From assembly GCA_000702025.1 (NCBI GenBank), contig JNKJ01000024.1, forward strand, positions 1 to 64,000: 64,000 nucleotides of DNA, in the 5' to 3' direction. The notes under the pieces were generated by a model. It saw only the letters and a list, made by a program, of their open reading frames with translations, searched no databases and was not told the origin of the DNA. Source of the DNA: Blautia schinkii DSM 10518. Lineage in GTDB: Bacteria; Bacillota; Clostridia; Lachnospirales; Lachnospiraceae. Positions within the stretch are counted from its first letter, which is position 1. Each line of letters starts with the position of its first letter. Position numbers and translations under genes: made by a program. Shown here in pieces: positions 1-64,000 of the stretch.

Positions 1-232
1 CACAAAAGAATTTCCTCACCTTCAGCAGGAGTATCGTCTGCTTATCCTGGAACGGGATATCCTGGATCTCACGTTCATATCTGGAATGTATCCTTGTTGA
101 AGGCCGTCCGCAGTAGGGACAGATCCCTTCTCTTTTTTGGGATCGGACTGCCATTATCACTTGGGTATCCTTTATTTTGAAATCCGTACACTCCAGATCC
201 TTGTCTAATAACTTGATAAGCTGCTGCTCCAT
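1..232 (-). CDS. ISL3-family transposase, N-terminal part (cut by window edge)
   Basis: Reading the minus strand from the ATG at 232 gives 77 codons that run off the window. The protein has a CPYCG zinc-finger motif, followed by residues like 'IHSRYEREIQDIPFQ' and a final RKFFC. This matches the N-terminal zinc-binding region of ISL3-type DDE transposases (family knowledge), with the second Cys of the finger in the RKFFC segment. A GGCGGTGG stretch precedes the start as a possible ribosome binding site. The catalytic domain lies outside the window, so whether the element is intact cannot be judged. Family assignment is fairly confident; activity is unknown. Confidence 0.8.
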   Translation of the reverse strand, partial: MEQQLIKLLDKDLECTDFKIKDTQVIMAVRSQKREGICPYCGRPSTRIHSRYEREIQDIPFQDKQTILLLKVRKFFC

Positions 233-285
233 TTGACCACCGCCTAATAAATGAATTCTATAAGACAATCATACAGCTTTATATC

Positions 286-314
286 CATAAAATCAACTAA
301 GTTTGTCAAGAACC
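286..314 (-). promoter_or_regulatory. Probable promoter and left end of the ISL3 element
   Basis: On the minus strand TTGACA (309-304) is followed about 18 bases later by a GATATA-like -10 upstream of the transposase start. The flanking bases (GGTTCTTGACAAACTTAG on the minus strand, from about 315) could be the terminal inverted repeat, because ISL3 ends often overlap the -35 region. The other end is outside the window, so the repeat cannot be confirmed. Confidence 0.4.
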
Positions 315-458
315 ACTGGATTTTCAGGCGCGCTTCCGCAAATCTGCCTCACACGGACACAGCCTCCGCCGCCACCCAGCTCCCTTCTCCTGACTTTCTC
401 GCTTCATTTGCACCTCTTTGGGGGCGGGGGTGTTTTCGCCGGGAGGTTGGTCGGGGGC

Positions 459-953
459 TCACACTTTGAAATTTATTTCGCGGCCGGTGCGGCTGTATTT
501 GTAGTAGCGGATGCCGGCGGCGTCTAGCATGCGTTTGGAGGCTATGACGGATGGGGTGTCGGCGTATTTGTCGGAGTCGTAGACGACGGTTTTGATGCCG
601 CATTGGATGATTGCTTTGGCGCATTCGTTGCAGGGGAAGAGGGATACGTAGAGTTTGGCCCCTTCGAGGCTGCCGCCGCGGTAGTTGAGGATTGCGTTTA
701 GTTCGCTGTGGGTTACGTAGAGGTATTTGGTGTACAGGGGGTCGCCTTCTCTTGCCCAGGGGAATTCGTCGTCTGAACAGCCGATGGGGAAGCCGTTGTA
801 GCCCATGGACAGGATTTTGTTGTCTTCGCTTACAATGCAGGCGCCTACCTGTGAGTTTGGGTCTTTGGAGCGCATGCCGGATAAAATCGCCACGCCCATG
901 AAGTATTCATCCCAGGAAAGGTGATCGGAACGTTTCTGACTTGTGTTCTCCAT
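459..953 (-). CDS. dCMP deaminase family protein
   Basis: This 164-aa zinc-dependent cytidine/deoxycytidylate deaminase would convert dCMP to dUMP for thymidylate synthesis in the cytoplasm. The zinc signature is clear: H82-S-E84 supplies a ligand and the catalytic Glu, and P107-C108-x-x-C111 supplies the two Cys ligands. The N-terminal part (Q35-V-G-A-C, then G51-Y-N-G) is typical of the ComEB/dCMP deaminase branch, not of tRNA adenosine or guanine deaminases. The start follows an AGGAGG site. It is the last gene of a minus-strand run (sua5, rpiB, deaminase), 77 bases after rpiB, and that gap holds a short stem (about 974-1021) without a T-run. Length is normal for the family. Confidence 0.87.
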   Translation of the reverse strand: MENTSQKRSDHLSWDEYFMGVAILSGMRSKDPNSQVGACIVSEDNKILSMGYNGFPIGCSDDEFPWAREGDPLYTKYLYVTHSELNAILNYRGGSLEGAKLYVSLFPCNECAKAIIQCGIKTVVYDSDKYADTPSVIASKRMLDAAGIRYYKYSRTGREINFKV

Positions 954-1030
954 TATAAATCCTCCTATCTGTATTGTTTGGTATGCCGGACGGTTGTGTT
1001 TTATGGCTGCTCCGGCACACTGCTGACTGG

Positions 1031-1462
1031 TTACTCTGTTTCCATTTGTGCGATTCGGTTTTTGTGGCGCTGGTCACCGGAAAATGGGGTGTTGAGGAAG
1101 GTGTCCACAATTTTTACTGCAAGGCCGGGGCCTACGACTCTGCCGCCCATGGCGAGTATGTTGGCATCGTTGTGTAGTCTGGTCGCTTCAGCGGAAAAGC
1201 AGTCTGAGCAGAGTGCTGCGCGGATTCCTTTGAATTTGTTTGCGGTAATGGAAATGCCGATTCCGGTTCCGCAGATGAGGATTCCTTTCTCGCATTCTCC
1301 GCTTAAAATTGCGCGGGCAACTTTTTTTGCGTAAATGGGGTAATCGGTGGCTTCCAGGCTGTCGCACCCGAAATCCTGGTAAGCTACCTGGTTTTCATCT
1401 AAGTATTTCTTGATTTCTTGTTTCAGTTCGTAACCGCCGTGGTCACATCCTAATGCTATCAT
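1031..1462 (-). CDS. rpiB: Ribose-5-phosphate isomerase B
   Basis: RpiB/LacA-type sugar-phosphate isomerase of 143 aa, interconverting ribose 5-phosphate and ribulose 5-phosphate in the pentose phosphate pathway. D7-H8-G9-G10, the CGTGIG loop with catalytic C64, and H97-N98 (ring-opening His region) are all present. Its ATG overlaps the TGA of the upstream sua5 gene (ATGA), so the two are translationally coupled. The length is typical. Allose-6-phosphate isomerase activity is possible in this family, but the setting next to sua5 and a dCMP deaminase is a housekeeping one. Confidence 0.93.
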   Translation of the reverse strand: MIALGCDHGGYELKQEIKKYLDENQVAYQDFGCDSLEATDYPIYAKKVARAILSGECEKGILICGTGIGISITANKFKGIRAALCSDCFSAEATRLHNDANILAMGGRVVGPGLAVKIVDTFLNTPFSGDQRHKNRIAQMETE

Positions 1463-2523
1463 TGTTTCTCCTCCTGTACTTTTATTATTTTATGCCCTGC
1501 GGCTTTTAACAGGCGGTTCATGATTGCCTGTCCCATCCGCGGGGTGTAGAAAGCTTCTGAATATATGGCGCTCACCTGATACTGGTCGAAGTCACGGAGT
1601 ACCTCATAGAGATGGCGGGCGATGGTTTCTTCGTCTTCGCGGCTTCCGATGCTTTTGACTACGCCGTAAGGGTATCTTTCCATGGTCTCGTCCGTGGCAA
1701 TGATGCCTACCTGAAGTCCCTGCTTCTCGGCCTGTGCTGCGTAAGAATTGATTGCGGCCACCACCGCGTCCGTATCTCCCTCCACAATGGAGAGGTCGGC
1801 TTTGGGGGCGTAGTGGCGGTATTTCATGCCAGGAGCCTTGGGGCGCACGGTACTGTCGGATTTGATCAGCCCCTGGTCCATGCGTACTTCGCCAAGGGTG
1901 TCTCTGAGCATTTCCAGGGAAATGTATCCCGGACGGAGCACCACCGGGATCTCTTCTGTGAAATCTACGATCGTGGATTCCAGGCCGATTCCTACTTGTC
2001 CGCCGTCAATGATCATGTCTACTGCATCGCCTAAGTCCTCTTCCACATGGCCTGCTGTCGTGGGGCTGGGCCTGCCGGAGGTGTTTGCGCTGGGAGCAGC
2101 CACGAATCCTCCTGCTGCCTTGATCAATGCCTGTGCGATCGGATCGCTTGGGAAGCGCACAGCTACGCTGTCTAATCCGCCTGTAGTCTCTTTGGGCACA
2201 ATGTCTGCTTTTGGCAGAATCATGGTGAGTGGGCCGGGCCAGTATTTCTCTGCCAGGACTTTTGCGCCTTCCGGGATTTCCGCGACGATCTCTGAAAGCT
2301 TTTCCATCTCTGCGATATGCACGATCAGCGGGTTATCGGAGGGTCTGCCCTTCGCCGCATATATTTTCATGGATGCCCTGGGGTCCAGCGCATTTCCGCC
2401 AAGTCCGTAAACGGTCTCTGTGGGAAAAGCCACAAGACCGCCTTCCTTGAGAATCCTTCCGGCCCTTGCAAGGGTTTCCTCATCCGGATGCCCGGCTGTC
2501 ATACATACAATTTCTGCTCTCAT
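1459..2523 (-). CDS. sua5: L-threonylcarbamoyladenylate synthase (YrdC-Sua5 long form)
   Basis: This 354-aa protein makes threonylcarbamoyl-AMP from Thr, bicarbonate and ATP for the t6A37 modification of ANN-decoding tRNAs. The YrdC domain occupies about residues 10-200, with P34-T-E-T-V-Y-G and K58-G-R-P-S-D-N-P forming the substrate pocket. A Sua5 C-terminal domain (about 215-350) makes it the long form. A 128-base gap separates it from the upstream CoA-ligase gene and carries hexapeptide-like 18-bp repeats. It overlaps rpiB by 4 bases downstream. Confidence 0.93.
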   Translation of the reverse strand: MRAEIVCMTAGHPDEETLARAGRILKEGGLVAFPTETVYGLGGNALDPRASMKIYAAKGRPSDNPLIVHIAEMEKLSEIVAEIPEGAKVLAEKYWPGPLTMILPKADIVPKETTGGLDSVAVRFPSDPIAQALIKAAGGFVAAPSANTSGRPSPTTAGHVEEDLGDAVDMIIDGGQVGIGLESTIVDFTEEIPVVLRPGYISLEMLRDTLGEVRMDQGLIKSDSTVRPKAPGMKYRHYAPKADLSIVEGDTDAVVAAINSYAAQAEKQGLQVGIIATDETMERYPYGVVKSIGSREDEETIARHLYEVLRDFDQYQVSAIYSEAFYTPRMGQAIMNRLLKAAGHKIIKVQEEKQ

Positions 2524-2551
2524 CTTAATACCGCTTTCTTATGTTTTTCTG

Positions 2552-2662
2552 TTACGCCCGATTATCCCATATCCTGGCACTTCCGTCAATCCTAGCGTTT
2601 CCGTTAATCGTGGCGCTAACACTGCCGACAATCATGGCGCTAATACTGTCGCTAATCTTGCC
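2552..2662 (-). repeat. Six degenerate 18-bp repeats with a hexapeptide-like reading frame
   Basis: Downstream of the CoA-ligase stop the minus strand has an 18-base period: units begin GGCAAGATTAGC, ATTAGCGCCATG, GGCAGTGTTAGC, ATTAACGGAAAC, ATTGACGGAAGT, ATATGGGATAAT. In one frame (shifted relative to the ligase) these read GKISDS-ISAMIV-GSVSAT, INGNAR-IDGSAR-IWDNRA and then stop. The GNAR/GSAR pattern is that of left-handed parallel beta-helix hexapeptide repeats. It may be a remnant of a lost gene or a decayed C-terminal extension. Confidence 0.6.
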
Positions 2663-4112
2663 GCTCCACCAATTCCTTACGCTTAATCTTTCCGTTAAAG
2701 GTCTTGGGTATTTCGTCGATTTCCACGATGTGCTTGGGCAGCTTATATGGCTCAAGCTTACCGGAGAGAAAGATACTGAGCTGTGCTTTGTCCACCGGCT
2801 TATCTGTGACAATGTAAAGCTTAGGCACCTCGCCCTGGATTTTGTCCTTGGCGGGTACACACGCACAGTCTGCGACTCCGGAATACTGCTTGGCAGCCTC
2901 CTCCACCTCACCGGGTGAAACCTTGTTGCCGCCCACATTGATGACATCGCCTTTTCTGCCCAGAAGGTACACATTCTCCCCTTCCATGTATGCAATATCA
3001 TTTGTATAAATATACGGTCCGCTCATGACCTTGTCTGTCTCTTCCTGGTCCTCATAATATCCAAGCATGTTCATCCCGCCGCTGATTGCCAGAAGTCCCG
3101 GATGCTCATGGTCTGTCTTTTCAAGAGGGCGGCGCTCGTCATCCACCAACAGGAACTTGGCATTGTAGGCCGCATGACCGATACATCCTGTTTTGCCCTT
3201 TTCTTTATTAAAGTCAAGGATACAGCAGCAGCCGCTTTCCGTGCTGCCGTAGAAATTATAAAGTCTCGTATCAGGCAGGAGCCGGCAGAGCCGTTCCTTG
3301 TCCTCCTCGGGAAGAGGCGCTGCTCCGAGCTGAATATAATCCAACTGCTCCCGGTAGTCTCCAAGCTTATCCTTGGACAGCTTAAATATGATAGACAAAG
3401 AGGATGGCACCAAATCCAGCGCGGTCACGGGGTACTCATCCAGATATTTGAAAAACTTCTTGATATTGAGAATCCCATCCATGAGGATCACGCTGCTGCC
3501 GTTAAACATATTTCCGTAATATCGTCTGAGGCCATGGGAATGATTCAAAGGCACCGGAATGATCTCCAGGTTGTCCGGTCCCATTTCCACGCCGTATTTC
3601 ACATTTTCCGCAAGGGAAATATCATTGCCGTGGGTCAGACGGATTCCCTTAGGTTTCCCCGTGGTTCCGGTACTGAAAAGAATCTCCGCCTCGTCCTCCC
3701 TGGCAGGAAAGCAATAATCTTTCATAGGCTCTGCCTTCTCCACCAGTTCCAAAACATCCTTATCACTCAAAACCGGAATCTCACAATCTATCTGCTGGCT
3801 GCTGATGATCAGCTTTGCCCTGGTCTGATGTGCGATATCCACAATCCGCTCAGCCGCACATTTGCGCTCCAGGGGGACAAAAATGCCGTTTAACAGCTGC
3901 AGTCCCATCTCATAAGCAAGGTAAGCCACACTCTGGGAAGCCTCCACCACCACGCAGTCCCCTGCGTTTGCGTAATCACTCAGCACAGCTGCGGTTCTTC
4001 TGATATAATCCCAGTATCCGGCATATGTCATTTCCACCTTACTATCCATAATACAGCGCTTATCCGGATGCCTCTCCGCATATGACGCCACACACTCCAC
4101 AATCGAATTCAT
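2652..4112 (-). CDS. AMP-binding acyl-CoA synthetase-like enzyme
   Basis: A 486-aa class I adenylate-forming enzyme. The P-loop motif (FSTGTTGKPKG, near residue 150), the YGSTE motif (near 290), the hinge region with YLLGRKGD then GGNKVSP, and the C-terminal catalytic lysine motif FNGKIKRKE are all present, so it should be active. The acid it activates cannot be read from sequence; no carrier domain is fused, so a free CoA ligase is more likely than an NRPS module. It starts 20 bases after the stop of a DASS-family anion transporter. Co-transcription with that gene suggests uptake of a carboxylate followed by CoA activation (inference). Confidence 0.8.
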   Translation of the reverse strand: MNSIVECVASYAERHPDKRCIMDSKVEMTYAGYWDYIRRTAAVLSDYANAGDCVVVEASQSVAYLAYEMGLQLLNGIFVPLERKCAAERIVDIAHQTRAKLIISSQQIDCEIPVLSDKDVLELVEKAEPMKDYCFPAREDEAEILFSTGTTGKPKGIRLTHGNDISLAENVKYGVEMGPDNLEIIPVPLNHSHGLRRYYGNMFNGSSVILMDGILNIKKFFKYLDEYPVTALDLVPSSLSIIFKLSKDKLGDYREQLDYIQLGAAPLPEEDKERLCRLLPDTRLYNFYGSTESGCCCILDFNKEKGKTGCIGHAAYNAKFLLVDDERRPLEKTDHEHPGLLAISGGMNMLGYYEDQEETDKVMSGPYIYTNDIAYMEGENVYLLGRKGDVINVGGNKVSPGEVEEAAKQYSGVADCACVPAKDKIQGEVPKLYIVTDKPVDKAQLSIFLSGKLEPYKLPKHIVEIDEIPKTFNGKIKRKELVERQD

Positions 4113-4132
4113 TTAAAAATAACCTCCAGTGT

Positions 4133-5560
4133 CTATATTGTGCCGAACATCGGCCAGAAATTCAGTAATGCCCAGCATAAAAGCGTGATCACCACAATAA
4201 CCACCGCCGTGATACCAATACCTTTTCTCAGCATATACTGGGGACTCAGCCCGTAGCCTACCGGAATCGCGCGGATGGAGGTAGGAAGCATAAAGGAAAG
4301 GTTCACGCCCACGGAAGCCACATAAATATAAGGAATGGGATTAAGTCCTGCACCCTGGGTGATGCTGATCACAATCGGCATGGCAATCGCCGCAGTCGCC
4401 GTATTACTGGTGACATCTGACAAAAGCAAAGTGAACACGAATATTACAAAAATAGTCACTAGACCTCCGTCAATTCCCATATTCGCAACCAGCTCGCCTA
4501 AAGCCGCAGCCGCGCCGCTGTTGTTCATCAACGTACCTGCTGCCAGACCACCGGCAAAAATAAAGATCAAATCCCAAATGATTTTCTTCTGCACATTTTT
4601 CCAACGAAGCAGCGGCTGTCCGTCCTTCTTTTTGATCAGGAAGGATATGATCGCACAGATAATAAACACATAAGCAGGCTTTAAGCCGGGCAGTAAATCC
4701 TGGTATAACTGTCTGGTAAACGCCAGCACTGCTGCAATCACGAACAGCAGGAAAGATGCCCGTTCACACGAATCCATAGGCGGCATCCGCTTGAATTCCT
4801 GACGGAAATACTCTTTGGAACCGCCAAGCTCGCTCCCCTTCTTGGAAAACGCCAGGAGGTAAAGGATATTTATCACCACCAGAGCCAGGAAGATAGGCAG
4901 GAAACGCACAACCCAGGAGACATAGAAATATTCTGTTCCTGTTAACTGCTGAAGATAATCCACTGTTACCAGGTTCATCGCACCGCCCAAAGGTGTGGCA
5001 AGTCCACCCACACCTGCCGCGTAGACGATCGTAAGGAGCAGTAAGGAGCCCTTCTCGCTCTTCCCAATCTCACCCTCGCCCACATAACGCAGCATGGACA
5101 CCGCAATCGGCGTAACCGTGGCACAAACTACTGCATTCGGCAATACTGCAGAAAGCACTGCGGAAAGCAGATACCAGAAAATAATCTGGCTGCGCATACT
5201 GCTGCCGATCAATGCCAGAAAACTGGCCGCAATTCTCTTGTCAAGCCCTGTCTCCTCCCAGGAAATAGTGAGGATGGATGCGCCAAGCAGAAGAAGTATT
5301 GTCTCAGACGCATAATTCTGGATTACGGCCGACATATCGACCATACTGAACAGGCCGTTGAGCGCAATCGGCAGAAACGCCGTCACTGCAAAATCCACCG
5401 GCCCGGTAATCCACCAAAACGCCATCCACGCAATCGTACCCACCGCACTTTTCTGAGCCATCTCCGGAAATACTCCGGAAGGCAGCAGACACGTACACAG
5501 CACAAAAAGCACTGGACCCATTAAAAGTTTCAACCATCTGTAATCTTTTTTTCTTTCCAT
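4133..5560 (-). CDS. DASS (SLC13)-family anion/dicarboxylate transporter
   Basis: Integral membrane protein of 475 aa with about 11-12 hydrophobic segments. The chosen start gives MERKKDYRWLK, preceded by GAAGGGAAAGATA; longer upstream starts lack a ribosome binding site. Features match the divalent anion:sodium symporter family: hydrophobic hairpins, a TSNTATAA element in the second half (after LLLSDV) and a conserved P-T-S in the following helix. Likely substrates are succinate-type dicarboxylates or sulfate (family knowledge). It is first in an operon with the AMP-binding enzyme, which favours an organic acid (inference). Confidence 0.82.
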   Translation of the reverse strand: MERKKDYRWLKLLMGPVLFVLCTCLLPSGVFPEMAQKSAVGTIAWMAFWWITGPVDFAVTAFLPIALNGLFSMVDMSAVIQNYASETILLLLGASILTISWEETGLDKRIAASFLALIGSSMRSQIIFWYLLSAVLSAVLPNAVVCATVTPIAVSMLRYVGEGEIGKSEKGSLLLLTIVYAAGVGGLATPLGGAMNLVTVDYLQQLTGTEYFYVSWVVRFLPIFLALVVINILYLLAFSKKGSELGGSKEYFRQEFKRMPPMDSCERASFLLFVIAAVLAFTRQLYQDLLPGLKPAYVFIICAIISFLIKKKDGQPLLRWKNVQKKIIWDLIFIFAGGLAAGTLMNNSGAAAALGELVANMGIDGGLVTIFVIFVFTLLLSDVTSNTATAAIAMPIVISITQGAGLNPIPYIYVASVGVNLSFMLPTSIRAIPVGYGLSPQYMLRKGIGITAVVIVVITLLCWALLNFWPMFGTI

Positions 5561-5647
5561 TATCTTTCCCTTCTGACGTAAAGCCATTCTCATAGGTTTG
5601 TACATATCTAAATATGTGTGCGCCATAAATGTCATCAGACATATCTA

Positions 5648-5677
5648 ATTTTATCACACGTTATTGTAATAAAGCAA
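5648..5677 (-). promoter_or_regulatory. Promoter for the DASS transporter operon
   Basis: Minus strand: TTGCTT (5677-5672), an 18-base spacer, then TAAAAT (5653-5648), about 90 bases upstream of the chosen ATG. It lies in the gap after the DUF2298 gene. Confidence 0.5.
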
Positions 5678-5687
5678 GTAAGTCCTT

Positions 5688-7925
5688 TCAATCAATTTTC
5701 ACAATAAAGGTAGAGGAGTTCTCATCCTTGAATACCACCTCTCCCAAGTTTTCAAGGAGCTCAGCGTTCAATAACTCTCCATATTTTTCTTTCTCTTTCG
5801 TTCCTACGAAAACATACGACACCTGATACCGCTTAAGCAGCAGTTCCACCTGTACAGCATCCTCCCCTGTGTAGATAGCTTTAATATCCGCGATTTTTTC
5901 ATTCAGGTCCGCCACGTCGTTTCGCCACAGCCACTCATGCACATACCAGCCAAGCACCGTAGGCAGGCCCGTCATGGCAGACACCCTGGAAAATCCGGTA
6001 TAGCTCGTCCCGTCAGTTTCCAGAACAACAGGCGAGCCCTTGACATTTTCCTTCAGCCACCGCACGCCTGCCGCATCCTCGGAAAAATCCTTTTCCAAAA
6101 AGGCTGTGGCATTGATTCCTTTGTATTCCTCCGGTTTCCACACCTCCCCGAACCAGGAATGGACACTGTTTCCAAAATATCCAACCGTCCACAAAAGCAG
6201 GACCAGCCCCACAGCGGACACACATTTTGCCACCTTCTGACGTGACACGGTAAACATGCGGAAAATCACGTAGCTCATCATCATCCCGAAAAACATAAAC
6301 GCCTGATAGGTGAGTTTAAACATCGTATTCGCCCTGGCATTGCTCTCTTCATAGATATCTCGCACATACACAAGCTCCGGAATCAACACCAAACCAATCG
6401 CACAAAGCCCCAGCACAACCGCAAACAAATCCGGTATGGAGATGGATTTCAGCAGGCGGTATACACCCCGGTTCCGTTTTACCCGCAGCTTTTCCCAAAG
6501 AAGGGATACAAGGAAGGTTAAAATCAGAATAACAGGAAGCCCCCAGAGTACCAAAAGCTGATGCGGCAGAGAATGATACTTGGCAAGTGCAACGCCCTGG
6601 ATCATAGCCTTAAACTGGAGTGTAAATGGCAGGATTACCAGATAAGACACAGTCAGCACCTCCACTGCCTGAGCCGCAGTGACAGCCAGCACCTGTTTCG
6701 CCTTTCCCTGGAAACGGATGATGTTTGTAAAAAGCACCACTCCTCCTGTCACTACGAAATAAATTACAAAATCCCAGAAATTCGTCCACTGGAACATCCC
6801 CAGCAGCACACTGACCAACAGGATGTGCGGCATCAAAAGCTGTCTGTGCCAGAATTTCGCCTGTGTTGTTTTCTCCACCACAGCCTCTCTTGTGCGGATG
6901 CTGCGTGTCCACGCGTAAAGAAGCCCCACCACAAGCAGTACAAACATGATATTCACCACATGAGCATGAAGATCTCCCAGCACAAAGGAATAACACGGGA
7001 ATTCGTGTATGGTCTTATCCGGCACATCCGGGTCAAAACCAATATAACGGGTGGCATCCGGGAACCAATAATTGTCAATATAAGATTTCCCCCGCAGTTT
7101 ATAAAACCATGGTATCAATTTACTGTATATCACATAATGCATATTTCCCGCTATGGATACGGAAATCCCGGCCAGAATACCGGACAGCGCCGGAATGCAC
7201 ACTCTCTTTCCGGAAAGGCGCCCAAACATCCTATCCTTTGTCATCTGATAAACAAGGGAAAACGGCATGGCAAAGGCCAGACCGGCCACAAAGGTACGCA
7301 TAAGATTATACGTCATCTCCACCGTACTGCCGGAAAGCTTCGTGAGAAACACGGCGAAATACTGCCCGCCGTAATAATAGTTGATATTCCCTTGGGAATA
7401 CCAGATATCCTTCGGCGGCAGCGTGGTGCTGCGCATCATGGCCTCCATAAAGCCGTAATCCATGAATTTCTCCGTCCCGTAGGCCGCGGGACGAAAGCCC
7501 GCCAGATATGTCCACAGTAAAAAAGCCGCAATAAAAAGTATCTCTTCCCAGAAGATCAGAGAAGCATGTCCGGTTGGAAAGCAGTCAATATTTTTCTTTG
7601 TCTGTTGATTAAAAAGCAAAAGACATCCCACAGCACAGATTACACACACGATAACACAAACCGTCGTTGTGAAAGGCACCAGCTTCACAGACACCAAAAA
7701 CCAGGTTAGAAACCCGGTCACCGCAATGGCCAGGACCTTAGAAAACATCCAGCCCTTATCATCAAAGCCCGCAAACAATCTGCCGGTCACCGGCATGGCG
7801 ATCATTCCCATCAGCGCCGCAAGCAGCCACCAGGTCCAAAACGTCCATACATCGCTGCCCAGAAGAAACGCAGAAATCCCTGCCAGCACAGCCGCCAGGG
7901 CAATTTTTGCTCCCCATCGTTTCAT
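5688..7925 (-). CDS. DUF2298/YYY-type multi-membrane protein, probable glycosyltransferase-like
   Basis: A 745-aa very hydrophobic protein with more than a dozen predicted membrane segments and a short soluble C-terminus (about 600-745). The N-I-N-Y-Y-Y-G-G-Q-Y element near residue 185 is the hallmark that named the YYY/DUF2298 family; a second conserved region (YSFVLGDLHAHV, about 315-325) contains the D-x-H typical of metal or substrate sites in this family. Function is not established; a polyprenyl-sugar-dependent membrane glycosyltransferase is a reasonable guess. It starts after a strong AGGAGGAGTT site, 18 bases after the GT2 gene, and forms a three-gene unit with GT2 and another large membrane protein. 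Confidence 0.8.
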   Translation of the reverse strand: MKRWGAKIALAAVLAGISAFLLGSDVWTFWTWWLLAALMGMIAMPVTGRLFAGFDDKGWMFSKVLAIAVTGFLTWFLVSVKLVPFTTTVCVIVCVICAVGCLLLFNQQTKKNIDCFPTGHASLIFWEEILFIAAFLLWTYLAGFRPAAYGTEKFMDYGFMEAMMRSTTLPPKDIWYSQGNINYYYGGQYFAVFLTKLSGSTVEMTYNLMRTFVAGLAFAMPFSLVYQMTKDRMFGRLSGKRVCIPALSGILAGISVSIAGNMHYVIYSKLIPWFYKLRGKSYIDNYWFPDATRYIGFDPDVPDKTIHEFPCYSFVLGDLHAHVVNIMFVLLVVGLLYAWTRSIRTREAVVEKTTQAKFWHRQLLMPHILLVSVLLGMFQWTNFWDFVIYFVVTGGVVLFTNIIRFQGKAKQVLAVTAAQAVEVLTVSYLVILPFTLQFKAMIQGVALAKYHSLPHQLLVLWGLPVILILTFLVSLLWEKLRVKRNRGVYRLLKSISIPDLFAVVLGLCAIGLVLIPELVYVRDIYEESNARANTMFKLTYQAFMFFGMMMSYVIFRMFTVSRQKVAKCVSAVGLVLLLWTVGYFGNSVHSWFGEVWKPEEYKGINATAFLEKDFSEDAAGVRWLKENVKGSPVVLETDGTSYTGFSRVSAMTGLPTVLGWYVHEWLWRNDVADLNEKIADIKAIYTGEDAVQVELLLKRYQVSYVFVGTKEKEKYGELLNAELLENLGEVVFKDENSSTFIVKID

Positions 7926-7943
7926 CGGTAACTCCTCCTTGTT

Positions 7944-8654
7944 TCAGATACTCCGCCGCAGGCGCAGGAATTCACTCCAGGACTTACGGCCGATGCCAAC
8001 AATACGTTTCATATTCAGAGAATTCTTACCACCCTGCCTCGGCCGGAAGGTAATCGGGATATACTGCACTCCTAAATGGTGCTTCTCATAGATTACCGTC
8101 ATGAGCACATTAGATAGATTAAACCCATCGGGAATCCGTTTCAGTACCTTGTCAAGCTGGGACGCTTTCATCAGGCGGAACGGCGTATTCGCATCCTTTA
8201 CCCACACGCCAAAAGCTAAAAACAGCACCAGCCGCAGCACTTTAGTGACAAATATACGGGAAAGCCCGTCCTTACGTCCCCTGCGGTATCCGATCAACAG
8301 ACCGCAGGACTGTCTTTTATCCCAGAACTGCCAGAATTCCTCCGCCAGCGTCTGGCCATCCGAATCTGTCTGAAACACATAATCCGCGCCGGATTCTACT
8401 GCATAGTGGTATCCGCTTAAAATCGTAGGACCATGTCCCTCATTTTCTTTATTAATACCGATAAGCCTGGGATATTTCTCCATGCATTCGCATATTTTGT
8501 CATAGGTACCGTCCTTACTGCCGTCGTTTAGGATGACCAGACGGCTCTCACCGCCGATTTTCTCCACCACCGGGTACCAATGCTCGATCACCTTACCGAT
8601 ATTCGCCTCCTCATTGTAAGCAGGCATGATAATGTATAAACAATCACGTTTCAT
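7944..8654 (-). CDS. Family 2 glycosyltransferase (polyprenyl-phosphate sugar synthase type)
   Basis: A 236-aa GT-A fold enzyme. It has MPAYNEEANIG at the N-terminus, LNDGSKDGT as the nucleotide-binding Asp region, and QTDSDGQ as the metal-binding DxD-like motif. Size and lack of C-terminal membrane anchors match dolichyl/polyprenyl-phosphate mannose or glucose synthases. It probably loads a sugar onto a lipid carrier used by the neighbouring membrane proteins (inference). The start overlaps the end of the upstream membrane-protein gene by 11 bases. Confidence 0.85.
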   Translation of the reverse strand: MKRDCLYIIMPAYNEEANIGKVIEHWYPVVEKIGGESRLVILNDGSKDGTYDKICECMEKYPRLIGINKENEGHGPTILSGYHYAVESGADYVFQTDSDGQTLAEEFWQFWDKRQSCGLLIGYRRGRKDGLSRIFVTKVLRLVLFLAFGVWVKDANTPFRLMKASQLDKVLKRIPDGFNLSNVLMTVIYEKHHLGVQYIPITFRPRQGGKNSLNMKRIVGIGRKSWSEFLRLRRSI

Positions 8655-10650
8655 ATATTCTTATTCTCCCGTCCTCCGAATTATATACCATCGGATAGGT
8701 TTCTGCAATGATATCTTCCCGGCATTTCTGTTGTTCAAACTCCATATTTTCCTCAAAAAGGATATAAGTGATCCTTTCCTTTTTAACCGTCTGTCTGAGT
8801 ACCTCCGCATTCTCAGTTGTATAGATGTCCACTGCCCGGGCAGCCCTGTAATTCGTGTCATAGCCTGCAGACCATGCATAATAAGGCCAGCCGCAATAGA
8901 GCATCACTCCCGACATGGTGACCTCGTTGATGCTGTATTCCGGCGTAAGGATCAGATCGTTCTTATCCAGATTCTCCGCAAGCCAGCGGGAAAGATCACT
9001 GTCCATATTCACCGCCACCCTGTGCCCCGCGTCATTATCCTTAACTATCACCACAAAATCGTACACCCCCGTAACCGTCAGGCACAGCACCAACACTACC
9101 GCCGCAGCCCGGCCAGCTATCCGGCGCTTACTGCCATATCCGCCAGAGAGCCTCACTGCCGCCCCTGCCCAAAATATGGTCAGGAATGCATACGATATCA
9201 TTACATACTTATGGTTCACATTGATATCCGGTGTAAGTGACACAAGAAAGGCAAACGCCGCCGGGAAAACAAAGCTTATCATCACCAGTCTCTGTCTGCG
9301 CCTGAGAAACAGTACCAGAAGCAATAACCCCAGGAAGAAGAAACCGCTCACCTGTACAAGATACCACAGTACCCCTGCTGCACTCTTATCCTCAGCCAAA
9401 AATCCCCAGTAAAAGGCCGGACTCATAGCCTCCCCCACAATAAAAATCTTAGATTGCAGCAGAGAAAACCCAACAGCCACAGTAGCCGTCACTGCATAAT
9501 CCAGCTTCCCATCGGAAAACAGCCCAAAGCCCATGAGGATCAGAAGCCCGCCAATGACCGCTGCCCCGTTCCAAAAGGCGGCAAGTCCCAGCACCATCCC
9601 CAGCACCAAAGCCGTATCAAGACTTTTGCTCTTCCATGCCTGCTTCGTAAACAGCCTGTCCCAAAACCAGCGGAGCCCTTTTTCTTCATGGTCTGCCCCG
9701 GCCCACAGCCAGTCCAGATATACCCACACTGCAAGGGCCACAAGCAACAGTCCGAATGCCAGATGTCTCTGGTTCAGATACACATTGAAATTCCACAATC
9801 CCCAATCCTCATTCACCGTATATCCGATGAAGGACGTATTGTCCGCCAAGGTTTTCCACAAATCCCCGGCTGCCAGATGCTCCGCCGCAAACCGAAAAAA
9901 TGCCAGACCGCTCCGGAACAGAAAAAGCCCGGAAGCCAGAACACCCGCAGCAAAACTGCCCACAATACGCCGCGCAAGCTGATACACCAGCATGAGAAAG
10001 CCCAGCAGAGAAAACACACTGATGCTATTATATGCGAAATCAAGGCGAATCCCCAGATACTCCAGATTACCTGCCAAAAACTGAAACATAAAATGATACT
10101 TCACATCTGCCCCGCCGTAATGAGGATACTGCGTAGGAAAATTATTGCCCCAGGAAAAAGAACGCATCATCGCGGTATGCGGTGCATAATCCCCGTACAC
10201 CGTAAATCCGGAAAAAAGATAACCGTCTTTTATATGAAAAACATAAAACATCATCCACGTAAAAAACACAAAAAGCACACCGAAATACACAAGCTCCTTG
10301 CGAAAAAGCTTCCTATCTGCAACCAAATCCCCGCTCTGCATTCTCCATAAAACACGTGCAGAGCGCTTCCCCCGCCTGTACATAACCGCCGCCAGCCCGG
10401 CCGCAGTGAGCGCCAATACAATAAGATTTCCATAAAAAAGAGGGCTCTTTGCCCCTGTACACACACTGACAGCCCAGGATACCACATAGACACCCCAGGT
10501 AAGCAGCAGCGCGCCCACGCCAAACGACGCAGGCAATACAAGCCAGAGCCGGTTTCCCGACTCTTCTCTGGCTTTTCTGTGCAGAAGCAAGCCCTCCGTT
10601 ATTTCTTTTCCCAACAGCACTGCCAACAGCAGATATAGAACTCCCAGCAT
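8644..10650 (-). CDS. Large hydrophobic membrane protein, probable lipid-linked-sugar glycosyltransferase
   Basis: A 668-aa protein with roughly 13-14 membrane segments. The ATG at 10650 is favoured over the GTG two codons earlier, since GAGGAG lies 5 bases before it. A region near 175-205 (TQYPHYGGADVKYHF, then FLAGNLEYLG) resembles the Y-G-G segment of the neighbouring DUF2298 protein, so the two may be distant paralogues. A soluble C-terminal part (about 575-668) contains DLILTPEYSINEV. It overlaps the GT2 gene and heads the three-gene unit. The activity itself is inferred from context only. Confidence 0.65.
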   Translation of the reverse strand: MLGVLYLLLAVLLGKEITEGLLLHRKAREESGNRLWLVLPASFGVGALLLTWGVYVVSWAVSVCTGAKSPLFYGNLIVLALTAAGLAAVMYRRGKRSARVLWRMQSGDLVADRKLFRKELVYFGVLFVFFTWMMFYVFHIKDGYLFSGFTVYGDYAPHTAMMRSFSWGNNFPTQYPHYGGADVKYHFMFQFLAGNLEYLGIRLDFAYNSISVFSLLGFLMLVYQLARRIVGSFAAGVLASGLFLFRSGLAFFRFAAEHLAAGDLWKTLADNTSFIGYTVNEDWGLWNFNVYLNQRHLAFGLLLVALAVWVYLDWLWAGADHEEKGLRWFWDRLFTKQAWKSKSLDTALVLGMVLGLAAFWNGAAVIGGLLILMGFGLFSDGKLDYAVTATVAVGFSLLQSKIFIVGEAMSPAFYWGFLAEDKSAAGVLWYLVQVSGFFFLGLLLLVLFLRRRQRLVMISFVFPAAFAFLVSLTPDINVNHKYVMISYAFLTIFWAGAAVRLSGGYGSKRRIAGRAAAVVLVLCLTVTGVYDFVVIVKDNDAGHRVAVNMDSDLSRWLAENLDKNDLILTPEYSINEVTMSGVMLYCGWPYYAWSAGYDTNYRAARAVDIYTTENAEVLRQTVKKERITYILFEENMEFEQQKCREDIIAETYPMVYNSEDGRIRIYET

Positions 10651-10725
10651 AGACACTCCTCAATACAGTACTTCATCAATTATGAAACCATGCGGCCACG
10701 TGCTTATACGGCAGCGCAGTTACAG

Positions 10726-11628
10726 TTACCGCTTGTCATGGTCTATCAATTCCAGACTCAGCACACTCACAGCCGCAAACACAGCCGCAAACCCCAACAG
10801 ATACAGCCAGCGTCTGATCACCAATTCTGCCTTATACGCATAAATCTTTCGATATGTCATCTTTGCCGACATATCCTGCAATGTCTCCTTCGGAATAAGG
10901 TCAATGAGCACATCCATCCCGTCAAACACCCGCAGCTGTTCCAGTTCCTCCTCCAGCACAGTAGAAGGAATTTCGTTAAGATTCGATTCAATGCACAGTA
11001 CTCTCTGCCCCCATTTACTGATGGTAAGATTGGAGATGCTGCTTGCCGCCCCGCTCAGGGGAAAGATCGAACCTGATAGGATCAGCTGAATGATCAGCAA
11101 AAACGGCATAACCGTCATTGCCGCAGTTGTGGACTTCACAACAGAAGACACGGCCAGTCCCATCATATCTGACGCATACAGAATCAAAAAGAAGCAGATA
11201 AACACATCTACGTAAAAATTCCCGGTTACCAGCCCTTTATCCGGAAACTTCATAAAAATACGATAGATGACGATCATCGCGACTGCCTGCACTGCACAGA
11301 TTGCAGCCTGATAAATCATATGCGCGGCCACATATGAGGTAATATGCAGCCCGGTCCTGTGTTCACGCTTAATGATAGCCCGCTCCCTGCACACAGTCTG
11401 TATCGAATTAAAAATACCGATCCACACCATAGCCGACACAATGGCAAACATCCCGGTTCTCGTGAACTCCTTTTCTACAAACATCTTCGGCCCCATAACT
11501 AGGGATAAAAGTGCAGAAATAACAACTGCAAATACAATAACCTTCCAATCTCTCTCATTTACAAAAATGCGGAAAAACTTCCCTGTATATACACGGATTT
11601 GTCCTAAACGCCCTGCCCGTTCTTCCAT
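10726..11628 (-). CDS. ABC-2 type transporter permease, partner of the FHA ATPase
   Basis: A 300-aa protein with a cytoplasmic N-terminus (about 1-25), six predicted membrane segments and a large loop between the fifth and sixth segments (about 200-270). The layout is that of ABC-2/ABCG-type permease halves. It follows the ATPase gene by 28 bases with an AAGGAGGAAAAG site, so the two almost certainly form one exporter. Substrate unknown; the flanking glycan genes make a lipid or cell-wall precursor possible (inference). Confidence 0.75.
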   Translation of the reverse strand: MEERAGRLGQIRVYTGKFFRIFVNERDWKVIVFAVVISALLSLVMGPKMFVEKEFTRTGMFAIVSAMVWIGIFNSIQTVCRERAIIKREHRTGLHITSYVAAHMIYQAAICAVQAVAMIVIYRIFMKFPDKGLVTGNFYVDVFICFFLILYASDMMGLAVSSVVKSTTAAMTVMPFLLIIQLILSGSIFPLSGAASSISNLTISKWGQRVLCIESNLNEIPSTVLEEELEQLRVFDGMDVLIDLIPKETLQDMSAKMTYRKIYAYKAELVIRRWLYLLGFAAVFAAVSVLSLELIDHDKR

Positions 11629-11656
11629 CTTTTCCTCCTTCGCACACGCAAACCTG

Positions 11657-13195
11657 TCAATTACCTTCTAATTCTTCGTATTTATGGATGAACTCATCGG
11701 CAAGCCCCTCGCCGCCTTCATCCTCACGATTGATTTTCTTCACGATTCCCTCCAGAGAATCCGTGCCGAAGAACGCCTTCGCCTCATCTACCAGTCCAAA
11801 AAACGCCAGCCGGCCGACATTATCTTCATTACTCTTTGCCAGCACAACCACCTTATCAAACAGATCATCCACTCTGTCAGGAGAATGAGTGATCACCATC
11901 ACAATTTTCTGCTGGTCCGCTATCCTTCTCAGGTTTTCCATCAAAGATCTGGCCATGATCCCGTCAAGCCCGGAATCCGGCTCATCCAAAAAGAAAAGAC
12001 TGGGGGCCGCGATAAATTCCACGGAAATAGAAAGTCTCTTACGCTGGCCGCCGGAAAGCTTCTCCACAAGTGAATCCTTCTCCCGCTCCAGGCCAAACAT
12101 TTCAAGCACCTGTGCTATCCTCGTCTCACGCGCCTCCTGGGCCATACTTCTGGGCAGCTTAAGCTCCGCCGCATTATCAAGAGTCGCATACACCGTATCT
12201 TCCTCCCGGAGCAGATCCTGCTGCGGTACAAAGCCAATTTCATACTTCATTTGGTTATAATTGCGGTAAATGTCACGATCACCTTCCATAATGGTGCCCT
12301 TTGCCTTCTCATACCCCATCACAGCATTGATAAACGTCGTTTTCCCCGCACCTGAGCCGCCAAGGATGAGAACCATTTCTCCCGGACTGATCGTAAGGTT
12401 AATATCCTCCAGAAGGATTTTTTTACGGAAAAAGTTCCACACGCTCCGCTCTTCGATATGAATCATCAATTGATTCCGGGCAGACTCCTTATGGCTGTAT
12501 ACAAGCTCCTCCCCACGGTAGAGGAACAGTGTGTCTCCAATACGGATCACGTCCTTCTGACGCAGAGCCGTGTCCTGTGTGATTCTCTGGTTATTCAGGT
12601 AAACACCGTATTTTGTATTGTCATCGTGAAGCATCCATCTGCCATTCTCATAACTGATAGAAGCATAATGCCTGGGCAGCTCGGAAATACCCCGGCCTTC
12701 TGCAAAAGCCTCATCCTCCCCCGCTTTCTCCTCCTGGCGGCTGATGTATAGCTTCTCGCCATCCTCCTTCAGGCTCAGGGAACGCCATTCCACATTTTCA
12801 ACATACTTGCGGCGGTAGATCATGACTACACTCTGCTCATCTCCACTATCCACTAACACGTCACCGTCAATGCGCAGCACATCGCCGTCCTCCAGCGGAA
12901 AACAGTCTCTCCCCACCAGAGTCCCGGTACCGATGCGCACACCGTTCAGATAAGTCCCATTGCGGCTCCCCAAATCCTGGTAGGAAAATCCCTCCTCTGT
13001 CTTTCGGAGCTTGCCGTGCATTCTTGCCGCATATTCAGAAGGGATCGTCAATATCCCCTCCTCTTTCCCGCTTCCGATCAGTATATCACCAGTGAGGGGC
13101 ACTGCCTGTAATTCCCCTTTACCAGCACAGATCACCAGCTTATGTACCGTATTCTTTTCTATTATATTTGTATCTGCCGTATCCTGTCTTTCCAT
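11657..13195 (-). CDS. ABC transporter ATPase with two N-terminal FHA domains
   Basis: A 512-aa protein; the ATG at 13195 is preceded by GGAGGAAACC, better than the ATG 24 bases upstream. Two forkhead-associated domains lead: the first (about 30-100) has DLGSRNGTYLNG, the second (about 185-245) has a weaker version, DNTKYGVYLNN. The ABC domain follows: Walker A GGSGAGKTT, signature LSGGQRKR, Walker B LFFLDEPDSGLD, and an H-switch VITHS, all intact. FHA domains bind phosphothreonine, so export is likely gated by a Ser/Thr kinase; none is encoded in this window. The architecture resembles ABCG/White-type ATPases with FHA regulators. The permease gene is 28 bases downstream. Confidence 0.88.
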   Translation of the reverse strand: MERQDTADTNIIEKNTVHKLVICAGKGELQAVPLTGDILIGSGKEEGILTIPSEYAARMHGKLRKTEEGFSYQDLGSRNGTYLNGVRIGTGTLVGRDCFPLEDGDVLRIDGDVLVDSGDEQSVVMIYRRKYVENVEWRSLSLKEDGEKLYISRQEEKAGEDEAFAEGRGISELPRHYASISYENGRWMLHDDNTKYGVYLNNQRITQDTALRQKDVIRIGDTLFLYRGEELVYSHKESARNQLMIHIEERSVWNFFRKKILLEDINLTISPGEMVLILGGSGAGKTTFINAVMGYEKAKGTIMEGDRDIYRNYNQMKYEIGFVPQQDLLREEDTVYATLDNAAELKLPRSMAQEARETRIAQVLEMFGLEREKDSLVEKLSGGQRKRLSISVEFIAAPSLFFLDEPDSGLDGIMARSLMENLRRIADQQKIVMVITHSPDRVDDLFDKVVVLAKSNEDNVGRLAFFGLVDEAKAFFGTDSLEGIVKKINREDEGGEGLADEFIHKYEELEGN

Positions 13196-13276
13196 GGTTT
13201 CCTCCGTATATTTTATCATTGATCAAGCTGCGTCTGCACAGCACCCCACCTGGCAGGCTGCTTCATGCGGGCACAT

Positions 13277-13304
13277 TTTATACAATTCAACTCAAGTATA
13301 ACAA
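13277..13304 (-). promoter_or_regulatory. Candidate promoter for the FHA-ABC operon
   Basis: Minus strand: TTGTTA (13304-13299), a 16-base spacer, TATAAA (13282-13277), about 80 bases upstream of the ATPase start. Confidence 0.4.
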
Positions 13305-13335
13305 ATTTAACCATTTAATAAAAGATGATTTTAAC

Positions 13336-14013
13336 CTACTCGCCCAAATATTCACAGATACCGGCAGTAACTGCATCCGCCACCTTCTGCTGGTATTCCT
13401 CGGTCTGTAGAAGCGCTGCCTCATCCGGGTTAGTGAGAAAACCACATTCTACAATATTCAGAATGCCCGGGCTTCGTTTCAGAAGATAATAGCTGGTATT
13501 CCCTTTGGCTACACGAGGCCGTTCCACGGCAAGTCCTGTGTTCAGCTTCTCCTGCAGCACCTTCGCCAAAGCCTCCCCGTCAGGAGAGTCCGCATAGTAA
13601 AACACCTGCGGTCCGTACACAGCGGAATCCTCATAGCTGTTCTGGTGGATACTCACGGAAAGCAGGGGCTTCGTTTCTTTAATTAAAGAAATTCTTTTCT
13701 GAAGGTCCTGCGCTTTCTTATTATGCGCATTCTCCTCATAAAGCCCCACATCCTCCTCCCTGGTCATGACCACGGTAAAGCCGCGGCTCTCAAGGCTGGT
13801 CTTAAGCTTCGATGCGATGGCAAGATTAATGCCCTTCTCCTCCAGCCCGCCCACTCCTATCATTCCGGGATCAGAACCCCCGTGTCCCGCGTCCACAACG
13901 ATCAGCTTCTGGGAGGATAATTCTTTGGAAACATCCGCCGCCTCTCTGGACAGAAAGAAAAAGCAGATAAGTAGCAGACACGCCATTGTTAATTCCATGA
14001 AATGTTTTTTCAA
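13336..14013 (-). CDS. N-acetylmuramoyl-L-alanine amidase (Amidase_3, CwlD-like)
   Basis: A 225-aa secreted or membrane-anchored cell-wall hydrolase. One hydrophobic segment (about 8-22) follows a short basic N-terminus, then the Amidase_3 domain: DAGHGGSDPG with zinc His44, GLEEKG with Glu59, SIHQNS with the next zinc His, and ECGFLTN with the catalytic Glu. The start is a TTG codon at 14013; no ATG nearby has a Shine-Dalgarno. The AGGGGG site used by the TTG lies in the 3' arm of a strong hairpin. It lies 67 bases after the GH18 gene; two wall-active enzymes in a row suggests joint action on peptidoglycan (inference). Confidence 0.87.
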   Translation of the reverse strand: MKKHFMELTMACLLLICFFFLSREAADVSKELSSQKLIVVDAGHGGSDPGMIGVGGLEEKGINLAIASKLKTSLESRGFTVVMTREEDVGLYEENAHNKKAQDLQKRISLIKETKPLLSVSIHQNSYEDSAVYGPQVFYYADSPDGEALAKVLQEKLNTGLAVERPRVAKGNTSYYLLKRSPGILNIVECGFLTNPDEAALLQTEEYQQKVADAVTAGICEYLGE

Positions 14014-14016
14014 TAG

Positions 14017-14066
14017 AAAACACCCCCTGGCATATTTATTTCAATATATGTCCCAGGGAGTGTTTT
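14017..14066 (-). promoter_or_regulatory. Strong hairpin enclosing the amidase ribosome binding site
   Basis: On the minus strand AAAACACTCCCTGG pairs with CCAGGGGGTGTTTT (one G-T wobble), and an inner CATAT/ATATG adds five pairs. The 3' arm contains the AGGGGG that should serve the TTG start of the amidase. It can act as a terminator for the GH18 gene (the arm ends GTGTTTTC, weak T-run) or as a translation-blocking structure. Confidence 0.7.
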
Positions 14067-14080
14067 TAGCATGGTCTTTT

Positions 14081-15730
14081 TTATGAAAGATTGTCGGTGA
14101 TGACCTGCCAGATACCGCTGTTCTCAAATCCCAGCTTCCATGCAGCCACACCAGCAAGCCCATATGTGGGCACCAGCTTCACCTTAGCGGCGATGGATTG
14201 TGCATCCTCCAGCCAGATCTGATAGCTTGCACCTTCGTTTTCGTAAGAGCCGTAATTCTGTCCTGTATTCTTATCCCAGTAGGTCTCCACATTGTAGGTG
14301 GTGATCACTTCCTGAGCCTGGTCCATGCCGATAGCCTGACTGGTAAGAGCACCGCCCTTAACCTCCCAAAGCCTTGTATAGAAAGGAACCGCATTGATCA
14401 CTCTCTCCGGCGGAACCTCGGCCAATGTGTCCTGGACTCCCTTCTCCACCCATGGCAGTGAAGCCACGGAGCCTGCCTCTGCCGAACCCACGTAATGCTC
14501 GTCATAACCCATAATGATCACATAATCCACCACTCTGCCCTGCTCTGCACGGTCGTAGTGACTGGTAAAGTCCTCAGGAACAGGATTGTCCACAGAGACT
14601 ACCAGATTATTCTTATGCGCTTCTATGGAAAGTTCTCTTAAAAACTGCAGGAAATGGATACCCACGTCCTCACTGAGGCTCTCAAAATCCACATTGATTC
14701 CGTCAAGACCCACATTAAGCGCGGCCTCCATAAGCTGTCCGATCAGATTGCGCCGTGAGCTGGTCTTGGAGAGCACCTCTGTGGTGCTGACCTCCTCCGT
14801 AAAATTATCAATAAGGCCCCACACTTTAAGCCCCTTCTCGTGAGCCTGGGCCACATAATCGGCAGACGCAATATTGCTCATGTTGCCGCTGTTGTCCTTA
14901 ATATAAAACCAGGTAGGAGAAATCACATTAACACCGGTCATATTCTGAGTGGCGTCTGCAAAGCCAGCATTCGCCTCCGGCGTGGTAACCTGATGCCATA
15001 CAAGATTCACCGGCTCGTCCATGGTAAGGTACGTATACTGCTCTCCCTCGAATGCCCGGTCAAACACCGCCTCCGCAGGCTGGGAAATCTTCTTCTTTTC
15101 CACATAGCCTATGTAGCCGTCCATGGTCGCAACCTGATCCCAATCTTCCAGTTCAGCCATAAAGATCATCTGGCTGCCCTTCTCCACCTCTGTGAGGACC
15201 TCAGACTTGATACCTCCGCGGTAACGCACATACAGATCCTTCTCAGCAGTGACTGTCTGGATACCGCTGAACTTGCACTGTATTGCCACGCGGGCAGGAT
15301 CCTGGTACACATATGCATCCATATCCGTAAATTTCTGAATATACGGCAGACTCAGGTACACGTTCCCATCTTTAAGCCATACATCACCGCCACCCTCCTC
15401 CGAGGCCGGAGCGCTGGTCAGCTCGCTGGGCGTCGCATAAAGAATCTGCTGGTTCTCACTGTCCCAGTAATATCTCTGGTTCAGGTAGCTGTTCACCACA
15501 TCAAGCGGCAGATACACCTGGTCCCCTGACATCAGGCCTCTCTGCTCCAGCTTCTCGGTACCGATGACCAAGGCAGCCTCCCCTTCGGCCATCTGACCGT
15601 AATATTCGTTTAAATCCATTCTCTCTTTTGTGGGCATGTATTTCCCGACTACGTATGTCGCAAGCCCGGCAACTGCCACCACAAAAATCAAAAGGCAGAC
15701 AACCACTACAGGCATGTATTTTTTCTTCAT
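14081..15730 (-). CDS. Secreted SH3 / glycoside hydrolase family 18 protein
   Basis: A 549-aa protein anchored by one N-terminal membrane segment (about 5-28); the ATG at 15730 has AAAGGAAG before it. Residues about 40-115 resemble a copper-amine-oxidase-like/stalk domain (LPLDVVNSYLN then YYWD), followed by a bacterial SH3 region (about 150-215, LYVRYRGGI), then a GH18 barrel (about 225-549). The catalytic strand reads DGINVDFE, with the acid Glu present and the middle Asp replaced by Asn, as in many YaaH/SleL-like members. It likely cleaves or binds peptidoglycan glycan chains outside the membrane. The CwlD-like amidase gene follows. Confidence 0.83.
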   Translation of the reverse strand: MKKKYMPVVVVCLLIFVVAVAGLATYVVGKYMPTKERMDLNEYYGQMAEGEAALVIGTEKLEQRGLMSGDQVYLPLDVVNSYLNQRYYWDSENQQILYATPSELTSAPASEEGGGDVWLKDGNVYLSLPYIQKFTDMDAYVYQDPARVAIQCKFSGIQTVTAEKDLYVRYRGGIKSEVLTEVEKGSQMIFMAELEDWDQVATMDGYIGYVEKKKISQPAEAVFDRAFEGEQYTYLTMDEPVNLVWHQVTTPEANAGFADATQNMTGVNVISPTWFYIKDNSGNMSNIASADYVAQAHEKGLKVWGLIDNFTEEVSTTEVLSKTSSRRNLIGQLMEAALNVGLDGINVDFESLSEDVGIHFLQFLRELSIEAHKNNLVVSVDNPVPEDFTSHYDRAEQGRVVDYVIIMGYDEHYVGSAEAGSVASLPWVEKGVQDTLAEVPPERVINAVPFYTRLWEVKGGALTSQAIGMDQAQEVITTYNVETYWDKNTGQNYGSYENEGASYQIWLEDAQSIAAKVKLVPTYGLAGVAAWKLGFENSGIWQVITDNLS

Positions 15731-15973
15731 CTTATTTCTTCCTTTCGGTAAAATGTACGTATTTCTCAATGCCCGGCGATGTGCCAAGCCTTTTCATTAT
15801 ATCACATTTTAAAGAGAATGCATTACAAAATTCGACTTTTTCATAGTTTTTACAATTTTTTTACATTTTGGGGTCCTTCGGATTTCCTGTATGAGTTGGG
15901 GGAACTTACCTGGCGCCGAAGGGCCCCGTCAGCATGTTCAGCGTCCCGCCCGGGGCTGATCCTGCTTCTTTTG

Positions 15974-16210
15974 TTACTTTTCTTCGATAAAATCGAAATC
16001 TACACGAGCAATCTGCCCTGTTTCATCTTCTACGTAATCCCGCATATAACCTCCGCCCTCTGCAAGCTGACAGGCTCTTGCAATAGATTTTGGGGTACTG
16101 GGTTCTCCATCCAGATAAAGCGGGATTCCATTTGCCTGATAGAGCTTCAGCTCTTCTTTCAGCGGCTTGAGGGATATCTTTTTCTTTTTGGCTCGTGATA
16201 TATTTTCCGT
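15974..16210 (-). pseudogene. Small conserved-looking gene without a canonical start codon
   Basis: The minus strand has an open frame of 78 codons ending at TAA (15976-15974). It encodes a basic N-terminus (KKKKISLKPL), then KLYQANGIPLYLDGEPSTP and an acidic end (RVDFDFIEEK), with protein-like composition. A very good ribosome binding site (AGGAAAGGAGG, about 16225-16215) sits in front, but the frame holds no ATG, GTG or TTG near it; the first suitable codon is ACG at 16210-16208. The sequence CATACGG would give ATG in frame if a single G were restored (CATGACGG). I therefore call it a gene with a lost start (1-nt deletion), a sequencing error, or a rare non-canonical start. Function unknown. 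Confidence 0.55.
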
Positions 16211-16546
16211 ATGCTGTCCTCCTTTCCTAAAAAATTGATTTTAGAAAACACACATTGGTTCTGGGAAAAGATACCGGCTCTGCAATTCTCTCATCTTTCT
16301 GGGATTTCGTCTCTCCGGGGCAGCAGGAATGCTGCATGAAAGGTTTCGGAATACGACGAATGGAATTTGGTTAATACTTCTAGTTGATAGTTGGTTACAG
16401 TTCTTTCTTCTTAAAACCGCAGGCCAAATATCTTTTCTTGTTCTCTATTATACGGATTACAGGCTGAGATGCAATAGTTTTCGTCAATTTGTGAAATTTT
16501 TTCGATTTTCTTTCCAAATATTTTATAAATAGGTAAATTGAATTTC
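16211..16546. other. Intergenic region without recognisable genes
   Basis: AT-rich spacer between the start-less small gene and the mecA promoter. I see no convincing ORF, tRNA or riboswitch fold. The only notable element is the ribosome binding site of the minus-strand gene at its left edge. Confidence 0.6.
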
Positions 16547-16576
16547 TTTACATCTTGTGGTTGAATGTTATATAAT
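16547..16576 (+). promoter_or_regulatory. mecA promoter
   Basis: TTTACA (16547-16552), an 18-base spacer and a perfect TATAAT (16571-16576) lie about 140 bases before the mecA start, leaving a long untranslated leader. Confidence 0.65.
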
Positions 16577-16714
16577 ATAAATTGTAAAACCATAGATGAA
16601 AGAAAAGAGAAATCATTTTCAAAGACACAAAAGCATTGCAGTAAGTCATGGACTATATCCCGCCCGGTTATAATCAAATGACAAGGCAGGAAACCAAGAA
16701 TAGGATGTGATGAT

Positions 16715-17464
16715 ATGAAAATAGAAAAAATCAACGAAAACCAAATCCGTTGTACCCTCACCAAAGAGGACCTGGAGACACACCAGATCCGTATCAGCGA
16801 ACTGGCCTACGGCACAGAGAAGGCGAAACGTCTTTTCCGTGACATGATGCAGCAGGCCCAGCTCCAGTTCGGATTCGAGGCAGATAATATCCCTCTGATG
16901 ATTGAGGCCATACCGGTGAATACCGACAGCATCATCCTCATCATCACCAAGGTTGAGGACCCGGAGGAGCTGGATACACGCTTCTCTAAATTCGCCCCTT
17001 ATAAAGGCGGCGAGCAGGCCGAAGCCGTCCAGTTTGACGGAGCGGACAACATTATTGATATATTCCAGAAGCTCTGTGAGGCGAAGCTCAAGAGCCTGCC
17101 CAAGAAGCAGGGCGGACAGCAGGACAATGCAGCAGGCGGAAGCAAGAACGCATCCTCGGAGGAGGCGTCTGTGAACCTTATCCGTCTCTATACCTTCCGG
17201 GGACTGGATGATGTGATTGCGGCTGCTCACGGTCTCAACGGCTTTTACACAGGTGAGAACAACCTCTATAAGGATGTTTCAGGAGGAGCCTACCAGCTCG
17301 TTATCCACCAGTCCTCCTGTACGCCAGAGGAGTTCAATAAGGTCTGCAACATTCTTTCAGAATATGGAAAAGGTAAGGCATTCACCCCCGCCGGAGAGGC
17401 TCACCTCAAGGAGCACGGGGAACTGATTTCCAGGAATGCACTCCAGCAGCTTACACAGCTCTAA
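16715..17464 (+). CDS. mecA: ClpC adaptor protein MecA
   Basis: A 249-aa adaptor that delivers substrates to ClpCP protease (family knowledge). The N-terminal substrate-binding domain is recognised by MKIEKINENQIRCTL, then DLETHQIRISEL. The C-terminal domain that activates ClpC follows from about 165 (LYTFRGLDDVIAAA to SEYGKG). The linker between them (about 125-160) is low-complexity and Gly/Asn/Ser-rich. Monocistronic: its own promoter upstream and a strong terminator 50 bases downstream. Confidence 0.92.
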   Translation: MKIEKINENQIRCTLTKEDLETHQIRISELAYGTEKAKRLFRDMMQQAQLQFGFEADNIPLMIEAIPVNTDSIILIITKVEDPEELDTRFSKFAPYKGGEQAEAVQFDGADNIIDIFQKLCEAKLKSLPKKQGGQQDNAAGGSKNASSEEASVNLIRLYTFRGLDDVIAAAHGLNGFYTGENNLYKDVSGGAYQLVIHQSSCTPEEFNKVCNILSEYGKGKAFTPAGEAHLKEHGELISRNALQQLTQL

Positions 17465-17510
17465 CATGACTTATGGTGCTTCAGTGATAGAAAGCTAATC
17501 CGTAAAAACG

Positions 17511-17547
17511 GACGAAAAAAGGCTGGCGGAAACGCCAGCCCTTTCTA
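17511..17547. terminator. Bidirectional terminator between mecA and the DUF1858 gene
   Basis: Perfect 8-bp stem GGCTGGCG / CGCCAGCC with a GAAA-type loop (17521-17540). An A-run precedes it (17514-17520) and CTTTCT follows, so it can serve both converging genes. Confidence 0.85.
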
Positions 17548-17572
17548 TACTCTCCCACATGATCTCACGCGG

Positions 17573-17773
17573 TTATTCACCAAGAAAATCATTGATCTGC
17601 TGTACCAGTACATCTACATCCAGACCATGTACCATAGCAGCCTCTTCCAGGGATTCCATCTGTGCGGACGGGCATCCAAGGCAGTGCATACCTGCTCTCA
17701 TGAGAATCGGTGCAACGTTCGGATCTAAATTAATAAGCTGTCCAATCAGCATGCTCTTTGTAACCTTAGCCAT
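17573..17773 (-). CDS. DUF1858 protein (hybrid-cluster-associated redox disulfide domain type)
   Basis: A 66-aa protein made only of the DUF1858 fold: a MLIGQLI helix, then [18 protein letters not shown] with a CxxC pair (C32, C35) at the head of a helix, and a C-terminal acidic helix. Family members are found with hybrid-cluster and other redox proteins; the CxxC is thought to be redox-active or metal-binding. It is convergent with mecA and divergent from a ferredoxin gene. A good AGGAGG site precedes the ATG. Confidence 0.85.
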
Positions 17774-17914
17774 TGTAGTTCCTCCTTTTCTTAATTACAG
17801 ACATTCAGGGGCTGTTTTGCCGATAACGACAGTTTTCCCCATTGCTGACATTATAATACGAAATACACATAGAATCAACATCAATATAACCAAAATATGT
17901 TTATAATTTTATAC

Positions 17915-17943
17915 TTGTAATCCCAGGTAAGATATATTAGAAT
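17915..17943 (+). promoter_or_regulatory. Ferredoxin promoter
   Basis: TTGTAA (17915-17920), a 17-base spacer and TAGAAT (17938-17943), about 55 bases before the ferredoxin start. Confidence 0.55.
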
Positions 17944-17996
17944 GGGGATAGAACCCCATAAGGGGGCGCAAAAGAGATTAAAAGGAGGATATAATT

Positions 17997-18170
17997 ATGG
18001 CATATGTAATTACAGAAGACTGTGTTAGCTGTGGAACTTGCGAGAGCGAATGCCCATCCGAGGCTATCTCCCAGGGAGACGACCGTTATGTGATCGACGC
18101 TGATGCATGTGTAGACTGCGGTACCTGCGCAGATGCTTGTCCGACAGAAGCTATCAAACCAGGCGAATAA
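17997..18170 (+). CDS. 2[4Fe-4S] ferredoxin
   Basis: A 57-aa clostridial-type ferredoxin. Two motifs bind the clusters: C9-V-S-C12-G-T-C15-x3-C19-P and C38-V-D-C41-G-T-C44-x3-C48-P, eight Cys in pseudo-twofold order. It is a low-potential electron carrier in the cytoplasm for hydrogenase and oxidoreductases. AAAGGAGG lies 8 bases before the ATG. A single-gene transcription unit, with its own promoter and a strong terminator after it. Confidence 0.95.
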   Translation: MAYVITEDCVSCGTCESECPSEAISQGDDRYVIDADACVDCGTCADACPTEAIKPGE

Positions 18171-18194
18171 TCTAATTTATCATCAGAAGAAAAC

Positions 18195-18236
18195 GACGGG
18201 CCGCCGGCTATTCATAAGCCGCAGCCCGTCTTTTTT
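18195..18236 (+). terminator. Ferredoxin terminator
   Basis: A long stem (GACGGGC / GCCCGTC outer, CGGCT / AGCCG inner) ends at 18230 and is followed by six T. Confidence 0.9.
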
Positions 18237-18317
18237 ATATTTGGGGTAAATCCCCGTTCTGCATCCGCTGTGACAACAGGGAATCCGTTTTACCACATCC
18301 CCGGCAGATACGTCCAA

Positions 18318-18866
18318 TCAGCTATGTACCTTATGTCTCTTCCTCTGCTTCTGCTTTTTCTCTCCGGCGGCAGCGGCCTCTTTCCTTGCCATCTGCTGCC
18401 TGCGAATCGCTGCATCCAGGGAACGGCACCTTGCTTCCTCTTCGTTTTTCAAACGCAGCTCCTGCGTGATCAGGCGCTCAAGAATCTGCTGGAATTCCAG
18501 GATTTTCTCATCCTCCGTCTCTGCAAAAAGCTCGTCCCGGAGTTCCTCTGCAGTCATATCCTCTTTCTGCTCTTGTCCCTCGGATGCTTCCTTTTCTCCG
18601 TCCAGAAGCTTCACCTTGCTCTCCGTGGAGCCCGGAACAGTCTGGGCGATCTTGGGTATCACATCTTTAATGGCACGCAGCTGCAGACCACGGTTCTTAA
18701 GTTCTTTAATATTCAGAAAAAGCTGAATATCATATCCGGTGTAGTAACGGTGGCCCAGCTCATTCCTGCTGATACGCAGCTCAAGCTCGTCCTCCCAGTA
18801 GCGCAGGACGTAGGACTTCACCCCTACCATCTCCGCTGCCTGTCTGACGGTGTACCTTGTCTCCAT
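18318..18866 (-). CDS. MerR-family transcriptional regulator
   Basis: A 182-aa regulator. The ATG at 18866 (METRYTVRQAAEM) follows AAGGAGGGG; upstream in-frame codons run through a hairpin and are not used. The MerR helix-turn-helix and wing are at about 4-70 (TVRQAAEMVGVKSYVLRYWE, then HRYYTGYDI). The rest is a charged, largely helical region (about 85-182) rich in Glu/Lys/Arg, probably coiled coil, without a recognisable effector domain or metal-binding Cys. The signal is therefore unknown. It is downstream of dnaB on the same strand, separated by a long inverted repeat. Confidence 0.85.
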   Translation of the reverse strand: METRYTVRQAAEMVGVKSYVLRYWEDELELRISRNELGHRYYTGYDIQLFLNIKELKNRGLQLRAIKDVIPKIAQTVPGSTESKVKLLDGEKEASEGQEQKEDMTAEELRDELFAETEDEKILEFQQILERLITQELRLKNEEEARCRSLDAAIRRQQMARKEAAAAGEKKQKQRKRHKVHS

Positions 18867-18888
18867 ACTACCCCTCCTTATGAAATTC

Positions 18889-18928
18889 ATGATTGCTGTC
18901 CGAAGCCGCAAGCCCGGACAGCAATCAT
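18889..18928 (-). terminator. Perfect 14-bp inverted repeat between dnaB and merR
   Basis: ATGATTGCTGTCCG (18889-18902) and CGGACAGCAATCAT (18915-18928) pair perfectly around a 12-base loop. The minus-strand 3' side (GAATTTCATAAGG) lacks a proper T-run, so it may be a weak terminator, a processing or stability hairpin, or an operator palindrome for the MerR protein just downstream. Confidence 0.6.
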
Positions 18929-18991
18929 CCATCAATTCACTATTGATATTATAACAGGATGGGGCAGGATTGCAATGAAAAGTCATCGACA

Positions 18992-20320
18992 TTATTTTTT
19001 CATATTGACGAATTGTGTATATCTCGGCAGCCATACAAGCTCTACGGTACCGATAGGGCCGTTTCTCTGCTTGGCAATGATGATCTCGGCAATGTCCTTT
19101 TTCTCCGTGTCCTTGTGATAATAATCATCTCGGTAGATAAACATTACCACGTCCGCATCCTGCTCAATGGCTCCTGACTCTCGAAGGTCAGAAAGCATAG
19201 GCCTGTGGTCAGGGCGCTGCTCCACGGCACGACTGAGCTGTGACAGGGCGATGACAGGAACAGATAATTCACGGGCCAGAGCCTTCAGGGAACGGGAGAT
19301 GTCCGAAATCTCCTGCTGACGGGAATCACTCTTACCGCTGCCGCTCATAAGCTGCAGGTAGTCGATGATAATAATTCCCAAGTTATGCTCCAGTTTATAT
19401 TTACGGCACTTAGAACGCATCTCCGCAATGGAAATACCCGGCGTATCGTCGATGATCAGATTGGAACGGCCGATAATGTCCGCGCCCTCCACCAGCTTGG
19501 TCCAGTCCTCATCTTTCAGATTACCGGTCCTAAGGTTCTGGGAATCCACATGAGACTCCATGGCAAGCAGACGGTTCACAAGCTGCTCCTTGGACATCTC
19601 GAGACTGAAGATTGCCACGGTGACATCCTTGCGGAAAGCCATATACTGGGCTACATTCAATACAAAAGCCGTCTTTCCCATAGAAGGACGGGCGGCTATC
19701 AGCACCAGGTCTGAGGGGTGCATTCCTGAGGTCTTATAATCAAGGTCTACAAAGCCCGTAGGAATACCGGTTACTGAACCTTTCAGCTTGCTAGCCTTCT
19801 CAATGTTGTTGATGGCATTGAGCACAACCTGCTGAATGGGCACAAACTCACCGCCTGTATGACGCTGGAGAATATTAAAGAGCTTTTTTTCCGCCTCCTC
19901 GAGGATGATCTCCGTGCTGTCATTTTCCAGATAGCAGGAATTGGCAACTTCCTCGTTTACCTTAATAAGACGCCGGAGCACTGCCTTTTCACTGACAATC
20001 CCGGCGTAATATTTGACATTTGCAGAAGTGGGTACGGCGGAGATCAAATCCCGCACATACTCCATGCTGCTGATATCCGGCGGAAGGTCCTTCTCCTTAA
20101 GACGGTTCTGGAGAGTGATCAAATCCACCGGTTTCCCTTCGTTGCAAAGCTCTACCATGGCATCAAAAATAATACCATACTGTTTCTGATAAAAATCATC
20201 GCTGGTGAGAATCTCCGATGCCACCAGGATGGCGTCACGGTCCAGGATCATGGATCCGATAACAGACTGCTCCGCTTCTATGCTGTGAGGGAGAATCCTC
20301 TTGATCAGCGCTTCTTCCAT
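18992..20320 (-). CDS. dnaB: Replicative DNA helicase
   Basis: A 442-aa hexameric helicase that unwinds DNA at the replication fork. The N-terminal DnaB domain (about 5-110) starts with LPHSIEAEQSVIGSM; the RecA-like C-terminal domain (about 170-442) has Walker A ARPSMGKTAF, a Walker B-type segment IIIIDYLQLM and the arginine-finger region. Length is standard. AGGAGG precedes the ATG. It follows rplI by 66 bases, the usual Firmicutes gdpP-rplI-dnaB order. Confidence 0.96.
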   Translation of the reverse strand: MEEALIKRILPHSIEAEQSVIGSMILDRDAILVASEILTSDDFYQKQYGIIFDAMVELCNEGKPVDLITLQNRLKEKDLPPDISSMEYVRDLISAVPTSANVKYYAGIVSEKAVLRRLIKVNEEVANSCYLENDSTEIILEEAEKKLFNILQRHTGGEFVPIQQVVLNAINNIEKASKLKGSVTGIPTGFVDLDYKTSGMHPSDLVLIAARPSMGKTAFVLNVAQYMAFRKDVTVAIFSLEMSKEQLVNRLLAMESHVDSQNLRTGNLKDEDWTKLVEGADIIGRSNLIIDDTPGISIAEMRSKCRKYKLEHNLGIIIIDYLQLMSGSGKSDSRQQEISDISRSLKALARELSVPVIALSQLSRAVEQRPDHRPMLSDLRESGAIEQDADVVMFIYRDDYYHKDTEKKDIAEIIIAKQRNGPIGTVELVWLPRYTQFVNMKK

Positions 20321-20386
20321 TTATCGTACCTCCTGAGGGCTAATGAAACATACCAGATATTTCCCGGTATTATGATACGGACGTCC

Positions 20387-20833
20387 TCAGGCTTCTTTCA
20401 CCCAGACTTTCAGGGTTCCGGTTACCTTTGGGTGCAGGCGCACGGGTACCTGGGTCACACCCAGATTCCTGATAGGACTTGGAAGCTGCAGTTTCTTCTT
20501 GTCAATATCCAGGTCAAGCTGTTCCTTGCACGCCTCAGAAATCTCCTTCGTGGACACGGAACCAAAGGTCCTGCCGCCCTCACCAACCTTCAGCGTGAGG
20601 ATGATTTCCTTCGTGGCCAAATCCTTCGCAAAGGCCTGGGCGGCTTCCAGGTTCTCCTGGGCAATCTTATCTGCGTTTGCCTTCTGAAGCTTCAGATCAT
20701 TTAAGTTCTTCGGTGTTGCCTCCATACCCAGTTTCTTGGGGAGGATCATATTTCTGGCATAACCATCGCTCACATTTACAATTTCGCCCTTTTTCCCAAG
20801 GGACTTAACGTCTTCTAATAATATTACTTTCAT
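20387..20833 (-). CDS. rplI: 50S ribosomal protein L9
   Basis: A 148-aa L9. The N-terminal rRNA-binding domain has the family signature ([21 protein letters not shown], residues about 14-34), followed by the long connecting helix and the C-terminal domain. Its ATG overlaps the gdpP stop in an ATGA, so it is translationally coupled. Confidence 0.97.
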
Positions 20834-22884
20834 TCCTTCAGCTCTCCTTCTTGAATTAATTGATCTATGATGTCTTTGAGCATCTGTTCCACTTCTTCCA
20901 CAGCAGCCTGTACCTGGGCTCCGGCAATGTTCAGATGGCCGCCGCCGCCCATTCGCTCCATCATCACCTGCACATTGATCTCGTCAATGGCGCGGGCGCT
21001 GACGTAAACCTCCTGGTTATAGCTGGTGAGGACAAAGGATGCCTTTACACCGGCAATGTTTAAAAGCTCATTGGCAGCCTGTGCACCTACCACAGTAGGA
21101 CTCTCCAGACCCTCGCTCGGACATCTGGCAATGGCAAAGTAATCCCGGTAAATCTCCGCGGTGCGCACTGCCTCAGCCCTGGCCTTATAGGAGTCGATAT
21201 TATCCCGCAGCATCTTACGCACTCTGGCCATATCTGCCCCGTTTCTGCGCAGATAAGCCGCCGCCTCAAAGGTTCTCACTCCGGCTCGGGTAATAAAGTT
21301 ATTGGTATCGATCAAAATCCCGGCATAAATACAGTCTGCCTCCATATTGCGCAGACGCAGGTCGTCGGAAAAATACTGCAGAATCTCCGCCACCATCTCA
21401 CAGGTGGAAGACGCGTACGGCTCCACATAAGAGAGCACTGCGTTCTGGATAACCTCGTTGCCCCGTCTGTGATGGTCGAGCACTACGATGGTCTTCGTCA
21501 TGTACAAAAGGTCCTGGCACTCTGTGTAGCTGGGCTTATTCGTATCCACCACTACGACAACCGTATTGTTATCCACCAGCTCCATCGCCTGGGAGCTGTC
21601 CACAAACATGGATGGCTCGTAATCAGGATTTCCCATATAACCTGCCATGAGCGGGCGGATAGAGGTAGTGGGATCATTGACCACAATATGCACCGGCTTG
21701 CCCAGAGTCTTGCCTGCACGGTAAATACCGATAGCTGCACCCAAAGCATCCACATCCGTAATCTTATGTCCCATGACGACCACACGGTCCTTGGTGCTCA
21801 TAAATTCCTTGAGCGCCTGGGCCTTAACTCTGGCCTTGACACGGGTTGTCTTTTCCATTTGCTGGGCCTTGCCGCCGAAATATGTGATGGTATTGCCGTT
21901 CTTAATAACCACCTGGTCGCCTCCGCGTCCAAGCGCCATCTCAATGGCAATCCGTGAATACTCATAATTCTGGAGATAGGTGGCCGCATTCAGACCAATG
22001 CCGATACTTAAAGTTACCGCCATCTCATTTCCGATATTAACTGTCTTGACCTCATCAAGAATGTGGAACCGCTGCTCCTTGAGAGACTCCAACGAACTCT
22101 GGCGCATGATCAGCAAGTATTTATCCTTCTCAAGCTTACGTACTAAACCGTCAAAATTGGAAAAATACTTGGTAATCTTTCTGTCGATAAGCGCAATGAG
22201 AAGAGAACGTCTCACATCCTCCACGCTCTCCAGCGCCTCCTCGTAGTTATCCAGATAAGCCAGCGCTACGACGAGCTTGTTGTCCTCATTCTTCTGGATA
22301 TATTCCTTGAGCTCTGTCTCATCATAGAGATACATGGCGATGAGGCTCACCTCACCGTCCGTGCTCTCCAACATCTCGGACTGCGTGATCACATCCCGAA
22401 GAGATACCCTCTGCATGGAAATCCGGTAAATACGGTCTCCAAACTGGGTACTGATCTCAGATATCTCCCGCTCTTCAGGGACGGGCAGTTTGTCGGGAGT
22501 GATTTCCGGAAAAATCATACTTACATTTTTTTTATAAAATTGATCTTTGCCTGTGAGCTCGGAAAATATCTTGTTTGACCAGATCATTTTGCCCTCAATG
22601 TCCATGATGGCATAGGGCAGCGCCAGCTCCTCCAGTATCCGTTTTTCCAGCAGATCATATTGGTTGGCAAAGGCAATGAGGTCATTCACTATCATCGGCC
22701 TGTGATAGCGGTATAATCCCAGAGAAAGTGCGATATATACCAGCAGGCCCAGGGAAACCAGGATACCTGCCCTTAGATTCACAAGGTAGACGAGTACGTT
22801 CAGGCCAAGCAATAAAATGGAAAGGTATAACGGCCACTGTATAAAGCGCTTGATATGCCCTCTTAATTTCAGTTTATCATTCAT
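20830..22884 (-). CDS. gdpP: Cyclic-di-AMP phosphodiesterase GdpP
   Basis: A 684-aa membrane protein that hydrolyses c-di-AMP to pApA and so controls potassium and osmolyte balance. Two membrane helices (about 13-60), a PAS-like domain (about 80-160), a degenerate GGDEF domain (about 180-310), then a DHH/DHHA1 phosphodiesterase (about 355-684). Metal-site motifs are intact: [19 protein letters not shown] and VVLDHHRRG. The normal GdpP order is complete, so it should be active. First gene of gdpP-rplI-dnaB. In many Firmicutes this unit sits close to rpsF-ssb-rpsR; here about 6.4 kb of other genes lie between. Confidence 0.93.
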
Positions 22885-23010
22885 ACTTTCTTTCCGTTCT
22901 TTTCTAATTTTTTAGCTGCAATTACTACCTATACGGGCCATAATCATTTTTCATTATATCAGATTTACGTGGATTTTACCATATATTATCCAGAAAAAGA
23001 TTTACCAAAC

Positions 23011-23035
23011 GAAAAAAGAGAGCCAACGGCCCTCA
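23011..23035 (-). terminator. Terminator overlapping the stop codon of the diguanylate cyclase gene
   Basis: On the minus strand GAGGGCC-GTT-GGCTCTC (one G-T pair) is followed by six T. The hairpin begins inside the TGA stop region. Confidence 0.8.
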
Positions 23036-24184
23036 TTTTCCTGCATCTGCATTTTTCATTTTTGACTTATTTCTGTACATTTCCATATCACTGCGGCGCA
23101 TGACTGTATCCACGGAATCGTTTACATAATCATTCATTTTCCCGAAACCCGCGGCCATTCCATAAACTTTGCTGCCGCACCTAAAAAACCCGGAACTCAT
23201 TTGCAGCATTGTCTCCCGATACAGGCGCTCGGTATCCTCCGTACAGCCGGAAAATAACAGAACAAATTCATCACCGCCGGTGCGGTAAATACCGATTGAT
23301 CCGCTACCTGCCTCACGCAGCACCTCCGCGGCTCTGCAGATAAAAGCATCTCCCATCATATGTCCGTAGGTGTCGTTCACCTCTTTTAGATCATTGATAT
23401 CAAATACGATATATGTAAAAGGGCTTTTCTCTGTCTTTAGCCGCTCCAGATCCTCATCCAATGCTCTTCTGTTCTTAAGCCCGGTCAATTCATCTATATA
23501 TGCAATTCTTTTAAATTCTTTCAGCTCATCTGCCATCGCATTACTGCGGGATAATTCTCCCTCAAACCATACATTTTCCAAAAGTGTGCAGTACCACATA
23601 AGCACGATCGCTGCCAGCCCGGCCGCCAGAATCAATCCGCCGGGTCCATAGTCCCAAACCTGTATCATTCCCAACATACAAAAAATAAAGAAAATGAAAC
23701 CTACGCGTAACGTCAAACCGCTCCAATTCACTCCATCAACTTCCAGAATATCCCGGTATTTTTCACGAATTTTATGGAAGAATATACCTATCACCAGAAG
23801 GAGAAGAAAATTCAGACAAATCTTTAAAGGCGCTTTCCCTTTCATCAAAACAACGGCAGACTCTGTAAAAAAGCGCACCGCAGTCTCCGCCGCCCCTATG
23901 GAAAGCACGGTAAACCACAGCCGCCCGCCCCGGTATACCGCATTCCTAAAGCAAGACAGAATCCCCAGCACTGCCAGACATGGAACCGCCGCTAACCTAT
24001 ATCCTCTTACAGGATAGTTTCCGCCAAGCCACAGATAACCGGCGCCAACCGCACCTGACAGTATTACAACCTGAATATAATTCTTCTTTTCAGTGTGCGC
24101 AGATGGAAAAATCATAATAAAACAGGCAAGAAAGCTGATATAGGACAAAATGTCATTTACCAACTCTATCCGTACATCTCCCAT
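23033..24184 (-). CDS. Membrane-bound diguanylate cyclase (GGDEF)
   Basis: A 383-aa protein with about seven N-terminal membrane helices (1-205) as a sensor of unknown ligand, and a C-terminal GGDEF domain (about 225-375). The active-site motif GGDEF is intact, and YIDELTGLKNRRALDEDL marks the domain start. The RxxD inhibitory site normally five residues before GGDEF is absent, so product feedback is not expected there. It would make c-di-GMP from two GTP. It lies beside gdpP but ends in its own terminator and is divergent from an XRE regulator, so it is not part of the conserved cluster. Confidence 0.9.
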   Translation of the reverse strand: MGDVRIELVNDILSYISFLACFIMIFPSAHTEKKNYIQVVILSGAVGAGYLWLGGNYPVRGYRLAAVPCLAVLGILSCFRNAVYRGGRLWFTVLSIGAAETAVRFFTESAVVLMKGKAPLKICLNFLLLLVIGIFFHKIREKYRDILEVDGVNWSGLTLRVGFIFFIFCMLGMIQVWDYGPGGLILAAGLAAIVLMWYCTLLENVWFEGELSRSNAMADELKEFKRIAYIDELTGLKNRRALDEDLERLKTEKSPFTYIVFDINDLKEVNDTYGHMMGDAFICRAAEVLREAGSGSIGIYRTGGDEFVLLFSGCTEDTERLYRETMLQMSSGFFRCGSKVYGMAAGFGKMNDYVNDSVDTVMRRSDMEMYRNKSKMKNADAGK

Positions 24185-24215
24185 GTCTCACCGCTCCTTC
24201 CTGCCATATATTAAA

Positions 24216-24291
24216 TATACTATATTATCCTTTTAAAGGCAAGTATTTCCTTGTCAATTACTTCTCTTATTTCTTTTTTAAAGATAGTATA
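24216..24291. promoter_or_regulatory. AT-rich divergent control region with inverted TATACTAT / ATAGTATA
   Basis: TATACTAT (24216-24223) and its exact reverse complement ATAGTATA (24284-24291) flank the shared upstream region of the diguanylate cyclase and XRE genes. They may be paired operators for the XRE protein or simply -10-like boxes facing each way. Confidence 0.35.
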
Positions 24292-24315
24292 TAGAGAAGA
24301 TGCAGAGGTATTATT

Positions 24316-24642
24316 ATGATAACAAACAAAGAAATAAGCAGAAATGTAAAGAAATACCGGAAGATGAAAGGCTATACGCAGGCCCAGCTGGCAGAGCTCG
24401 TTGATATCTCCACAATCCATATGTCACACATAGAGACAGGCAGTGTATCCATGTCTCTGGATTGCCTTTTAAAAATCTGCGATGCCCTGGACATTTCCCC
24501 CAATCATATCCTTCTGCCCGATTTTGCAGTGCCTCTGGACAACAGCCTTCTCCAGGAAAAAATGCAGTTTCTTACAAATGACGAAAAAAAATTTATTATG
24601 CAGATGATTGAAGCCTTGGATTCCCTGTGTATCAACCGCTGA
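24316..24642 (+). CDS. XRE-family (Cro/CI-type) transcriptional regulator
   Basis: A 108-aa protein with an N-terminal helix-turn-helix (about 9-65: YRKMKGYTQAQLAELVDIS, then HIETGSVSMSL). The C-terminal 40 residues form a short helical tail, possibly a dimerisation element. Small XRE proteins of this kind often control adjacent accessory genes. Its position between the diguanylate cyclase and the SIR2/HEXXH module makes it a candidate regulator of either (inference). A bidirectional terminator follows. Confidence 0.85.
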   Translation: MITNKEISRNVKKYRKMKGYTQAQLAELVDISTIHMSHIETGSVSMSLDCLLKICDALDISPNHILLPDFAVPLDNSLLQEKMQFLTNDEKKFIMQMIEALDSLCINR

Positions 24643-24652
24643 TAACCAAAAC

Positions 24653-24688
24653 AAAGCGGAGCATACCCGTCAAGATATGCTCCGTTTT
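24653..24688. terminator. Bidirectional terminator between the XRE gene and the SIR2 module
   Basis: CGGAGCATA (24657-24665) pairs with TATGCTCCG (24676-24684), followed by TTTT and preceded by A-rich bases. It serves two converging genes. Confidence 0.85.
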
Positions 24689-24722
24689 ATATTCTAAAAC
24701 TCAACTTCTGTCTGCTTCGTAT

Positions 24723-25997
24723 TCAACAATTGCCAATATCACGAATCATTTCAGGCATTTCCGCAAACGTTGTCCAGATAGGACAAATTCCTCGTTTTTC
24801 CCAGTAACTTTTTTGGGCAATACATTTTTGGATCATCTGCATTTTTTCATATATGAATTCCTCATTCTCCAGTAGCTGCTTTAGTATATTATCTTTATAA
24901 TCCGAAATTTCCCTATTATATTCTTTCTTATCTTTTGCCTTCAAATAATCCAAGTGTACCTTTTCTTTCTCTGGCATATTATCCCGGTACAATTTAAACC
25001 TTTTCTCAATCTCATCTCCATAAAGCGACTTAACCAGTGAATCAATGCCCAAAATTAGATAATGCTGTACTTCTGCGCGCTCTTCGCAATTTTTAATTAT
25101 TCTTCTGAAGTTATAATCCTCACCCGAAAAGCCGATAAATACGCAGGTTGTATTATTTAATGCCTCTGCCTGTATAGAATTTGCCCAATTATAAACCTTT
25201 CTTTCCATTTCGTAATAACCGGTTTCCGTAAGAATTATCACCTCTGACTCTTCCGGCTTCCAATCTGAAAACATCTTTATTTTCCCATGTGGGTGATAAA
25301 CCTTAATAAGCTCGTCGCCCTTTATTCGGCTGGAATCACAGCCTACCCATACCTTGCTTTCCTTTAAACCGCCGATTGTCTCCAAACAGAACTCAAACAA
25401 ATCATCAAAATTGTAGTTTATGACCGTGCCCTTTTTATGTGTTCCTATGATTTTAGCAAGTCTGCCGATACTCTCATTTTCCAGAGAAAGGGAAGCACAA
25501 TACCTGTCCCACTCCGCCAAGCCTTTTTGGGGAATCAGCGCATTTCTGATCAAATCCTTCAGGACCATTTCCACAACCTCTTCTGCTCCCGCTGCCTGCG
25601 GTGTAATCTCCATGATATAGTTCTGCAGATATTCAGCAGCTTCCAAAACATTCACACGATCAAAAAGCTTTTTTCCACAATCAGCGCATCGTACCTTTTC
25701 CTCATAAGACATCCGAAAAGGTTCATTATTCTCCAGCGTTCCCTGTAGTTCCTTGCGGATTTCCGTCAGATAATGTGTGTTTCTATCACACTCCTTAAAA
25801 CTATTACTAATTTCCATCAGCAATGACCACATTTTTGACAACAATTCCATCCATTGCGGAAGTCCTGCCGGTACGCTGACACCGGCGCCTAATACCCAGG
25901 TCAATCGATCATTGCGTAATTTATCACGCAGTTCCTGGCAAAATATATCATTTTGTTCTTTTGCCTTTTTTCCGAACAATTCTTCAATCGTAAGCAT
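24723..25997 (-). CDS. SIR2-like NAD-binding protein, putative defence effector
   Basis: A 424-aa protein. The N-terminal WVLGAGVSVPAGLPQW (about 34-49) is the NAD-binding SIR2 motif. Later motifs follow the SIR2_2 defence branch: NYNFDDLFE (194-202), HPHG (235-238; probable catalytic His), LTETGYY, and GFSGEDYNFRR (289-299). The zinc ribbon of true sirtuins is missing; a CADC pair (104-107) sits in an insert instead. Such domains in anti-phage systems (Thoeris, DSR, Avs-like) cleave NAD+ (family knowledge), so an abortive-infection NADase is the best guess. Its ATG shares one base with the stop of the upstream 959-aa gene (TAATG), showing tight coupling. Visibly AT-rich compared with dnaB/gdpP, suggesting transfer. 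Confidence 0.8.
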   Translation of the reverse strand: MLTIEELFGKKAKEQNDIFCQELRDKLRNDRLTWVLGAGVSVPAGLPQWMELLSKMWSLLMEISNSFKECDRNTHYLTEIRKELQGTLENNEPFRMSYEEKVRCADCGKKLFDRVNVLEAAEYLQNYIMEITPQAAGAEEVVEMVLKDLIRNALIPQKGLAEWDRYCASLSLENESIGRLAKIIGTHKKGTVINYNFDDLFEFCLETIGGLKESKVWVGCDSSRIKGDELIKVYHPHGKIKMFSDWKPEESEVIILTETGYYEMERKVYNWANSIQAEALNNTTCVFIGFSGEDYNFRRIIKNCEERAEVQHYLILGIDSLVKSLYGDEIEKRFKLYRDNMPEKEKVHLDYLKAKDKKEYNREISDYKDNILKQLLENEEFIYEKMQMIQKCIAQKSYWEKRGICPIWTTFAEMPEMIRDIGNC

Positions 25998-28876
25998 TAC
26001 TTGCCCTCATTTCCCGCATACATACTCCAATATGCGTCTGCTTTTTCCAAAACATTATGTAAATCATCACCCTCTTTAAGAAGCGCCTGACGATATAGGG
26101 TTCTTTCATCATTGTATATCGCATCATTGTCATCAATCAGTTTCAAACACTCTTCCAGATACGTTCTCACAGGATTCATAAATTCCCCATAATTGTGGGC
26201 CTCATATTCCTCGCTGAACTTATTCATAAGCTTACACAGACTATCGGCAGAATGATCGGGTAAATTTTCACAATAATCGTATCCATTTTCCTGCCACTTG
26301 TTTATTTTGGACTGTAATGAACTTAGTTCTATCACAGCATCCCCATAAAGCACATGAAACTCTGTAATTCTCCTGAGTATTTCAAGCGTAATTCCTGGAA
26401 AGGCTTGTGTCATGTTCTTATTTTCATATAACAAACTTAGCAGGATATCTTCCTTTTGCGCTCCAAGTATCCTTGCAGCCTGGCAATCCGCATAGCACTC
26501 TTTCATCGTCATCCTGATATTATTCAACACATCTACGAAATACACCTCTTCAAAATCGTCATCTACATCTTTACTTTTCGTATCCTTTCCCAAATACCGT
26601 TCTAAAATCTCTATAATATATGCACGGATTTCTTCATCATAAATCCCATTATCTAATTGTATCAGTTGGTACCCCGCTGCTTTCTCTAAAATATCAGAAC
26701 TACTGAAAAAAATACCCTCATCCCTTAGCAACGCTGTACATGCGCCGGAAATATTTTTCTCGTATCTCAAAAAGTACTTATATATGGAATGCGCAAGATT
26801 GTCTTCATGCATCACAGGTACAAAAACAGTGTCCTTAGCCTTATTATATATATCATTATAAAGATAGCGTCCAAAATAATTTTCCACCTGATATTTATCA
26901 ACATCAAGCTCCTCTAAAAGCCGATTTTTTATCTCTTCTTCAAGCTCTTCCTGCATTTTCTGCAATTCTTCCGCTTCTTTCTCCATCAATTTGACCATAA
27001 GACTATCAATGCATTTATCATTTAATGTACGTTTCAGGGACCCCTCCAATGCCTTTTTTAGCTTACCAGCCATTATCCCCAGGCTGCGGCTTATGTGTAA
27101 TGCAGAATACCAGGATATTCCCTGAATTACGTAGTCCAGCCTTTTTATCCTATTCCTTTCACCGCAAAAATGGAGACATTCGTGCAAAAGCCGAAACATA
27201 GTTCCATGTATATCAAACAGACTCATCTCCGGTATTTTCAGTATTATAATTGATGCACTATCATCGTCTGCCGGATTTAAATGGGAAAATAGATCATAGG
27301 CCTCCGTCAAGTCTACGCCCCCGCTGCTGACAACGAAGGTGTAAGTGCGTTTATGATTTTGTCTCTCCTGTTTTACAAGCTTCTGCGCAATATCATTGAT
27401 ATAGTAATTATAAAAAAACAACAGCTTTGTGGCAGAACCAATAGACGGATGACTTAAACTCTGCCCCTCAATAAAAGACTTGTCAGAACGCTGCATATCC
27501 GCGAGATATTCGCCAATATGCTCCCGAAACAGTTCCAATGCTATCCATAAGTTTTCTAAACTCAGCTTTTTTTCACTTTCAAAAAAGGCCTTGTCTTCTA
27601 AAGAAGCTGATTTCTCTTGTTCATTCAGATACTCTACCTCTTTTATATTCTTATCAATATCGTATTTTAAGGTTTCAAATGCGTTTCCGATTATATTTTC
27701 AAGGTCAAAGCAATGCGAAGATCTGATGAGCTGTTGAAAGCTTTTCATAAGCGTCTGAAGACCATATATAATACGTTTAGGCAGTTTATATTCATCCGCA
27801 GTTTTTGTTAATTGATCGATTATATGGACAAATATTTTATCATACTTATCCATATCTGCCGCTGCTTCTATTGTGTAACCATTTTCGATAACATCATCAT
27901 TCATATACACATCTTCTGCAGAAGATTTTCCTCCGATCCGAACTGAAGAACGGATTCCACATATGTATTTCTTGAAGACAGCATTTTCCGGATTAAATAA
28001 TTTTTCATTGAAATACAGCGGGATTACCGTCTTAAAAGAGTGCTCGGGTAATAACAGGCAATCGGATTTACCAAACATGTGATAAAATTGAATATTTTTC
28101 CCATCCTCTTTCAGTTCTTCTATTGCGTCCCTTACGAAGCATTTACCGGATGCTCCCTCACGGAAATTAATGCGGATTGATATCTTCACATTGTTCAGAG
28201 AAAACTTACTAATATTAATCAATCCATTTTTCTCAAACCCTGTAATTGGATAACACTCCGATATAATAATATGTTGTTTTGAGTCCTCCTGGCTGGATTC
28301 ACGGTCATCTTTTAAATCATCCAAAAATTTCAAAACTGTTTCAGGACTGTTGCTTAAAAACATTATTACAAAATCACAAAACCCTAAAGAAGGCATCAAT
28401 GCACAATGCAGGTTTTCCATATCGTATCCCGAGCGGGCCGCTATCCGCTCCATGCGCGCAGCTAATTCCCTAAGCCCACGTGAATGTCTCCCCACAAAAA
28501 ACTTTGATAAATTTATCATAGCAAAGGAGATAAAAGGAAACTCCGCAAACAGAGTATCTAATTCCCCGTTCGGTCTTGCACCGATCCGTCTCCAAATTTC
28601 ATAAGCAAATCCCATCCTACTTAAGTCCTGCTCTTCCCTGGCAGATGGAAAATATAATTTAATGCAATACTTATCACAATACAAGTCGTCAACAGTGACT
28701 TGTCCCTCTATCCCTGCCATCCCTCTCGGGCGAAACTGATACCACGTATCAATATTATGTATATCCAGAGCATCATAGTGGCCGAAAAGCGTAAACTGCC
28801 GCTGCTTTGTATCGTCCACACATACGCATTTCATACGTTTTTTCAAAACCAGTGTTAACCCGACGCAATTCCCCAT
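25997..28876 (-). CDS. 959-aa HEXXH protein, putative sensor-protease partner of the SIR2 protein
   Basis: I do not recognise the family. The start at 28876 (MGNCVGLTLVL) has an AAGGTG site 7 bases upstream. The C-terminal half has a zinc-metallopeptidase signature, LLHECLH (H565, E566, H569), followed about 225 residues later by KECYADC (E793, D797), a possible third ligand of gluzincin type. A charged coiled-coil stretch lies at about 630-660. The N-terminal 300 residues carry three similar segments: LFGHYDAL (about 30), LGFCDFVI (about 164) and MFGKSDCL (about 267). Each is followed by a helix-like stretch, reminiscent of repeated ferredoxin-like ligand domains. No signal peptide or membrane segment, so cytoplasmic. 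Coupled to the SIR2 gene, AT-rich, and inserted in a conserved cluster. Protease activity is inferred from motifs only. Confidence 0.6.
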   Translation of the reverse strand: MGNCVGLTLVLKKRMKCVCVDDTKQRQFTLFGHYDALDIHNIDTWYQFRPRGMAGIEGQVTVDDLYCDKYCIKLYFPSAREEQDLSRMGFAYEIWRRIGARPNGELDTLFAEFPFISFAMINLSKFFVGRHSRGLRELAARMERIAARSGYDMENLHCALMPSLGFCDFVIMFLSNSPETVLKFLDDLKDDRESSQEDSKQHIIISECYPITGFEKNGLINISKFSLNNVKISIRINFREGASGKCFVRDAIEELKEDGKNIQFYHMFGKSDCLLLPEHSFKTVIPLYFNEKLFNPENAVFKKYICGIRSSVRIGGKSSAEDVYMNDDVIENGYTIEAAADMDKYDKIFVHIIDQLTKTADEYKLPKRIIYGLQTLMKSFQQLIRSSHCFDLENIIGNAFETLKYDIDKNIKEVEYLNEQEKSASLEDKAFFESEKKLSLENLWIALELFREHIGEYLADMQRSDKSFIEGQSLSHPSIGSATKLLFFYNYYINDIAQKLVKQERQNHKRTYTFVVSSGGVDLTEAYDLFSHLNPADDDSASIIILKIPEMSLFDIHGTMFRLLHECLHFCGERNRIKRLDYVIQGISWYSALHISRSLGIMAGKLKKALEGSLKRTLNDKCIDSLMVKLMEKEAEELQKMQEELEEEIKNRLLEELDVDKYQVENYFGRYLYNDIYNKAKDTVFVPVMHEDNLAHSIYKYFLRYEKNISGACTALLRDEGIFFSSSDILEKAAGYQLIQLDNGIYDEEIRAYIIEILERYLGKDTKSKDVDDDFEEVYFVDVLNNIRMTMKECYADCQAARILGAQKEDILLSLLYENKNMTQAFPGITLEILRRITEFHVLYGDAVIELSSLQSKINKWQENGYDYCENLPDHSADSLCKLMNKFSEEYEAHNYGEFMNPVRTYLEECLKLIDDNDAIYNDERTLYRQALLKEGDDLHNVLEKADAYWSMYAGNEGK

Positions 28877-28932
28877 ATACAACACCTTCTCTCCCCATCC
28901 TATTTTACTATTTTCAATTTGTAAAAAGAAAA

Positions 28933-28972
28933 GAAAAGCCCTGCACAACATAAAATTTGTACAAGGCTTACT
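28933..28972 (-). terminator. Terminator of the small hypothetical gene
   Basis: On the minus strand AAGCCTTGTACAA pairs with TTGTGCAGGGCTT (two G-T pairs), followed by TTCTTTTC. It lies upstream of the HEXXH gene, which therefore probably has its own promoter or depends on read-through. Confidence 0.65.
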
Positions 28973-28984
28973 ATGCAGTCATAT

Positions 28985-29158
28985 TTACTTTTCTGTCCAT
29001 CCTACCATCCATGAACTACGACGCTCTTTAAATTTCACTTTTCCCTCGGATTTTCCCGCAGGAGTGGGCGTATCTCCACCAGATGTACGCATGCTGCTCT
29101 TCTGGCCAGCCCGTACTCGCTCCGCGCTCGTAGCTCTCCTCACTTTTTCATCTATCAT
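28985..29158 (-). CDS. Small basic hypothetical protein
   Basis: A 57-aa frame from the ATG at 29158 (weak GGTGAT site); a longer form from a TTG at 29245 lacks a ribosome binding site. The sequence is rich in Arg/Ser/Lys/Gly (RRATSAERVRAG, then RTSGGDTPTPAG) and has no recognisable fold. Similar RTSGGDTPTPAG-like stretches seem familiar from other gut Firmicutes annotations, so it may be part of a dispersed element and not a true gene. A terminator-like hairpin follows it. Confidence 0.3.
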   Translation of the reverse strand: MIDEKVRRATSAERVRAGQKSSMRTSGGDTPTPAGKSEGKVKFKERRSSWMVGWTEK

Positions 29159-29306
29159 ATAATCACCATTAACCTTTTTGTGCGTCCCTATATCATATGA
29201 TATAAGGTTATATTTATACGCAAAATCCACAAATTTTCTTTGCAAAACAAGACTGTCACTTAAACAGCCTTGTTTGCAAATATTTTTATATCATCTTAAA
29301 TAATAA

Positions 29307-29573
29307 TTAGTCCTGGATGTACGGCATCAGTGACAGATGACGTGCTCTCTTGATTGCAACAGTCAGAGCTCTCTGATGTTTTGCACAGTTTCCGGTGATT
29401 CTTCTCGGAAGGATTTTTCCTCTCTCGGAAACGTATTTTCTTAATTTTGCTACATCCTTGTAATCGATCTCGTTGTTATCTTTGCCGCAGAATACACAAA
29501 CTTTTTTTCTTCTGCGTCCGCCTCTTCTCTTCATTGGAGAATCAGGTCTTTCGCCTCTATTATTATAAGCCAT
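29307..29573 (-). CDS. rpsR: 30S ribosomal protein S18
   Basis: An 88-aa S18 with a basic, Arg-rich N-terminal extension ([10 protein letters not shown]), then [29 protein letters not shown] in two parts, and the [12 protein letters not shown] core that contacts 16S rRNA. The Cys pair CxxC with a later C..H recalls zinc-binding (C+) S18 forms. Third gene of rpsF-ssb-rpsR. Confidence 0.97.
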
Positions 29574-29599
29574 GATGGTTACCTCCTATTTTATTCTTT

Positions 29600-29731
29600 T
29601 CCTCTATTGAAGCTCTGGAAGTCCGATTCACTAAATTCGGCCTGCGCCTTCGGCTTGTCCTCATTAAGTTCCTTCGGACCAACTTCGCACTAAATTCATT
29701 TCCTCGCTTTGCTCGTCATTCATTAAGTGCT
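29600..29731 (-). repeat. Repeat-like spacer between ssb and rpsR
   Basis: The 158-base ssb-rpsR gap contains repeated short words on the minus strand: GAATTTAGTG twice, AACTTAATGAG/CACTTAATGAATG, and GCGAAG/CCGAAGG/AGCGAGG blocks. Such mosaic spacers look like dispersed intergenic repeats of Lachnospiraceae-type genomes; I see no coding potential. It separates genes that are usually tightly spaced. Confidence 0.4.
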
Positions 29732-30190
29732 CTAGTTGAACGGCAGTTCTTCGTCGATTCCGTCGGGAATGTTCATGAAGCCGTCCGCACTGGCTGCGCT
29801 TGGACTTGGCATAGACGGTGCCGGTGCTGCACTCTGCTGCGGGTGGGATGCGACGTAATTGTCACTGGCGGATTTGCTCTCGGCAAACTCCTGGTCCTCC
29901 ACAACAACCTCCGTGGTATAGACCTTCTGGCCTTCCCGGTTGGTGTAGCTTCCTGTCTGGATACGGCCGGTAATGGCAATCTTTAATCCCTGACGGAAAT
30001 ACTTCTCGGCAAATTCTGCACTGCGGCCGAATGCCACACAGCTGATAAAATCAGCGCTGGCCTCGCCGTCACGGCGGAATCTTCTGTCTACTGCTAATGT
30101 ATATCTGGCTATTGCCAATGCATTTTCTCCTGCGGAATATCTTACCTCAGGATCTCTTGTTAAGCGTCCCATTAAAATAACTTTGTTCAT
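29732..30190 (-). CDS. ssb: Single-stranded DNA-binding protein
   Basis: A 152-aa SSB. The OB fold spans about 1-105 (MNKVILMGRLTRDPEVRYS at the start, then FAEKYFRQGLKIAITGRI). A flexible Ser/Ala/Pro-rich linker follows, and the acidic tip DGIDEELPFN recruits replication and repair partners. It lies between rpsF and rpsR, as in most Firmicutes. Confidence 0.97.
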   Translation of the reverse strand: MNKVILMGRLTRDPEVRYSAGENALAIARYTLAVDRRFRRDGEASADFISCVAFGRSAEFAEKYFRQGLKIAITGRIQTGSYTNREGQKVYTTEVVVEDQEFAESKSASDNYVASHPQQSAAPAPSMPSPSAASADGFMNIPDGIDEELPFN

Positions 30191-30261
30191 TCGTTTTACC
30201 TCTTTTTTCTATCTGCGTGAACGGGTTCTAATGGTGCTTTCTAAAATCCACTGTAATAAGA

Positions 30262-30549
30262 TTACGCGTCTTTTTTAACGACTAAGTATCTTAATACGTT
30301 ATCCATGATGCGTACATGTCTCTCTACTTCCGCCGGACACTGTGCGTCTGCTTCAAACTGAATAAAGTAGTAGAAGCCTTCATGCATTTTCTGAATTTCG
30401 TAAGCTAATTTCTTCTTACCCCATTCTTCTACTTCTGTGATGACACCATTGTAACGTGTGATGTAGCCTTTAGCTTTCTCTACTACGGCATCACGTACTT
30501 CGTCTTCAATCTTGGCGCTCACAACTAATGCTAACTCGTACTTGTTCAT
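30262..30549 (-). CDS. rpsF: 30S ribosomal protein S6
   Basis: A 95-aa S6 with the usual start (MNKYELALVVSAKIED) and core KKLAYEIQKMHEGFYYFIQF. It binds S18 in the 30S platform. First gene of rpsF-ssb-rpsR; in Firmicutes this operon is often controlled by S6:S18 binding to the leader, and the leader here (30550-30630) contains foldable CTTTGG...CAAAG sequence, which I cannot assign firmly. Confidence 0.97.
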   Translation of the reverse strand: MNKYELALVVSAKIEDEVRDAVVEKAKGYITRYNGVITEVEEWGKKKLAYEIQKMHEGFYYFIQFEADAQCPAEVERHVRIMDNVLRYLVVKKDA

Positions 30550-30629
30550 GCTTTCTTTACCTCCTTATGGTCTTTTGGCCCTTTGCCTGTCCAAAGAGCA
30601 AGGATATCTAAAATATATCACGATTGTTG

Positions 30630-30658
30630 ATTGTAGCATATTTTCCCACGGCTGTAAA
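30630..30658 (-). promoter_or_regulatory. rpsF operon promoter
   Basis: Minus strand: TTTACA (30658-30653), a 17-base spacer, TACAAT (30635-30630), 80 bases before rpsF. Confidence 0.7.
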
Positions 30659-30664
30659 GCGCAT

Positions 30665-30853
30665 TTATCCACTTTTTTTTAAATTTTTCGTATTTTTCTC
30701 CACCATTTTGCGGGGCACCATGATCTGGCGGCCGCAGCCTGCGCATTTAAGACGGAAATCCGCGCCCACGCGCATGATCTCCCAGTCCTTACTGCCGCAG
30801 GGATGAACTTTTTTCAGTGTAACGATATCTCCCACTTCATAGAGAAGTCCCAT
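30665..30853 (-). CDS. DUF951 family protein
   Basis: A 62-aa conserved Firmicutes protein (YEVGDIVTLKKVHPCGSKDWEI, in two overlapping parts; then CAGCGRQIMVPR). Three Cys (C19, plus CAGC) suggest a small zinc or nucleic-acid-binding fold. Its function is not established; it is usually found close to rpsF, as here. Confidence 0.92.
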   Translation of the reverse strand: MGLLYEVGDIVTLKKVHPCGSKDWEIMRVGADFRLKCAGCGRQIMVPRKMVEKNTKNLKKSG

Positions 30854-30923
30854 AGCTTACGCTCCTTATACTGCAATTTTTGTTTCTATCCACACCCGGC
30901 AGTTTAACAGAGTACGTCTGCAT

Positions 30924-31646
30924 CTATACATGTATTGCCGAAAATACATGTCCGATGGGTTCCTGTATGAGCAAATGAGCGTATCTATCCCTGGGCGTAG
31001 GAGATTTGTTGATCACAACAAGATATTCCCCCTGAAAATAATCGATCAGACTTGCTGCGGGATATACCGCAAGGGAGGTCCCGCCTATAATCAGCACCTG
31101 TGCCTTAGCGATGGCGCGAACAGCTCCGTTAATCGTATCGCTGTCCAAGCCTTCCTCATACAACACCACATCCGGCTTGACAATACCCCCGCACTCACAG
31201 CGCGGTACCCCTTCGGCGTGCTTCATGAAGGAAAAATCGTGGAATTTCCCGCACTTCATACAGTAATTGCGGTAAACACTGCCATGAAGCTCATAGACCT
31301 GCTTACTACCCGCCATCTGGTGCAGATTGTCAATATTCTGGGTAATCACAGCCTTAAGCTTACCGGCACGCTCCAGCTCTGCAAGCTTTTGGTGGGCCGC
31401 ATTCGGCTTGGCTGTGTCACAGAGCATCTTGTCCTTGTAAAACTTATAAAACTCTTCCGGCCTTTGCATAAAAAACGTATGACTTAAGATCGTTTCCGGC
31501 GGAAAGTCATATTTCTGATGATAAAGACCATCCTGGCTGCGAAAGTCAGGAATTCCGCTCTCCGTGGACACGCCCGCCCCACCGAAAAACACGATATTAT
31601 CATGCTCGTCAATGATTTTCTGCAGCTTATCCGTTTCCTTTTCCAT
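30924..31646 (-). CDS. NAD-dependent protein deacylase (sirtuin)
   Basis: A 240-aa canonical sirtuin, unlike the SIR2-like protein at 24.7 kb. The start at 31646 follows AGAGGGAGGGAA. It has [16 protein letters not shown] (about 22-37), [12 protein letters not shown], the catalytic His in LHGSVYRN, a four-Cys zinc site (CMKC then CECG) and [10 protein letters not shown] for NAD. It removes acyl groups from protein lysines, releasing nicotinamide. It lies 31 bases after the sortase gene in the same direction. Confidence 0.93.
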
Positions 31647-31677
31647 GTAATTCCCTCCCTCTTTAATACGCATATGT

Positions 31678-32493
31678 TTACTGCACATCCAGCACGTCCA
31701 CACGTTTCCCCTGAACCACAAACCGAGTCGCCTCATTTCCGGTACAGGTGGAAAGTGTAACAATCTTATCTTTAATGGTCAGCTCTCCCGGTTCTGTGGT
31801 AATTTCAGAATAGTCCACAATCTTTTCCAAATATTCCTCGAACTCCTTGCCCGGCCCCTTAAACAGGGTGTAGGTATCACTTGTCACTGACGTGGTGTAT
31901 GCCGAAATAATCTCGTATCGATAATTTTTCTCCGGCGTTAATATCCAGAAATATTTGCTCTTCTTATAAGTCTCTTCCTTCTGGACAAAATCCTTAAGAT
32001 TGCCGAACATAGAGCCATTTTTCATATTGTGGCCATAAACCAGGGTATTACAGTCGCTGAAATCCCCTTTATTCTCAAAATCCACAAAAATCGTGCCCGC
32101 AAAATTGTAATTTTTCTCATAGGTGGTATGCAGGTAGGTATTGTTGTCCTTGCCCTTTACCACAGGATAGCTGATGCCGTCCAGGGCTTCGATATAAATC
32201 CAGCCCACCACGTCCTCATTCACACTTTTTAATGAGGCAAAATCCACATTTAAAGGCGCTTGCGGCCCCTGGGGTGCATCCGGTCCCGCGGGCTCCTGGG
32301 GTGCATCCGGATCTCGCTCCGTAACCGCCATCTGGGCGATATGGTTATATTCGTCCGTACCCTTTTTGTATTCCGTGTAAATATGATACAGGTTATATGC
32401 CGCGTAACAAAAAACTGCAATTGCCAGTATCAGCACCAGCGTCAGCAGGAAATCTCCTGCCTTTTTTTTCTTTTTAGGTTTTTTATCTGCCAT
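31678..32493 (-). CDS. srtB: Class B sortase
   Basis: A 271-aa membrane-anchored transpeptidase. The ATG at 32493 is correctly spaced from AAAGGAG (the GTG 6 bases upstream is too close). A lysine-rich N-terminus and one membrane helix (about 14-35) are followed by a proline-rich linker (about 60-80) and the sortase domain. Catalytic residues: His in LVYGHNMKNGSMFG, Cys in VTLSTCTG, and Arg in EATRFVVQG. The sortase attaches surface proteins to the wall or pilins; a candidate substrate with a KTGD-type tail is encoded at 59.6 kb. Confidence 0.88.
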   Translation of the reverse strand: MADKKPKKKKKAGDFLLTLVLILAIAVFCYAAYNLYHIYTEYKKGTDEYNHIAQMAVTERDPDAPQEPAGPDAPQGPQAPLNVDFASLKSVNEDVVGWIYIEALDGISYPVVKGKDNNTYLHTTYEKNYNFAGTIFVDFENKGDFSDCNTLVYGHNMKNGSMFGNLKDFVQKEETYKKSKYFWILTPEKNYRYEIISAYTTSVTSDTYTLFKGPGKEFEEYLEKIVDYSEITTEPGELTIKDKIVTLSTCTGNEATRFVVQGKRVDVLDVQ

Positions 32494-32556
32494 AGTCACA
32501 CTCCTTTGCCACCATTATAAATAAACCGGGGAATTCTTGCAACCTCTTTTCCGCTT

Positions 32557-35070
32557 CTATAAAAAGGAAGACAATACCTCTGCAAGCACTTCCATTTCAA
32601 TGGGCTTGCCAACATGTGCATTCATACCGGATTCCAACGCCTCATGTACATCATCGGAAAATGTGTTGGCAGACATAGCAATAATTGGAATCGCAGCCCC
32701 TTGCGGATGAAATGATCCTCGGATGCGTCCGGCGGCCTCATAACCATTCATAACCGGCATCTGGATATCCATAAATATCGCGTCAAAATAGCCCTCTGCC
32801 TTATCCTCAAAAGCCTTTACTCCTTCTGCTCCGTCTGACGCACATTCAACAGCCGCTCCGTATACCTCCAAAAGCTGAGATGCAATTTCACGATTTAATT
32901 CATTATCCTCCACCAAAAGGAATCTTTTACCTGCAAAAATATCACAGACAGACTGAGTCATAACTCGGTCATGCTGCTCGTCATCCGCTTCCTGTGAAAG
33001 AGGAAGCTCTATTTCCACCGTGAAAACTGAGCCCTCTCCCTCATGGCTTTCAACAAAAATCCGGCCACCCATTGCTTCTATAATATTCTTAGAAATCACG
33101 AGCCCAAGCCCGGTTCCCTCGACCTGGTTCTGATGCAGCTTCTTTTCCCGTTCAAAGGGCTGAAATATTTTGGGCAAAAATTCGGCACTGATGCCAATTC
33201 CTGTATCAGCTACCGTAATCCTGTAAACCGCATGGCCCGGATGCTTCTGCGGAAACTCTTCAACTGTCAGGGTAATGGATCCGTTTTCAGGCGTAAACTT
33301 GCCCGCATTGGACAGCAGGTTTAATAAAACCTGATTAAGCCGCAGAGAATCGCCTAACACATATTCATGCCGGATATTTTGGGTATCTGCCGTAAACACC
33401 TGTTTTTTTGCCTGGTACTGCGGCTGGACGATCGCAATATTTTTCTCAAACAATTCTTTGATTGAAAAAGCTTCTGAGGTAAGAATCAACTTGCCGCTTT
33501 CAATTTTTGACATATCCAGTACATCATTGATCAATTCCAGTAAATGCTTAGAAGAAATTCCTATCTTATACAAACAATCCTTTACCTTTGCGCGGTCGTC
33601 AATATTGATTTCTGCCAGCTTCGTCATTCCGACAATCGCATTCATAGGTGTCCGGATATCGTGCGACATATTGGAAAGGAACTGGCTTTTGGACGCATTG
33701 GCATGCTCCGCGGCGGCCACTGCCGCATTCAGGTTTTCTTGTATCTGTCTGTCATGGGTTACATCTGTAATGGCAAATATATACTTATCCTCACCCAGCA
33801 GCTTCACAGGCAGCTCTGCGATTTGAAGCCACATCTGTCTGGAAAGCAGATCGTTATAAACCGGAATCGATTTCACTATCTTTTTATCTGTTTTCTCTTT
33901 CAAAATATCATATAAGGTGCTTTGAAAAGTCCCGGAAACCGGACAGCAATCCTCTTCAAACACCTGAGGCCTGATGCCCAGTATCTTTTCGGCATTCTCA
34001 AACGCATACTCCACCCGGCCAGTACAGCCATCCACAATAAAAATAGATGTATCGATATTTTGAGCAATCGCCTCATTGATATTTTGAACATATCGCTCAT
34101 AGTCTCTTCTTTTTTTGCTGCGCAGAAGCAGGACTGCAGAAATAGCGGCAACAACAAGTGCAATTGCTGCGGTTATGATAACAGCCATCTTGACCGTGTG
34201 TTCTATGATCACCGTACCGTCTTTTTCCACCATGCTCAAGGGAATGACCGATACGTAATACCAGTCATCCTTCTGCGTAAGTGGCATAAAGGTCAAAAAT
34301 TGTTTTTCTCCCTCAAAATCAAATACCGCCGTACCGCTGGCCCGTTTCCCCAGAGCTTCCGAAAATTTTTGAATGGCTTCATCGTCGTTTCCCCCATCCT
34401 TTAAAACATCCTGAATCGTACTATAAATCTGGAGATAACTGAAACGCACCGGAGCCAGCACAATTGAGCCGTCCGTTCCCAGCACATAGCTGTAGCCTGC
34501 GTCATTGTAGGTGGCACCGCTGTATGCGTTTTGTAGCAAGTCCACAGAATAGGCTTCATAAAGACCACCAACCACCTTATCATTTTTATAAATCGGCGTA
34601 TGGAACATGACCTGCTGTTTTCCTAATTCTCCCAGAAATACATCCGTAACTCCCTCATTCCCACGCAGCCCTTCCCGGAATAATTCCTTCTTATCCGCAA
34701 AGTTCTTATCCATTCCCCCCGTATCCTGATAGGCACCAGTCACATCAATAATCCACATACGGGCAGCTTCATGGCTCTCCTTATAATCCTCAAGCAATTC
34801 CGGATGGGCAAAAATATCATCAAAAGTCCCGATATCCGCGGCAAAAGACCGGAGTGCCTGCAATTCTGAACGTATCTTTTCATCCAGAAACTGTGCCTTG
34901 CTGACTGTCAGCTCCGTAATGCTCTTCGTTGTTGTACTGCGCACTAAATCCCGCACAGACTGTACGCTTGTAAAACTTACAGCCGCCATGGCTCCCATGA
35001 CCAGAAGAAAGCAGAAGCAGCTGATATATAACAAATATTTATAGGATTTTTTTCTATTTTTTCTTTTCAA
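32557..35070 (-). CDS. Hybrid sensor histidine kinase with response-regulator domain
   Basis: An 837-aa membrane protein. Two membrane helices (about 12-34 and 292-316) bracket an extracellular dCache-like domain. Next are a PAS-like region (about 330-440), a HisKA domain with phospho-acceptor H470 (MSHDIRTPMNAIVG), a HATPase (DTGIGIS, GTGLGLVIS), and a C-terminal receiver with phospho-Asp D768 (FMDIQMP). No HPt domain or output regulator lies nearby, so the phosphorelay target is elsewhere. Its start lies within the end of the upstream solute-binding protein gene (17-base overlap), pointing to the binding protein as its ligand partner (inference). Confidence 0.88.
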   Translation of the reverse strand: MKRKNRKKSYKYLLYISCFCFLLVMGAMAAVSFTSVQSVRDLVRSTTTKSITELTVSKAQFLDEKIRSELQALRSFAADIGTFDDIFAHPELLEDYKESHEAARMWIIDVTGAYQDTGGMDKNFADKKELFREGLRGNEGVTDVFLGELGKQQVMFHTPIYKNDKVVGGLYEAYSVDLLQNAYSGATYNDAGYSYVLGTDGSIVLAPVRFSYLQIYSTIQDVLKDGGNDDEAIQKFSEALGKRASGTAVFDFEGEKQFLTFMPLTQKDDWYYVSVIPLSMVEKDGTVIIEHTVKMAVIITAAIALVVAAISAVLLLRSKKRRDYERYVQNINEAIAQNIDTSIFIVDGCTGRVEYAFENAEKILGIRPQVFEEDCCPVSGTFQSTLYDILKEKTDKKIVKSIPVYNDLLSRQMWLQIAELPVKLLGEDKYIFAITDVTHDRQIQENLNAAVAAAEHANASKSQFLSNMSHDIRTPMNAIVGMTKLAEINIDDRAKVKDCLYKIGISSKHLLELINDVLDMSKIESGKLILTSEAFSIKELFEKNIAIVQPQYQAKKQVFTADTQNIRHEYVLGDSLRLNQVLLNLLSNAGKFTPENGSITLTVEEFPQKHPGHAVYRITVADTGIGISAEFLPKIFQPFEREKKLHQNQVEGTGLGLVISKNIIEAMGGRIFVESHEGEGSVFTVEIELPLSQEADDEQHDRVMTQSVCDIFAGKRFLLVEDNELNREIASQLLEVYGAAVECASDGAEGVKAFEDKAEGYFDAIFMDIQMPVMNGYEAAGRIRGSFHPQGAAIPIIAMSANTFSDDVHEALESGMNAHVGKPIEMEVLAEVLSSFL

Positions 35071-36403
35071 AGGTGCTCACCTGCTTCTCATACCCGGCAA
35101 TCTGTTCCAACTGGATTTGGTTGTATTTCTCTGCAGCCTCCGGTGCTGTCATTCCGTCAAACATTTCGATACATAATTCCCGCACAACATCCCAGCTTCC
35201 AAACCTTAGCTGCATGTCCTCAGCTGGAATCCGGATACCCGACAAATACGTTTCATATGCCGGCCTCATTCTTTCATCGCCCAAAATAAACTCAGCGTTT
35301 TCATAAACAGGCAGAATAATGTCCCGTTTTTCCATATTCTCTTTATAATACTCCTCGGACAAATATGCGACAAACTCCATGGCATCCTCCAGGCTTTCAC
35401 TGTCAGGATTGACACATAGGCGGGAGACCGCCGTAGTCAGCAGCGCCGTTCCTTCCGGAACAGGGATTCCCTGCACATGATAATCAAGCTGGGGATTCGC
35501 CTCATCTACCGCCGGAATATATTCCAGCGGACCAAAATAGAACGCCGTCTCCCCGGAGGCAAAATCAGGTATATCCCGCTCACCTGCACGCAGCCCGTCC
35601 GCATCCGTTCCGCTCACTCCGTCCCCATACCAGCCCTTTTCTACCATATCCTGAAATATTTGGAAGCCCTCCAGCATATAACCGCCGATTTGTTCTTCTC
35701 CGGAATTCAGCCGCTCAAGCTGTTCCTGAAAATCCGGGTCGTCATAGAGCTTATATAAACCGTTGGCTATCGTGGGAACAGCTGTCGCATGCCAACGACT
35801 GAGACTGAGCGGTGTCCCTCCAAGCTCTTTTATCTTCGTACAGCAGGCATTAAATTCCTCCAGATTTTCCGGCGGCTGCAGTTCATATTGCTCTAATACA
35901 TCCTTATTCACAAAGAGCGCATATGCCGTCATATTCATCGGAATACAATATACCGTATCCCCGATGACCGCCTCATCCCTGGCGCTTTTATTCATCTTCT
36001 CAAACGCTTTAAGAGAAGACAGATCATAAAAATATCCTTCCTGCGCAAACGTCTTTACACTGTCCTCATTGACAACAAAAATATCATCGCCCTTACCGGT
36101 CCGCAGCCGTTCCTCAAGATATTCATTATAACCATCCGCAGTAGCGATACCCTCAAATACAACGTGGACGTCATGACTTTTATTATATTTGTCAATTAAT
36201 TTTCTGTATGAAACGGCTCCACTGGACTTGCTTTCCACAGGTGCAAAGAAGGTCAGCGTCTTTTCCTGCGGCAGCTCCTTAAGTGTCTCAGGCTCCACAA
36301 CATTCACTTCATTTCCGGAGCCGGAAGAATGATAGCATCCACTCAGTCCTCCGATAAAGAGAACCAGCGCACCGAAGAAAAAATAGTAACTGGTTTTTTT
36401 CAT
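35054..36403 (-). CDS. Family 1 extracellular solute-binding lipoprotein
   Basis: A 449-aa lipoprotein: signal peptide with lipobox L20-S-G-C23, then a carbohydrate-type binding fold (YNKSHDVHVVFEG, later GETAFYFGPLE). It resembles sugar-binding proteins of ABC importers, but no permease or ATPase is adjacent. Its 3' end overlaps the hybrid kinase start by 17 bases, so it likely presents ligand to the kinase (inference), similar to other periplasmic-binding-protein sensor pairs. A promoter lies just upstream. Confidence 0.83.
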   Translation of the reverse strand: MKKTSYYFFFGALVLFIGGLSGCYHSSGSGNEVNVVEPETLKELPQEKTLTFFAPVESKSSGAVSYRKLIDKYNKSHDVHVVFEGIATADGYNEYLEERLRTGKGDDIFVVNEDSVKTFAQEGYFYDLSSLKAFEKMNKSARDEAVIGDTVYCIPMNMTAYALFVNKDVLEQYELQPPENLEEFNACCTKIKELGGTPLSLSRWHATAVPTIANGLYKLYDDPDFQEQLERLNSGEEQIGGYMLEGFQIFQDMVEKGWYGDGVSGTDADGLRAGERDIPDFASGETAFYFGPLEYIPAVDEANPQLDYHVQGIPVPEGTALLTTAVSRLCVNPDSESLEDAMEFVAYLSEEYYKENMEKRDIILPVYENAEFILGDERMRPAYETYLSGIRIPAEDMQLRFGSWDVVRELCIEMFDGMTAPEAAEKYNQIQLEQIAGYEKQVSTFEKKK

Positions 36404-36441
36404 ATTTAAAAGCCTGCTTTCTACTATCTAAGATTAGATTA

Positions 36442-36470
36442 AGTATAGCAAATATTGACAAGGATAGCAA
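36442..36470 (-). promoter_or_regulatory. Promoter for the binding protein / hybrid kinase operon
   Basis: Minus strand: TTGCTA (36470-36465), 17-base spacer, TATACT (36447-36442), about 40 bases before the start codon. Confidence 0.6.
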
Positions 36471-36608
36471 TTATTTAAGAGATTTCCTTCCATATCCGGT
36501 TTCCTTCAGATGCCATCTCACGACGTGCACCCTTCCTTCGGCTATATCCTTCTCACTACCGGGCGGATTCCGCACTTGCACGGTTGGAAACGTGCGCCGC
36601 CAGGTGGA
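36471..36608. other. Intergenic spacer without recognisable feature
   Basis: Between the solute-binding protein promoter and the sugar-operon terminator. A minor GCACG/CGTGC inverted pair occurs near 36575-36595; otherwise nothing is seen. Confidence 0.5.
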
Positions 36609-36651
36609 TAAAAAAACTGCCGTACCAGTATGTTTGTCCGGGTACGACAGT
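36609..36651 (-). terminator. Terminator of the amino-sugar operon
   Basis: Minus strand: ACTGTCGTACC pairs with GGTACGGCAGT (one mismatch), followed directly by seven or more T (36616-36609). It closes the operon that starts at 47324. Confidence 0.88.
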
Positions 36652-36733
36652 CTGTATATTTTCTGTTATTCTATTGTGTATTGACATTTATCTGTTTCGT
36701 ATCTTCTAAAGTGCCGCGTCAGTTGTGGCCCAT

Positions 36734-37771
36734 CTACTCATTTAGCGTAATGTATGCATCCAAACCTGTCGGCAGATCCGGGTTCACACCGCGTACCATT
36801 GCCTTTTCAAAAGCGAGGAGCTGAATAACATTGATAAACGGAATCCCTGCAGCCAGGCTGTCGATAAAACCATTGATACAGAAGCCGGCGTCAGCCTGAT
36901 ATTTATTTTCCTTTGCATGAGACACTGTAATGATTTTTCCTCCATGTGATTGCAAATCCTTCAATAGCGACGCCTGCAGTGTTTCATTGTCTTTCTGCAT
37001 CAAAATAATGTTCATTGTCCGGCAGTCATTAAGCACCATCGGACCATGGCGATAATCCAGAAGCCGGAAGCAGATACCGGGAAGCTGGGCAATCTCCGTA
37101 AATGCCAGTGCGCCTTCCTCCGCAATCCCTACAAAGGGTCCATTCGCAAGTACTACAGCCTTATCCCACTCCTCCTTTGCAAGTTTTTGAAGTGCCGGTC
37201 TCACTGTTTTCTGAAACTCTGCAACACCCCACACTGCCTTTTTCAAGAGCTCCAGCTCCCACTCATCGCCTGTATAAAAACAGTTTAACATTGCAAGCGC
37301 CAAATAAAAATTCGTAACAGACCTTGTCTGACACACACTTTTATCATAGCACCAATCCAAGGTCACATCCAAATCCGTATACGGCATAAAATCATTATCC
37401 TGCAGCATAGTAAGTGAAAGCACCTTACAATTCGTCTCCGCCTTAAGCCGCATCAGTGACCGCAGTATCTCCGAGGTTTTCCCTGAGCGTGAGATAGCTA
37501 TTACGATACTGTCCCGGAAAAGCTGCTGGTAAAAGGCCGGGTTCATCAGATAATCGCCGCCTGCCACCGCATCCGCAGACGTATCCGCCGTTCTGACAAA
37601 CATACGCTGCCCTGACTTCGCGAGCATATAGCTTGAGCCGCAGCCAATAAAGATGAATTTTTTTCTTCCCGCAAAAAATGCACTTACTTCTTCGCGCAGC
37701 CCAGCGAGATACGTATACGTCTTTTCCAGTGCCTCCTGCTGTAATAAAATTTCCTGTTCAGTCAAATACAT
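36734..37771 (-). CDS. SIS-domain sugar-phosphate isomerase/deaminase
   Basis: A 345-aa protein with two SIS (sugar isomerase) domains: the first (about 35-165) has FIGCGSSYMLAKSG and ISRSGKTSE as phospho-sugar sites; the second (about 200-335) has RLLDYRHGPMVLND. It matches GlmS C-terminal-like/AgaS/FrlB deaminases, which convert amino-sugar phosphates to keto-sugar phosphates with loss of ammonia. As last gene of the operon with NanE, it could deaminate GlcN-6-P or a related product (inference). The ATG follows AAGGAGGAG. Confidence 0.82.
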   Translation of the reverse strand: MYLTEQEILLQQEALEKTYTYLAGLREEVSAFFAGRKKFIFIGCGSSYMLAKSGQRMFVRTADTSADAVAGGDYLMNPAFYQQLFRDSIVIAISRSGKTSEILRSLMRLKAETNCKVLSLTMLQDNDFMPYTDLDVTLDWCYDKSVCQTRSVTNFYLALAMLNCFYTGDEWELELLKKAVWGVAEFQKTVRPALQKLAKEEWDKAVVLANGPFVGIAEEGALAFTEIAQLPGICFRLLDYRHGPMVLNDCRTMNIILMQKDNETLQASLLKDLQSHGGKIITVSHAKENKYQADAGFCINGFIDSLAAGIPFINVIQLLAFEKAMVRGVNPDLPTGLDAYITLNE

Positions 37772-37840
37772 GCTTCTCCTCCTTACATTTCACCCGTGCA
37801 CAATACTGCCCAGATGTTCTGTTTCATTTTTTTCACAGGT

Positions 37841-39904
37841 TTATTCCTGTTTTTTGACAAACATACGGAAGTCAATCTCTCCGGGCGGAGTGCAATGCTT
37901 CAGTACATAGCTACGCACCTCATCCTGCGAAAGCATGTTATCGGGCGAATCCAGCATCTTCTGTTCCTGGAAACGGAAAAACAAATCCGTAAGGCTGGTA
38001 TCACCTTCACGTATACATGCAAACTCACGGGAAAGCACCTGTTCCACAAATGCATATTCCTTGAGTTCCACACCGGCAAGGGCTGCCTGCAGGGTAAGCC
38101 GGTCACTGTCCTGACGTTCCGCCGGTAGTCCCCGATAATAATTCCAAGCTTCCTCAAAGCTTCTGTTATCCAGTAACAAATCCATATATTCCTCAGAAAA
38201 AATCTTGTCTATTCCGTTATCCTCAATCTCTATACACTCTTTCATCAATTTGAGAGCTTCTTCTACATCCCCATTTAGCCTTGCGTCATAAGCAAGGTTA
38301 CGCAAAGTAAATGCAGACGGGCAAAGCCCGAAAGAAATCTGCCACTGTTTCACACCCTCACTGCGGGCACCCAGTTCATATTCTATGACTCCCAGATGTA
38401 ATCTGGAAAGATAATGATTTCCTTTCGGGTGCCTCAGACTTTCTTTCAGCAAAGGATAAAACTTTTCATCTACCATCCAGCTCTCCGGTGCCTGTGAAGG
38501 GAGGAGTTCAGGCAGAAAACCGTCGTTCAGCAGACACAGCCACGGATACTGCTCCTTTGTCAATGTATTGTCCGGGAATAAAAGATGCTCAGGAAAATAA
38601 CCACCCTGCCTTTTCACTCGCTCCCTCTCCAGGGCCCCCCATCCGCTGCCATAGGATAGAATTTCTTCTGCCGGATTTTTTGCCAGCTTTTTATAACATG
38701 CATCTCTTTGCACAATTTCTTCAGGGGGTAACGCATTCTGCACCTGGACCTCCACAGCCATACGGGATGCTGCATAATCCTCTCCATAAGCTGTCTCCGG
38801 TTTCTCAAGGAAAGTCTCTCCGATTGCCTGTGTAAAGCTCCAAGTGGTTTTCCCCGGGATTTCTATTCCATTAAGCTGAGTAGGGGCTAATCCGGCCTGA
38901 AGTTCTACATAGTTCCCTTCTTCCTCTGTCGCCAGATAAGAACACCAGCGCCGGCCGCCTGGATGGCTTCCCCAGCAGAACATTTTCCGGTAACGCAACG
39001 GCAGTGTGGAACGCTCGAAAAACAGCCTCCCGTCCCCATACGCCGCGCCGCTCCAGCAATTCTGTGCCATTGGAGGATTCTGGAAGAAGAATTCATTGGA
39101 ATAGTCCGCGTTGGCAGGGTATGTAGAATCGCGTCCGGGCAAAGTCGGGATATAAGGCAGCGACGCCCTCCCGAAAATTCTCACGGGATTCGTATTGTCA
39201 CTGATACTCTCCGGATGCAGATAAAGCACCTCCTCTGTCCCGGAAAATACGCGGAGCTTTTCCTCTGCCTGAATGGCAATGTTCGTCCACCAGTACATCG
39301 ATTTCGGACTCTCGTCCCCATTGATAATCTCCGCATGTACGTAGAGTGCACGGGAGCCCTCAGGCAGATGAAAATCAAGCTGTATAAAGAGCCGTTTCAT
39401 ACGCTCAAAATCATACATACGGACGAATTCCTCTCCGTCCTCTCCTTTTACCTTTGCAAAATTCACCGGGGAGCTGCTATACATCGTATGACCATATTGC
39501 GCCGCATTCCACTCCACCCCTCCGGAAAACCAGGCATTTCGAATACCTAAATTTGCAGGCTGAAAAACAGGATTTTTATAAAGAACCTCTTTTCCCGTCT
39601 CCTTATTTTTCAGGGAATAAAGGCGGCCTCCGTACTCCGGGAGAAACGCTGCTTTTAAATATTTATTTTCAAGTACTACAGTCTTTAAATATATCTGCCG
39701 TTTTTTTCTGTCATATTTATCCTGCATCCGGTAAGGAAGTACACGGTAGCCTGTATTTTTTCCAAGGCCTGCCTCCTGCTCCTTTGTAAGTGAACCATCC
39801 CCTTTTGAAGGCTTATCACTTTCCTGGTCACGGAAAATCGGAAGCGGATGCTCCCCCTCTATTTCACAGCCCGTAACGGGCAGAATCTGTGTATATACAC
39901 TCAT
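37841..39904 (-). CDS. DUF5107 and TPR-repeat protein
   Basis: A 687-aa protein without signal peptide; AAGGAGAG precedes the ATG at 39904. The N-terminal two thirds (about 10-420) is a DUF5107 region with beta-sandwich galactose-mutarotase-like features (LPEYGGRLYSLKNK, NIRNAWFSGGVEWN-like stretch, MFCWGSHPGGRRW). The C-terminal third has tetratricopeptide helices (about 490-680, e.g. RNLAYDARLNGDVEEALKLM). Mutarotase-like DUF5107 proteins occur in sugar catabolic clusters; a sugar epimerase or binding role is likely but unproven. Confidence 0.78.
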   Translation of the reverse strand: MSVYTQILPVTGCEIEGEHPLPIFRDQESDKPSKGDGSLTKEQEAGLGKNTGYRVLPYRMQDKYDRKKRQIYLKTVVLENKYLKAAFLPEYGGRLYSLKNKETGKEVLYKNPVFQPANLGIRNAWFSGGVEWNAAQYGHTMYSSSPVNFAKVKGEDGEEFVRMYDFERMKRLFIQLDFHLPEGSRALYVHAEIINGDESPKSMYWWTNIAIQAEEKLRVFSGTEEVLYLHPESISDNTNPVRIFGRASLPYIPTLPGRDSTYPANADYSNEFFFQNPPMAQNCWSGAAYGDGRLFFERSTLPLRYRKMFCWGSHPGGRRWCSYLATEEEGNYVELQAGLAPTQLNGIEIPGKTTWSFTQAIGETFLEKPETAYGEDYAASRMAVEVQVQNALPPEEIVQRDACYKKLAKNPAEEILSYGSGWGALERERVKRQGGYFPEHLLFPDNTLTKEQYPWLCLLNDGFLPELLPSQAPESWMVDEKFYPLLKESLRHPKGNHYLSRLHLGVIEYELGARSEGVKQWQISFGLCPSAFTLRNLAYDARLNGDVEEALKLMKECIEIEDNGIDKIFSEEYMDLLLDNRSFEEAWNYYRGLPAERQDSDRLTLQAALAGVELKEYAFVEQVLSREFACIREGDTSLTDLFFRFQEQKMLDSPDNMLSQDEVRSYVLKHCTPPGEIDFRMFVKKQE

Positions 39905-39948
39905 GAAATCTCTCCTTTTTATAATCACCTTTAAATATCAAATACAAT

Positions 39949-40653
39949 TCAACATAAGTCCTGAAGCTCATCCACAATTTTCTTTGTGATTATCTGCGGT
40001 CTGGTAATACCGGCACCGATGACGACATTGTGGGCGCCCGCTTCCAGCGCTTTTCGTGCCATCACCTCATTCCAGTAACGGCCCTCCGCAATTACCGGTA
40101 CCTTAACGGCTGCCACAAGCTCTTCTACTACTTCAATTGCAGGCGGTTGAAGCTCAATGATCAGGCTGCTCTTATTTCTTGTATATTCCGTATATCCTGC
40201 CAGCGTAGAGGAAACCATATCCGCGCCTGCCTCCACGGCAGCGCGCCCCTCCTCCACTGTAGAGACATCCGCCAAAAGAAGAATATCAGGAAACTGCTGT
40301 TTAATCTCCCTGAGCAAACGCTCTGTCGTTCTATCCTCCGGCTTTGGAAGTCTGGTTGCATCCACAGCTACAATCTCACATCCTGTGGTGTAAACAGCCT
40401 CCACATCCCGGAGCGTGGGTGTAATATAAGACCAATATCCCTCATAATGATGCTTGATCAATCCAATCACAGGTATCGTCACAAGCTGCTTTGCAGCCAT
40501 GATATCTCCCAGACCATTCATACGCACCCCCACTGCTCCTCCCATCTGGGCAGCCAGGGCAAATCTTCCCATGATCGCGCTTTCCCGCATAGGCTCCTCT
40601 GCTGTTGCCTGGCAGGAAACAATCAATCCTTTTTTCAGTTCTTCCACCTTCAT
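39949..40653 (-). CDS. nanE: N-acetylmannosamine-6-phosphate 2-epimerase
   Basis: A 234-aa TIM-barrel enzyme converting ManNAc-6-P to GlcNAc-6-P. Family features: the LIVSCQA start, YITPTLRDVEAV, ADVSTVEEGRAAVEAGADMVSS (in two halves), VIAEGRYW, and GAHNVVIGAGITRPQ. It overlaps the ROK kinase gene by 4 bases (ATGA), a common nanE-nanK arrangement. Confidence 0.93.
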   Translation of the reverse strand: MKVEELKKGLIVSCQATAEEPMRESAIMGRFALAAQMGGAVGVRMNGLGDIMAAKQLVTIPVIGLIKHHYEGYWSYITPTLRDVEAVYTTGCEIVAVDATRLPKPEDRTTERLLREIKQQFPDILLLADVSTVEEGRAAVEAGADMVSSTLAGYTEYTRNKSSLIIELQPPAIEVVEELVAAVKVPVIAEGRYWNEVMARKALEAGAHNVVIGAGITRPQIITKKIVDELQDLC

Positions 40654-41564
40654 CCCTTTTCCTCCCCCAGCATCTCTAATGCCAGTTTAGCTGCACCCAA
40701 CACTGCTGCCTGGTTGCCGTTTAAGGCCGCCTGAATCGCCATAGGTGCAAGATTTTTATTTCTCTTCTTCTCTACTAACTCCAGCATCCCCTGCCACCAA
40801 TATTGTCTCGTATCGATGAGACCTCCGCCCAGCAGTACAGCATCCGCCTCGAAGATATTCTGGATTGATATCAGACAGGTCGCCAGATCATTTTTAAATG
40901 CTTCGAGAATCTTCCATGCGTCCGGATTTTTTCTCTCAACCAGTGCAAAAAACTCATAGCCCGAGCTTAGGGGTTCTTCTCCTACAAGTTCATTGTAAGA
41001 CTGCCAAAGTGCTGTCCCTGAAAGATATTTCTCCACACATCCATTCTGTCCGCAAAGACATTTGCGGCCATCAGGATGAAGAATAAAATGTCCCAGTTCT
41101 GCCTGTGTAACCTCCCAGCCTTCACCGCTGTCCTTTTTCACCGCCACAGCACCGCCCACTCCGGTACCTAAAATAAGACTCACCACTTTATGATAAGAAG
41201 AAAGTCCTCCCTTCCACAGTTCTCCGCGCAAGGCCATGCTGCAGTCATTGTCTATACAAACCGGCAGATGGAACCGTTCCTCCATCTCTTTCTTAATATT
41301 CAGGCCAATATAGTCCGTATAGATGGCTACAGCACTCTTCACTACCCCGGCCTCCCTGTCAAGCCTTCCACCGGCACCTATGGACAGGGCGGAAAAACAG
41401 TATTTCTCACTTAATCTGCTGTATATACTACTATAGGTGTCAATGACAAATTTTCCGTTTCTTCCAGTGTTTTCAACACGTATCGGGTCGAAAATATTGC
41501 CCTTTTCATCAACTGCCGCACCTGTGATTTTCGTGCCTCCTGTGTCAATTGCCGCTATATACAT
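40650..41564 (-). CDS. ROK-family sugar kinase (probable N-acetylmannosamine kinase)
   Basis: A 304-aa kinase of the ROK family. ATP site: AIDTGGTKITGAA. Zinc site: GHFILHPDGRKCLCGQ followed by NGCVEKYLSG (H and three Cys). The catalytic Asp lies in IDNDCSMA. The ATG at 41564 was chosen; a TTG 18 bases earlier is possible. Coupling to nanE and the sugar ABC genes points to ManNAc as substrate (inference). It begins 7 bases after the fused transporter gene. Confidence 0.85.
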   Translation of the reverse strand: MYIAAIDTGGTKITGAAVDEKGNIFDPIRVENTGRNGKFVIDTYSSIYSRLSEKYCFSALSIGAGGRLDREAGVVKSAVAIYTDYIGLNIKKEMEERFHLPVCIDNDCSMALRGELWKGGLSSYHKVVSLILGTGVGGAVAVKKDSGEGWEVTQAELGHFILHPDGRKCLCGQNGCVEKYLSGTALWQSYNELVGEEPLSSGYEFFALVERKNPDAWKILEAFKNDLATCLISIQNIFEADAVLLGGGLIDTRQYWWQGMLELVEKKRNKNLAPMAIQAALNGNQAAVLGAAKLALEMLGEEKG

Positions 41565-41571
41565 ATCACGC

Positions 41572-44133
41572 TCATCCCCCAAGTATAGTCTCCGGCATTG
41601 CAGTCATAGCGCATTCCATAATCGCCTCCTGAGTAGCCTTGCCGCCTTCAAATTCTCCTGTCTGTGTGCCCTCGGCCAGTACCACAATGCGGTCGCAGCA
41701 TCCAATAATCTCCGGCAGCTCGGAGGAAATGAGTATGATGGCGATGTGCTGCCTTGCAAGCTCTCCAATCAAACGATGAATCTCAGCCTTAGCTCCCACG
41801 TCAATACCACGGGTAGGCTCGTCCAATATGATCAGAGAAGGCTTACATGCCAACATTTTTGCCAAACAGCATTTCTGCTGGTTTCCGCCACTGAGACGCC
41901 CGATTGCCTGCTCATCGGATGCCGCTTTGATACGGAATTTTTCCATATACTCACCGCTTAACCCGCGCTCCCGGTCCGTATTCCGATAACCTTTATTACA
42001 AAGCTCTTCCAGAGCCGCAAGACATATATTCTCCTTAACACTTCTCAAAGGAATGATCCCTTCCCCGCGCCGGTCCTCTGAAACGTAGCAGATACCATGC
42101 TTTAGCGCCTCTTTGGGCGAATATATTTTGAGTTTTCTGCCATTCAGGAAAAGCTCTCCGCTATCATACTTATCCATACCGAAAATGCAGCGCGCAATCT
42201 CAGTCCTGCCGGCGCCCATAAGCCCGGAAAATCCCAGCACCTCTCCGGCACGTACCTCAAAGCTGATGGGAGCAAAAACACCCTTACGGCCAAGATTGAC
42301 AGCCTGGAATACCACCTCGCCAAGTTCTGTCTTTTCCCTGTTGAAAATATCCTTGACTTCTCTGCCCACCATCAGTCTGGTAAGGTCATCCTCATTTGTC
42401 TCTGAAATAGCCATTGTTTTCACATGTTCACCATCACGGAGCACGGTGACTTCATCGGCAATCTCGAATATCTCCGGCATTCTGTGGGAAATATATACCA
42501 CAGCGATTCCTTGACGTTTCATTTCCCGGATAATGTCAAATAATTTATCCTTATCCGCCTCCGTAATCGCAGAGGTCGGTTCGTCCATGACTACAAACCA
42601 CGCATTTGCAGAAAAAGCCTTGGCTATTTCCACCATCTGCTGCTGGCTCACACTCAGCTCCCGGATTTTTTTCGTGACATTGGAATTAAAGTGGAGCTGC
42701 TGCATAAGTCCCACAGCGCTTTTCAGCATTTGCTTCACAGAAAGGAAGAGTCCCTTGCTTCGTAACTCCTTGCCAAGGAAAATATTTTGTACAATATTAA
42801 GCTCAGGCACCAGGGCAAATTCCTGATAAATCACGGATATACCCAACTTCCTGGAGTCAACTGTAGAGTGAATTTCCACAGGCATGCCGTCAATCGTAAT
42901 GGTTCCTCCGTCACGCTGGTAAACACCGGATAATATCTTGATCAAAGTCGATTTTCCGGCACCGTTTTCCCCAAGCAGAGCATGTACCTTGCCGCTCTCT
43001 ACCTTAAGAGATACACCTTTTAACGCGGGTACCCCGGAAAAGCTCTTGCTTATCTGAGACAGCTCCATAATATGATTCTTATTTTTTTCTACTGCCTCAA
43101 GAGCCTTCTCATTGACAGAAGAATCTTTTAAGGTTTTCCCGGCCTTCACCGCATCTTTTACCAAACTCACCATCTGATTAGAGAGCACGGCTACCAGTAC
43201 GAATACCCCCTGTATAATGTAGTTAGAATAAGAGGGTATATTGATCATATTGATTCCAAGGGTAAGAACGCCCATCAAAAGACTGCCAAGGAAAATCCCG
43301 GCCATTGTTCCCACACCGCCCAACAGACTGATACCGCCCATGACCACAGCAGTGATAACGTCAAACTCAAGTCCCGTCCCGGCAAGAGGCTGTGCAGAGC
43401 TGGAACGTCCGATGGTAATGATTGCGGCCAATCCGCATAATGCACCTGAAGTCAAATAAGTTTTAAAAATTTCCTTTTTTACATGAATACCTGAAGCATA
43501 GGCTGCCGTAGGATTGCCGCCCACAGCGTAAATCCTGATTCCGGTGGCAGAATGCTTCATCCAGAACAATGCAACTATAATCGCCGGTATCAATATCACT
43601 GTCACGTTTGGAACAATGAGGGCTCCTATGTGAAACTGACCGCCTCCCAGCCAGTTAAAATATGCATTTTTCACCACGATTCTCGAACCATCAGTTATCA
43701 TCATCGTCAGTCCCCGGGCAAAGGTCTGCATCGCCAAAGTAACCATAAACGGACTAATTTTCAGATAGCCACAGAGATAACCGTTCGCCGCTCCCACAAG
43801 GCACCCCACAACAATGGATGCGGCCATGCCGAGAACTGCACTGACAGGACTCTCTCCACCTGCAGCGTTTATCACCACGGCGGCTGACGCGCCTGAAAGT
43901 GCCATAGTTGCGCCTACAGACAAATCAATACCTCCGGTGAGAATTACCAGCGTCATGCCGATTGCTAAGATGATAAGTACCGTTGACTGACGAATCAAAT
44001 TAGTGATAGTCATCAATTTTACAAAGTTCGGTATTTTGATTGAAAATAGCACCAGAAAGCCGACAATAATTACCAGCAAAAACAAATATCGCTTCTGTTC
44101 TGCAGTTAGTTGTTTTTTGTTTTGTTTATTCAT
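41572..44133 (-). CDS. Fused ribose-type ABC permease and tandem ATPase (RbsC-RbsA fusion)
   Basis: An 853-aa single ORF. Residues about 1-330 are an RbsC/XylH-type permease (GGIDLSVGA near 67-75, MGGISLLGGVGTMAG, about ten membrane segments). A short linker (about 330-352) leads to an RbsA-type double ATPase. NBD1 has GENGAGKST (388-396), an LSVSQQQ signature, VMDEPTSAI and ISHRMPE; NBD2 has LSGGNQQK and LDEPTRGIDVGAK. All motifs are complete, so both parts should work. In this importer family the permease and ATPase are normally separate proteins. A second, free permease (45309-46280) is in the same operon, so a hetero-dimeric importer is likely. Confidence 0.88.
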   Translation of the reverse strand: MNKQNKKQLTAEQKRYLFLLVIIVGFLVLFSIKIPNFVKLMTITNLIRQSTVLIILAIGMTLVILTGGIDLSVGATMALSGASAAVVINAAGGESPVSAVLGMAASIVVGCLVGAANGYLCGYLKISPFMVTLAMQTFARGLTMMITDGSRIVVKNAYFNWLGGGQFHIGALIVPNVTVILIPAIIVALFWMKHSATGIRIYAVGGNPTAAYASGIHVKKEIFKTYLTSGALCGLAAIITIGRSSSAQPLAGTGLEFDVITAVVMGGISLLGGVGTMAGIFLGSLLMGVLTLGINMINIPSYSNYIIQGVFVLVAVLSNQMVSLVKDAVKAGKTLKDSSVNEKALEAVEKNKNHIMELSQISKSFSGVPALKGVSLKVESGKVHALLGENGAGKSTLIKILSGVYQRDGGTITIDGMPVEIHSTVDSRKLGISVIYQEFALVPELNIVQNIFLGKELRSKGLFLSVKQMLKSAVGLMQQLHFNSNVTKKIRELSVSQQQMVEIAKAFSANAWFVVMDEPTSAITEADKDKLFDIIREMKRQGIAVVYISHRMPEIFEIADEVTVLRDGEHVKTMAISETNEDDLTRLMVGREVKDIFNREKTELGEVVFQAVNLGRKGVFAPISFEVRAGEVLGFSGLMGAGRTEIARCIFGMDKYDSGELFLNGRKLKIYSPKEALKHGICYVSEDRRGEGIIPLRSVKENICLAALEELCNKGYRNTDRERGLSGEYMEKFRIKAASDEQAIGRLSGGNQQKCCLAKMLACKPSLIILDEPTRGIDVGAKAEIHRLIGELARQHIAIILISSELPEIIGCCDRIVVLAEGTQTGEFEGGKATQEAIMECAMTAMPETILGG

Positions 44134-44154
44134 TTTCCAATCACGGCCTTTCTT

Positions 44155-44200
44155 AAAAAGAGGCGTATCCGAAGAAACAGCTTCTCCGCAACACGCCTCT
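44155..44200 (-). terminator. Intercistronic terminator/attenuator after the binding protein gene
   Basis: Minus strand: AGAGGCGT (44200-44193) pairs with ACGCCTCT (44166-44159), followed by TTTTT. It lies between the binding-protein stop and the fused transporter gene, and would give more binding protein than transporter. Confidence 0.75.
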
Positions 44201-44208
44201 TCATCACT

Positions 44209-45270
44209 TTACTTGGTTGGAACGAAACTCTCGTTAAATTCCTCTACGTATCCCTCCTGGGAGCCAATCTGCTTTGCTTCTTCCAGGGTAACGATTTCGT
44301 ATTCGTATCCATCCTCGCCCTTAGCAAGCCCTGCTGCTTCAATAATCGGTTTGATTTCCTCGCCTGGTACCTTATAGGTCGGCAGGTACTGATCTCTTGC
44401 CATCTCTTCCCCGTCTGCCAGACGTCTGGCAATTACCATGCCCCAATAACCCAGGCGGCCGTTTCCTACCAGATTTTCAAGGAGATATTCACCGTCTTCC
44501 AGATGTTTGAGTGCATCTGCCTCTCCGTCATTGGAGGATAAGGTGATTTCTTTTCCGGAGTTTGCAACCGCACGGTATACGCCATAGCTCATACCATCTG
44601 CAATCACATGAATATGAAGTAAATCACTGTTGGCACGAATTAAATCCTCTGCTTTCTGCATAGAAGTGGTGGCATCCCACATACCCTGCTCGGTTACAAG
44701 CCTTAAGTTCGGATATCCTTCCATACCCTTTTCAAAGCCTTCCTGACGTTTCTCAGATACAAGATTTCCGGCTGAGCCGACGATCAGTCCGACAGTTCCT
44801 TCTTTATCCTTATAGTATTCGCCAACTGCCTTCGCTGCAAATTCAGCATCCACAAGATCTGGATACACCAGGTTGTAGTTTTCTTTACCCTCTACCTTAC
44901 TGCCCGCGGTAAGAACGATCACGCCTGCATCTGTAGCCTCATCAACAACGGAGATAATCCCGTCCACGTCCACGGAATCAATCCATACAGCATCTACACC
45001 CTGTTGGATAAATCCGCGAATAACATCAATCTGGGTGTCCAGGTCACCGTCACAGGCTTTCCAGATAAGCTCCATGTTATAATCCTCCGCTGCCTTATCC
45101 GCGCCTTCCTTGATAGCCGCCAGACCTGCGTCAGTGAGGTTAATACAGGACATACCTACTGTAATCTTTTCACTTTCTGCCGCCCAGGTCACGGTACTCA
45201 TACCCACCAGACTTGCCGCTGCCATTGCTGTGCTTAACACAACCGCCAATACACGTTTTCTTAACTTCAT
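44209..45270 (-). CDS. Sugar-binding protein of ABC importer (RbsB-like)
   Basis: A 353-aa type I periplasmic-binding fold protein: IRGFIQQGVDAVWIDSVD, then VGLIVGSAGNL and VIADGMSYGVYRA as hinge and ligand regions. The signal peptide (about 1-31) ends in a TWAAE site of signal-peptidase I type and lacks a lipobox Cys, unusual for a Gram-positive binding protein, which is normally a lipoprotein. Second of the operon's transport genes after the free permease; followed by an attenuator-like hairpin. Confidence 0.85.
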   Translation of the reverse strand: MKLRKRVLAVVLSTAMAAASLVGMSTVTWAAESEKITVGMSCINLTDAGLAAIKEGADKAAEDYNMELIWKACDGDLDTQIDVIRGFIQQGVDAVWIDSVDVDGIISVVDEATDAGVIVLTAGSKVEGKENYNLVYPDLVDAEFAAKAVGEYYKDKEGTVGLIVGSAGNLVSEKRQEGFEKGMEGYPNLRLVTEQGMWDATTSMQKAEDLIRANSDLLHIHVIADGMSYGVYRAVANSGKEITLSSNDGEADALKHLEDGEYLLENLVGNGRLGYWGMVIARRLADGEEMARDQYLPTYKVPGEEIKPIIEAAGLAKGEDGYEYEIVTLEEAKQIGSQEGYVEEFNESFVPTK

Positions 45271-45308
45271 TCTCTTTTCCTCCTTTATTTATGTTATTTT
45301 TATATAAC

Positions 45309-46280
45309 TCATTCTTTTTTTGCCCGGTTTATCAGGGCATCAAAGATAACCGCAAAAATGATAATCAATCCTTTTACAGCGTCCTGCGCAATGACCGGCA
45401 CATTTAAGAAAGTCAAAGCATTGATGATTACGCCGATAATCAATACACCGATAATCGTACCGCCAATGGTTCCTTTTCCGCCCATTGTACTGGTACCGCC
45501 GATAACTGCTGCCGCGATGGCGTCCATCATTGCGCCCTCACCCAGGTTCGGTGATATCTGTCCCACACGGCATACAGTAACCAGTGCTGCAACAGAAATA
45601 CAGATACCATCAAACACATAAACCTTTGTCTCTTCCTTTTTTACATTGATTCCGGAATACTCCGCCGCCTCCTTATTTCCCCCTAATGCGTACACGGCAA
45701 TGCCCATCTTTGTACGATAAAGAAGAGTAGCTGCAATCACACACATCAACGCAAATATCACAACAGGCATGGGCAGGAATCCCAGCACCCTCCCACTCCC
45801 GATAAAGATCGTTGCCGGATGGTTCAGAAACATAATCTTCCCCTCCGAAGCAAAAAGTGTGACTCCCTTAGCTATGGACATCATAGCCAATGTGGCTACA
45901 AAAGGAAGAAGCTTCATCCTGGTGATCAAAAATCCATTGATTCCGCCTAAGACAACCCCAAGCAGCAGGCACATGAGTAAAAGTACCAGAAAGTTTTCTC
46001 CTGTTGTAATATGTACCACACTTGCCACCACTGCAATCATCGTCAGACCATTGCCGCAGGCCAGGTCAATTCCTCCTGTCATCAGAACAAAGGTCGCGCC
46101 CAGTGCTAGTATGCCTTTAGCTGAATTCTGTGCGAGAATTCCCAGTAAATTGTCCGCAGTAAGGAAGGCCGGATTAACAATGGAAGCAACTGCCATCAGG
46201 ATGATTAGAATCAGTATACTGATGAGCCGGTTATAGGATATATGGAATTTCTGTAATGCATTTTTCACTGTTTTTCCCAT
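45309..46280 (-). CDS. Sugar ABC transporter permease (RbsC-like)
   Basis: A 323-aa permease with about ten membrane segments. Family motifs: GGIDLACGNG (near 70), KLLPFVATLAMMS, and AAVIGGTSTMGGKGT. It is a stand-alone counterpart of the N-terminal half of the fused gene at 41572-44133. It follows the Gfo/Idh gene by 27 bases and precedes the binding protein. Confidence 0.88.
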   Translation of the reverse strand: MGKTVKNALQKFHISYNRLISILILIILMAVASIVNPAFLTADNLLGILAQNSAKGILALGATFVLMTGGIDLACGNGLTMIAVVASVVHITTGENFLVLLLMCLLLGVVLGGINGFLITRMKLLPFVATLAMMSIAKGVTLFASEGKIMFLNHPATIFIGSGRVLGFLPMPVVIFALMCVIAATLLYRTKMGIAVYALGGNKEAAEYSGINVKKEETKVYVFDGICISVAALVTVCRVGQISPNLGEGAMMDAIAAAVIGGTSTMGGKGTIGGTIIGVLIIGVIINALTFLNVPVIAQDAVKGLIIIFAVIFDALINRAKKE

Positions 46281-46307
46281 CTTCTCCCTTAGCTCCTTTT
46301 CATATTT

Positions 46308-47324
46308 TCAGCGTTTGATTTCCACCGGCATTCCTGTTTCCAAGGATTTAAAGCAGGCATCTATGGTTCTCACTGCTTCCACAGCCCGGTTATTGTCTAC
46401 CGCGTAAGGTTCTCCGCTCAAAGTATTTGTGACGAAATGAGAGATCTCCTCCCGCAGTTTGCCATGTACATGTCCATAATATTCAGGCCAATAGGTAAGT
46501 TCAGGATATTCCACCGGTTTGTCGTTGCGGTAGATGGATAAGCCTTGATCTTTGATGTCGATGTAACTTACCCCTTCGGTTCCCACCACCTCCGCATAGG
46601 CCACAAAGTCAAGAGAACCGTCCGGAAGTGCCCAACACAGCTGGATACTGGCAACAATTCCGTTATCGAACGTAATCGTATTAAATACCGTATCCTTGCC
46701 GTTATATTTTTTATTCTTTTTGCCTACCCATTGGGAATAAACCTTTACCGGCTTTGCCGGCTCCGCGAAGGTAAGCATGGCCTCGAAGTCATGGACTCCC
46801 ATATAATGGAACATGGATATCTTTCCGTTTAAGCGCTTCACTGTACCGTTGGTGGAGGAGCGTTTCAGATACATCGAAATCACATCACCCAATTCCCCAC
46901 GCTTGATAGCTTCTGCGGTATACTGATATCTTCCATCCCATTTGAGTACATGCCCCACCATGAGCCGTACCTTATTCTCTTCTGCAAGCCTGAGAATTTC
47001 CAACGCCTCCTCAGTATTTCTTGCTATGGGCTTCTCAACAAGAATGTGTTTTCCTGCCTTGGCAACAGGCTTTACTGCGTCTAAATGATAAGTCTCCGAT
47101 ACGGCAATGGATACCGCATCAATTTCCTCTGATTCAAGCATGGTTTCAATGTCATTGTAGCCTGCGCACCCCAATTTTGAGGAAAGACGTTTTGCAGCTT
47201 CCTCATTCACATCACAGACTGCAGCCAACTGCGCATTTGGCAATTGATTGATGATATCTGCGTGCTTTTCCCCAAAATAACCGCAGCCCACCACTGCCAT
47301 ACGCAGTACCTGTCCTTTGTTCAT
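46308..47324 (-). CDS. Gfo/Idh/MocA-family oxidoreductase
   Basis: A 338-aa NAD(P)-dependent sugar dehydrogenase family member. Start chosen at 47324 (MNKGQVLRMAVVGCGYFG) with AGGAGAAGG; the track-like upstream start lacks a site. The Rossmann motif VVGCGYFGEKHA and the EKP motif (HILVEKPIA) are present; HDFEAM-type His is in the C-terminal domain (GVHDFEAML). Exact substrate unknown; as first gene of the amino-sugar operon it may oxidise or isomerise the imported sugar or derivative. Confidence 0.85.
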   Translation of the reverse strand: MNKGQVLRMAVVGCGYFGEKHADIINQLPNAQLAAVCDVNEEAAKRLSSKLGCAGYNDIETMLESEEIDAVSIAVSETYHLDAVKPVAKAGKHILVEKPIARNTEEALEILRLAEENKVRLMVGHVLKWDGRYQYTAEAIKRGELGDVISMYLKRSSTNGTVKRLNGKISMFHYMGVHDFEAMLTFAEPAKPVKVYSQWVGKKNKKYNGKDTVFNTITFDNGIVASIQLCWALPDGSLDFVAYAEVVGTEGVSYIDIKDQGLSIYRNDKPVEYPELTYWPEYYGHVHGKLREEISHFVTNTLSGEPYAVDNNRAVEAVRTIDACFKSLETGMPVEIKR

Positions 47325-47567
47325 AATACCTTCTCCTTTCTTGATCACAGTTGTTTGTCATCTCTGTAAATCCATCATATAAAAAACTGTAAGTTTTGTA
47401 TTTGCATTTTTTTAAGAGGATGTTACACATATTTATTTGCTAATTTGATTATTATCCTCTTTTATTTTGCATTATTTATGAACTATGTATATTAAATCAG
47501 TTTAATCATTGTCTAATTTTCTTATTTTTTGTATAAATTGCTGACTTTCCACTGTTTTTTGACCCCC
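47325..47567. other. Divergent intergenic control region of the sugar operon
   Basis: AT-rich spacer between the Gfo/Idh gene (minus) and the AraC regulator (plus). A TATGAT box facing the minus strand occurs near 47378-47383 without a good -35. No ORF or RNA fold is recognised. It probably contains AraC operator sites, which I cannot define. Confidence 0.45.
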
Positions 47568-47596
47568 TTGATATAACACACTATTTTTGCTATAAT
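47568..47596 (+). promoter_or_regulatory. Promoter of the AraC regulator
   Basis: TTGATA (47568-47573), a 17-base spacer and TATAAT (47591-47596), about 97 bases before the GTG start. Confidence 0.7.
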
Positions 47597-47693
47597 TTGC
47601 AAAATTTATAAATGACAATTAGGAGCCCATATTTTACTCCTGATATCAGTACCTCATTTTTTTAATAAGGCAACTATAAAAAGGAGGATTCCT

Positions 47694-48866
47694 GTGATTC
47701 AAAACCTCAATCCTTTGACATTTTCAAAATACGGACAGATTTTTACAGCAAAAGAATATGCACAGATGAAGACAGAATCCTCTAAAACACGCCGATTCCT
47801 AAAAGCATCCCCTCTCTTCTATACAGGAGAAAATCATCTGTTTCTGGATGTAGTGGAATTTCCAACAATCCTCATGATTATGTACGACCAGTGCGCCCTT
47901 ACCGCTCAGGATTACGATATCTATTTACTGGACAAACCAATCCGTCTGCAGCCAAGTGTTTATTTCCGCATTATCCCAATGCATGACTGCTGCTCTGTCG
48001 AATTTTACCCGGCTTCGGTTCCACTGGACCAATATTTCTATGCGGTCCCTGACCATATAGCAGTAGAATATAAAATTGATGTGCCCAAAATTTATGTTGC
48101 CTTTTACCAAGAAAAAGAAAAGGGATTTTACTTTAAAGGAGAACACCACCCCTGCTGGGAGCTTGCATATGTGGATATTGGGGAAATGTATAGTGTGGTC
48201 AATAATCAGAAATCTATGGTGCGGCAGGGAGAACTCGTGTTTTATGGTCCTAATCAGCACCATATCCAATATGCTGGGAAGAATATTTCTGTCAACTTTT
48301 TCTCCATGACCTTTGATTTGGATTTAGAAAAGGAATCTTCAAAATTTCTGCTCAATCAGAAATTTCAGATTTCCCGCTCTCACGCCGCCCTCCTGGATAA
48401 AATTATCCGTGAATCAACAGACGCCGAGCTATATGCAGCAGATATGATGTGCTGTTATCTGAAGGAATTTATGATACTTCTGCTGCGCACACTGGACAGT
48501 CATCCCGGAATCCACATGCCGGACAGTACATTAAAGCAAAATTCCGAAGAAAATATGATTGAAGAGGTTTGTAATTATGTGGAGGAGAATATTTTTTCGC
48601 CTATCAGTGTAGCTGATATTGCCCAACATGTGAATCTGAGTGCTCCTTATCTCTCTTCCCTATTTCACAAGCGTAAGGGAGTGAGACTGATTGAGTATAT
48701 CACTCATAAGAAGTTAGAAAAGAGTAAAGAAATGATACGCAGCGGACAATATACCATCACCCAGATTGCTGAAATGCTGGGGTATTCCTCTCTGCACTAT
48801 TTTTCCAGAGTATTTAAGGCAAACTACAATATTTCCCCGTCTGAGTATGCCAAGGCACTGCGTTAA
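47694..48866 (+). CDS. AraC-family regulator of the divergent amino-sugar operon
   Basis: A 390-aa regulator starting at GTG with AAGGAGG 6 bases upstream. The C-terminal 100 residues form the double helix-turn-helix (ISVADIAQHVNLSAPYLSSL, then YTITQIAEMLGYSSLHYFSR). The N-terminal part (about 1-270) has a cupin-like central stretch (GELVFYGPNQHHIQYAGKN) suited to sugar binding. Divergent orientation next to the sugar operon suggests it activates that operon. A strong terminator follows. Confidence 0.88.
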   Translation: MIQNLNPLTFSKYGQIFTAKEYAQMKTESSKTRRFLKASPLFYTGENHLFLDVVEFPTILMIMYDQCALTAQDYDIYLLDKPIRLQPSVYFRIIPMHDCCSVEFYPASVPLDQYFYAVPDHIAVEYKIDVPKIYVAFYQEKEKGFYFKGEHHPCWELAYVDIGEMYSVVNNQKSMVRQGELVFYGPNQHHIQYAGKNISVNFFSMTFDLDLEKESSKFLLNQKFQISRSHAALLDKIIRESTDAELYAADMMCCYLKEFMILLLRTLDSHPGIHMPDSTLKQNSEENMIEEVCNYVEENIFSPISVADIAQHVNLSAPYLSSLFHKRKGVRLIEYITHKKLEKSKEMIRSGQYTITQIAEMLGYSSLHYFSRVFKANYNISPSEYAKALR

Positions 48867-48889
48867 AATTGTGCATCTCTCTGGTACAA

Positions 48890-48939
48890 AAAAACAGGTA
48901 TCCGCAATCCAAATAATCAGATTGCAGATACCTGTTTTT
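48890..48939. terminator. Bidirectional terminator between araC-type gene and superoxide reductase gene
   Basis: ACAGGTATCCGCAATC pairs with GATTGCAGATACCTGT (one mismatch) at 48894-48935, with A-run before and T-run after. It serves both converging genes. Confidence 0.88.
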
Positions 48940-49327
48940 AGTCAATTTTTGTTTTCCAGAAGCCATGAAGGTTGCAGTACGCATAGGCAGCCACCGGTCT
49001 GTCACCTTCCACAAGTGCAAAGCAGGCTTTCGGCTCGCTGTCTGCCTTAAGCTCCACATGCTGAAAGCCTTTTTCCGTCTCCAGGCAGATAAAGGTGATG
49101 CTGTGCTCTTCGGACATTGGGTGTGCGACACTTCCCACACTCACAGTGACCAGATTTCCTGTGTGCTCTGCAACCGGCAGATGCTTTTCTGTGGCGCCTT
49201 CGCTGGTATTCGGGGTAAGCTCCTTCAATTCCTTTCCGCAACAGGAAAAGCATGCCTGAGGTTTGGAATGGAGCACTTCGATGATTGTGTCAAAATCCTC
49301 ACCTGCATAAAAACGTGGTTCGCTCAT
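48938..49327 (-). CDS. Desulfoferrodoxin-family (superoxide reductase) protein
   Basis: A 129-aa protein; the ATG at 49327 follows TGGAGGATT. It has an N-terminal CFSCCGKEL segment (small Cys-containing region, not a full desulforedoxin site) and the SOR iron centre: EKHLPVAE, VAHPMSEEHSI and the C-terminal YCNLHGFWK supply the His4-Cys site. It would reduce superoxide to peroxide using reduced rubredoxin, an oxygen defence of anaerobes. Monocistronic. Confidence 0.88.
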   Translation of the reverse strand: MSEPRFYAGEDFDTIIEVLHSKPQACFSCCGKELKELTPNTSEGATEKHLPVAEHTGNLVTVSVGSVAHPMSEEHSITFICLETEKGFQHVELKADSEPKACFALVEGDRPVAAYAYCNLHGFWKTKID

Positions 49328-49453
49328 ATTGAATCCTCCAGTCTTTTTGTGTTTTATATGAGCATAGCTTTCCCTATTCATTACAATTTATTTATATTTT
49401 CGTTTTTTTCTGCTTTCAGACTTTCAAATACTTTTTGCGCTATAGTCAAACTG

Positions 49454-49482
49454 TTGTCAGAAAGCTGCGAATCTGCTAATAT
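49454..49482 (+). promoter_or_regulatory. Promoter of the YesN/YesM operon
   Basis: TTGTCA (49454-49459), 17-base spacer, TAATAT (49477-49482), about 45 bases before the response-regulator start. Confidence 0.65.
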
Positions 49483-49525
49483 ATATACCAGTAACCCGGC
49501 TAAACAAAAGATAATGGGGGCAATC

Positions 49526-51154
49526 ATGTATAAGGTATTAATAGTTGACGATGAGATCTATGTGGTAGCTTTAATCCAAAAACTAATTGATTGGGAAAAG
49601 TTCGATATGCGTGTAGAAGCTACGGCAAATGATGGGATTACGGCTCTGGAGCTGGTCAAGGAGATAAAACCGGATCTCGTGATCGTGGATGTGCGTATGC
49701 CTGGATATGACGGTATATCCTTTATGGATAAGGTCAGAGAATTTAATGAGAACGTAAGATTTATTGTAATCAGCGGACATAAACAGTTTGACTATGCCCG
49801 CGGGGCCATGCGCAATAATGTAGAGGATTATCTTTTAAAGCCTATCAATAAGGAAGAATTAGAGAGTGTCATTGGCCAGGTCCATGATAAATTAATCATG
49901 AACCAGAAAAAGGAAACCCATATCAAAGAGATGAAAGAAGAATTGGACACAAGCAAAAGACGTATCCGCGAATCCTTGATCAAAGAACTGCAAAGGGAAG
50001 GCAGTGAAGAGTTTTCACTTAGTTTGGATAAGCTTAACGAGCATTACCTGGTAAACCTGCAGGAAGGGAACTATCAGATGTGCATGTTAATCTTGGATGC
50101 ACCTGTGAAATTTGACACTTCTGCAGACAGGGATTTGTTATTTTATAAGATTCAGGACAGACTTGCAGGGGAACTAAGGAGATTTTGTCTTGAGGTTATT
50201 GATATGGAGCAGGAAAATATCATCTTCTATCTCCTTAACTACAAAAATGGAACCCAGGAAAAAATCAGCAGCATGCTGCATCAATTGATGCGTGAATACC
50301 GGGGGCAGATTCAGAAGTTCGGGCAGGTCAGTCTTACCGTTTGTACCGGGACTGTATATGAAAGCTTTGACCAACTTGGCAGCGCCATCCCCGAGCTGTG
50401 CCGTCTGGCGGCGTCTCGGTGTGCATTAAGCGAATTGAGAGTTATAGAACCCGGTGATATAAAAACCGAAGGAAATATTCTTCCCGCAATCTGGGAGTTT
50501 GGTGAAGAAAAACTGCGAAAAGCGTTGACAGAACTAAATGTTGAGGAGTTGTTACATTGCATTCGGGAAATGTTTTCCAGGGCATTCTACGGGATTGAGG
50601 AAGACTCCCTTCTTTATTACAGACTGTATCTGGAGCTTTGTGCAGAGATATATAACTATTTTTCTAATATAGGAATGCTTCAGGAAAGTGAGAAAGAATT
50701 TAATCAGCGCATGTCTAAATGTTTCCTGCAGACATCAAACGTAAGATTATATGGAAAACTTCTGTGCGATGAGGTCCAACGTCTGATTAATGAGAATCAG
50801 CTGTCTGAAGTCAGCCAGGCAACTCCTACGATTCGTATTGTAAAAAGGTACATTACAGAGCACTATATGGAGGAAATCTCACTAAGCACAGCGGCACAAG
50901 TCGTAAATTTATCACCTGTTTACTTAAGCCGTCTTTTTAAAAAGGAGGAAGGCATCAATTTTCTTGATTATGTAAACCAATACAGGATTGAAGTCGCAAA
51001 AAAATTCTTAAGCGATATCAATTATAATGTTCTGGAAGCAGCCGATCTTTCTGGTTTTAAAAACACACGGTATTTTTCAAAAATATTTAAAAAAGCAGTG
51101 GGAATCACTCCATCAGAATACAGGAAACGTCATCTTGGGAAAGAGAGAGGTTAG
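49526..51154 (+). CDS. YesN-type response regulator (receiver plus AraC helix-turn-helix)
   Basis: A 542-aa regulator starting MYKVLIVDDE (ATG at 49526 after GGGGG). The receiver domain (about 1-120) has D8/D9 and phospho-acceptor D55 (VIVDVRMPGYDG). A central unassigned region (about 150-420) is followed by an AraC-type DNA-binding domain (about 440-540: ISLSTAAQVVNLSPVYLSRLF). It is 9 bases upstream of its YesM-like kinase and probably controls the transporter operon at 53.8 kb (inference). Confidence 0.9.
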   Translation: MYKVLIVDDEIYVVALIQKLIDWEKFDMRVEATANDGITALELVKEIKPDLVIVDVRMPGYDGISFMDKVREFNENVRFIVISGHKQFDYARGAMRNNVEDYLLKPINKEELESVIGQVHDKLIMNQKKETHIKEMKEELDTSKRRIRESLIKELQREGSEEFSLSLDKLNEHYLVNLQEGNYQMCMLILDAPVKFDTSADRDLLFYKIQDRLAGELRRFCLEVIDMEQENIIFYLLNYKNGTQEKISSMLHQLMREYRGQIQKFGQVSLTVCTGTVYESFDQLGSAIPELCRLAASRCALSELRVIEPGDIKTEGNILPAIWEFGEEKLRKALTELNVEELLHCIREMFSRAFYGIEEDSLLYYRLYLELCAEIYNYFSNIGMLQESEKEFNQRMSKCFLQTSNVRLYGKLLCDEVQRLINENQLSEVSQATPTIRIVKRYITEHYMEEISLSTAAQVVNLSPVYLSRLFKKEEGINFLDYVNQYRIEVAKKFLSDINYNVLEAADLSGFKNTRYFSKIFKKAVGITPSEYRKRHLGKERG

Positions 51155-51163
51155 GGTGGTTTT

Positions 51164-52231
51164 ATGAGACAAAGGAGGTTTTCCGGAAAACTTTCAGGTA
51201 ACCGTGTGGCTCTGGTTCTGCTTGGGAATCTGGTTGTAATAGCTTGTGTATATTTATTTTTCGGATGGATTTTAGGGGTACGCAGGGCGGATATGGCAAA
51301 TAGTATTCCCTCGGGTTGTTTTACATACCGTGAAGCAGCACTGTGTCTTGTTTTTTCGGCAATCATCAATGGCGTGGCTAATTATAAGCTTATCATCCGT
51401 CCTCTATGGGATGTCGAAGAATCTGTACGCAGTTACCAAGATATTCTGGTCGATGACGAGTTCTTTGCTGTCCCCAAGGAATTGGAAAGCGGCGATATTA
51501 AGACCGCAATCCAGTATCTTCTGAAGCAGCAGAAACTTGCCCATGAAAAAGAAAGAATTGAGGAAAAGCAAAGGAAACGCACAGAATTATATGCTCTACA
51601 AACCCAGATTGACCCACACTTTTTATATAACGCTCTTGATTCTATACGAGGTTATGCTCTTCTCCATGATATGGAGGAGATTTCCGATATTACAGAGGCT
51701 TTGTCCAGGGTATTTCGAAACATGATTTCAGACAAGCATGAACTCCTTCCCCTTCGACAGGAGGCTGATAATATCAGGAATTATATGAAAATCCAGCAGT
51801 TTCGGTTCAACAATAAATTCTCTTATAGTTGTGAGATTGGAGAAGAGCTTCTGGATAAATACATGATTCCACGAATGGTACTGCAGCCCTTGGTAGAAAA
51901 CGCAATCATGCATGGCCTGGAACGGAAAATGGAAGGTGGATGGGTGAAAGTGCGGGCCTATACCACAGAAAGAAGATTTGTCCTGACCGTCACGGACAAT
52001 GGTGTTGGTATCAGCGAAGAACGTCAGGCATTCCTCAACGAGGCTATGACCCAGGAACCTAGAAGGTATGAGATGAATGTTGATTCCAATCATGTGGGAA
52101 TCGCCCTCATTAATATCAACCGCAGGATTAAGTTGAATTTTGGCAAGCAGTATGGTATCTCTCTCTCCAGCACACCCAATGTAAGAACCACCACCGAAGT
52201 GGTGCTGCCACTTTTACTGAACAAAAAATAG
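51164..52231 (+). CDS. YesM-type sensor histidine kinase lacking an extracellular sensor domain
   Basis: A 355-aa kinase. Two membrane helices (about 14-38 and 55-74) are joined by only about 17 residues, so the Cache-type extracellular sensor usual in YesM kinases is absent. A short HAMP-like segment (about 78-125) leads to the His_kinase domain with H152 (IDPHFLYNALDS) and a HATPase (VENAIMHGLERK, TDNGVGIS). The signal must therefore reach it within the membrane or cytoplasm. It lies 9 bases before a degenerate ABC ATPase gene, a strong clue for transporter-mediated sensing (inference). Confidence 0.88.
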   Translation: MRQRRFSGKLSGNRVALVLLGNLVVIACVYLFFGWILGVRRADMANSIPSGCFTYREAALCLVFSAIINGVANYKLIIRPLWDVEESVRSYQDILVDDEFFAVPKELESGDIKTAIQYLLKQQKLAHEKERIEEKQRKRTELYALQTQIDPHFLYNALDSIRGYALLHDMEEISDITEALSRVFRNMISDKHELLPLRQEADNIRNYMKIQQFRFNNKFSYSCEIGEELLDKYMIPRMVLQPLVENAIMHGLERKMEGGWVKVRAYTTERRFVLTVTDNGVGISEERQAFLNEAMTQEPRRYEMNVDSNHVGIALININRRIKLNFGKQYGISLSSTPNVRTTTEVVLPLLLNKK

Positions 52232-52240
52232 GGGACACAA

Positions 52241-53692
52241 ATGAAAAAAGAACTTCTTCGAATGCAGAAAATAAAGTTTTCTCAAAACAGTATAGACTTT
52301 GTGGAAAACGGATGTTTCCATGTATTTAAAAGCGAAACCGTCGGACTTGTAGGACGGAACCATTCAGGGAAAAGCACCCTTCTGGGGGCAGCTACCGGTG
52401 AATTCCCCTGCCAGGAAGGTGATATTTGGGTTAATGAGCAGCGGAAACAGATAACCTCTATAGAAGATGCAAGAAAAGCGGGAATATTTCTAATCAAAGA
52501 CGGCAGCTCCCTGATTTCAGAATTCACTATCCGTAATACAATGAAACTCAATTTTGCTTTTGTAAAAAAACGTGAACATTATAGCCAATATATGAAGAAA
52601 TGCAGAGAAACTCTGCGTATGCTTGACGTGCAAGAAGATACAGATACACGAATACGCGACTTGAATTTCCATAAAAGAGTGCTTATAGAAATCGCACAGG
52701 CCCTTGTGTGTGACGCTTCTATACTTGTATTTGATAATGTAATCAGTATGTTGTCCAGACCGGCCTGTGAACAAATGGAAAATATTTTTCGCATGTTTAA
52801 GGTGCGGGGAGGAAGTGTCATTCTCATTGAAAGTCAGGCAGAAGGTATTTTGAAATATTCGGACAGATTGTGTGTCATGCGCAAAGGCAGAGTTGTGGGT
52901 GAACTGGAAAAAGGGGAAATGGAAAGAGATTTAATACTTTCCCTTATGGATGGAGAGCGTTTTGTACCGAAGTTAGCAGCTTTTCAGTTATCCGACCATA
53001 TAACAAGGGGACGGGAAATACTTGCTTTTCACAACGTATACTCGGCAGATCATGTACTAAAGGGATTGAATTTTAAATTATATTCCAATGAAGTTTTGGG
53101 AATTTGGAACAGGAACCGCCATTCAGGAAAAGCAATCCTTGATGTGCTGGGAGGGGAAAAAGGCATATTATCTGGAAGTATTTCCATTGATGGGGTGGCT
53201 TTTGAGGGGCAAGAAGGAATCAGTAACAAGAATATAGGGTTATATTTAATTCCTGAGGAAGATGAGCTTTGCACAAATATGAATTTGGAAGAAAATATCA
53301 GTCTTTCCTCACTAAAGAAAAATTCTTATAAGGGATTTGTAAAAAAAGAAGGGGAACTCAGATATCTGGTACATAATTTGACCAGCGAATATATGGCAGG
53401 GAACGGATACCGAATCTTTCCCAATCAGGTAGTTCCCGATAATGTGCTCATACAGAAAAAAACTGCACTTTGCAGAGCCATAGCCGGAGATGCAAGGATT
53501 CTTGTATATAACAATCCTTATTTGAAAATGGATTACCGGGAACGGGAAATATTCAGCCAGGATATCTTAAAGACTCATAAAAAACAAATAGCCCAATTGA
53601 TCATCTCAGCACAGCTGGAATGTCTGTATCCTGTATGCAGCCGCATTATTAGGCTGGATGAAGGAAAAATCACGGAAGTAATCAGAAAGTAA
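52241..53692 (+). CDS. Catalytically degenerate RbsA-like tandem ABC protein
   Basis: A 483-aa paralogue of sugar-importer ATPases in which the reaction chemistry is lost. NBD1 keeps Walker A (G38-RNHS-GKST), but the Q-loop Gln is Lys86, the LSGGQ-type signature is LNFHKR (141-146), the Walker B Glu is Asn166 (ILVFDNV), and the switch His is Ser198 (LIESQ). NBD2 has NRHSGKAI, no recognisable signature (VPDNVLIQKK) and Walker B changed to LVYNNP. It could still bind ATP in NBD1 and dock to a permease. It sits in the two-component operon and before the active RbsA operon, so a regulatory role is likely (inference). The frame is uninterrupted, so this is not a decayed pseudogene. Confidence 0.88.
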   Translation: MKKELLRMQKIKFSQNSIDFVENGCFHVFKSETVGLVGRNHSGKSTLLGAATGEFPCQEGDIWVNEQRKQITSIEDARKAGIFLIKDGSSLISEFTIRNTMKLNFAFVKKREHYSQYMKKCRETLRMLDVQEDTDTRIRDLNFHKRVLIEIAQALVCDASILVFDNVISMLSRPACEQMENIFRMFKVRGGSVILIESQAEGILKYSDRLCVMRKGRVVGELEKGEMERDLILSLMDGERFVPKLAAFQLSDHITRGREILAFHNVYSADHVLKGLNFKLYSNEVLGIWNRNRHSGKAILDVLGGEKGILSGSISIDGVAFEGQEGISNKNIGLYLIPEEDELCTNMNLEENISLSSLKKNSYKGFVKKEGELRYLVHNLTSEYMAGNGYRIFPNQVVPDNVLIQKKTALCRAIAGDARILVYNNPYLKMDYREREIFSQDILKTHKKQIAQLIISAQLECLYPVCSRIIRLDEGKITEVIRK

Positions 53693-53732
53693 ACAGATAC
53701 CGGAAATAGTCATGACCGGTATCTGTTTTTTT
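53691..53732 (+). terminator. Terminator between the two-component operon and the transporter operon
   Basis: AAACAGATACCGG pairs with CCGGTATCTGTTT (53716-53728), followed by more T (to 53732). The stem starts at the stop codon of the degenerate ATPase gene. Confidence 0.88.
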
Positions 53733-53873
53733 GTACAGAAATACTTATATCGTGTCCAAAATCAAAATTAATTGGTTGAAAATGTGCACATATTGTCAAA
53801 AATAGTACATGGTTTTGGTAAAAGTGATGCGATACAATACATACAACGACAGAACAGAGAAAGGAGTAAAAAA

Positions 53874-55361
53874 ATGATTGGTGATACAATTTTAAAGTTG
53901 AATCACGTCACTAAATTGTATCCTGGAGTAGTAGCGTTGGATGATATGAACATGGAGTTCAGGGAAGGCGAAGTCCATGCAATTGTAGGCGAAAACGGAG
54001 CGGGAAAATCCACTATGATCAAGACGATTTCCGGCGCCATCGAACCGACCCAAGGTACTATTGAAATTTCCGGGGAAGTTTTCCATAAGCTGACGCCGAA
54101 ACTTTCAAGAGAAAAAGGGGTGGCAGTCATCTATCAGGAATTCACTCTGGTTCCGGTACTTTCAGCGGCAGACAATATCTTCATGGGTGAATACATGATG
54201 AATGGTATGGTCCTTGACCGGAAGGGTATGGAGGCAAAAGCGCGGGAGTTGTTTGAGCGTCTGCATGTCAACATAGATCCACGTGCCAAGGTAGCAGATT
54301 TAACCACAGGCTTCCAACAGATTGTCGAAATCGCCAAGGCTGTTTCCAAGGATGCCAAAATCCTTATCATGGATGAGCCGTCCGCTCCTTTAACCATATC
54401 TGAAGTTGAAGCTATGTACGAAATTGTGGACAGGCTCAAATCGGAAGGTGTTACCATCCTGTATATCTCCCACAGAATGGAAGAAATTTTCCGGCTGTCC
54501 GACCGGGTTTCAATTATAAGAGACGGAAAATATATCACGACAGTCAATACTGCGGATACCAATAAGCAGGAATTGATCAAACTTATGGTAGGGCGGGAAC
54601 TCAATGAATCCTATCCAGAGCGGCAAAAAGAGGCAAAAGAAACAATCCTTAAGCTGGATAAGGTAAGCGGTAATGGAGTAAAAGACATCAGTCTTGAGTT
54701 AAAAAAAGGCGAAATCCTAGGCCTTGGCGGCCTGGTAGGTGCAGGGCGGACAGAATTGGCGCAGCTTATATTCGGTAGTGAAAAAATCACTTCAGGTGAA
54801 ATCATTTATAAAGGTAGGCCCCTTAAAATAAAAAACTGCCAGCAGGCTATCGAAGCAGGAATAGCTATGATCCCAGAAGACAGAAAACAGCATGGAGTCG
54901 TTCTGGATATGTCCATCATAGAGAATACTACAATGCCCTGCCTGAAACGTATTTCAAAATATTCTGTCATTAATCCTAAAAAAGAAGAAGATGTGACGGA
55001 AAGTTATAAAAAAAGTCTCCTGATTAAAACCCCCACGATCCGGCAGCTTGTAAAAAACCTAAGTGGAGGAAATCAACAAAAGGTAGTCCTTGCTAAGTGG
55101 CTTGCAATGAATCCAGAGGTTATCATATTTGACGAACCTACAAGGGGTATAGATGTGGGGGCCAAACAGGAAATCTATGACATAATGAATCAACTGGCAG
55201 ACGAGGGCAAAGCAATTATCATGATATCCTCAGATATGGAGGAATTGATAGGTATGTCCGACAGAGTCGTGGTTCTGTGTAAAGGACGGCTGGCAGGAAG
55301 TTTGAGTAAAGAAGAAATCTCCCAGGAATCTATATTAATGAAAGCGGCAGGTGCAGAATAA
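53874..55361 (+). CDS. Sugar ABC importer ATPase (RbsA-like, active)
   Basis: A 495-aa double ATPase; the ATG at 53874 follows AAAGGAG, better than the earlier in-frame ATG at 53772. NBD1: GENGAGKST, LTTGFQQIVEIAKA (a variant of the LSxGQQQ signature), IMDEPSAPLT, ISHRMEE. NBD2: GLVGAGRTEL, LSGGNQQKVVLAKW, IIFDEPTRGIDVGAK. It powers the RbsC-like permease that starts immediately after its stop codon. It is the intact counterpart of the dead paralogue upstream. Confidence 0.92.
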   Translation: MIGDTILKLNHVTKLYPGVVALDDMNMEFREGEVHAIVGENGAGKSTMIKTISGAIEPTQGTIEISGEVFHKLTPKLSREKGVAVIYQEFTLVPVLSAADNIFMGEYMMNGMVLDRKGMEAKARELFERLHVNIDPRAKVADLTTGFQQIVEIAKAVSKDAKILIMDEPSAPLTISEVEAMYEIVDRLKSEGVTILYISHRMEEIFRLSDRVSIIRDGKYITTVNTADTNKQELIKLMVGRELNESYPERQKEAKETILKLDKVSGNGVKDISLELKKGEILGLGGLVGAGRTELAQLIFGSEKITSGEIIYKGRPLKIKNCQQAIEAGIAMIPEDRKQHGVVLDMSIIENTTMPCLKRISKYSVINPKKEEDVTESYKKSLLIKTPTIRQLVKNLSGGNQQKVVLAKWLAMNPEVIIFDEPTRGIDVGAKQEIYDIMNQLADEGKAIIMISSDMEELIGMSDRVVVLCKGRLAGSLSKEEISQESILMKAAGAE

Positions 55362-56339
55362 ATGAAAAAGATTGTGAAAAGCAAAGAATTTGCAGTATCT
55401 ATGGTTCTATTAGCCTTAATCGTGTTTTTCAGCATTGTGTCACCACAATTTATGCAGGCGAAAAACTTCTTTAATATTGCCAAGCAGATTGCCACTGTAG
55501 GAATCTGTTCTGTAGGTTTCAGCTTCGTGCTGATCACAGGCGGTATCGATTTATCTGTAGGCTATCAGATATCTCTTGATATTGTAGTTACAGCAGTTTT
55601 AATGAATTCTTTTGGCGTTCATTGGGTATTAGCCTGCATCATAGGGATGGTTATGGGCACAGCCATTGGTCTGATCAACGGTTTGATTATTGTGGAAACG
55701 CACGTAGCGCCACTTATCGTAACCTTATCAATGATGACAATCCTGAAAGGTGTGAGCTATTTAATAACAAACGGCCTTGCAATTTTCAAGTTTAACGAAA
55801 CCTTTGTTAAGCTTGGACAGGGAACAATCGCTGAGATTGTCCCAATCTCTTTAGTGTTCCTCTTGGTTATCGTGATTGTGGGTGTGTTCATTCTCAATAA
55901 AACAATTTATGGCCGCTATTTCTACGCTATAGGAAATAATGTGGAGGCGGCAAAGCTATCTGGTGTGAATGTAAAACGCGTCCAGCTGCTGGCTTATGGT
56001 TTATGTGGTTTTTTCACCTCTATCGGCGCCATTCTCATGCTCGCCAGACTTAATTCAGCCCAGTCATCCACAGGTGACGGATACGAGTTCAGTTGTCTGA
56101 CAGCATGTGTTGTAGGCGGCGTCAGCTCCAACGGAGGTAAAGGAACAGTGCTTGGAGCTATCATCGGATGTCTGATCGTAGGTGTACTGGAAAACGGATT
56201 GGCTATCATGAATGTCAATGAATATGTGCAGGAAGTTATCAAGGGTCTGGTTCTTCTCCTGGCAGTGGTATACGATACCATGTCCCTGAGAAAGAATGAA
56301 AAGGTTAAAAAGATCAAATCCATCAATGCAGAAAATTAA
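55362..56339 (+). CDS. Sugar ABC importer permease (RbsC-like)
   Basis: A 325-aa membrane protein with about ten helices, directly abutting the ATPase gene (stop TAA, next ATG). Motifs: GGIDLSVGYQ, VETHVAPLIVTLSMMTIL, and ACVVGGVSSNGGKGT. It should form a homodimer in the inner membrane with the ATPase and binding protein. Candidate docking partner for the degenerate ATPase. Confidence 0.92.
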   Translation: MKKIVKSKEFAVSMVLLALIVFFSIVSPQFMQAKNFFNIAKQIATVGICSVGFSFVLITGGIDLSVGYQISLDIVVTAVLMNSFGVHWVLACIIGMVMGTAIGLINGLIIVETHVAPLIVTLSMMTILKGVSYLITNGLAIFKFNETFVKLGQGTIAEIVPISLVFLLVIVIVGVFILNKTIYGRYFYAIGNNVEAAKLSGVNVKRVQLLAYGLCGFFTSIGAILMLARLNSAQSSTGDGYEFSCLTACVVGGVSSNGGKGTVLGAIIGCLIVGVLENGLAIMNVNEYVQEVIKGLVLLLAVVYDTMSLRKNEKVKKIKSINAEN

Positions 56340-56369
56340 AAAAATAAAATAAAAAGTGAGGTAAAGGTT

Positions 56370-57329
56370 ATGAAGAAAAAAGTTTTAAGCGTACTTTTAG
56401 GTGCAGCAATGGTTACTGGTATGTGTCAGGGTGTATTTGCAGAGCCTGCCGATACATACACGGTAGGAATGACTCTGAATCTTGGAAATCTTACATGGGC
56501 AGAGCTTGCAGAAGCGGCCAAGGAGCACGGCAAAGAACAGGGAATGACTGTCACAGTGCAGAATTCCAATGATAATGCCACCACTCAGGTATCCCAGATT
56601 GAAAACTTCATTCAGTCAGGTGTTGATGCTATCATCGTTGCAGCTGTAGAGTCAAACTCTGTGGAGGATGTGTGTAAGGAAGCACAGGAAGCCGGAATTA
56701 AGGTTATCGCTTATACCCAGGTAATTGAAAACTCTGATGCAGAATATCTGGTAGATGCATACAATACAGGATATGCCTGTGGAGAAAGAGCTGCACAGTG
56801 GATTAAAGAAGTTTACGGTGATGACGAAGTAGAGTGGGCGTTGGAAGATCTGCCTAAATACCCGGAGATTATCGACCGTGCAAACGGCATAAAAGAAGCA
56901 ATTGAAAAAGAAGCTCCAAACGCTAAGCTGGTGGCAACACAGCCTGCAGAGGTTATGGAGGACGGACAGAAAAATGCAGAAAACTTCATGCAGTCACATC
57001 CTGATATCAAAGTAATCTGCTCCATTGGATCCGGCGGCGGTGCTGGAGCAAATGAAGGTGTGAAATCCTACATTTCAGAAGATGATTACGATACATTTGG
57101 AATTTTTGGTATTGATGCAACAGAACAGGAAATTATGAATATCATTAACGGGGATCCTCAGAAATCTTCTGTAAGTCTTGGAGGCGGAGCTGTACACGGC
57201 GAACGTTTAATTGACATCGCATATAATTTCTGGCAGGGAATCGAGCAGGAAAAAGAGCAGTACATGCCTATTACAGTCATTGATTCCAGCAACGCTCAGG
57301 AATATTATGACGAACACTATGCTAAATAA
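56370..57329 (+). CDS. Sugar-binding protein (RbsB-like)
   Basis: A 319-aa type I binding protein. The signal peptide (about 1-24) ends VFAEP, a signal-peptidase I site; as in the other operon there is no lipobox, although a Cys (C19) lies nearby in GMCQG. Binding-fold segments include VSQIENFIQSGVDAIIVAA and FGIFGIDATEQE. The third gene of the transport set, followed by a hairpin that probably stabilises its mRNA. Confidence 0.9.
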   Translation: MKKKVLSVLLGAAMVTGMCQGVFAEPADTYTVGMTLNLGNLTWAELAEAAKEHGKEQGMTVTVQNSNDNATTQVSQIENFIQSGVDAIIVAAVESNSVEDVCKEAQEAGIKVIAYTQVIENSDAEYLVDAYNTGYACGERAAQWIKEVYGDDEVEWALEDLPKYPEIIDRANGIKEAIEKEAPNAKLVATQPAEVMEDGQKNAENFMQSHPDIKVICSIGSGGGAGANEGVKSYISEDDYDTFGIFGIDATEQEIMNIINGDPQKSSVSLGGGAVHGERLIDIAYNFWQGIEQEKEQYMPITVIDSSNAQEYYDEHYAK

Positions 57330-57340
57330 TATGTCTGTCC

Positions 57341-57370
57341 TACGGCTGCAGAAACTTTTCTGCGGCCGTA
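57341..57370 (+). terminator. Intercistronic hairpin after the binding protein gene
   Basis: TACGGCTGCAGAA pairs with TTCTGCGGCCGTA (one G-T pair). The bases after it (TTAACAG) lack a T-run, so it is more likely an mRNA-stability or partial-termination element. Confidence 0.55.
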
Positions 57371-57403
57371 TTAACAGCACTGATAAAAAGGAGAGAATAA
57401 AAA

Positions 57404-58465
57404 ATGACTAAAATGATGAAAGCACTGGTATCCTATGCACCTTACGACAATCGTTATGAGGATTTCCCAAAACCCACAGCCGGAGAAGGTGAAATCGTCC
57501 TTAAAGTAAAAGCCTGCGGTATCTGCGCAGGTGATGTAAAAGCTTATCACGGAGGAATCCGTATATGGGGGACCTGCGAAGAGGACCGTTATATCGAGGC
57601 TCCGTGCGTAGGCGGACATGAGTTTTATGGTGAAGTTGTAGAAATTGGAGCAGGCGTAGAGGGCTATGAAATTGGTGATACCCTTGTCTCCGAGCAGGTA
57701 ATCCCCTGCGGTGAGTGCGAATTCTGTAAGCAGGGTATCTACTGGATGTGCACCCGCTCTGCTGTTTTCGGATTTAAGCAATATGCAAACGGCGGCTTTG
57801 CAGAATATGTAAAGCTTGATAAAAATTGTATCAACCACAAAGTACCTGATGGCTTCACACAGGAACAGGCTGTACTTATAGAGCCTATCGCATGTGGAAT
57901 GCATGCAGTGGAAAGAGCACAGATCCAGCATAGTGATGTTGTTGTCATTGCCGGTCTGGGTGCGATAGGAACGTCTATGGTGAATCTTGCCAGCCTCGCT
58001 TTACCGAAAATGGTGATCGGGATTGACGTAAGAGAAAACCGTCTGGAAATGGGCAAAAAGTTCGGCGCTGATGTAGTGCTGAATCCAACAAAATGTAATG
58101 TAGCCGAAGAGATACATAAACTTACAGGCGGCCTTGGATGCGACGTATATATTGAGGCATCCGGAAGTCCCAGAAGTGTAACTCAGGGAATGGATTCTTT
58201 GAAAAACCTGGGCAGATATGTTCAGATGGGTGTTTTCGCAGAAGAAGTTAAGGCAGACTGGAATACCATAGGTGACGGCAAAGAGCTCACTATTATAGGT
58301 TCACACCTGTCAGCCAAGACCTACGCTTCTGTTATCAAAGGAATTGCCTCCGGAGAGATCAAAACAGAAGGGCTTATCTCACACAAATTTAAGCTTGCTG
58401 ACTGGAAAGAGGCTTTTGAAACCACAGAAGCGCCAGATGCCATGAAGATTATGCTGGAACCATAA
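57404..58465 (+). CDS. Zinc-dependent medium-chain dehydrogenase (sorbitol/threonine dehydrogenase-like)
   Basis: A 353-aa NAD(P)-dependent polyol or alcohol dehydrogenase. The catalytic zinc site has C38 (CGICAGD), H72-E73 (GGHEF) and E160; the structural zinc site has C102, C105, C108 and C116. The Rossmann motif is GLGAIGTSM. It would oxidise a sugar alcohol or secondary alcohol taken up by the transporter encoded upstream. AAAGGAG precedes the ATG. Confidence 0.87.
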   Translation: MTKMMKALVSYAPYDNRYEDFPKPTAGEGEIVLKVKACGICAGDVKAYHGGIRIWGTCEEDRYIEAPCVGGHEFYGEVVEIGAGVEGYEIGDTLVSEQVIPCGECEFCKQGIYWMCTRSAVFGFKQYANGGFAEYVKLDKNCINHKVPDGFTQEQAVLIEPIACGMHAVERAQIQHSDVVVIAGLGAIGTSMVNLASLALPKMVIGIDVRENRLEMGKKFGADVVLNPTKCNVAEEIHKLTGGLGCDVYIEASGSPRSVTQGMDSLKNLGRYVQMGVFAEEVKADWNTIGDGKELTIIGSHLSAKTYASVIKGIASGEIKTEGLISHKFKLADWKEAFETTEAPDAMKIMLEP

Positions 58466-58475
58466 TGAGGACTCT

Positions 58476-59498
58476 ATGAACAAAGAAAAATATAAATACA
58501 TAGGAAATCTTTCTCAGCTCCTGCGGGTGGAAAACTTCCGCATGGAGGGCGGACGCAGTGATAATGTCCGAGCTACAGCTGTCACTAATGAAAACGGACT
58601 TTCCTATACTGTGATTGCCGACAGGTGTATGGATATTGCTTATCTATCTTATAAAGGTGTTAATATAAGCTTTATAAATCCTAATGGTATCGTGGGGCCT
58701 CAGTATTATGACAGAGTGGGAACAAACTGGCTGAAAAATTTCACAGCAGGATTTCTCACCACCTGCGGACTTGATAATGTTGGGAATCCGTGTATGGACC
58801 AAGAGGAGCTGGGACTCCATGGAAGCATTTCCAATACACCTGCCCAGGATTACAGTGCAGTAATCGTTGAGGACAAAGGTGAAAATCAGGTTTGTATCAG
58901 AGGCACTATGAATGACAGTACACTGTTTGGCCGAAGACTAAAATTAAACAGAACCATCACCTCCTTCCAGGACAAGGATAGGATAATACTGGAAGATGAG
59001 ATTGTGAACACTGGCTTTGAACCGGAGGAATACATGCAGTTATACCACTGTAATATAGGGTATCCTTTCCTTTCACAGCAATGCAGTTTGTATATTAAGT
59101 CTGACTCCGTGACAGGAGCAAACCCTTTCTCTGAAGCAAATAAGGATAAGTGGAATACCATGGAACCTCCCTCAAAAATCGGAGAGATGTGCTTCATTCA
59201 CGACATAAAAGATGAAAATGGACTATGCCGTGCCGGAATGTTTAATGATAAGCTTCATATAGGATTTATTTTGAGTTATAAAAAGGAAAGTCTTGACAAC
59301 TTCCTGCAATGGAGATATCTTCATGAGGGAGCCTACGTGGTGGGACTGGAACCGGCCACAAATCTTATCGGTGGAAAAGCCGAGGAGAGAAAAGCCGGAA
59401 GGATTAAAACAGTCGATCCAGGCTCTTCCGTAAAACACAAGCTACAGTTTGATTTTTATAACTGCAAAGAGGATTTTGAATCCAACTTGTTTAATTAA
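58476..59498 (+). CDS. DUF4432 (aldose-1-epimerase-like) protein
   Basis: A 340-aa protein of the galactose-mutarotase superfamily. It shows DRCMDIAYLSYKG, TCGLDNVGNPC, GLHGSISNTPA and LEPATNL, the pattern of DUF4432 proteins, which occur in sugar clusters and may interconvert anomers or bind sugars. Cytoplasmic; 10 bases after the dehydrogenase. Last gene of the operon. Confidence 0.82.
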   Translation: MNKEKYKYIGNLSQLLRVENFRMEGGRSDNVRATAVTNENGLSYTVIADRCMDIAYLSYKGVNISFINPNGIVGPQYYDRVGTNWLKNFTAGFLTTCGLDNVGNPCMDQEELGLHGSISNTPAQDYSAVIVEDKGENQVCIRGTMNDSTLFGRRLKLNRTITSFQDKDRIILEDEIVNTGFEPEEYMQLYHCNIGYPFLSQQCSLYIKSDSVTGANPFSEANKDKWNTMEPPSKIGEMCFIHDIKDENGLCRAGMFNDKLHIGFILSYKKESLDNFLQWRYLHEGAYVVGLEPATNLIGGKAEERKAGRIKTVDPGSSVKHKLQFDFYNCKEDFESNLFN

Positions 59499-59520
59499 AC
59501 TTACATTTCATCCTAAATAA

Positions 59521-59565
59521 AGGGGACTTCCCACGAAATGAATCGTGGGACTGTCCTCTTTTTCT
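59521..59565. terminator. Terminator after the DUF4432 gene
   Basis: GGGGAC-TT-CCCACGA pairs with TCGTGGG-A-CTGTCCTC, followed by TTTTTC. It also faces the converging surface-protein gene. Confidence 0.85.
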
Positions 59566-59579
59566 TAACAACATAATAT

Positions 59580-62500
59580 TCACCTTAAAGTTTCCCACTT
59601 CTCGCCCAATTTCTTCCATCTTAAAACAGCCAGCATCGCCATCGCACTAACCGCAAGAAGAACCATCATCCCCGCAGTCTGAGACTCGTCCCCTGTTTTC
59701 ACAGCTTCTTTCTGCTCTGCCCTCTGCGCTTTCTGCTGTGCCGCAGCCGGAGTGATATCTACGTTTTTCTTAGGCGCTGTGGTCGGTGCTATGGTAGGAG
59801 ATGGTTTCACCGGAGCTTTTGTAGGTGTCTTTCCGGGCGTTTTTGTAGGAACCGGGGTTGGTGTGATATCTGCTTTTGAATAATTTATACTCATAGTTGC
59901 ATCCAGAAGCAACGGTTCATAATAAGATGACGGAAAGGAAAGTGTTTCATGATAGGTTCCGTCAGGGAAACGTTCGCCCTTGTCATCATATTTTGGCCAT
60001 ACCTGGAAAGTTATACTCTCCCCATCCTTTACCGTAACCAAATCTTGTCCAAGCTCTACAATAAAATATTCATATTCTGAAGCTGAAAATGTGATATCCT
60101 GACCACTGTGATTCTCAAAACTCACTTCTGATAAATGTCCCACCTCTAAAACCGGATCGATTGTTCCAAAATCCACATAGGACGGTGTGAACCGAAATGC
60201 CGTTGTTTTAGGAATTTGTCTGTTTATCACCGATATGGTTTTTAAAAGCGTTCCGTCATAATTTTTCAGTTCGATAATCTCTTCCTTGAAGTTGCTGCTG
60301 AATTTGAACAGGGTAATCCGAAGGGTTGTGCTCTCCTGCGGCTTTAACTGTACCTTATCTGCATCGGCCCGCAAAGCAGAAGAGGTTCTGATATCATCAA
60401 GACGTATGGTTTTTCTGCCTGTATTCGTCAATGTCACATACTCGGACTTCTGGTCAGCAGTTCCCGAAATATAAACCACATCCTTCGATAAGGACAAAGC
60501 GTAATCCCCTGACCCTTGGCCGTCAGCCGCCTTCACAGTCACATCTGCGGTTACTGCGAGACTGATTTCATCAGGATTGACCACATCAAAGGGAAGCATT
60601 ACGGTTCCGTTTACGATGAATCTCTGCTCTGCCTTATTACCCGGGTCATAAGGACAGTTCTCCAGATTCCAGTTTATCATGCCTTGCGCGTTCTCCTCTT
60701 CTGTATAAAGAACTGCAAAATTCGGCAGGCCTAACGCACCCGGTAGCTTTTGGCACCCATTCTCCACAATCACCGGCTGTGGATTTTCTATTCCCGTAAG
60801 AACAGTTGTCTCACTTCGGAATTCCACAGCCGCAATCACTACTTTTTCAACCGAGCCGGTGGAAAAAATCAAACGGCTTCTGAAGCTTCCGGTCTTTTTG
60901 GCTGCTTTGGGCTGCACGGTAAACTCTGCAGAAGCCCCTGGCTTAAGTACACTGCCGGAAGCAGGATTTATGCAGAACAGTGCCTCATTATCCTTTGCCT
61001 GTACGGTCACGGTCTTTTCCCCTGTATTCGTAACTGTAATACTTTGAGTCTGGGAAAGTGTGCCATCCACATTAACTGCGCCAAAATCCAGATATCCACG
61101 ACTCACTTCAATCTTCTCTTCTTTTTCCTCCAGCACGTAGGTCAAAGGAATGTTCAGCTCCACTCCGGGCACCTGCGTAAGGATTCTCATATTCCCGGTA
61201 TTAACACTCTCCAATTGCGTCCAGTCCTCTCGCAGTTCAAGAAGGACAGACTCACCGGGCAGGAGATTCTTCATATCCGCTCCCTCATGAGTGCCATACC
61301 TAAAAGCAGATGGCATCAGAACAGTGAGGGCGAGGGGCTTCGTACCTTTATTATATACATTGATCATAGGCCCTTCTACCGGATCCACGCAATTTTCATA
61401 ATAGTCGTTAAAATCCACAGCACTCACATCACAGGTAATGCGGTATTCTGTTTGTTCCTCTTCATTATAGGCGTTCACGGTCACCGATTGGGTGATCTCT
61501 GTAGAGATACCTGACGTATTTAAAATATGATCCGGCAACTGTACGGTTCCCTTTGCAAAAAAAGTCTGTTCCGCTCTGTTCTCGGGGTCATACTCGCATG
61601 ACTCCATATCCCAATCCAGAAACGCTGTGCATTTCCCCAGAGTTGTTTCAATCTCCACCCATTCTGCAAGGCCGAGAAGCGATGGCTTTTTCCCTGTTCC
61701 GTTTGCCGTCCCTGTGACCGGCGGAAGCTGGGGTATGCTCAGCAGCTCACCTGTCTCCCTCTGGTAATCAGAGTATACAGTAAAATAAAAGCGGATTTGG
61801 CAGGGATAACCGTAATCATCCTCACCCAAATAAATATAACCGCCAAAATTATCGTCATCACCTTGAGCTTCATCGTGGGCTGGCACCAGCCCGGGCTTTG
61901 TAGTAATGCTTAAAACCGCACTTTCTCCCGGAGAAAGCGAGCCTGCCGGGATTCCCTCAACGCTGATCCTGTCCGAAGGATAGAACGCCCTGGAAAAATC
62001 CCACGGCAGAGTTCCTGTATTGGTCACAGTGACCGTCTCTGTCTGGGTCTGGGTGTAGCCCTCCCGCTGCTCTTCAAAAACAATGGAGAGTGGATTACAG
62101 GTGATCCGATGTGCGCTCTCCGGCTCCTCCGGTTCCTCTTCGTCCTCTGTGGTGCTCTCTTCTGCTGTTGTCTCTTCTGCAGTTGTCTCTTCTGTGGTCA
62201 TCTCTTCTGTGGTTGTCTCTTCTGTGGTTTCGGCAGCCATTGTCCCGCTCTCGGTACTTCCGGCCTCTGCTTCTTTTTCCACAGTCTCCTCAGTCTCCGG
62301 ATTGTTTTTACGGGTGTCAGTCTCCTCGGATTCCTCCGGCTCAGTTTCGGAGCGCTCTTCTCCATCTTCTCCGTTCTTTCCGTCCTCTTTGTTCTTTATT
62401 TTATCCGAATTTTTCCCGGATGATTTCCCGGTTGGCGTGGGTGTGATACTTAGCCCGGGAGTAACGCCTGCCTCAGAGATAAGACTGGAATCAGAACCGT

Positions 62501-62585
62501 CTTTCCCGGATGCAGACGCAGGCATAGAAACCGCGGACAACAGGAGTATCGCCGATAGTGCCAAAGCTAACTTTCTTTTTTTCAT
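59580..62585 (-). CDS. Large surface protein with Ig/ASPM-like repeats and sorting-like tail
   Basis: A 1001-aa secreted protein. The ATG at 62585 follows AAGGAAGG. Signal peptide about 1-27 (ASA cleavage), then a Pro/Thr/Glu-rich stretch (about 30-160) coded by 15-bp repeats. The body (about 165-890) repeats a beta-sandwich unit with TVTNTGxxPW / SITVTNTGEKTV and PxSxxVLKPGxSAEFTV elements, like ASPM/SPD-2/Hydin-type domains that bind surfaces. A Pro/Thr linker (about 895-955) precedes VKTGD, a hydrophobic helix and RWKK, a sortase-type tail with an unusual VKTGD instead of LPxTG. The window's class B sortase could be its enzyme (inference). Confidence 0.82.
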   Translation of the reverse strand: MKKRKLALALSAILLLSAVSMPASASGKDGSDSSLISEAGVTPGLSITPTPTGKSSGKNSDKIKNKEDGKNGEDGEERSETEPEESEETDTRKNNPETEETVEKEAEAGSTESGTMAAETTEETTTEEMTTEETTAEETTAEESTTEDEEEPEEPESAHRITCNPLSIVFEEQREGYTQTQTETVTVTNTGTLPWDFSRAFYPSDRISVEGIPAGSLSPGESAVLSITTKPGLVPAHDEAQGDDDNFGGYIYLGEDDYGYPCQIRFYFTVYSDYQRETGELLSIPQLPPVTGTANGTGKKPSLLGLAEWVEIETTLGKCTAFLDWDMESCEYDPENRAEQTFFAKGTVQLPDHILNTSGISTEITQSVTVNAYNEEEQTEYRITCDVSAVDFNDYYENCVDPVEGPMINVYNKGTKPLALTVLMPSAFRYGTHEGADMKNLLPGESVLLELREDWTQLESVNTGNMRILTQVPGVELNIPLTYVLEEKEEKIEVSRGYLDFGAVNVDGTLSQTQSITVTNTGEKTVTVQAKDNEALFCINPASGSVLKPGASAEFTVQPKAAKKTGSFRSRLIFSTGSVEKVVIAAVEFRSETTVLTGIENPQPVIVENGCQKLPGALGLPNFAVLYTEEENAQGMINWNLENCPYDPGNKAEQRFIVNGTVMLPFDVVNPDEISLAVTADVTVKAADGQGSGDYALSLSKDVVYISGTADQKSEYVTLTNTGRKTIRLDDIRTSSALRADADKVQLKPQESTTLRITLFKFSSNFKEEIIELKNYDGTLLKTISVINRQIPKTTAFRFTPSYVDFGTIDPVLEVGHLSEVSFENHSGQDITFSASEYEYFIVELGQDLVTVKDGESITFQVWPKYDDKGERFPDGTYHETLSFPSSYYEPLLLDATMSINYSKADITPTPVPTKTPGKTPTKAPVKPSPTIAPTTAPKKNVDITPAAAQQKAQRAEQKEAVKTGDESQTAGMMVLLAVSAMAMLAVLRWKKLGEKWETLR
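62150..62245 (-). repeat. 15-bp repeats coding for Thr/Glu in the surface protein
   Basis: Tandem units like TCTTCTGTGGTTGTC (plus strand) repeat about six times with small changes, coding ETTTEE/ETTAEE-type residues. Such slippage-prone stretches can vary in length between strains. Confidence 0.75.
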
Positions 62586-62702
62586 CTCATTTCCTTCCTT
62601 TCCAAAGTGTTTCCAATTGCTCAGATGTTTCCATTTCTTAGGCATCACAGTCAAAAACCCTGCTGCCTGTTAGAGACATCTATAATTTCTCCACTAATTT
62701 TA

Positions 62703-62727
62703 ACATATTTCGTAATGTTTTTGTCAA
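62703..62727 (-). promoter_or_regulatory. Promoter candidate for the surface protein
   Basis: Minus strand: TTGACA (62727-62722) with TTAAAA/TAAAAT 18-19 bases downstream, about 120 bases before the start codon. The spacing is longer than ideal. Confidence 0.4.
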
Positions 62728-62848
62728 TATTTTGTATAATATTTCTAAACTTTTTATAAAATACTTTTTTCAACCACAATAACTGATAAATCGTTTTCGT
62801 TATAATACGGTACGGGCAGGCCATAACCAGACACAATTGAGGAATTAG

Positions 62849-62904
62849 CTTGAGGGATTGAAAAAAATGAGAAATACTTGAGGGATTGAAAAAAGTGAGA
62901 AATG
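62849..62904 (+). repeat. 28-bp tandem duplication just upstream of the tRNA promoter
   Basis: Copies at 62849-62876 and 62877-62904 (beginning CTTGAGGGATTG) differ at two positions (A/G) and directly abut the -35 box of the tRNA promoter. No spacers, so not CRISPR. It may be a regulatory duplication or replication slippage. Confidence 0.8.
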
Positions 62905-62933
62905 TTGACAAATTCAAAATAGAGGAATATAAT
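62905..62933 (+). promoter_or_regulatory. Consensus promoter of tRNA-fMet
   Basis: Perfect TTGACA (62905-62910), 17-base spacer, perfect TATAAT (62928-62933), 40 bases before the tRNA. A stable-RNA strength promoter. Confidence 0.9.
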
Positions 62934-62972
62934 GCGATTATACACATATAATACTTAAGTAAAGTTAATTGA

Positions 62973-63046
62973 CGCGGGATGGAGCAGTCTGGAAGCTCGT
63001 CGGGCTCATAACCCGAAGGCCGCAGGTTCAAATCCTGCTCCCGCTA
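62973..63046 (+). tRNA. tRNA-fMet (CAT), initiator
   Basis: 74 bases from CGCGGGATGG to CCCGCTA. Anticodon CAT sits in a stem with three G-C pairs (GGG/CCC), the mark of initiator tRNAs. The first acceptor pair is a C1-U72 mismatch, keeping the end unpaired as required for initiation (C1-A72 is the usual form). The discriminator is A73; CCA is not encoded (CTC follows). The T-arm has GGTTCAAATCC. Its 3' half is duplicated at the right end of the window. Confidence 0.93.
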
Positions 63047-63053
63047 CTCTTTT

Positions 63054-63086
63054 AAAGGGCTTAGAGGCACTGTTCTCTGGGCCTTT
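63054..63086 (+). terminator. Probable terminator of tRNA-fMet
   Basis: AAAGGGC-TTAGAG pairs imperfectly with CTCTGGGCCTTTT and is followed by a T-rich stretch. Confidence 0.55.
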
Positions 63087-63328
63087 TACTTTTTCTTTCT
63101 ATTGGATTCCCTGTAGGAGTTTGTATCATGTATCATTACACCAATTACCAACAGAAAAAGAGAAGATTGCATGAGCCTGTACATTGTAATACGTTTATTG
63201 GCTCATTTACAGATTTTTATGGATTTTAGAATCCCAACATTGTATAATAATGAAAAAGGAAGGGATTGTTTTGTAGATAGAGTAGAAAGGGTAAAGAAAG
63301 TTTACCGGATAGAATGGAGGGACTATAA

Positions 63329-63607
63329 ATGATGTATCCTTTTTTGCAACTGGATGACATGACAGAAATCGTACATTCAGAAATCATGTATGTTAACGAA
63401 CAAGAAACTGTAAAGGTCTATATTGAAAAACCTGTTGAAAATGGATTCCATTCAGCATACTGTCACCTGCCTGATTATAAATGGAGCAATATAGAAGGAT
63501 TTACAAAAGAAGAGATTGAAAAATACCAGGAAATCATAGAATCTACAGCGCATTTAATTATCCGCTTTGCCAGACAGGGAGGTATAGGAAATGCCGCAAA
63601 TTTTTAG
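63329..63607 (+). CDS. Small protein paired with the DUF4160 gene
   Basis: A 92-aa acidic protein beginning MMYPFLQLDDMTEIVHSE, with a C-terminal helix (KYQEIIESTAHLIIRFA). GGAGGGACTATAA precedes the ATG. I do not know the family by name, but the pairing of a protein like this with DUF4160 (17-base overlap) is typical of toxin-antitoxin-like pairs. Here it sits inside the tRNA-flanked cassette. Roles (toxin or antitoxin) are not readable from sequence. Confidence 0.7.
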   Translation: MMYPFLQLDDMTEIVHSEIMYVNEQETVKVYIEKPVENGFHSAYCHLPDYKWSNIEGFTKEEIEKYQEIIESTAHLIIRFARQGGIGNAANF

Positions 63608-63869
63608 GATAGGAAACTATTTGGTTTACTTCTGGGCTAATGAAGGCGACCCTTTAGAGCCTGTTCATGTTCATGTAGCGGAGGGAGTCCCGTCAGTAAA
63701 TGCCACGAAAATCTGGATTACTAAGAATGGAAAGTGCCTCTTGTGTAACAATAATTCCCGGATTCCCGGGAAGATGCTAAGGGATATCATGGATGTGATT
63801 GAAGCACGTTACATGGATGTATTCAATAAATGGCACTCATTCTACGGGGAAATTAAGTATTATTGTTAA
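63591..63869 (+). CDS. DUF4160 domain protein
   Basis: A 92-aa protein with the DUF4160 pattern (MPQIFRIGNYLVYFWANEGD, then EPVHVHVAEG, a His-rich strand). DUF4160 proteins are frequently encoded with a DUF2442-type partner and are widespread on mobile elements. It overlaps the upstream gene by 17 bases, so the pair is co-translated. Function unproven. Confidence 0.82.
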   Translation: MPQIFRIGNYLVYFWANEGDPLEPVHVHVAEGVPSVNATKIWITKNGKCLLCNNNSRIPGKMLRDIMDVIEARYMDVFNKWHSFYGEIKYYC

Positions 63870-63955
63870 AATCGTTATAAAAAGCTGTCAGAGGCAGAAA
63901 GTGCAACCCTTATTTTTACCCACTGTGGGCTTAGCGAGAACTGAACCACTGTTCT

Positions 63956-64000
63956 GGGCTCATAACCCGAAAGCCGCAGGTTCAAATCCTGCTCCCGCTA
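63956..64000 (+). repeat. 45-bp duplicate of the 3' half of tRNA-fMet (probable att site)
   Basis: 63956-64000 repeats 63002-63046 with one mismatch (G to A after the anticodon stem). The 5' half of the tRNA is missing, so it cannot be a functional tRNA; it ends exactly at the window edge. A tRNA 3'-end direct repeat flanking a segment is the usual signature of att sites left by integrative elements. A second hallmark, an integrase, is not within the window. Confidence 0.85.

Follow-up and report, generated by a model that had tools for sequence, protein, structure and literature searches.

The described systems that come closest to the present locus are those in which a transporter, or one of its parts, takes part in signalling by a two-component system. 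In PstSCAB-PhoU-PhoR, an ABC importer informs a kinase without a canonical periplasmic sensor via a separate cytoplasmic protein, as described in an extract of PMC6978683. The same extract treats the flux-sensing system BceAB-BceRS, in which a kinase with a very short ectodomain is encoded next to ABC transporter genes, the ATPase is active and the function is detoxification (PMC6978683). For XylFII-LytS and CuaDSR, an extract of PMC10384115 describes a sugar importer operon under the control of a kinase and a regulator, with the binding protein working together with a large kinase ectodomain.

The locus considered here lies in a window of 64,000 nucleotides from Blautia schinkii DSM 10518 (contig JNKJ01000024.1, positions 1 to 64,000, forward strand). 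It encodes a YesM-type kinase without a sensor domain and, directly behind it, an RbsA-like protein that has lost its catalytic residues (hereafter pseudo-RbsA). The gene of this protein is intact and conserved, is constantly linked to sensor-less kinases of one clade and is followed by a conserved promoter site. As in PstSCAB-PhoU-PhoR, the proposed path would run from an importer via a cytoplasmic go-between to a sensor-poor kinase, whereas the go-between would here be a dead importer-type ATPase, the kinase and regulator form a YesM/YesN pair and the importer is of the sugar type (by comparison with the extract of PMC6978683). No match to PhoU was detected among the nine window proteins scanned, and the go-between candidate matches ABC_tran. 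The placement of a short-ectodomain kinase gene beside an ABC transporter is shared with BceAB-BceRS, but the additional ATPase-like protein is dead and the permease is RbsC-type (PF02653), as part of a ribose-type importer (by comparison with the same extract, PMC6978683); the comparison with Bce is an analogy only. With XylFII-LytS and CuaDSR, as presented in the extract of PMC10384115, the locus would share a transport component that helps a kinase-regulator pair to control a sugar importer operon; unlike in those systems, the kinase lacks such an ectodomain and the helper is a cytoplasmic protein, which would make the module their inside counterpart. By the features tested, the system in the window is a member of none of these groups, and no description of a kinase/pseudo-RbsA module was found in the open-access papers searched. 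The features of the locus are as follows (window coordinates, strand, assignment and basis):

49526..51154, +, YesN-type response regulator (receiver and AraC-type HTH); Response_reg and HTH_18 matches
51164..52231, +, sensor-less YesM kinase, 355 aa; His_kinase and HATPase_c matches, hydropathy
52241..53692, +, pseudo-RbsA, 483 aa, full-length double-NBD protein with catalytic residues lost; motifs, family conservation, fold
53691..53732, +, intrinsic terminator at the boundary between signalling genes and importer operon; fold of -18.9 kcal/mol, z -5.4
53774..53802, +, conserved promoter footprint, candidate operator of the regulator; alignable block in 6/6 loci
53874..55361, +, active RbsA-type importer ATPase; two ABC_tran stretches, intact motifs
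55362..56339, +, RbsC-type permease; BPD_transp_2 (PF02653)
56370..57329, +, RbsB-type substrate-binding protein; Peripla_BP_4
57404..58465, +, zinc-dependent dehydrogenase of the operon; ADH_N and ADH_zinc_N, present in 5/5 relatives with the same gene order
58476..59498, +, DUF4432 protein; domain match, with one also in L031 and L033

The regulator, whose frame is called from 48965 and most likely starts at 49526, likely controls the importer operon. The kinase contains both domains of the YesM family, His_kinase (PF06580) and HATPase_c, while the large extracellular sensor is absent. A hydropathy scan with a window of 19 residues put its two membrane helices at positions 15-33 and 60-78 of the protein. 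This leaves 26 residues between the helix windows, where most longer kinases in the census described below have 143-277. The first-pass annotation had counted about 17 residues outside the membrane, which is compatible with this gap if the helices extend a few residues beyond the hydropathy windows. The terminator consists of a hairpin at 53691-53728 with T's after it; none of 200 shuffled sequences folded as stably, and a simple consensus scan restricted to loops of 3-8 did not include this hairpin among its calls. Downstream, RbsA, RbsC and RbsB are all complete by their domain matches, and the RbsA motifs are intact. The earlier description of a terminator directly in front of a complete, active RbsA-RbsC-RbsB operon was thereby confirmed. 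Elsewhere in the window, an 853-aa frame at 41572-44133 on the minus strand scores against RbsA (358 bits) as well as RbsC (158 bits) and looks like a natural fusion of ATPase and permease, with further RbsC and RbsB genes alongside.

Like RbsA importer ATPases, pseudo-RbsA carries two NBDs in one chain and is RbsA-like over its full length, with a score of 129 bits against the RbsA model PRK10762 (cut-off 745) and a best score of 170.6 bits, below the curated NCBIfam cut-off of 699. Unlike them, it lacks the catalytic Walker B Glu, the switch His and the LSGGQ-type signatures, and it falls into a separate tree group. In NBD1, the P-loop Lys and the Asp of Walker B remain, while D-N replaces the D-E of Walker B, a Glu occupies the position of the switch His and LNFHKR stands instead of the signature; NBD2 has YNNP in place of DEP and is devoid of LSGGNQQ. 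The intact 483-aa frame with replaced Walker B Glu, signature and switch His, as first read from the letters, is thus borne out by the full-length match and the motif columns. An AlphaFold2 model of the monomer shows a confident double-NBD fold (pLDDT 86.5, pTM 0.82), and its top matches among solved structures are double-NBD ABC proteins of about 15% identity.

A search of 5.8 billion proteins returned 233 matches. Among the best 120 of these, 41 proteins, including that of the window, form a subfamily of 42-100% identity, below which an identity gap is followed by ordinary RbsAs at no more than 27%. Within the subfamily, the Walker B Glu is found in 0/41 proteins, the switch His is replaced by Glu in 41/41 and the P-loop Lys is kept in 40/41 (one gap), with N290, H294, S295 and G296 invariant. 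The subfamily is sparse, being present in 2/64 genomes of the genus at E 1e-60 and in 2/397 of the family at E 1e-120, the genome of the window included in both cases. An alignment-based search of genome contigs turned up four loci, including one with a distant ATPase, where an earlier scan had given none; a plasmid search gave no match. When the own-genome paralogue L051 was used as query, 375 proteins were obtained at E <=1e-30. Among the best 120 of these, the names span several clostridial genera, the switch His and the NBD2 Walker B Glu are kept in none and the NBD1 Walker B Asp in six, the P-loop is lost as a pattern and new motifs such as FLYICNHH and QPFSGAD are common to many. No fusion of kinase and pseudo-ATPase was present among the listed matches, in a search that admits proteins of up to 1.75 times the query length; members of the family reach at most 511 aa, and two listed matches above 800 aa carry permease domains.

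The association with the kinase was followed in complete YesM censuses of three genomes (G000, the genome of the window, G148 and G098) and in a family and a class sample ranked by likeness to the kinase of the window. Kinases of up to 400 aa were counted as short; the loci of the class sample were measured from stop to stop with flanks of 1.5 kb only. G000 gave 60 YesM matches, corresponding to 59 distinct frames. All four short kinases (338-367 aa) are directly followed by an RbsA-like gene (466-489 aa), versus 0/55 of the other kinases, one of which (L068) is cut by a contig end; an RbsA-like gene lies less than 3 kb away, and non-adjacent, in eight of these 55. These 59 kinases, together with 145 ABC-ATPase matches to the dead-RbsA query, give this 6.7 Mb genome a very large sensing and import repertoire. 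The two other censuses, which leave out four weak rows (three in G148, one in G098; E 4e-5 to 8e-4), gave an RbsA-like gene directly after 4/4 sensor-less kinases versus 0/11 others in G148 and after 2/2 versus 0/1 in G098; one of the eleven others, a kinase of 333 aa, has no predicted membrane helices and differs in its N-terminal part.

Searching 250 genomes of the family with the kinase yielded 55 rows in 32 genomes, and all 55 places were read together with four known loci. An RbsA-like gene is located directly downstream of 53/56 short kinases, and in the remaining three (L174, L160 and L180) an RbsA-like or half-size NBD gene heads the same operon. The half-size genes, L160:9276-10031 (-) and L180:1608-2372 (+), encode single-NBD relatives that replace the full-length pseudo-ATPase; the L160 protein has kept Walker B and the His and lost the P-loop Lys. 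Among 291 genomes of the class, the gene follows 13/15 short kinases versus 0/6 longer frames (447-630 aa), the positives falling into seven further families. The two exceptions are L218, where a degenerate RbsA-like gene lies on the strand opposite to the kinase, and L219, which has no RbsA-like gene within the 1.5 kb flank. By a hand tally of all loci read (56 short kinases from the family, L192 and 15 from the class), an RbsA-like gene lies directly downstream of 67/72 short kinases (53 + 1 + 13, with L176 and L220 cut by a contig end) and in the same cluster in 71/72. The other YesM kinases number 77 (55 + 5 + 11 + 1 + 6, minus the duplicate L166/L203), and only one of them, L158, has such a gene directly behind it. 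Because all cases descend from one kinase clade, these counts are not independent events: 57 short kinases and the long L158 form a single clade with support of 100 among 113 kinases (FastTree). The assignment of the dead ATPase to the kinase is upheld by this adjacency, by a divergence that tracks kinase and regulator, and by a kinase-RbsA correlation that disappears once the pseudo-ATPase is accounted for. At L158:5882-9139, a kinase of the sensor-less clade with a 218-residue ectodomain precedes a half-degenerate RbsA-like protein.

Degeneracy was scored on eight residues of ATP site 1, using exact alignment columns. Full-length RbsA-like proteins behind short kinases are degenerate in 51/52 cases, whereas 47/52 other RbsA-like proteins of the same loci are complete; of the other five, three are cut by the end of the stretch, the two-NBD protein of L190 does not align at the scored columns and the dead protein of L174 belongs to a kinase operon. 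The Lys column of the P-loop is kept in 32 of the 52 kinase-linked proteins and its Ser/Thr in 20. The only complete kinase-linked protein is encoded at L142:5940-8523; this RbsA-like protein behind a short kinase retains every scored site-1 residue and branches close to where the kinase-linked and importer groups meet. Since long branches are a concern in the FastTree analysis, a mixture model was applied and nine kinase-linked rows with long or doubtful branches were dropped. The resulting tree separates 44 kinase-linked proteins from 30 importer RbsAs (of 52 importer rows) by a branch with SH-aLRT 99. The intact L142 protein branches between both groups in this tree and on the importer side in the 105-row FastTree, in which the kinase-linked group needs two changes because L142 and the dead L174, which carried an importer-ATPase label in that set, each sit on the opposite side. 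L142 and L158 look like possible evolutionary intermediates. The pseudo-ATPases form one clade and their kinases another; the module is old and has one origin. With a mean identity of 22% among the kinase-linked RbsA-like proteins of 42 loci, the pairing of kinase and pseudo-ATPase has outlasted extensive divergence.

Gene order could be compared directly in relatives, a check proposed in the first-pass annotation, and it is kept in five. In L031, L032, L033, L038 and L055, as in the window, regulator and short kinase come first, followed by the dead RbsA, the active RbsA, RbsC, RbsB and the dehydrogenase. Apart from L055, which is more distant in all proteins of the locus, the transporter proteins are 71-89% identical to those of the window versus 42-63% for kinase, regulator and dead RbsA, so that the dead RbsA evolves at the pace of the signalling pair. 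A close RbsB occurs in 3/397 genomes of the family, and the module is present in all three (L039, L038 and L055). The spacer between dead and active rbsA aligns poorly across six loci except for one block, in which two half-sites that resemble each other are spaced by about 20 bp. This block is alignable in 6/6 loci and occurs once in the window, with 0 occurrences expected. The window, L031, L033 and L038 share an exact copy of its strict 16-base core, and L032 and L055 carry variants. Situated upstream of the active rbsA, the block would suit the AraC-type regulator and is a candidate operator that links regulator and transporter.

Three lines point to the permease as a putative partner of the pseudo-ATPase: extra RbsC genes, conservation behind the Q-loops and correlated distances. 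An extra RbsC gene whose start is overlapped by the pseudo-ATPase gene is present in L164, L179 and L186; in the first two of these loci, a separate RbsC also lies beside an active RbsA. L174, L175 and L180 contain a binding protein and a permease with only degenerate or half-size NBD proteins and no intact RbsA in the stretch read, which is cut by a contig end in L174 and includes another kind of ABC ATPase further off in L175. These permeases retain a large part of the cytoplasmic RbsC motif. Several loci, among them L157, L144 and L149, yielded no RbsC in the stretch read; downstream of the module in L144, an 816-aa protein (L144:1213-3663, -) combines a cupin/AraC-type regulator and a glycosyl hydrolase family 39 domain in one chain.

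The segment behind the Q-loop faces the permease in ABC proteins. In the 52 rows of the pseudo clade (about 32 effective), the catalytic residues are lost, but the Asn that follows the Q-loop is retained, just as active RbsAs have it, with conservation of 0.89 for NBD1 and 1.00 for NBD2; pseudo-RbsA of the window has a different residue at the NBD1 column. These segments are conserved in both large subfamilies, even without a P-loop. An E-x-L-R near the N-terminus, specific to the pseudo-ATPases (0.97 and 0.84), is a candidate site of contact with the kinase. Among 42 loci, the partial correlation of distances is 0.66 for pseudo-ATPase and kinase given RbsA, 0.46 for pseudo-ATPase and RbsA given the kinase and 0.03 (p 0.32) for kinase and RbsA given the pseudo-ATPase. 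The same three values are 0.67, 0.40 and 0.13 (p 0.058) without the orthologues of the window and 0.40, 0.21 and 0.07 after thinning to 25 loci. Distances of pseudo-ATPase and permease also correlate given the kinase (0.49). Mediation by the pseudo-ATPase is incomplete, since regulator and permease still correlate given the pseudo-ATPase (0.16 with p 0.002, 0.22 and 0.19 in the three sets), and noise differences between genes could contribute.

It is proposed that pseudo-RbsA serves as the replacement input subunit of the kinase, docking on an RbsC-type permease and reporting substrate occupancy, a reading that we consider reasonably probable. The protein would derive from a ribose-type importer ATPase, with the double-NBD fold and the permease-facing segments kept and the residues for ATP hydrolysis lost. 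Docked on the permease of the neighbouring importer or, in some loci, on one of its own, it would form a receptor complex that does not pump. When the loaded binding protein docks on the outer side, the permease would shift, and the pseudo-ATPase would relay this shift to the cytoplasmic side of the sensor-less YesM kinase; the kinase would then phosphorylate the AraC-type regulator, which would act on the conserved site in front of rbsA to switch the importer operon. The contacts with permease and kinase, the occupancy signal, the sign of the response and the binding of the regulator to the site are what we infer. Occupancy is the likelier signal compared to flux, because pseudo-RbsA is without the residues to turn over ATP; the three loci with binding protein, permease and only degenerate NBD proteins in the stretch were counted in the same direction. 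Counted against the proposal were the intact kinase-linked RbsA of L142, the absence of an RbsA-like gene within 1.5 kb in L219, the descent of all cases from a single kinase clade, the incomplete mediation, the P-loop Lys kept in the window, the deviating residue of its protein at the NBD1 Asn column and the loci without an RbsC in the stretch read. A broader formulation, for which the chances are put at slightly below even, is a class of importers turned receptors, in which binding protein, RbsC-type permease and dead RbsA form the non-pumping sensor of a stripped kinase; it would have one old origin and several subfamilies and extend across the Clostridia, with some loci lacking an adjacent intact RbsA.

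Other explanations have to be weighed against occupancy sensing through the permease. Loss of catalytic residues is also what a decaying duplicate of the neighbouring rbsA would show, yet the 41-protein subfamily, reaching down to 42% identity with invariant new residues such as E197, N290 and H294, and the separate grouping of kinase-linked proteins and neighbouring RbsAs in the trees reduce the chance of this to practically nil; a decaying pseudogene is ruled out by the family conservation and a recent local duplication by the trees. A role as importer brake or decoy, in which pseudo-RbsA and active RbsA compete for RbsC without any signalling role of the former, would be in line with the importer operon adjoining in most loci and with the pseudo-ATPase-permease correlation given the kinase (0.49). 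It is regarded as quite improbable, as the gene belongs to the operon of the kinase and frequently overlaps the kinase gene itself, as L052, L178 and L185 have their importer on the opposite strand, and as pairing in the G000 census is exclusively with sensor-less kinases.

An inside signal, as implied by the missing ectodomain, could also be a small molecule (a nucleotide or a product of the imported sugar) bound in the old ATP site of a cytoplasmic sensor without permease contact. The P-loop Lys, kept in 40/41 proteins of the window's subfamily and 32/52 kinase-linked ones, speaks for this, but the P-loop Ser/Thr remains in only 20/52, the P-loop pattern is lost in the best 120 of the 375 L051 relatives and the extra permeases beside the pseudo-ATPase stay unexplained, so that this alternative is rated unlikely. 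Nucleotide sensing as a common mechanism is weakened because the P-loop is lost in many members; in the window, where pseudo-RbsA keeps the P-loop Lys, nucleotide binding may still matter. Finally, pseudo-RbsA might merely stabilise or scaffold a kinase that senses by its membrane helices, with no link to the permease. Retention of an importer-ATPase fold with conserved permease-side segments, together with the extra RbsC genes, makes this very improbable, even though linkage to the kinase is stronger than linkage to the transporter (partial r 0.66 vs 0.46). Taken together, the small-molecule, brake and stabiliser explanations account less well for the combination of extra permeases and pairing with sensor-less kinases than the receptor reading does.

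The module is much wider than the locus in the window alone had indicated. Clostridial genomes can encode dozens of YesM kinases with unassigned inputs (59 kinases in G000), and for the sensor-less clade the input part can be named from the genome. A likely job can be given to at least 161 ABC-ATPase-like proteins without catalytic residues (at least 41 of the window's subfamily and at least 120 L051 relatives), some of which are named sugar ABC transporter ATP-binding proteins and should not be counted as importers by annotators and flux modellers. The module also provides an example, open to testing, of how a component of a transporter may be taken up for signal reception. In gut and other clostridia, the pairing probably lets a sensor-less kinase read the state of an importer from inside the cell.
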